Below, in pieces: positions 1 to 13,851 of a stretch of 13,851 nucleotides of DNA (within the stretch, counting starts at the first letter, position 1; each line of letters opens with the position of its first letter). Origin of the DNA: Flavisolibacter sp. (GTDB taxonomy: Bacteria; Bacteroidota; Bacteroidia; Chitinophagales; Chitinophagaceae); contig JAICTW010000008.1 in the NCBI GenBank assembly GCA_025936195.1, positions 1-13,851 on the forward strand, written 5' to 3'. Under the pieces are notes generated by a model, which saw only the letters and a list, made by a program, of their open reading frames with translations, was not told the origin of the DNA and searched no databases. The position numbers were made by a program, and so were the translations under genes.

Positions 1-1769
1 CGGCTTTGAGAAGAGATCACGGTAAACCCTTCCACATAATCAAATTCACCGTCGGGCTGGGGATCGTTCTGATTGTTCAAACGGTCCAGGTTCACCAATT
101 GTAATATTGGAGTTCCTTCTGCAACCGGTGGTTGACCTGTTGTATTGGTAACAGATGGCGGCAAATATTTTTTGGTGCCCGTACTCGGCTCTTCATAATA
201 AACATCCAGTTTAAAATCCTGCCGTTCCAATTGTCCAAAGCCTACACTGTACACGTTCTTCATCATTAAGTCCCAGATCGGAAGATTGGGACGTTGGGAT
301 GTTGCTTTTAATAATTTCAGAAATAGAACCTTGGTAGTATTGCCGCTGCTGTCCGGTGGTATGTCCTGTGAAAATTCACCCACCTGGAAAATTCTCCCAT
401 TATAAGTGTATTGATAAGCCACAGCTAAAACTTCATCGGGCTGCAGGGGTTGGTTGAGTGAAATGAAACCGATTTGCGGATTGAAATAAAAATCGGTTGG
501 CTGTAATTTTCTTGCGAACGTTTTTTCAAACTCCTGCACCGGCTGCATTCCGTTCAATCCGTTCAAATAGGTCTGAACCTGCGTTGAGTTTCTTGCAATG
601 GGTCCGGCATTAACCAAAGTTTGATAAAGTGAGTTTGACGTATTGCTTGGCAAAGTATCGCCATTATTAAACCAATTGGAATTAAAAGGGTTGTATTCAC
701 CCAAATCCATAAGACCAACAACATCCCTGGTATCGGTGGTGGCGCCGGTTCGATTGGTTACCCATGCTTCCACCCGCAGAATTTGAAAGTTGGAATGCAC
801 CACAGGCAACTGGCTCATGGCTTTGTTGTAATCTTTCCTGAACTTTTGCGCCAGTAAAAAGTGGCGGTTCTCTTCGTATTCGTCGGCCCTGATATCAAAG
901 GACTGGCTGGACGCACCACCTTGTACGCCCAGCGATTGCCTTTGTGAACGCTGATTAGCCAAAGCAGCCGTTACAAATAACTTTCCGAACTGCAACTGGG
1001 TTTTTACGCCAAACAACGATTGAGCACCGGGGATCAATGTTCCTTTGGAAACAAAGTTTACCGTTCCCATTTGGAATTGCTTCAATATCTCATCATCCTT
1101 TCCGTGATAGTCCAGCTTCAATTGATTCTCGTAATCGAAATTGGCTAGTGTATTGTAATTAATGGGAAGCCTGATCTTATCACCAATAATAGCATCCACC
1201 TGGAACTGGGCATTAATATCGAAATCAAGTCCGCCTGTATTTCTTGCTCTTTAGGGCAGAACGGGATTTTTAATTTTCTGTCCCTGGTAACCGGCGGTAA
1301 TATCTACATAACCTGTCGGCTTTATCTCCACCTTTCCATTGCCGGTAATGCGGTTCACCCAGTCCTTATTGAAATCGAATTTTGGTTTATAGCTCCTCCG
1401 GTTAAGGTCTGAAAGGAGCCTGGCTCTTTGACGGAAATAATCCACTTCGTCCTTGTGGCCCTGGAGCTTTAAAAATTCTTCTCGTGAAAGGGCAGATGGA
1501 ACACGATAGTATTTGTCGCCAACTTTTTCAACAATGTAATATTGTTTGGTTATGGGATCGTATTCGATTGTCCGTTTTATAATGTTGGTATCGCTAAGGT
1601 CAAAACTATTGCGGTTTGGGTACAGGTAAGGATCACCATGCCGGTCGTGCAAAGGATGAGAAGTATCAGCTTTATTTTGAAACGGGGATGCGTCAGCCTT
1701 CATAAATAAGGCGGAAAGGACGCAGGTAGCAATGAGCGTATAGAGCCTATAGGTAAATTTTGCAGCCAA
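1..1769 (-). pseudogene. sprA: sprA, type IX secretion translocon protein, 5' part, interrupted by an in-frame TAA
   Basis: SprA (Sov in Porphyromonas) is the giant outer-membrane barrel, about 2400 residues, that forms the type IX secretion channel; it is also needed for gliding. The first 172 codons give a signal peptide (hydrophobic LYTLIATCVLSALF, likely cut after ADA) and the typical SprA start (IEYDPITKQYYIVEKVGDKYYR, split here only by wording; then KVEIKPTGYVDITAGYQGQ). A TAA follows at 1251-1253. The same frame then stays open to the window edge (416 codons, checked triplet by triplet) and continues as SprA: RARNTGGLDFDINAQFQ, KLDYHGKDDEIL, SLFGVKTQLQFGKL, RADEYEENRHFLL, NDPQPDGEFDYVEGFTV. 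The TAA stands where homologues usually carry Glu (LPERAR), so one G-to-T change (GAA to TAA) explains it. The start is TTG at 1769; a TGA lies four codons upstream in frame and no ATG precedes the signal peptide. It begins 31 nt after ruvA, an arrangement common in Bacteroidota. The 3' end is outside the window. Confidence 0.9.
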
Positions 1770-1800
1770 TTCTAATTTTCACTTCAGTTTTAGACACGGA

Positions 1801-2388
1801 TTAAAGGATCTGCAATGCTTTCTTGATCAACAATTCCACCCCTATTCCGGGATCTTGCTCCAGTACCTTCTGAATGGCTTTGTCTGCAGCTTGCCTGTTG
1901 ATACCCAGTGCAATCAGTGCATTTAACGCATCGGACTGTAAAGTATTGCCTTTCCACGTCGAAATATTTACAGTGGAATCTACTGGCTGTTTGGCTAATT
2001 TATCGCGAAGTTCTACTACTATGCGTTCGGCGGTTTTGCGTCCAATTCCTTTAATGCTTTCCAGCACTTTCACATTGCCCTGGACGATGGCCCTGCTCAG
2101 TTCATCAGGCTTCATGTACGAAAGCATGACACGAGCTGTATTGGCGCCGATCCCCGAAATACCGATCAGTTGCAGGAACATTTCTTTTTCTGCCATGTCA
2201 AAGAAACCAAAAAGAAGATGGGCATCCTCGCGAACAATGAGATGGGTTTGAAGAATTCCTTCTTCGAGATCCTGAATTTTAGAATAGGTGTTCAAACTTA
2301 TTTGCACTTCATATCCAACACCATTTACATCTACAAAAACATAGGATGGCGTTTTATGAACAAACCCGCCTTTAAGGAATGCAATCAT
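1801..2388 (-). CDS. ruvA: Holliday junction DNA helicase subunit RuvA
   Basis: RuvA binds four-way DNA junctions as a tetramer and recruits the RuvB motor for branch migration in recombinational repair. The 195 residues match the usual family length. Residues 1-64 form the OB-fold domain (MIAFLKGGFVHKTPSYVFVDVNGVGYEV). Residues 65-140 hold two helix-hairpin-helix motifs (LIGISGIGANTARVML and LESIKGIGRKTAERIVVEL). Residues 148-195 are the flexible RuvB-binding third domain (SDALNALIALGINRQAADKAI). The ATG at 2388 gives the standard family N-terminus. A promoter-like box ends only 5 nt before the ATG, so the message may be leaderless. sprA follows 31 nt downstream on the same strand, probably co-transcribed. 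Confidence 0.97.
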   Translation of the reverse strand: MIAFLKGGFVHKTPSYVFVDVNGVGYEVQISLNTYSKIQDLEEGILQTHLIVREDAHLLFGFFDMAEKEMFLQLIGISGIGANTARVMLSYMKPDELSRAIVQGNVKVLESIKGIGRKTAERIVVELRDKLAKQPVDSTVNISTWKGNTLQSDALNALIALGINRQAADKAIQKVLEQDPGIGVELLIKKALQIL

Positions 2389-2393
2389 GAGGG

Positions 2394-2401
2394 CGAATAT
2401 A
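2394..2401 (-). promoter_or_regulatory. Putative -7 promoter box of ruvA (TATATTCG)
   Basis: On the coding strand TATATTCG differs at one position from the Bacteroidota -7 consensus TAnnTTTG and lies 5 nt before the ruvA ATG. It is followed by GCCCTC, exactly as the fabH box is, and preceded by degenerate 7-bp units (ATTGACC, ATTCACG), also like fabH. No good -33 element is visible. The assignment rests on this similarity. Confidence 0.4.
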
Positions 2402-2406
2402 CTAAA

Positions 2407-2427
2407 CGTGAATGGTCAATCGTCATC
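2407..2427 (+). repeat. Three degenerate 7-bp units (CGTGAAT, GGTCAAT, CGTCATC)
   Basis: Three consecutive 7-bp units with drifted copies lie just upstream of the ruvA -7 box. On the ruvA strand they read GATGACG, ATTGACC, ATTCACG, matching the ATTCACG array found before fabH. They abut and slightly overlap the palindrome at 2426-2443. Confidence 0.45.
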
Positions 2428-2443
2428 CCGATAGCTATCGGGA
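2426..2443. repeat. 18-bp perfect palindrome TCCCGATAGCTATCGGGA
   Basis: The sequence is identical to its own reverse complement over 18 bp. A diverged relative (TTCCGACAGCTATCGGAA) lies at 5231-5248, so this looks like a dispersed repeat family rather than a site specific to ruvA. It sits about 40 nt upstream of the ruvA start. It could act as an operator or hairpin, but nothing in the sequence proves a function. Confidence 0.75.
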
Positions 2444-2461
2444 GTGAATTTTAGCCTCTGA

Positions 2462-2799
2462 TCATTTTTGAAGCATGCTGAAGGTTCGAACCATTGTAAG
2501 ACCCAATTCTTTAAGATTCTCTTTTTACAGTAATCCAGATCAGAAGCAATCCAAAGCTGCATCAATTTCTATAACAGAGCCTATTGAAACTTCAAAGAAT
2601 CGCTTTCTTTCCATCTCTGATTCTCAGGATCAGCGTTCTAAAATATTCAGATGAACAGATAAAGCAGCTCTTCTGATCTGCTGAACTAATGCAAATCTTT
2701 CTTCTGGAGAAAACTTTTTGAAATGAAATAGAATTTCTTTACAAAAGCTCTTGACACTTTATAAATATCAAGTTTTTGGTGATCAAGTTGCAAAAACAT
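2462..2799 (-). pseudogene. Decayed four-helix-bundle (23S rRNA-intervening-sequence type) protein gene
   Basis: The strand opposite fabH encodes a recognisable small four-helix-bundle protein (S23/23S rRNA-IVP family, usually about 115-120 residues) split over frames. From ATG 2799: MFLQLDHQKLDIYKVSRAF, then VKKFYFISKSF. A one-base loss near 2706-2709 shifts the frame to PEERFALVQQIRRAALS, then VHLNILER. Next come TGA and a second TGA one codon later where the family has a Cys-Ser-Arg segment, then SEMERKRFFEVSIGS, VIEIDAALD, another shift to IASDLDYCKK, and a further shift to ENLKELGLTMVRTFSML. At least two nonsense codons and three frameshifts are needed, so no full protein can be made. 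The family's function is unknown in most bacteria; it was first noted inside rRNA intervening sequences. Confidence 0.85.
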
Positions 2800-2844
2800 G
2801 TTTTTTCAAAATAGTAAAGACTCCTGCAAAACAAAGGCTCCCGA

Positions 2845-2872
2845 ATTCACGATTCATGATTCACGTTTCACG
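2845..2872 (+). repeat. Four tandem 7-bp units (ATTCACG, ATTCATG, ATTCACG, TTTCACG)
   Basis: A 28-bp array of four 7-bp units, each with at most one change from ATTCACG. It ends 5 bp before the fabH -7 box and so occupies the interval where a -33 element would lie. Related units occur upstream of ruvA (2407-2427) and, as 8-bp units, upstream of ung (13149-13196). Confidence 0.75.
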
Positions 2873-2877
2873 ATCAT

Positions 2878-2885
2878 TATCTTTG
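2878..2885 (+). promoter_or_regulatory. Putative -7 promoter box of fabH (TATCTTTG)
   Basis: TATCTTTG is a perfect match to the Bacteroidota -7 consensus TAnnTTTG, 18 nt before the fabH ATG. The following CCCTCA repeats the ruvA arrangement. There is no TTG at the proper distance for a -33 element; the 7-bp array lies there instead. Confidence 0.55.
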
Positions 2886-2903
2886 CCCTCAAATTTTTAG
2901 ACG

Positions 2904-3902
2904 ATGCCGCATACACAGAAGATCAATGCTGCTATCACTGCCGTTGGTGGTTACGTTCCGGAAACAAGGCTTACCAATTTTGACCTGGAGAAAATGGTAG
3001 AGACCAACGACGAATGGATACGCACAAGAACAGGAATTGAAGAAAGAAGAATTTTGAAAGAGCCGGGGAAAGCTTCATCCGATCTGGCCGTTCCCGTTAT
3101 ACATCAACTATGCGAAAAGCGTGGAATCAGTCCCGAAGAAATTGAATGTATCATTTGCGCCACGGTTACTCCTGATATGGTGTTCCCGGCCACAGCCAAT
3201 ATTATTGCAGATAAGTCCGGCGCAAAAAACGCATGGGGCTTTGACCTGGAAGCTGCCTGCTCCGGGTTTTTATATGCATTAACAACAGGGGCTGCATTGA
3301 TTGAAAGCCGCCGTTATAAAAAAGTGGTTGTGATTGGAGTGGACAAAATGAGTGCTATTGTTGATTACAGCGACCGTCAGACCTGTATTATTTTTGGCGA
3401 TGGCGCCGGTGGAGTTTTGTTAGAGCCCAACCACGATGGCTTTGGTGTATTGGACAGTATTTTAAAAAGCGACGGGAGCGGAAGAGAATTTTTACACATG
3501 AAGGGCGGTGGCTCTTTAAAGCCTGCCTCTGCTGAAACGGTCGCCAACAAAGAACATTACATTTATCAGGAAGGACAAACCGTTTTCAAATTTGCAGTGA
3601 AAGGCATGGCCGATGTGAGTGCTGAATTACTGGAACGTAATGGTTTGACCGGCGATGATATTGCCTGGCTGGTCCCTCATCAGGCCAATAAACGGATCAT
3701 TGATGCAACGGCCAATCGCATGGGACTTTCGCATGATAAAGTAATGCTGAACATCCAGCGATATGGAAACACTACGGCTGCTACCATTCCGCTTTGTCTT
3801 TGGGAATGGCGACATCAATTAAACAAAGGAGACAGTCTTGTGCTGGCGGCATTTGGCGGTGGATTTACCTGGGGAGCTACATTGGTGAAGTGGGCATACT
3901 AA
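2904..3902 (+). CDS. fabH: Beta-ketoacyl-ACP synthase III (FabH)
   Basis: FabH condenses an acyl-CoA primer (acetyl-CoA, or branched primers in many Bacteroidota) with malonyl-ACP to start fatty-acid chains in the cytoplasm. The 332 residues fit the family. The catalytic triad is visible: Cys119 in [11 protein letters not shown], His259 in [10 protein letters not shown] and Asn289 in [11 protein letters not shown]. The N-terminal [34 protein letters not shown] and the C-terminal [16 protein letters not shown] are typical. ATG 2904 is preferred: the protein begins just before the first beta strand and the -7 box is 18 nt upstream. The gene stands alone, without the rpmF-plsX neighbours that often accompany fabH, so it may be a second paralogue; the window cannot settle that. 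Confidence 0.95.
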
Positions 3903-3931
3903 GAAGTTCAGGATTCTCCTTGTACAACATC

Positions 3932-3964
3932 AATTATAAATAGCATTCCTCCTTATAATTTTTT
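3932..3964 (+). terminator. Possible terminator of fabH
   Basis: Perfect 8-bp arms AATTATAA (3932-3939) and TTATAATT (3953-3960) flank a 13-nt loop and are followed directly by four more T, 30 nt after the fabH stop. The position and T run suit an intrinsic terminator, but the stem is entirely A/T and therefore weak. Confidence 0.4.
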
Positions 3965-4046
3965 CTAAGTAAAAATCGCTAAGAGAAATATCTGATAACC
4001 ATAATTTACAACCGCACTGCAATAACATTTTTTTTTCGCTCATCTA

Positions 4047-4054
4047 TATCTTTG
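4047..4054 (+). promoter_or_regulatory. Putative -7 promoter box of the ArsR-family gene (TATCTTTG)
   Basis: TATCTTTG, identical to the fabH box and a perfect TAnnTTTG match, lies 34 nt before the start codon. Upstream is a T-rich stretch without a clear TTG -33 element. No obvious inverted repeat for the regulator itself was seen here. Confidence 0.5.
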
Positions 4055-4088
4055 GAACTAATTTGTATATTGAGCAACAACCCGTATT

Positions 4089-4409
4089 ATGGAAGCAATA
4101 TCTGGATCTAATGAGCTTCAAATAGAATTTTTCTATTTAAAAAAAGCTTCTCTCGTTTTTCGTGCAGTGAATAATAAGGTTCGTTTGCAGATCTTATATC
4201 TTCTGCATGAAAATAAACGGATGACGGTTACTACTATTTACGAAAAGCTAAGGTTAGATCAGTCTGCAGCATCACAACACTTAGCGGTTTTACGAAAAGC
4301 CGGTTTTGTCAACACCGAACGTGACGGAAAATTTGTTTTTTATTCCGTTAATTACGAGAGGCTTAAAGAACTGCATGCCTGTGCAGAACAATTGCTGAAA
4401 TCAGAGTAG
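4089..4409 (+). CDS. ArsR/SmtB-family winged-helix transcriptional regulator
   Basis: A 106-residue protein of the size and layout of ArsR-type dimeric repressors. Residues 25-45 (AVNNKVRLQILYLLHENKRM) form the first helices. The helix-turn-helix spans about 47-74 (VTTIYEKLRLDQSAASQHL, then AVLRKAGFV), with the wing at about 75-88 (NTERDGKFVFYSVN). The arsenic-type ELCVC metal site in the recognition region is absent. The only possible ligands are His96 and Cys98 in the last helix, so metal sensing is doubtful and the signal is unknown. The gene stands alone and its stop codon is only 2 nt from the stop of the convergent acetyltransferase gene. A target operon cannot be inferred from position. 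Confidence 0.9.
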   Translation: MEAISGSNELQIEFFYLKKASLVFRAVNNKVRLQILYLLHENKRMTVTTIYEKLRLDQSAASQHLAVLRKAGFVNTERDGKFVFYSVNYERLKELHACAEQLLKSE

Positions 4410-4411
4410 GC

Positions 4412-4975
4412 TTATTCTGTTTTCAGTGAGCGGATCACCTTGCATGGATTGCCTGCAGCAAAAACGTCGGTAGGAATATTTTTCGTGACCACACTGCCTG
4501 CTCCGATTACACTGCGGTTACCAATGGATACGCCTGGACAAATAATAACAGTACCCCCAATCCAAACATCTTCTCCAATAATTATGGGTTTGGCAAATTC
4601 AAGTCCGGCCGCCCTTTCCCTGTAATCCATTGGATGCGTAGCTGTGTATATCTGTACATTCGGTCCAAATAAAGTCCGGCTTCCAATAATTACTTCTGCA
4701 ACATCCAGTACCACACAATTGAAATTAAAAAATACCTTCTCTCCGGTTTTGATATTGTAGCCATAGTCGCAATAAAAAGGTGGCTGCATCCATAAGCCGG
4801 CGCCTGCAGCAGGAAGAAGTTCTTTTAAAATACGGAGCCGTTTTTCTGTTTCATCTTCTCTTGAATCGTTCAGCTCCTTCGTTAACAAACGGGCTTTTAA
4901 TCTTTCATCGGAAAGTTGCTGATCCAAAGGATCGTACAACTCACTGGCCAGCATTTTTTCTTTTTCTGTTTTCAT
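4412..4975 (-). CDS. Sugar O-acetyltransferase of the maltose/galactoside (Maa/LacA) type
   Basis: A left-handed beta-helix (hexapeptide-repeat) acetyltransferase that moves acetyl from acetyl-CoA to a sugar hydroxyl in the cytoplasm. The Maa-type N-terminal helical cap is present (EKMLASELYDPLDQQLSDER, residues 6-25), followed by PPFYCDYGYNIKTGEKVFFN and hexapeptide turns to the end. His114 in YTATHPMDYRER is the expected catalytic base. The C-terminal IIIGEDVWIGGTVIICPGV and VIGAGSVVTKNIPTDV carry the acetyl-CoA-binding coils. The length of 187 residues equals that of E. coli maltose acetyltransferase. The real sugar acceptor cannot be read from the sequence. It is monocistronic and converges on the ArsR-type gene with 2 nt between stop codons, so the two transcripts may overlap. 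Confidence 0.93.
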   Translation of the reverse strand: MKTEKEKMLASELYDPLDQQLSDERLKARLLTKELNDSREDETEKRLRILKELLPAAGAGLWMQPPFYCDYGYNIKTGEKVFFNFNCVVLDVAEVIIGSRTLFGPNVQIYTATHPMDYRERAAGLEFAKPIIIGEDVWIGGTVIICPGVSIGNRSVIGAGSVVTKNIPTDVFAAGNPCKVIRSLKTE

Positions 4976-5051
4976 GAATTAAAGTTGAAGCAAAACAGAA
5001 TGATAAACTGCAATAAATGCTCCTAAACAAACCGGATTATTCCGCACAATA

Positions 5052-5080
5052 AAAATTTACGGTTATCACTAAGTTGTCAA
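5052..5080 (-). promoter_or_regulatory. Candidate promoter of the O-acetyltransferase gene
   Basis: On the minus strand a TTG (5078-5080) and TAAATTTT (5052-5059, one mismatch to TAnnTTTG) are separated by 18 nt, within the spacing expected of Bacteroidota -33/-7 promoters. The start codon lies about 76 nt downstream. Confidence 0.35.
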
Positions 5081-5111
5081 TTAAAGAAATTATCTATTTT
5101 TTATTTGTCTG

Positions 5112-5172
5112 CCTCACCCCAACAGTTACTCTGATGTTATCAGATCTTCTCTCTCCGAACGGAGAGGAGTTA
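5112..5172. repeat. Degenerate CCTCACCCCAAC / CTCTCC-hairpin repeat, intergenic copy
   Basis: CCTCACCCCAAC (5112-5123) is followed by a 6-bp hairpin CTCTCC-GAAC-GGAGAG (5151-5166) and GAGTTAG. A related stretch, CCTCACCCCCAAC plus CTCTCCAAAAGAG, lies on the minus strand inside ubiD (6108-6135). Finding both in one window suggests a dispersed element family; the exact ends are not defined. Confidence 0.5.
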
Positions 5173-5230
5173 GATGGCGAAACTGAAAACAACAGCAAAG
5201 GAACCGTTGATAACAATAGTGAACTTCACA

Positions 5231-5248
5231 TTCCGACAGCTATCGGAA
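5231..5248. repeat. 18-bp imperfect palindrome TTCCGACAGCTATCGGAA
   Basis: Nine-base arms with one mismatched pair (C5237/A5242). The core AGCTATCGG is shared with the perfect palindrome at 2426-2443, so both are likely copies of one dispersed repeat. Confidence 0.65.
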
Positions 5249-5377
5249 GATGATAAGAATTACATACCGTACAAGGGTGCCCATTCGCTTCGCTCAGGAT
5301 AAACTTGCAAGAGAACAAAAATAGTAGCAGTTGTGATAGGCTTAAAAAAATATCAACTTACCGGTTATTCAATTCTT

Positions 5378-7324
5378 TCAGTTTGAATTCACGACAGCTT
5401 CTTCCCCATACATCTGATCGCTAAATTTTAATGAGGGTGAAGAAATGAATTCACCCAACCCAAGACGGTTCCACTTTTCATCAACAGCTTTGATGATTTC
5501 ATCGTTGGATACAATGATGTTAGGCCAGTCTCTTTGGAAGTTATCGAACTCTTTTGTTTTGATGGTCCCATCGAATCCTATGCAATTTGTAGTTTCCTGT
5601 TGATATAGTATATGATCTCTTTTCGGATCGAGATTGTTACAGAAACGCCATAGTGCAACCGGAAGATCATTGGCATTAACCGTATGCTCCACGTACAGGA
5701 TCATCTTCACACCTGCTACTTCTTTCTGCTTACAAATTTGTTGATGTAGTTCACGAATATGTCCTCTCCTGTTTTTTTCAACGGAAAGAATTAAAACAGG
5801 AATTTCTTTTTGGAGTAATGAATGATTGACGGCTTTTATTTCTTCAAATTGCTTCAATGCATTTTCAATTTCCAACGGCGAACTGCAAACTGCAAACTGC
5901 AAACTCTCTTCTTTCTCTTCTTCAAACTTTTGGGTACCATCAATGCACATCTTACCACCAAATCCCAGCTTACTGCAACTATGATCCAAAACATCCATCG
6001 GACCTTGTGAGAAATAAATATCTGTTGCAGGATTCAAATTTTTAAAAACATCTCTCGCCAGCTTTTCATACTCTGTTATTTTAAAATCTTCGGACGACTG
6101 CTCCTTGCTCTTTTGGAGAGTAGTTGGGGGTGAGGTCAATACCAAAATCTTGTTGAACATCATTTGCCCTGCTCCCCACATGGCATTCATTACTTTTTGC
6201 CCCTGCCCTGCATATTCTTTTTTGATCTGTGCGATTACCAGATTATGGAACACACCTTCAATAGGCATGTCCATATCCATGATCTCAGGCACCATGGTCA
6301 TTTTCATCGGTGCCAAAAAAATTCGTTCGGTTGCTTTGCCCAGCCAGGCATCTTCCTGCGGAGGAATACCAACAATGGTTGCAGGATAAACAGCATTTTG
6401 TTTATGTGTAATGCAGGTGATGTGAAAACGTGGATACCAATCCGGCAGAGAATAATAACCGGTGTGATCGCCAAAGGGTCCTTCCCAGATCATTTCATCA
6501 TTCGGATCAACATAACCTTCGATCACAAAATCGGCATCAGCAGGAACTTCAATTTCAGGTTGCGTAACGCATTTCACCAGTTCCACTTTTTTCTTGCGAA
6601 GAAATCCAGCGAGCATGTATTCATCCACATTCTCCGGCAAAGGAGCTGTGGCTGAATAGGCATAAACCGGATCGCCACCCAATGCCACTGCCACTGGCAT
6701 TTTCTTTCCCAGTTTTTTGTATTCATTAAAATGCTTTGCAGATACTTTGTGTTTGTGCCAGTGCATTCCCGTTAGTGTTGGCCCAAACACTTGCATTCGG
6801 TACATGCCTACGTTACGAGTATTGTTATTCGGGTCTTTTGTATGAATGATAGGAAGTGTTACAAATGGGCCACCATCTTTTGGCCAGCAGGTAATGACAG
6901 GAAGTTGGGTGATGTCGGGTTCTTTCATAATCACCTGCTGACATTCGCCCCTTCCAGTTTTTACTTTGGGCATCCAGCTTGCAAACCGATTGAGCTTTGG
7001 AAGCAATTTTAATTTATCAACAATGCTCTCCTTCGGCGAAGCCAGTAAGTGAAAAAGGTTTTCAATTTCCTTTGACACATCATCCAGCTCGTTTACGCCA
7101 AGCGCCAAACACATTCTTCTTTCGCTTCCGTATGCATTCATCAACACCGGAAAATCATAACCTGTGTTTTCAAACAACAATGCTTTTCCTCCGCCGCTTG
7201 TTTTGCTGATACGATCGGTGATCTCTGAAATTTCTAACCTGGGATTTACATATTCTTTTATGCGGACCAGCTCTCCTTCCCTTTCCAGTACATCAATAAA
7301 CTGCTGAAGATTTTTATACGCCAT
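5378..7324 (-). CDS. UbiD-family (prenylated-FMN) decarboxylase, probably for menaquinone synthesis
   Basis: UbiD enzymes use prenylated FMN and Mn/K to remove aryl carboxylates. In Bacteroidota, which use menaquinone, long homologues are usually annotated as menaquinone-biosynthesis decarboxylases; the substrate here is inferred. Family signs, by residue: 1-24 MAYKNLQQFIDVLEREGELV; 170-181 RNVGMYRMQVFG with the Asn171 metal ligand; the His cluster 188-192; Glu269 in FVIEGYVDP; 281-292 EGPFGDHTGYYS; 351-367 MDMPIEGVFHNLVIAQI; 439-457 SQGPMDVLDHSCSKLGFGG; 560-570 RFCNNLDPKRD; 584-590 FDGTIKT. The protein has 648 residues, longer than E. coli UbiD (497) because of the Bacteroidota-type C-terminal region. 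Two odd low-conservation segments, residues 397-412 and 474-483, coincide with repeat DNA. It lies 38 nt downstream of the DUF6089 gene on the same strand but has its own -7 box. No ubiX partner is in the window. Confidence 0.92.
   Translation of the reverse strand: MAYKNLQQFIDVLEREGELVRIKEYVNPRLEISEITDRISKTSGGGKALLFENTGYDFPVLMNAYGSERRMCLALGVNELDDVSKEIENLFHLLASPKESIVDKLKLLPKLNRFASWMPKVKTGRGECQQVIMKEPDITQLPVITCWPKDGGPFVTLPIIHTKDPNNNTRNVGMYRMQVFGPTLTGMHWHKHKVSAKHFNEYKKLGKKMPVAVALGGDPVYAYSATAPLPENVDEYMLAGFLRKKKVELVKCVTQPEIEVPADADFVIEGYVDPNDEMIWEGPFGDHTGYYSLPDWYPRFHITCITHKQNAVYPATIVGIPPQEDAWLGKATERIFLAPMKMTMVPEIMDMDMPIEGVFHNLVIAQIKKEYAGQGQKVMNAMWGAGQMMFNKILVLTSPPTTLQKSKEQSSEDFKITEYEKLARDVFKNLNPATDIYFSQGPMDVLDHSCSKLGFGGKMCIDGTQKFEEEKEESLQFAVCSSPLEIENALKQFEEIKAVNHSLLQKEIPVLILSVEKNRRGHIRELHQQICKQKEVAGVKMILYVEHTVNANDLPVALWRFCNNLDPKRDHILYQQETTNCIGFDGTIKTKEFDNFQRDWPNIIVSNDEIIKAVDEKWNRLGLGEFISSPSLKFSDQMYGEEAVVNSN
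5881..5905 (+). repeat. Heptanucleotide tandem repeat (AACTGCA x3.6) inside ubiD
   Basis: AACTGCA is repeated three times perfectly, plus AACT, over 25 bp within the ubiD coding region. The encoded stretch is ESLQFAVCSSP (about residues 473-483). Three units equal seven codons, so the present copy number keeps the frame; gain or loss of one unit would shift it. Confidence 0.85.
6108..6135 (-). repeat. CCTCACCCCCAAC / CTCTCC repeat copy inside ubiD
   Basis: On the ubiD coding strand CCTCACCCCCAAC (6123-6135) and CTCTCCAAAAGAG (6108-6120) resemble the intergenic element at 5112-5172. They encode SPPTTLQKSKE (about residues 398-408), a segment between the well conserved FNKILVLT and YEKLARDVFKNLNP blocks where relatives have a short loop. 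Confidence 0.45.
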
Positions 7325-7331
7325 CAGTTTG

Positions 7332-7339
7332 CAAAAGTA
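7332..7339 (-). promoter_or_regulatory. Putative -7 promoter box of ubiD (TACTTTTG)
   Basis: TACTTTTG is a perfect TAnnTTTG match on the coding strand, only 7 nt before the ubiD ATG. Two 8-bp units (TTCATAAG, TTCATCAG) precede it at 7343-7358. The short distance implies an almost leaderless transcript if the box is used. Confidence 0.45.
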
Positions 7340-7362
7340 GCACTGATGAACTTATGAAATGT

Positions 7363-8241
7363 TTAAAAAACGGTGGGACAGCCATAGCGTTTTTTCTTTC
7401 CGGCAGGACTGTTGTAAACCCTTTCCCTCTGATTTTTGTCAGGAAGGAAGAAAGTCAAATGAATACCACTGAAATAATAATAGTCTTTGTATTTGGGACT
7501 TCCTCTTGTAATTCCTTTTTGCGGATAAACAGGATCGCCTTCAGGCAATTCATCTTCACGGTAAGAAAGATCAACCGCTTCCTGTCCCTTTGCCGTTAGC
7601 AGGTCATTGGGATCCGCATAATTGCCGCTTACATCATCTAAATAATCCGTGAACAATTTTCGTAATCCAATTTCAAGTGCTATGCGCATATTCGGACTGA
7701 TGGCGTATTTTATGCCTCCGCCAAAAGGGAGTGCCAATTGCGTCAGGGAATAAGGCTTTTGAGGATAACCGCTTAGGCCTTCACCCTCGGTACTTAACGG
7801 TTGCAAATACACTTTCTGGTTTTGCTGATCGAATGTGTATGGATTGAAATGATAAACGGCCAATCCGCCAAACAGGTAAGGCGACCAGCGTCTTACATTC
7901 ATGCTGAAAGTACTGAACTCGCCAACTACACTGAATTCGGTAATGTGCGATTGAAAACTAAGATTGCGAAGACGCAAATCTTCCTGTGTGTTGAGACTGT
8001 CTGCGCCGGCTATTTTCCCATACGTAAATCCTGCTCTGAGGTTAATGCGGGGAGAAAGCTGGTATCCGGCTGTTAATCCAATGGCAACTCCGGAATTCCG
8101 GTAAGGCTTCTCGTTGATATCGCCAACATAATTAGAAATTCCACCAAACACACCGATCTGCACCTGGCTTTTGGCCAAAATGGCAAAGGATAAAAACAAA
8201 AACAGCGGAAGAACTTTTCTCATCTGACGAATTTGTTCCAT
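7363..8241 (-). CDS. DUF6089-type outer-membrane beta-barrel protein
   Basis: A 292-residue secreted protein with a Sec signal peptide: the hydrophobic core LPLFLFLSFAILA is followed by KSQ with likely cleavage before VQIGVFGG. The rest alternates in barrel style: QIGVFGGISNYVGDIN, SGVAIGLTAGYQLSPRINLRA, SPYLFGGLAVYHFNP, LALPFGGGIKYAISPN, MRIALEIGLRKLFTDYLDDVS and YYYFSGIHLTFFLP near the end. NYVGDIN, TDYLDDVSG.Y and the terminal KKKRYGCP fit the Bacteroidota family I know as DUF6089, whose relatives include PorG of the type IX secretion system; a PorG role here is not shown. The ATG at 8241 is annotated, but Met7 (8223) gives a better signal-peptide n-region (MRKVLPL) and a normal distance to the -7 box. 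ubiD follows after 38 nt. Confidence 0.75.
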   Translation of the reverse strand: MEQIRQMRKVLPLFLFLSFAILAKSQVQIGVFGGISNYVGDINEKPYRNSGVAIGLTAGYQLSPRINLRAGFTYGKIAGADSLNTQEDLRLRNLSFQSHITEFSVVGEFSTFSMNVRRWSPYLFGGLAVYHFNPYTFDQQNQKVYLQPLSTEGEGLSGYPQKPYSLTQLALPFGGGIKYAISPNMRIALEIGLRKLFTDYLDDVSGNYADPNDLLTAKGQEAVDLSYREDELPEGDPVYPQKGITRGSPKYKDYYYFSGIHLTFFLPDKNQRERVYNSPAGKKKRYGCPTVF

Positions 8242-8248
8242 TGGTTAA

Positions 8249-8256
8249 CAAATTTA
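8249..8256 (-). promoter_or_regulatory. Putative -7 promoter box of the DUF6089 gene (TAAATTTG)
   Basis: TAAATTTG is a perfect TAnnTTTG match on the minus strand. It lies 7 nt before the ATG at 8241 but 25 nt before the alternative ATG at 8223, which favours the shorter protein if transcription starts here. Confidence 0.45.
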
Positions 8257-8424
8257 AGGCCGATTTATTGCGTTGCTTACTGCAAAATGAATGAAACTTA
8301 TTAATAACTGATATTATTGATAAAGAAATTCGGATAAGAATTGGATTGCTTCAATTTTCCCGTTTACATAAAATCGCTCGAAAGCAAAATCGAATTCTCT
8401 ATTTTAGTGCAAAATCAATTTTAC

Positions 8425-10476
8425 ATGCGTATTCTTTTTTTTAGTACTGCACTGGCGACGCTTGTTGCCGGCTGCAATAACAGTTCTATGGTTAAGAATT
8501 CTGAAGATTCTGCAATCAACAAAAAAGATGTTTTGGCTAAAAACATGGATTCCTCTGCAAGTCCTTCACAGGATTTTTATTTATATGCCAACGGAGGCTG
8601 GATCAAAAACAATCCTATTCCTGCCGAATACGGAAGCTGGGGCATCTGGAATGAAGTGATTGATGAAAACCTCAAACGCCTGCGCATCATTAGCGAAAAA
8701 GCGGATTCCGCAAAAGCAGCGCAGGGAACTGCACAGCAAAAGATCGGCGATTTTTGGCTAACGGCAATGGATAGTGCCAAAATTGAACAACAAGGCTTAT
8801 CGCCATTGCAACCTTATCTTGACAAGATCAATTCCATTACTGACGTCAATTCTTTGGTGGCAACCGTAGCCGAATTAAAAACCATCGGTTCTTCCACTTT
8901 GTTCCGTGATTATGCAACACAGGACGATAAGAAGAGCGATGTCATGATCTATAAATTATCACAAGGCGGAATTGGTTTGCCCGAAAGAGAATATTATTTC
9001 CGCAATGATTCCGCTACGGTGAACATTCGCAATGAATATGTAAAATACATCACGAAGATTTTGACCTTGTCGGGTGAAGACAGTACGAAAGCCGGAGCCT
9101 CTGCAAAAAATATTCTGGCATTGGAAACCAAGCTGGCGCAGAACTCACGCAAGCTGGCCGACCTGCGTGACCCGTATAAGAACTACAATAAAATGGCGAT
9201 TACCGATCTGCCGAAACTTTCTTCCAACATCAACTGGACAAATTATTTGAATACTACAGGAGTGAAGAACATTGATTCGGTGATTGTGGGCCAGCCGGAA
9301 TTTTTTAAAGCGCTGAACACCATTTTACAATCCACTCCAATTGATGTTTGGAAAGCCGATCTGAAGTTTAATCTCATTTCTGATTTTGCCGGCGCCTTAC
9401 CAGAGCAATACGGCATTGCTGCATTTAACTTTTCAAAATTATTAAGTGGTGCGAAGGAAAGAAGTCCGAGATGGAAACGTGCCATTCGCCAGGAAGAAAA
9501 TTCAATAGGAGAATTATTGGGACAATTGTATGTAAAAGAATATTTCAGCGAGAAAGCAAAGGAACGTTATTCCAATTTGGTGGAAGCCATTCGCAGCGCC
9601 TTGCACGATCGCATCAGCAGGTTAACCTGGATGAGCGATAGCACCAAACAAAAGGCGTATGTGAAGTTAGCCGCTATGAAAAAGAAAGTTGGCTATCCGG
9701 ATAAATGGAAAGATTTTTCTGCCATGCAGATCGGAAGAGAAAGCTATGTTCAGAATTTGATCAACGCCAACAACTGGTGGCATAATTATAACATGAACAA
9801 ATTAGGCAAGCCGGTTGACCGTGATGAATGGGATATGACGCCACAAACCTATAATGCGTATTACAATCCATCCAACAACGAGATTGTTTTGCCTGCAGGC
9901 ATTTTTACAGTTCCGGGTTACAGAGATGAAGAGTTAGATGATGCAACAGTTTATGGTTATGCTGGAGCGTCTACGATTGGTCATGAGATCACACATGGAT
10001 TTGATGATGAAGGAAGGCAGTTTGATGAGAAAGGAAATTTAAAAAGCTGGTGGACCAAAAAAGACGAAGAGGAATTTAATAAAAGAGCACAGGTGATGGT
10101 GAAACAGTTTGATGCTTACGAACCCATCAAAGGTTATCATATAAATGGCAAGGCAACACTGGGTGAAAACATTGCCGATCTTGGCGGTGTTTTATTGGGA
10201 ATAGAAGCTTTTAAAAAAACGGAGCAATACAAGAAAGGAGAGAAAACAGCAGGCCTCACTCCTATGCAACGCTTTTTTATGGGCTATGCCTTAGGATGGG
10301 TAGGCAGTGAAACCGATGCTGCTTTAAGAAGCCAGTTGTTGCGTGATGTGCATTCTCCGGCTAAATACAGAGTGAACGGGCCTTTTGTGGACGTGGATGA
10401 TTTTTATCCAACGTTCAATATTCAACCCGGAACAACGATGTATAGAGCGGATAGTTTGAGAGTGAGGATTTGGTAG
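8425..10476 (+). CDS. pepO: M13 (neprilysin/PepO) family metallopeptidase, lipoprotein
   Basis: A zinc endopeptidase that cuts oligopeptides in the periplasm or at the cell surface. From ATG 8425 the 683-residue protein starts MRILFFSTALATLVAGCNN: a lipoprotein signal with lipobox LVAGC and Cys17 as the lipidated residue. The frame is open upstream to a TTG at 8341, but that would add 28 residues in front of the signal, so 8425 is preferred. The N-terminal M13 domain runs from about 45 (PSQDFYLYANGGWIKNNPIP) to 400. The peptidase domain has NAYYNPSNNEIVLPAGI (477-493), the zinc motif HEITH (520-524) with catalytic Glu521, and the third ligand in ENIADLGG (581-588). C-terminal FMGYALGWVGSE, VHSPAKYRVNGP and the final Trp are family features. 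It is divergent from the DUF6089 gene. A weak box TATTTTAG (8400-8407) lies 17 nt before the ATG. Confidence 0.93.
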   Translation: MRILFFSTALATLVAGCNNSSMVKNSEDSAINKKDVLAKNMDSSASPSQDFYLYANGGWIKNNPIPAEYGSWGIWNEVIDENLKRLRIISEKADSAKAAQGTAQQKIGDFWLTAMDSAKIEQQGLSPLQPYLDKINSITDVNSLVATVAELKTIGSSTLFRDYATQDDKKSDVMIYKLSQGGIGLPEREYYFRNDSATVNIRNEYVKYITKILTLSGEDSTKAGASAKNILALETKLAQNSRKLADLRDPYKNYNKMAITDLPKLSSNINWTNYLNTTGVKNIDSVIVGQPEFFKALNTILQSTPIDVWKADLKFNLISDFAGALPEQYGIAAFNFSKLLSGAKERSPRWKRAIRQEENSIGELLGQLYVKEYFSEKAKERYSNLVEAIRSALHDRISRLTWMSDSTKQKAYVKLAAMKKKVGYPDKWKDFSAMQIGRESYVQNLINANNWWHNYNMNKLGKPVDRDEWDMTPQTYNAYYNPSNNEIVLPAGIFTVPGYRDEELDDATVYGYAGASTIGHEITHGFDDEGRQFDEKGNLKSWWTKKDEEEFNKRAQVMVKQFDAYEPIKGYHINGKATLGENIADLGGVLLGIEAFKKTEQYKKGEKTAGLTPMQRFFMGYALGWVGSETDAALRSQLLRDVHSPAKYRVNGPFVDVDDFYPTFNIQPGTTMYRADSLRVRIW

Positions 10477-10486
10477 GCCCATCCGG

Positions 10487-10503
10487 CCTTCCCGGTGGGA
10501 AGG
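10487..10503 (+). terminator. Hairpin after pepO (CCTTCCC-GGT-GGGAAGG)
   Basis: A perfect 7-bp GC-rich stem with a 3-nt loop begins 10 nt after the pepO stop. The position suits a terminator, but there is no T run after it, so it may equally be a dispersed hairpin repeat that blocks read-through or stabilises the transcript end. Confidence 0.4.
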
Positions 10504-10543
10504 AGATCAGTGCACAAGGCCAGCTTACTTGACGATAACAAAA

Positions 10544-10570
10544 GCTCTCAAGGTTCTCAAGCTTTGAAAG
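10544..10570 (+). repeat. Degenerate 9-bp tandem repeat (GCTCTCAAG, GTTCTCAAG, CTTTGAAAG)
   Basis: Three drifted 9-bp units lie in the spacer between the convergent pepO and epimerase genes, ending in the nested palindrome GAAAGCTTTC (10566-10575). Same style as the 7-8 bp arrays elsewhere in the window. Confidence 0.5.
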
Positions 10571-10598
10571 CTTTCATTTCTATAGTGAATGTGAACTA

Positions 10599-11654
10599 TT
10601 AGTGTCTGTGCGATTGCAAAGTCCCTCCACCGGAGGGATTTAGGGAGGCTTGAATACCCAAGCCCGGATTGTTTGACGTCAAAATCCTTCCATCATTTTC
10701 ATACGTTAAGCCTGTTGCAAGATCGTCTTCCAATAACAAAGGGCCATCAGCATCTACATAATCAATCAAAGGCATCAAATGTGCAATAGCAGCAGAGCCG
10801 ATTGTTGATTCATTCATGGCCCCGATCATTACGCCCATATTCAATTCTCTTGCTCGTTTGATCATTCGTAGTGCAGGCGTAATGCCGCTACATTTGGTGA
10901 GCTTGATATTGATTCCATGAAAATGATTGTGGCATTTCTCCACGTCTTCTTCATGCACACAGGCTTCATCGGCAAACAAAGGCAAAGGCGAACGTTCGTA
11001 CAACCATTTCATTCCGTCCCAATCATCTTTCGCTAAAGGTTGTTCTATGAATTCCACTCCCAGATTTTTAAATGCATTTATCTTCTCTAAGGCTTCCTCT
11101 GCTTTCCATGCGGAGTTGGCATCAATGCGAAAAACAGAATCGGTGTATTTCCGCAATTGTTCAATGATCTCGATGTCTTTGTCTGTTCCCAACTTGATCT
11201 TATAAATGGGCCAGGTCTTTTCTTTTAATTTCTCCACCATTTTTTCAACGGTATCAATGCCGATCGTATAATCGCATCTTGGATCTTTGGGCTGTGCAGG
11301 CATCCAGAATTCTTTCAATGGTTTTTTCTTCATCTTGCCATAAATATCCCAGCCTGCAATATCCAGTGCACAAACCAAAAAACTGTTGTTCGGAAACAAA
11401 TGATGACAGTAATGCCACCAGCGATCCGGTTCGGTGAAAGCAAATTTTTCAACAAAGATTTTTTTGCGTTCCAGGTCTTCGATCATTTTTTCAACCGGAA
11501 TATTATAATAAGAAATGGCAGGTGCTTCGCCATAACCTTTCCAATTTAAAAATTCCAATTCCACAACCAATGTGGGCTGATGGGTTTTTGTTCCTCTGGA
11601 AATGGTAAATGGATGCCGGAATTTGAGATTGTAGCTTTTGTAAGTAATTTTCAT
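10599..11654 (-). CDS. Dipeptide epimerase (L-Ala-D/L-Glu epimerase type, enolase superfamily)
   Basis: An enolase-superfamily enzyme of the muconate-lactonizing subgroup that racemizes a dipeptide alpha carbon, classically L-Ala-D-Glu from murein recycling; the exact dipeptide is not proven. The N-terminal capping domain is residues 1-120 (MKITYKSYNLKFRHPFTISR with the substrate loop RGTKTHQPTLVVELE). The barrel shows Lys152 and Lys154 in YKIKLG, metal ligands Asp178 (RIDANSAW), Glu204 (FIEQPL) and Asp229 (FADEAC), and Lys251 in NIKLTKCSG. The DxD substrate motif is Asp301/Asp303 in YVDADGPLLLEDD. The normal protein probably ends near GLGIQA (about 336). The last ~15 residues (SLNPSGGGTLQSHRH) are encoded by a hairpin repeat, so the natural C-terminus seems replaced. 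It lies 70 nt downstream of the membrane-protein gene, with an inverted repeat between, and converges with pepO. Confidence 0.9.
   Translation of the reverse strand: MKITYKSYNLKFRHPFTISRGTKTHQPTLVVELEFLNWKGYGEAPAISYYNIPVEKMIEDLERKKIFVEKFAFTEPDRWWHYCHHLFPNNSFLVCALDIAGWDIYGKMKKKPLKEFWMPAQPKDPRCDYTIGIDTVEKMVEKLKEKTWPIYKIKLGTDKDIEIIEQLRKYTDSVFRIDANSAWKAEEALEKINAFKNLGVEFIEQPLAKDDWDGMKWLYERSPLPLFADEACVHEEDVEKCHNHFHGINIKLTKCSGITPALRMIKRARELNMGVMIGAMNESTIGSAAIAHLMPLIDYVDADGPLLLEDDLATGLTYENDGRILTSNNPGLGIQASLNPSGGGTLQSHRH
10622..10649. repeat. Hairpin repeat in the 3' end of the dipeptide epimerase gene
   Basis: TCCCTCC-ACC-GGAGGGA (10622-10638) is a perfect 7-bp stem with a 3-nt loop, followed by TTTAGGGAGGC, a second copy of the GGGAGG arm. 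It lies inside the reading frame and supplies the last codons of the epimerase. The structure is typical of short dispersed palindromic repeats. Confidence 0.65.
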
Positions 11655-11692
11655 CGTGTGAAAAGAAATGCAATTTACTCACTTATCGAAAA

Positions 11693-11709
11693 CGAATGAC
11701 AATCATTCG
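11693..11709 (-). terminator. Inverted repeat CGAATGA-N3-TCATTCG followed by TTTT on the minus strand
   Basis: A perfect 7-bp stem with a 3-nt loop and a following TTTTC on the minus strand, 15 nt after the stop of the membrane-protein gene and about 40 nt before the epimerase start. It could terminate the upstream gene or be an operator for the epimerase. The stem is only moderately stable. Confidence 0.4.
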
Positions 11710-11724
11710 AAAAGCCCGTTACCG

Positions 11725-12219
11725 TTAATCACACACTCCTAATCTTTTCAATACTTCATAAACCTCTTCCTGTCTTTGAGTAGCAATCAAAACCTTGTTA
11801 CCGTTCCTGAAAATAATTTGAATGCCTGTATTCCCTCCCATAATATAACCCACGCCTCGCTGACTAACACGAAGTCCCCAGCCGAAATATTCTTTCAAAG
11901 CATTATACTCTCTTATGTACACTTCGGAAATATCTGTCCAATAAAATTTTGAGAACGGAGACTGCCATGGAGGAAAACGAACGTAAATACCATCCGTTCT
12001 TATTTGCATGATAAGTTTTGACGCTAAAATGATATTGACAATTATTAAAACCGGGAGAATGGTAATCAGCACCAAATTAAAATCAGTCATTACACCTTTT
12101 TGAAGAGTAAGATTTACGATCACTGCAGCCAAAATAATTCCCAGCAAGACTTTCAGGAAATCACGTAACGGCTTTCCTGAGAATTGCTGCACTTCTTCAA
12201 AAAGAATTTCTGTTTCCAT
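11725..12219 (-). CDS. Small two-helix membrane protein with a PH-like soluble domain, function unknown
   Basis: A 164-residue protein I cannot assign to a characterised family. After a short cytoplasmic lead (METEILFEEVQQFSGKPLRD) there are two membrane segments, about 21-38 (FLKVLLGIILAAVIVNLT) and 47-70 (FNLVLITILPVLIIVNIILAS). The rest is a beta-rich soluble domain of about 90 residues (LIMQIRTDGIYVRFPPWQ, FYWTDISEVYIREYNAL, GIQIIFRNGNKVLIATQR) ending in the helix EEVYEVLKRLGV. This layout resembles bacterial PH-like membrane proteins of the DUF6141 kind; that link is from memory and tentative. ATG 12219 is supported by a -7 box 17 nt upstream. Confidence 0.75.
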   Translation of the reverse strand: METEILFEEVQQFSGKPLRDFLKVLLGIILAAVIVNLTLQKGVMTDFNLVLITILPVLIIVNIILASKLIMQIRTDGIYVRFPPWQSPFSKFYWTDISEVYIREYNALKEYFGWGLRVSQRGVGYIMGGNTGIQIIFRNGNKVLIATQRQEEVYEVLKRLGVCD

Positions 12220-12236
12220 TTGATCTGCTGATTAAG

Positions 12237-12244
12237 CAAAATTA
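12237..12244 (-). promoter_or_regulatory. Putative -7 promoter box of the membrane-protein gene (TAATTTTG)
   Basis: TAATTTTG is a perfect TAnnTTTG match on the minus strand, 17 nt before the ATG. No TTG is found at the usual -33 distance. Confidence 0.5.
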
Positions 12245-12374
12245 AAAATGATGCCTGCTCCACTGCATGCTGCAGAAAACAAATAATAATACAGATTACT
12301 GCATCAATAAAATCTGATTGCTTTAAAGACTTTAAAACCAGGACGTTTCTCAGGTCTAATTCTGTCCGTCTTTA

Positions 12375-13058
12375 TTAGGAGGGCAGGGAAAGTGCCCAAT
12401 CAACCGGATCAATTCCCTGCTTCATCAAATAGCTGTTTGTTTTTGAAAAATGCCGGCAGCCAAAAAAACCATGACTTGCCGAAAGAGGGGAAGGATGCGC
12501 TGCTTTCAAAATGTGATGTTTTTTCGTGTCAATCAATTCTGTTTTCTCCTGCGCAAATTTTCCCCATAATAAAAACACCACATGTTCTCTTAACTCCGAA
12601 ACTTTACTGATCACGCAATTAGTAAAAATCTGCCAGCCGATTTTAGAATGGCTCATGGGTTCACCGGCACGAACGGTTAATGATGCATTCAATAATAGCA
12701 CGCCTTCATCGGCCCATTTGGTGAGATCACCGTTTTTAGAAATGGGCACACCCACATCATCATGCAGCTCTTTAAAAATATTCACTAATGATGGAGGAGG
12801 CGGAATGCCTTTCGGAACAGAAAAGCTTAGTCCCATAGCTTGCCCGGGACCATGATAAGGGTCCTGTCCGAGTATGACCACTTTTACATGATCAATTGGT
12901 GTATGCTTAAAAGCATTAAAGATGAGCGGCCCCGGAGGATAGATTGTTTTGCCTTGTTCCCTTTCTGTTTTTAAATGTTCGACGATTTGTTTGAAATATG
13001 GTTTCTTAAATTCATCCTCCAGCACTTCCTTCCACGACTCTTCAATTTTTACATTCAT
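12375..13058 (-). CDS. ung: Uracil-DNA glycosylase, family 1
   Basis: Ung removes uracil from DNA as the first step of base-excision repair. From ATG 13058 the protein has 227 residues, the normal family size: MNVKIEESWKEVLEDEFKKP. The frame extends to a TTG at 13103, but the added residues (MYLFLSITSFFKCKK) are unlike the family and overlap repeat DNA, so 13058 is chosen. Motifs: catalytic Asp66 in VVILGQDPYHGPGQAMGLSF; PPPPSLVNIFKEL (87-99); LLLNASLTVR with Asn124; the uracil/leucine-loop motif AAHPSPLSASHGFFGCRHFS with His188. The product acts on chromosomal DNA in the cytoplasm and has no functional link to its neighbours. Its upstream region is filled with 7-8 bp tandem repeats; I found no convincing -7 box. 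Confidence 0.96.
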   Translation of the reverse strand: MNVKIEESWKEVLEDEFKKPYFKQIVEHLKTEREQGKTIYPPGPLIFNAFKHTPIDHVKVVILGQDPYHGPGQAMGLSFSVPKGIPPPPSLVNIFKELHDDVGVPISKNGDLTKWADEGVLLLNASLTVRAGEPMSHSKIGWQIFTNCVISKVSELREHVVFLLWGKFAQEKTELIDTKKHHILKAAHPSPLSASHGFFGCRHFSKTNSYLMKQGIDPVDWALSLPS

Positions 13059-13096
13059 CTTTTTACATTTAAAGAATGAAGTTATTGATAAAAACA

Positions 13097-13117
13097 AGTA
13101 CAAAGCACGACGTACAA
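13097..13117 (+). repeat. Degenerate 7-bp tandem repeat (AGTACAA, AGCACGA, CGTACAA)
   Basis: Three 7-bp units with drift lie 40-60 nt upstream of the ung start. GTACAAAG occurs twice, 14 bp apart. They are part of a repeat-rich stretch that continues to the 8-bp array at 13149-13196. Confidence 0.55.
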
Positions 13118-13148
13118 AGTTGGGCAGAAGTCAACATTAAATACAACC

Positions 13149-13196
13149 CGTGAACTTGTGAACTCGTGAACTTGTGAACTTTTGAATTCGTGAACT
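13149..13196 (+). repeat. Six tandem 8-bp units (consensus YGTGAACT)
   Basis: CGTGAACT, TGTGAACT, CGTGAACT, TGTGAACT, TTTGAATT, CGTGAACT in direct succession, 48 bp. It lies in the divergent spacer between ung (minus) and kduI (plus). Read on the ung strand the unit is AGTTCAC(G/A), close to the ATTCACG units before ruvA and fabH. Confidence 0.9.
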
Positions 13197-13255
13197 CGTT
13201 CTCTCCTTTCGGCAACGTTTTCGTAAATCAAGTGCATTCGCTTTAATCTTTAAAT

Positions 13256-13263
13256 TTACTTTG
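13256..13263 (+). promoter_or_regulatory. Weak -7 promoter box of kduI (TTACTTTG)
   Basis: TTACTTTG has one mismatch to TAnnTTTG and lies 19 nt before the kduI ATG, the spacing seen for fabH. No -33 element is apparent. Confidence 0.35.
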
Positions 13264-13282
13264 CACAGAAATTTGATCGAAC

Positions 13283-13851
13283 ATGAAACAGGTTTATGCA
13301 GTTCATCCGAATGATTATAAGAGTTACAGCACAGAAGCTATCCGCAATAATTTTCTTTTACAATCTCTTTTTGAGAAAGGCAAAGCCAATTTCGTTTATA
13401 CGCATTACGACCGCATGATCGTTGGTGGTGCAATGCCGTCAGACAAAGTGATTGAACTTCCCAATTTTGATATACTCCGGGCCGACTATTTTTTGGAAAG
13501 AAGAGAGATGGGCGTCATCAATGTTGGTGGCGATGGATCGGTAATTGTTGACGGAGAAAAATATTCGCTTTCAAAACTTGATTGCTTATACATTGGTAAA
13601 GGAAGCCAGAAGATCAGTTTCGCATCTGCAAATGCAAATGAACCTGCAGTGTTATACATTCTGTCTGCACCGGCACATGCCAAACATCCAACCCACTTGT
13701 TGCAAAAGAAAGATGCGGAATCCAATAAACTTGGATCACTGGAAACGAGTAATCAGCGAACGATTTACAGATACATTCATAAAAACGGAATCCAAAGTTG
13801 CCAGTTGGTACTGGGACTCACCATTTTGGAAAAAGGAAGTGTATGGAATAC
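13283..13851 (+). CDS. kduI: 5-dehydro-4-deoxy-D-glucuronate isomerase (KduI), 5' part
   Basis: KduI converts 5-keto-4-deoxyuronate, formed from unsaturated uronates during pectin or glycosaminoglycan breakdown, to 2,5-diketo-3-deoxygluconate in the cytoplasm. The visible 189 residues match the family N-terminus: MKQVYAVHPNDYKSYSTEAI, REMGVINVGGDGSVIVDG, LDCLYIGKGSQKISFAS, YILSAPAHAKHPTHLLQ, NQRTIYRYIHKNGIQSCQL and VLGLTILEKGSVWN. The family is about 280 residues; the zinc-binding HxHxxxxE motif normally follows directly after SVWNTMPC, just outside the window, so the active site cannot be checked. The start at 13283 gives the normal N-terminus. The expected partner kduD, or other uronate genes, would lie to the right. 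Confidence 0.95.
   Translation, partial: MKQVYAVHPNDYKSYSTEAIRNNFLLQSLFEKGKANFVYTHYDRMIVGGAMPSDKVIELPNFDILRADYFLERREMGVINVGGDGSVIVDGEKYSLSKLDCLYIGKGSQKISFASANANEPAVLYILSAPAHAKHPTHLLQKKDAESNKLGSLETSNQRTIYRYIHKNGIQSCQLVLGLTILEKGSVWN

Follow-up and report, generated by a model that had tools for sequence, protein, structure and literature searches.

In Flavobacterium johnsoniae, SprA has been described as the major translocon protein of the type IX secretion system (T9SS) (PMC9606717, in the excerpt available). Within the SprA/Sov family (TIGR04189; structures 6h3i and 6h3j), full length is taken as about 2,300–2,600 residues, and intact relatives mostly count 2,380–2,500 codons. Stop codons within sprA are already known: in the part available of a study on Flavobacterium columnare exposed to phage, they occupy three rows of Table 2, within one replicate, all of them marked as resistant (PMC9233685). 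Literature searches for sprA nonsense mutations together with type IX secretion returned no match, as did those for premature stop codons as sequencing errors or pseudogenes in metagenome-assembled genomes.

Here we describe an sprA gene cut by a single nonsense codon in a contig of Flavisolibacter sp. (JAICTW010000008.1), whose 13,851 nucleotides were analysed as a whole and are referred to below as the window. The feature is most likely ordinary and calls for no new mechanism, being either a base error or a very recent loss-of-function mutation of an ordinary kind.

An sprA frame with one internal stop

Translated on the minus strand, positions 3–1769 of the window yield a single stop, a TAA at 1251–1253 that takes the place of codon 173, the frame being open for 172 codons upstream of it and for 416 codons downstream, up to the contig edge; the initial annotation had read the interruption in the same way. 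The contig runs out after 589 sprA codons, so that roughly the first quarter of the gene, and no more, is present. The 5′ part (1254–1769, minus strand), whose 172 codons open at a TTG, matches the NCBIfam Sov/SprA profile TIGR04189 over profile positions 3–122 with 62.1 bits, and the continuation (3–1250, minus strand), 416 codons long and running off the contig end, matches it over positions 125–530 with 502.4 bits (E 3e-150). The whole-protein cut-off of this profile is 200 bits, under which the 5′ piece alone falls and which the continuation exceeds. Furthermore, the continuation is matched by Pfam PF14349 (SprA_N) and by the F. johnsoniae SprA structures 6h3i/6h3j (E 3.1e-75). The two profile matches lie in register and place the frame in the SprA/Sov translocon family, the continuous frame of an intact SprA being broken here at the TAA.

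Both flanks had been recognised beforehand as SprA sequence with no indel between them, and this holds: a tblastn search with the 589-codon stretch, the stop being written as X, runs unbroken through the site against G400, the closest of 18 genomes of the genus of Flavisolibacter nicotianae. Since family matches lie on both sides of the stop in a frame of 589 codons, a random open reading frame effect is excluded. The N-terminus of the 5′ part is signal-peptide-like by eye, and the alignment with the SprA of G400 begins at residue 1 of the window frame, where that genome has a Leu codon too.

After the stop, the first possible start is a GTG at 1197–1199, followed by an ATG at 1068–1070. The latter had been put forward as the next in-frame ATG, giving a product devoid of signal peptide; the ATG is there and no signal peptide follows it by eye, although the GTG, after which none is apparent either, comes earlier. 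Both starts sit inside conserved sequence. That sprA has been split into two working proteins, for which the conservation of both halves could be invoked, is extremely unlikely in view of the placement of these starts, and no relative is split at the column among the 79 listed genome loci, 125 proteins and 31 whole-genome loci described below. A caveat comes from two predicted proteins (P0159 and P0171, on contigs of 50,764 and 202,109 bases) whose sequences start precisely with MPERAR, two residues ahead of the column; immediately upstream of this motif their frames may be broken, or their starts mis-assigned.

What relatives carry at the stop column

The relatives compared at this column comprise the 80 genome loci listed among 590 confirmed matches, one of which (L057) falls short of the site, so that 79 cover it; 158 SprA-like proteins, 38 from one search and the best 120 of 1,209 from another, 125 of which cover the site; and 31 whole-genome loci, which overlap in part with the 80 loci and in which some genomes occur twice. 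Glutamate, the residue initially proposed to have been replaced, stands at the column in all 79 covering loci (71 GAA, 8 GAG) and in G400, as well as in 121 of the 125 proteins (V, K, Q and L occur once each, in proteins below 54% identity) and in 29 of the 31 whole-genome loci (with T and Q in two loci below 50% identity). No stop is found at this column in the 79 listed loci, the 125 proteins or the 31 whole-genome loci. A 100-residue stretch around the site matches 380 of the 396 genomes of the order, with no stop among the matches listed. The best named loci among the 80 listed reach 75% identity, Flavisolibacter nicotianae being the first, and identity between G400 and the window is 90% along the 416 residues that follow the stop and 85% when the whole stretch is aligned. 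The organism is thus probably a relative of Flavisolibacter (Chitinophagaceae), a lineage that is environmental.

These comparisons bear directly on the idea that full-length SprA is still made through readthrough or suppression of the stop. The strong purifying selection on the downstream frame described below would be given by readthrough as well, but the stop is not conserved, being kept by none of the relatives, as recoding would have it. This codon context is not known as a readthrough signal. The options listed in the initial annotation (recent mutation, error or readthrough) stand as a list; readthrough is disfavoured among them and very unlikely, its support being the open frame itself. 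The same open frame is what could be adduced for the idea that this organism decodes TAA as an amino acid, but of the 11 complete frames tabulated 8 end in TAA, including the interrupted sprA frame, and the family matches over most other genes of the window contain no internal stop, making reassignment vanishingly improbable.

Several assemblies of relatives show peculiarities at or around sprA. Two SprA pieces that span residues 23–217 (P0005) and 234–533 (P0213) of the frame in the window each come with a contig of 123,247 bases, and may be parts of a single sprA that is interrupted in a close relative. A locus titled as a Streptomyces griseus MAG (L044, CALPIT020000021.1) looks mislabelled, because its sprA is Chitinophagaceae-like, and two different sprA contigs (L061 and L067) are present in one Ferruginibacter MAG (LF-bin-269), either as a mixed bin or as a paralogue. 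In G400, a contig end (L104 7814–8956) folds back, carrying SprA residues ~1200–1577 of the reference on the opposite strand directly after 11–1208, and this fold-back inside sprA looks like an assembly artefact.

Constraint on the frame

Signs of pseudogene decay, that is, more frameshifts, stops or changes of conserved residues, were sought in the 589-codon stretch at the 203 columns that are at least 90% conserved in the 79 listed loci, and none appears other than the stop. The window departs at 7 of the 203 columns, at the stop and at six others, all six of which are common to G400; the stop is its one private departure, and G400 has two of its own. The absence of any other decay, as initially claimed, is therefore borne out at these columns. 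A cluster of damage was considered at V170, three codons before the stop, which looked like a second lesion given that all 79 listed loci have T; it was ruled out by G400 and by the fragments P0002, P0005, P0198 and P0277, which have V too with an intact Glu.

Selection strongly constrains the frame on either side of the stop. The dN/dS ratio between the window and G400 is 0.12 before the stop and 0.034 after it, with values of 0.043 for ruvA and 0.028 for fabH in the same pair, figures that are only rough because dS is near saturation. As there is no private change besides the stop, a loss of constraint, if it took place, would be limited to at most about 1% of the branch that separates the window from its split with G400; this rough estimate takes each branch to have accumulated roughly 0.8 synonymous changes per site after that split. 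A knockout with no trace of relaxed selection is therefore either very young or not there.

Broken and duplicated sprA genes in other assemblies

When the first 586 residues of the G400 SprA were compared with 147 genomes of the family, 141 matched, some of them partly, and an internal stop was found in one only (G130), a TAG at another conserved Glu (residue 296 of the query); its contig contains an N gap. Several of the 141 matches are open frames far shorter than the gene, and six were viewed (G069, G132, G140, G045, G032 and G097). N gaps stand where the frame ends in G132, and the contig ends soon past the match in G140 and G045. In G069 (L111 3297–3339), the frame changes near residue 960 of the reference in a stretch with no N; this frameshift may be a real gene loss, or else a base error. 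The whole-gene profile matches 382 of 394 family genomes, 375 of them above the cut-off, and among the matches listed internal stops are present in G390 only, where two of them separate the aligned pieces and N are scattered through the assembly; a frameshift was rejected in this case, both pieces being in the same frame. Altogether, broken sprA frames in public assemblies are uncommon but not unique, and at least one lies on a near-complete contig.

Several fragments of SprA are also predicted on contigs whose length far exceeds that of the gene; examples among the best 120 of 1,209 proteins are P0202 (644 residues, longest contig of 4,694,285 bases) and P0236 (534 residues, contig of 1,085,816 bases). 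In turn, two full-length copies of sprA are present in G115, about 10 kb apart (C1:203329–205032 and 214054–215724), and in G008 (on C1 and C3). A redundant second sprA was considered for the genus and set aside, each of its 18 genomes having one match to the 416-residue query; the second whole-family profile match in G001 is weak, with 18 bits, below the cut-off. A backup copy in this organism is unlikely.

Neighbouring genes and type IX context

An intact ruvA (1801–2388, minus strand; TIGR00084, profile positions 1–202 of 202) lies next to sprA, as it does in G400; among the matches listed, relatives of this RuvA reach up to 94% identity. Further along, porG, a gene of type IX secretion, has an intact frame (7363–8241, minus strand; NF052316, 141.1 bits against a cut-off of 130), and its product aligns with the G400 homologue over residues 2–292, with identical C-terminal residues. 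The frame of an M13 peptidase (8341–10476) opens at a TTG; since the corresponding upstream stretch of G400 contains a stop, translation probably begins instead at the ATG of MRILFF.

The initial annotation had advised looking at other type IX genes and cargo genes for decay. Besides the intact porG of the window, matches to the T9SS C-terminal domain number from 30 to 69 per genome in five related genomes, G400 having 30, and GldM is present in four of the five. GldM was not found in G400, where the PorV-family match is partial and below the cut-off. This miss may be a real absence; it was not taken as a loss of the system, because the contig numbers of this assembly reach C718 and it contains those 30 cargo-domain matches. 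The abolition of gliding, also predicted initially, cannot be claimed, since no gliding is documented here for this lineage, the genes seen being those of type IX secretion alone (PorG, GldM).

Origin of the stop codon

We consider it about evenly balanced whether the stop is a one-base consensus error in a singleton contig. In that case, the cell's own sprA codon would most likely be intact at this position, and the assembled letters would misreport the cell. The contig is probably of metagenomic origin, and the 172-residue product is alone in its protein cluster, its single source contig measuring 13,851 bases, the length of the window. That sprA frames are broken in other draft sequence too (G390, G130) speaks for an error; against it, the broken sprA of G069 lies on a contig of 4,671,108 bases, such breaks thus not being confined to poor drafts. 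The contig is not visibly error-rich, since no frameshift was noticed in its ten other complete reading frames, among which ruvA, fabH, ubiD, porG and M13 alone were aligned to a relative. No structural RNA, tRNA or repeat of at least 20 bases was reported in the window. Of the 238 ways in which a nonsense codon could arise in the G400 stretch, 36 belong to the class of the substitution that turns the Glu codon of relatives into the stop; the same class is known, according to the part of the source available, as an artefact of library oxidation, and it does not discriminate error from mutation.

A real and very recent nonsense mutation inactivating SprA and type IX export, perhaps in a clonal or phage-selected variant, is a tentative reading that we hold at somewhat less than an even chance. 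One substitution suffices for a null allele, the stop codons of phage-exposed F. columnare isolates set a precedent in the part of that report available (PMC9233685), no backup copy is expected, and the lone stop of G130 at another conserved Glu (1 of the 141 matching genomes) and the frameshift of G069 would be comparable events. However, with no other private change at conserved columns, the null allele must be extremely young and yet be the one that was assembled; it is known from one contig and from no second genome, and the loss of sprA is rare, judging by the 382 family genomes that match the profile. A more specific version, in which a wild Chitinophagaceae strain has just shut off its whole type IX system through the sprA stop, escaping phage or predator, and was caught before decay, is improbable; if true, the phage-selected sprA mutants obtained in culture would have a natural counterpart in an uncultured strain.

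Because no other private change is found and a knockout allele would have to be the assembled one, we lean slightly, by a small margin, towards consensus error and away from a real mutation of very recent date. On a singleton contig, one isolated nonsense codon within a gene of about 7 kb is not to be taken as biology without reads. If it were real, the export of cargo carrying the C-terminal domain should stop, and the case would mean that one point mutation can end type IX secretion in nature, in a variant abundant enough to assemble, with a bearing on phage pressure on Bacteroidota.

Comparison with known systems

Set against the SprA/Sov translocon, the locus shows the same family in register on both flanks and the same adjoining ruvA as G400, but its frame is cut after 172 codons, within a contig that holds about the first quarter of the gene. 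Among related genomes, G130 likewise has a Glu codon turned into a stop in an otherwise open sprA frame, but at another position, as a TAG, and on a contig with an N gap, whereas in G069 sprA is interrupted by a change of frame and not by a nonsense codon. As far as the available part of that report goes (PMC9233685), phage-exposed F. columnare shares with the window a stop codon within sprA; those cases are sequenced isolates with a measured phenotype, whereas the stop of the window is known from the letters of one contig.
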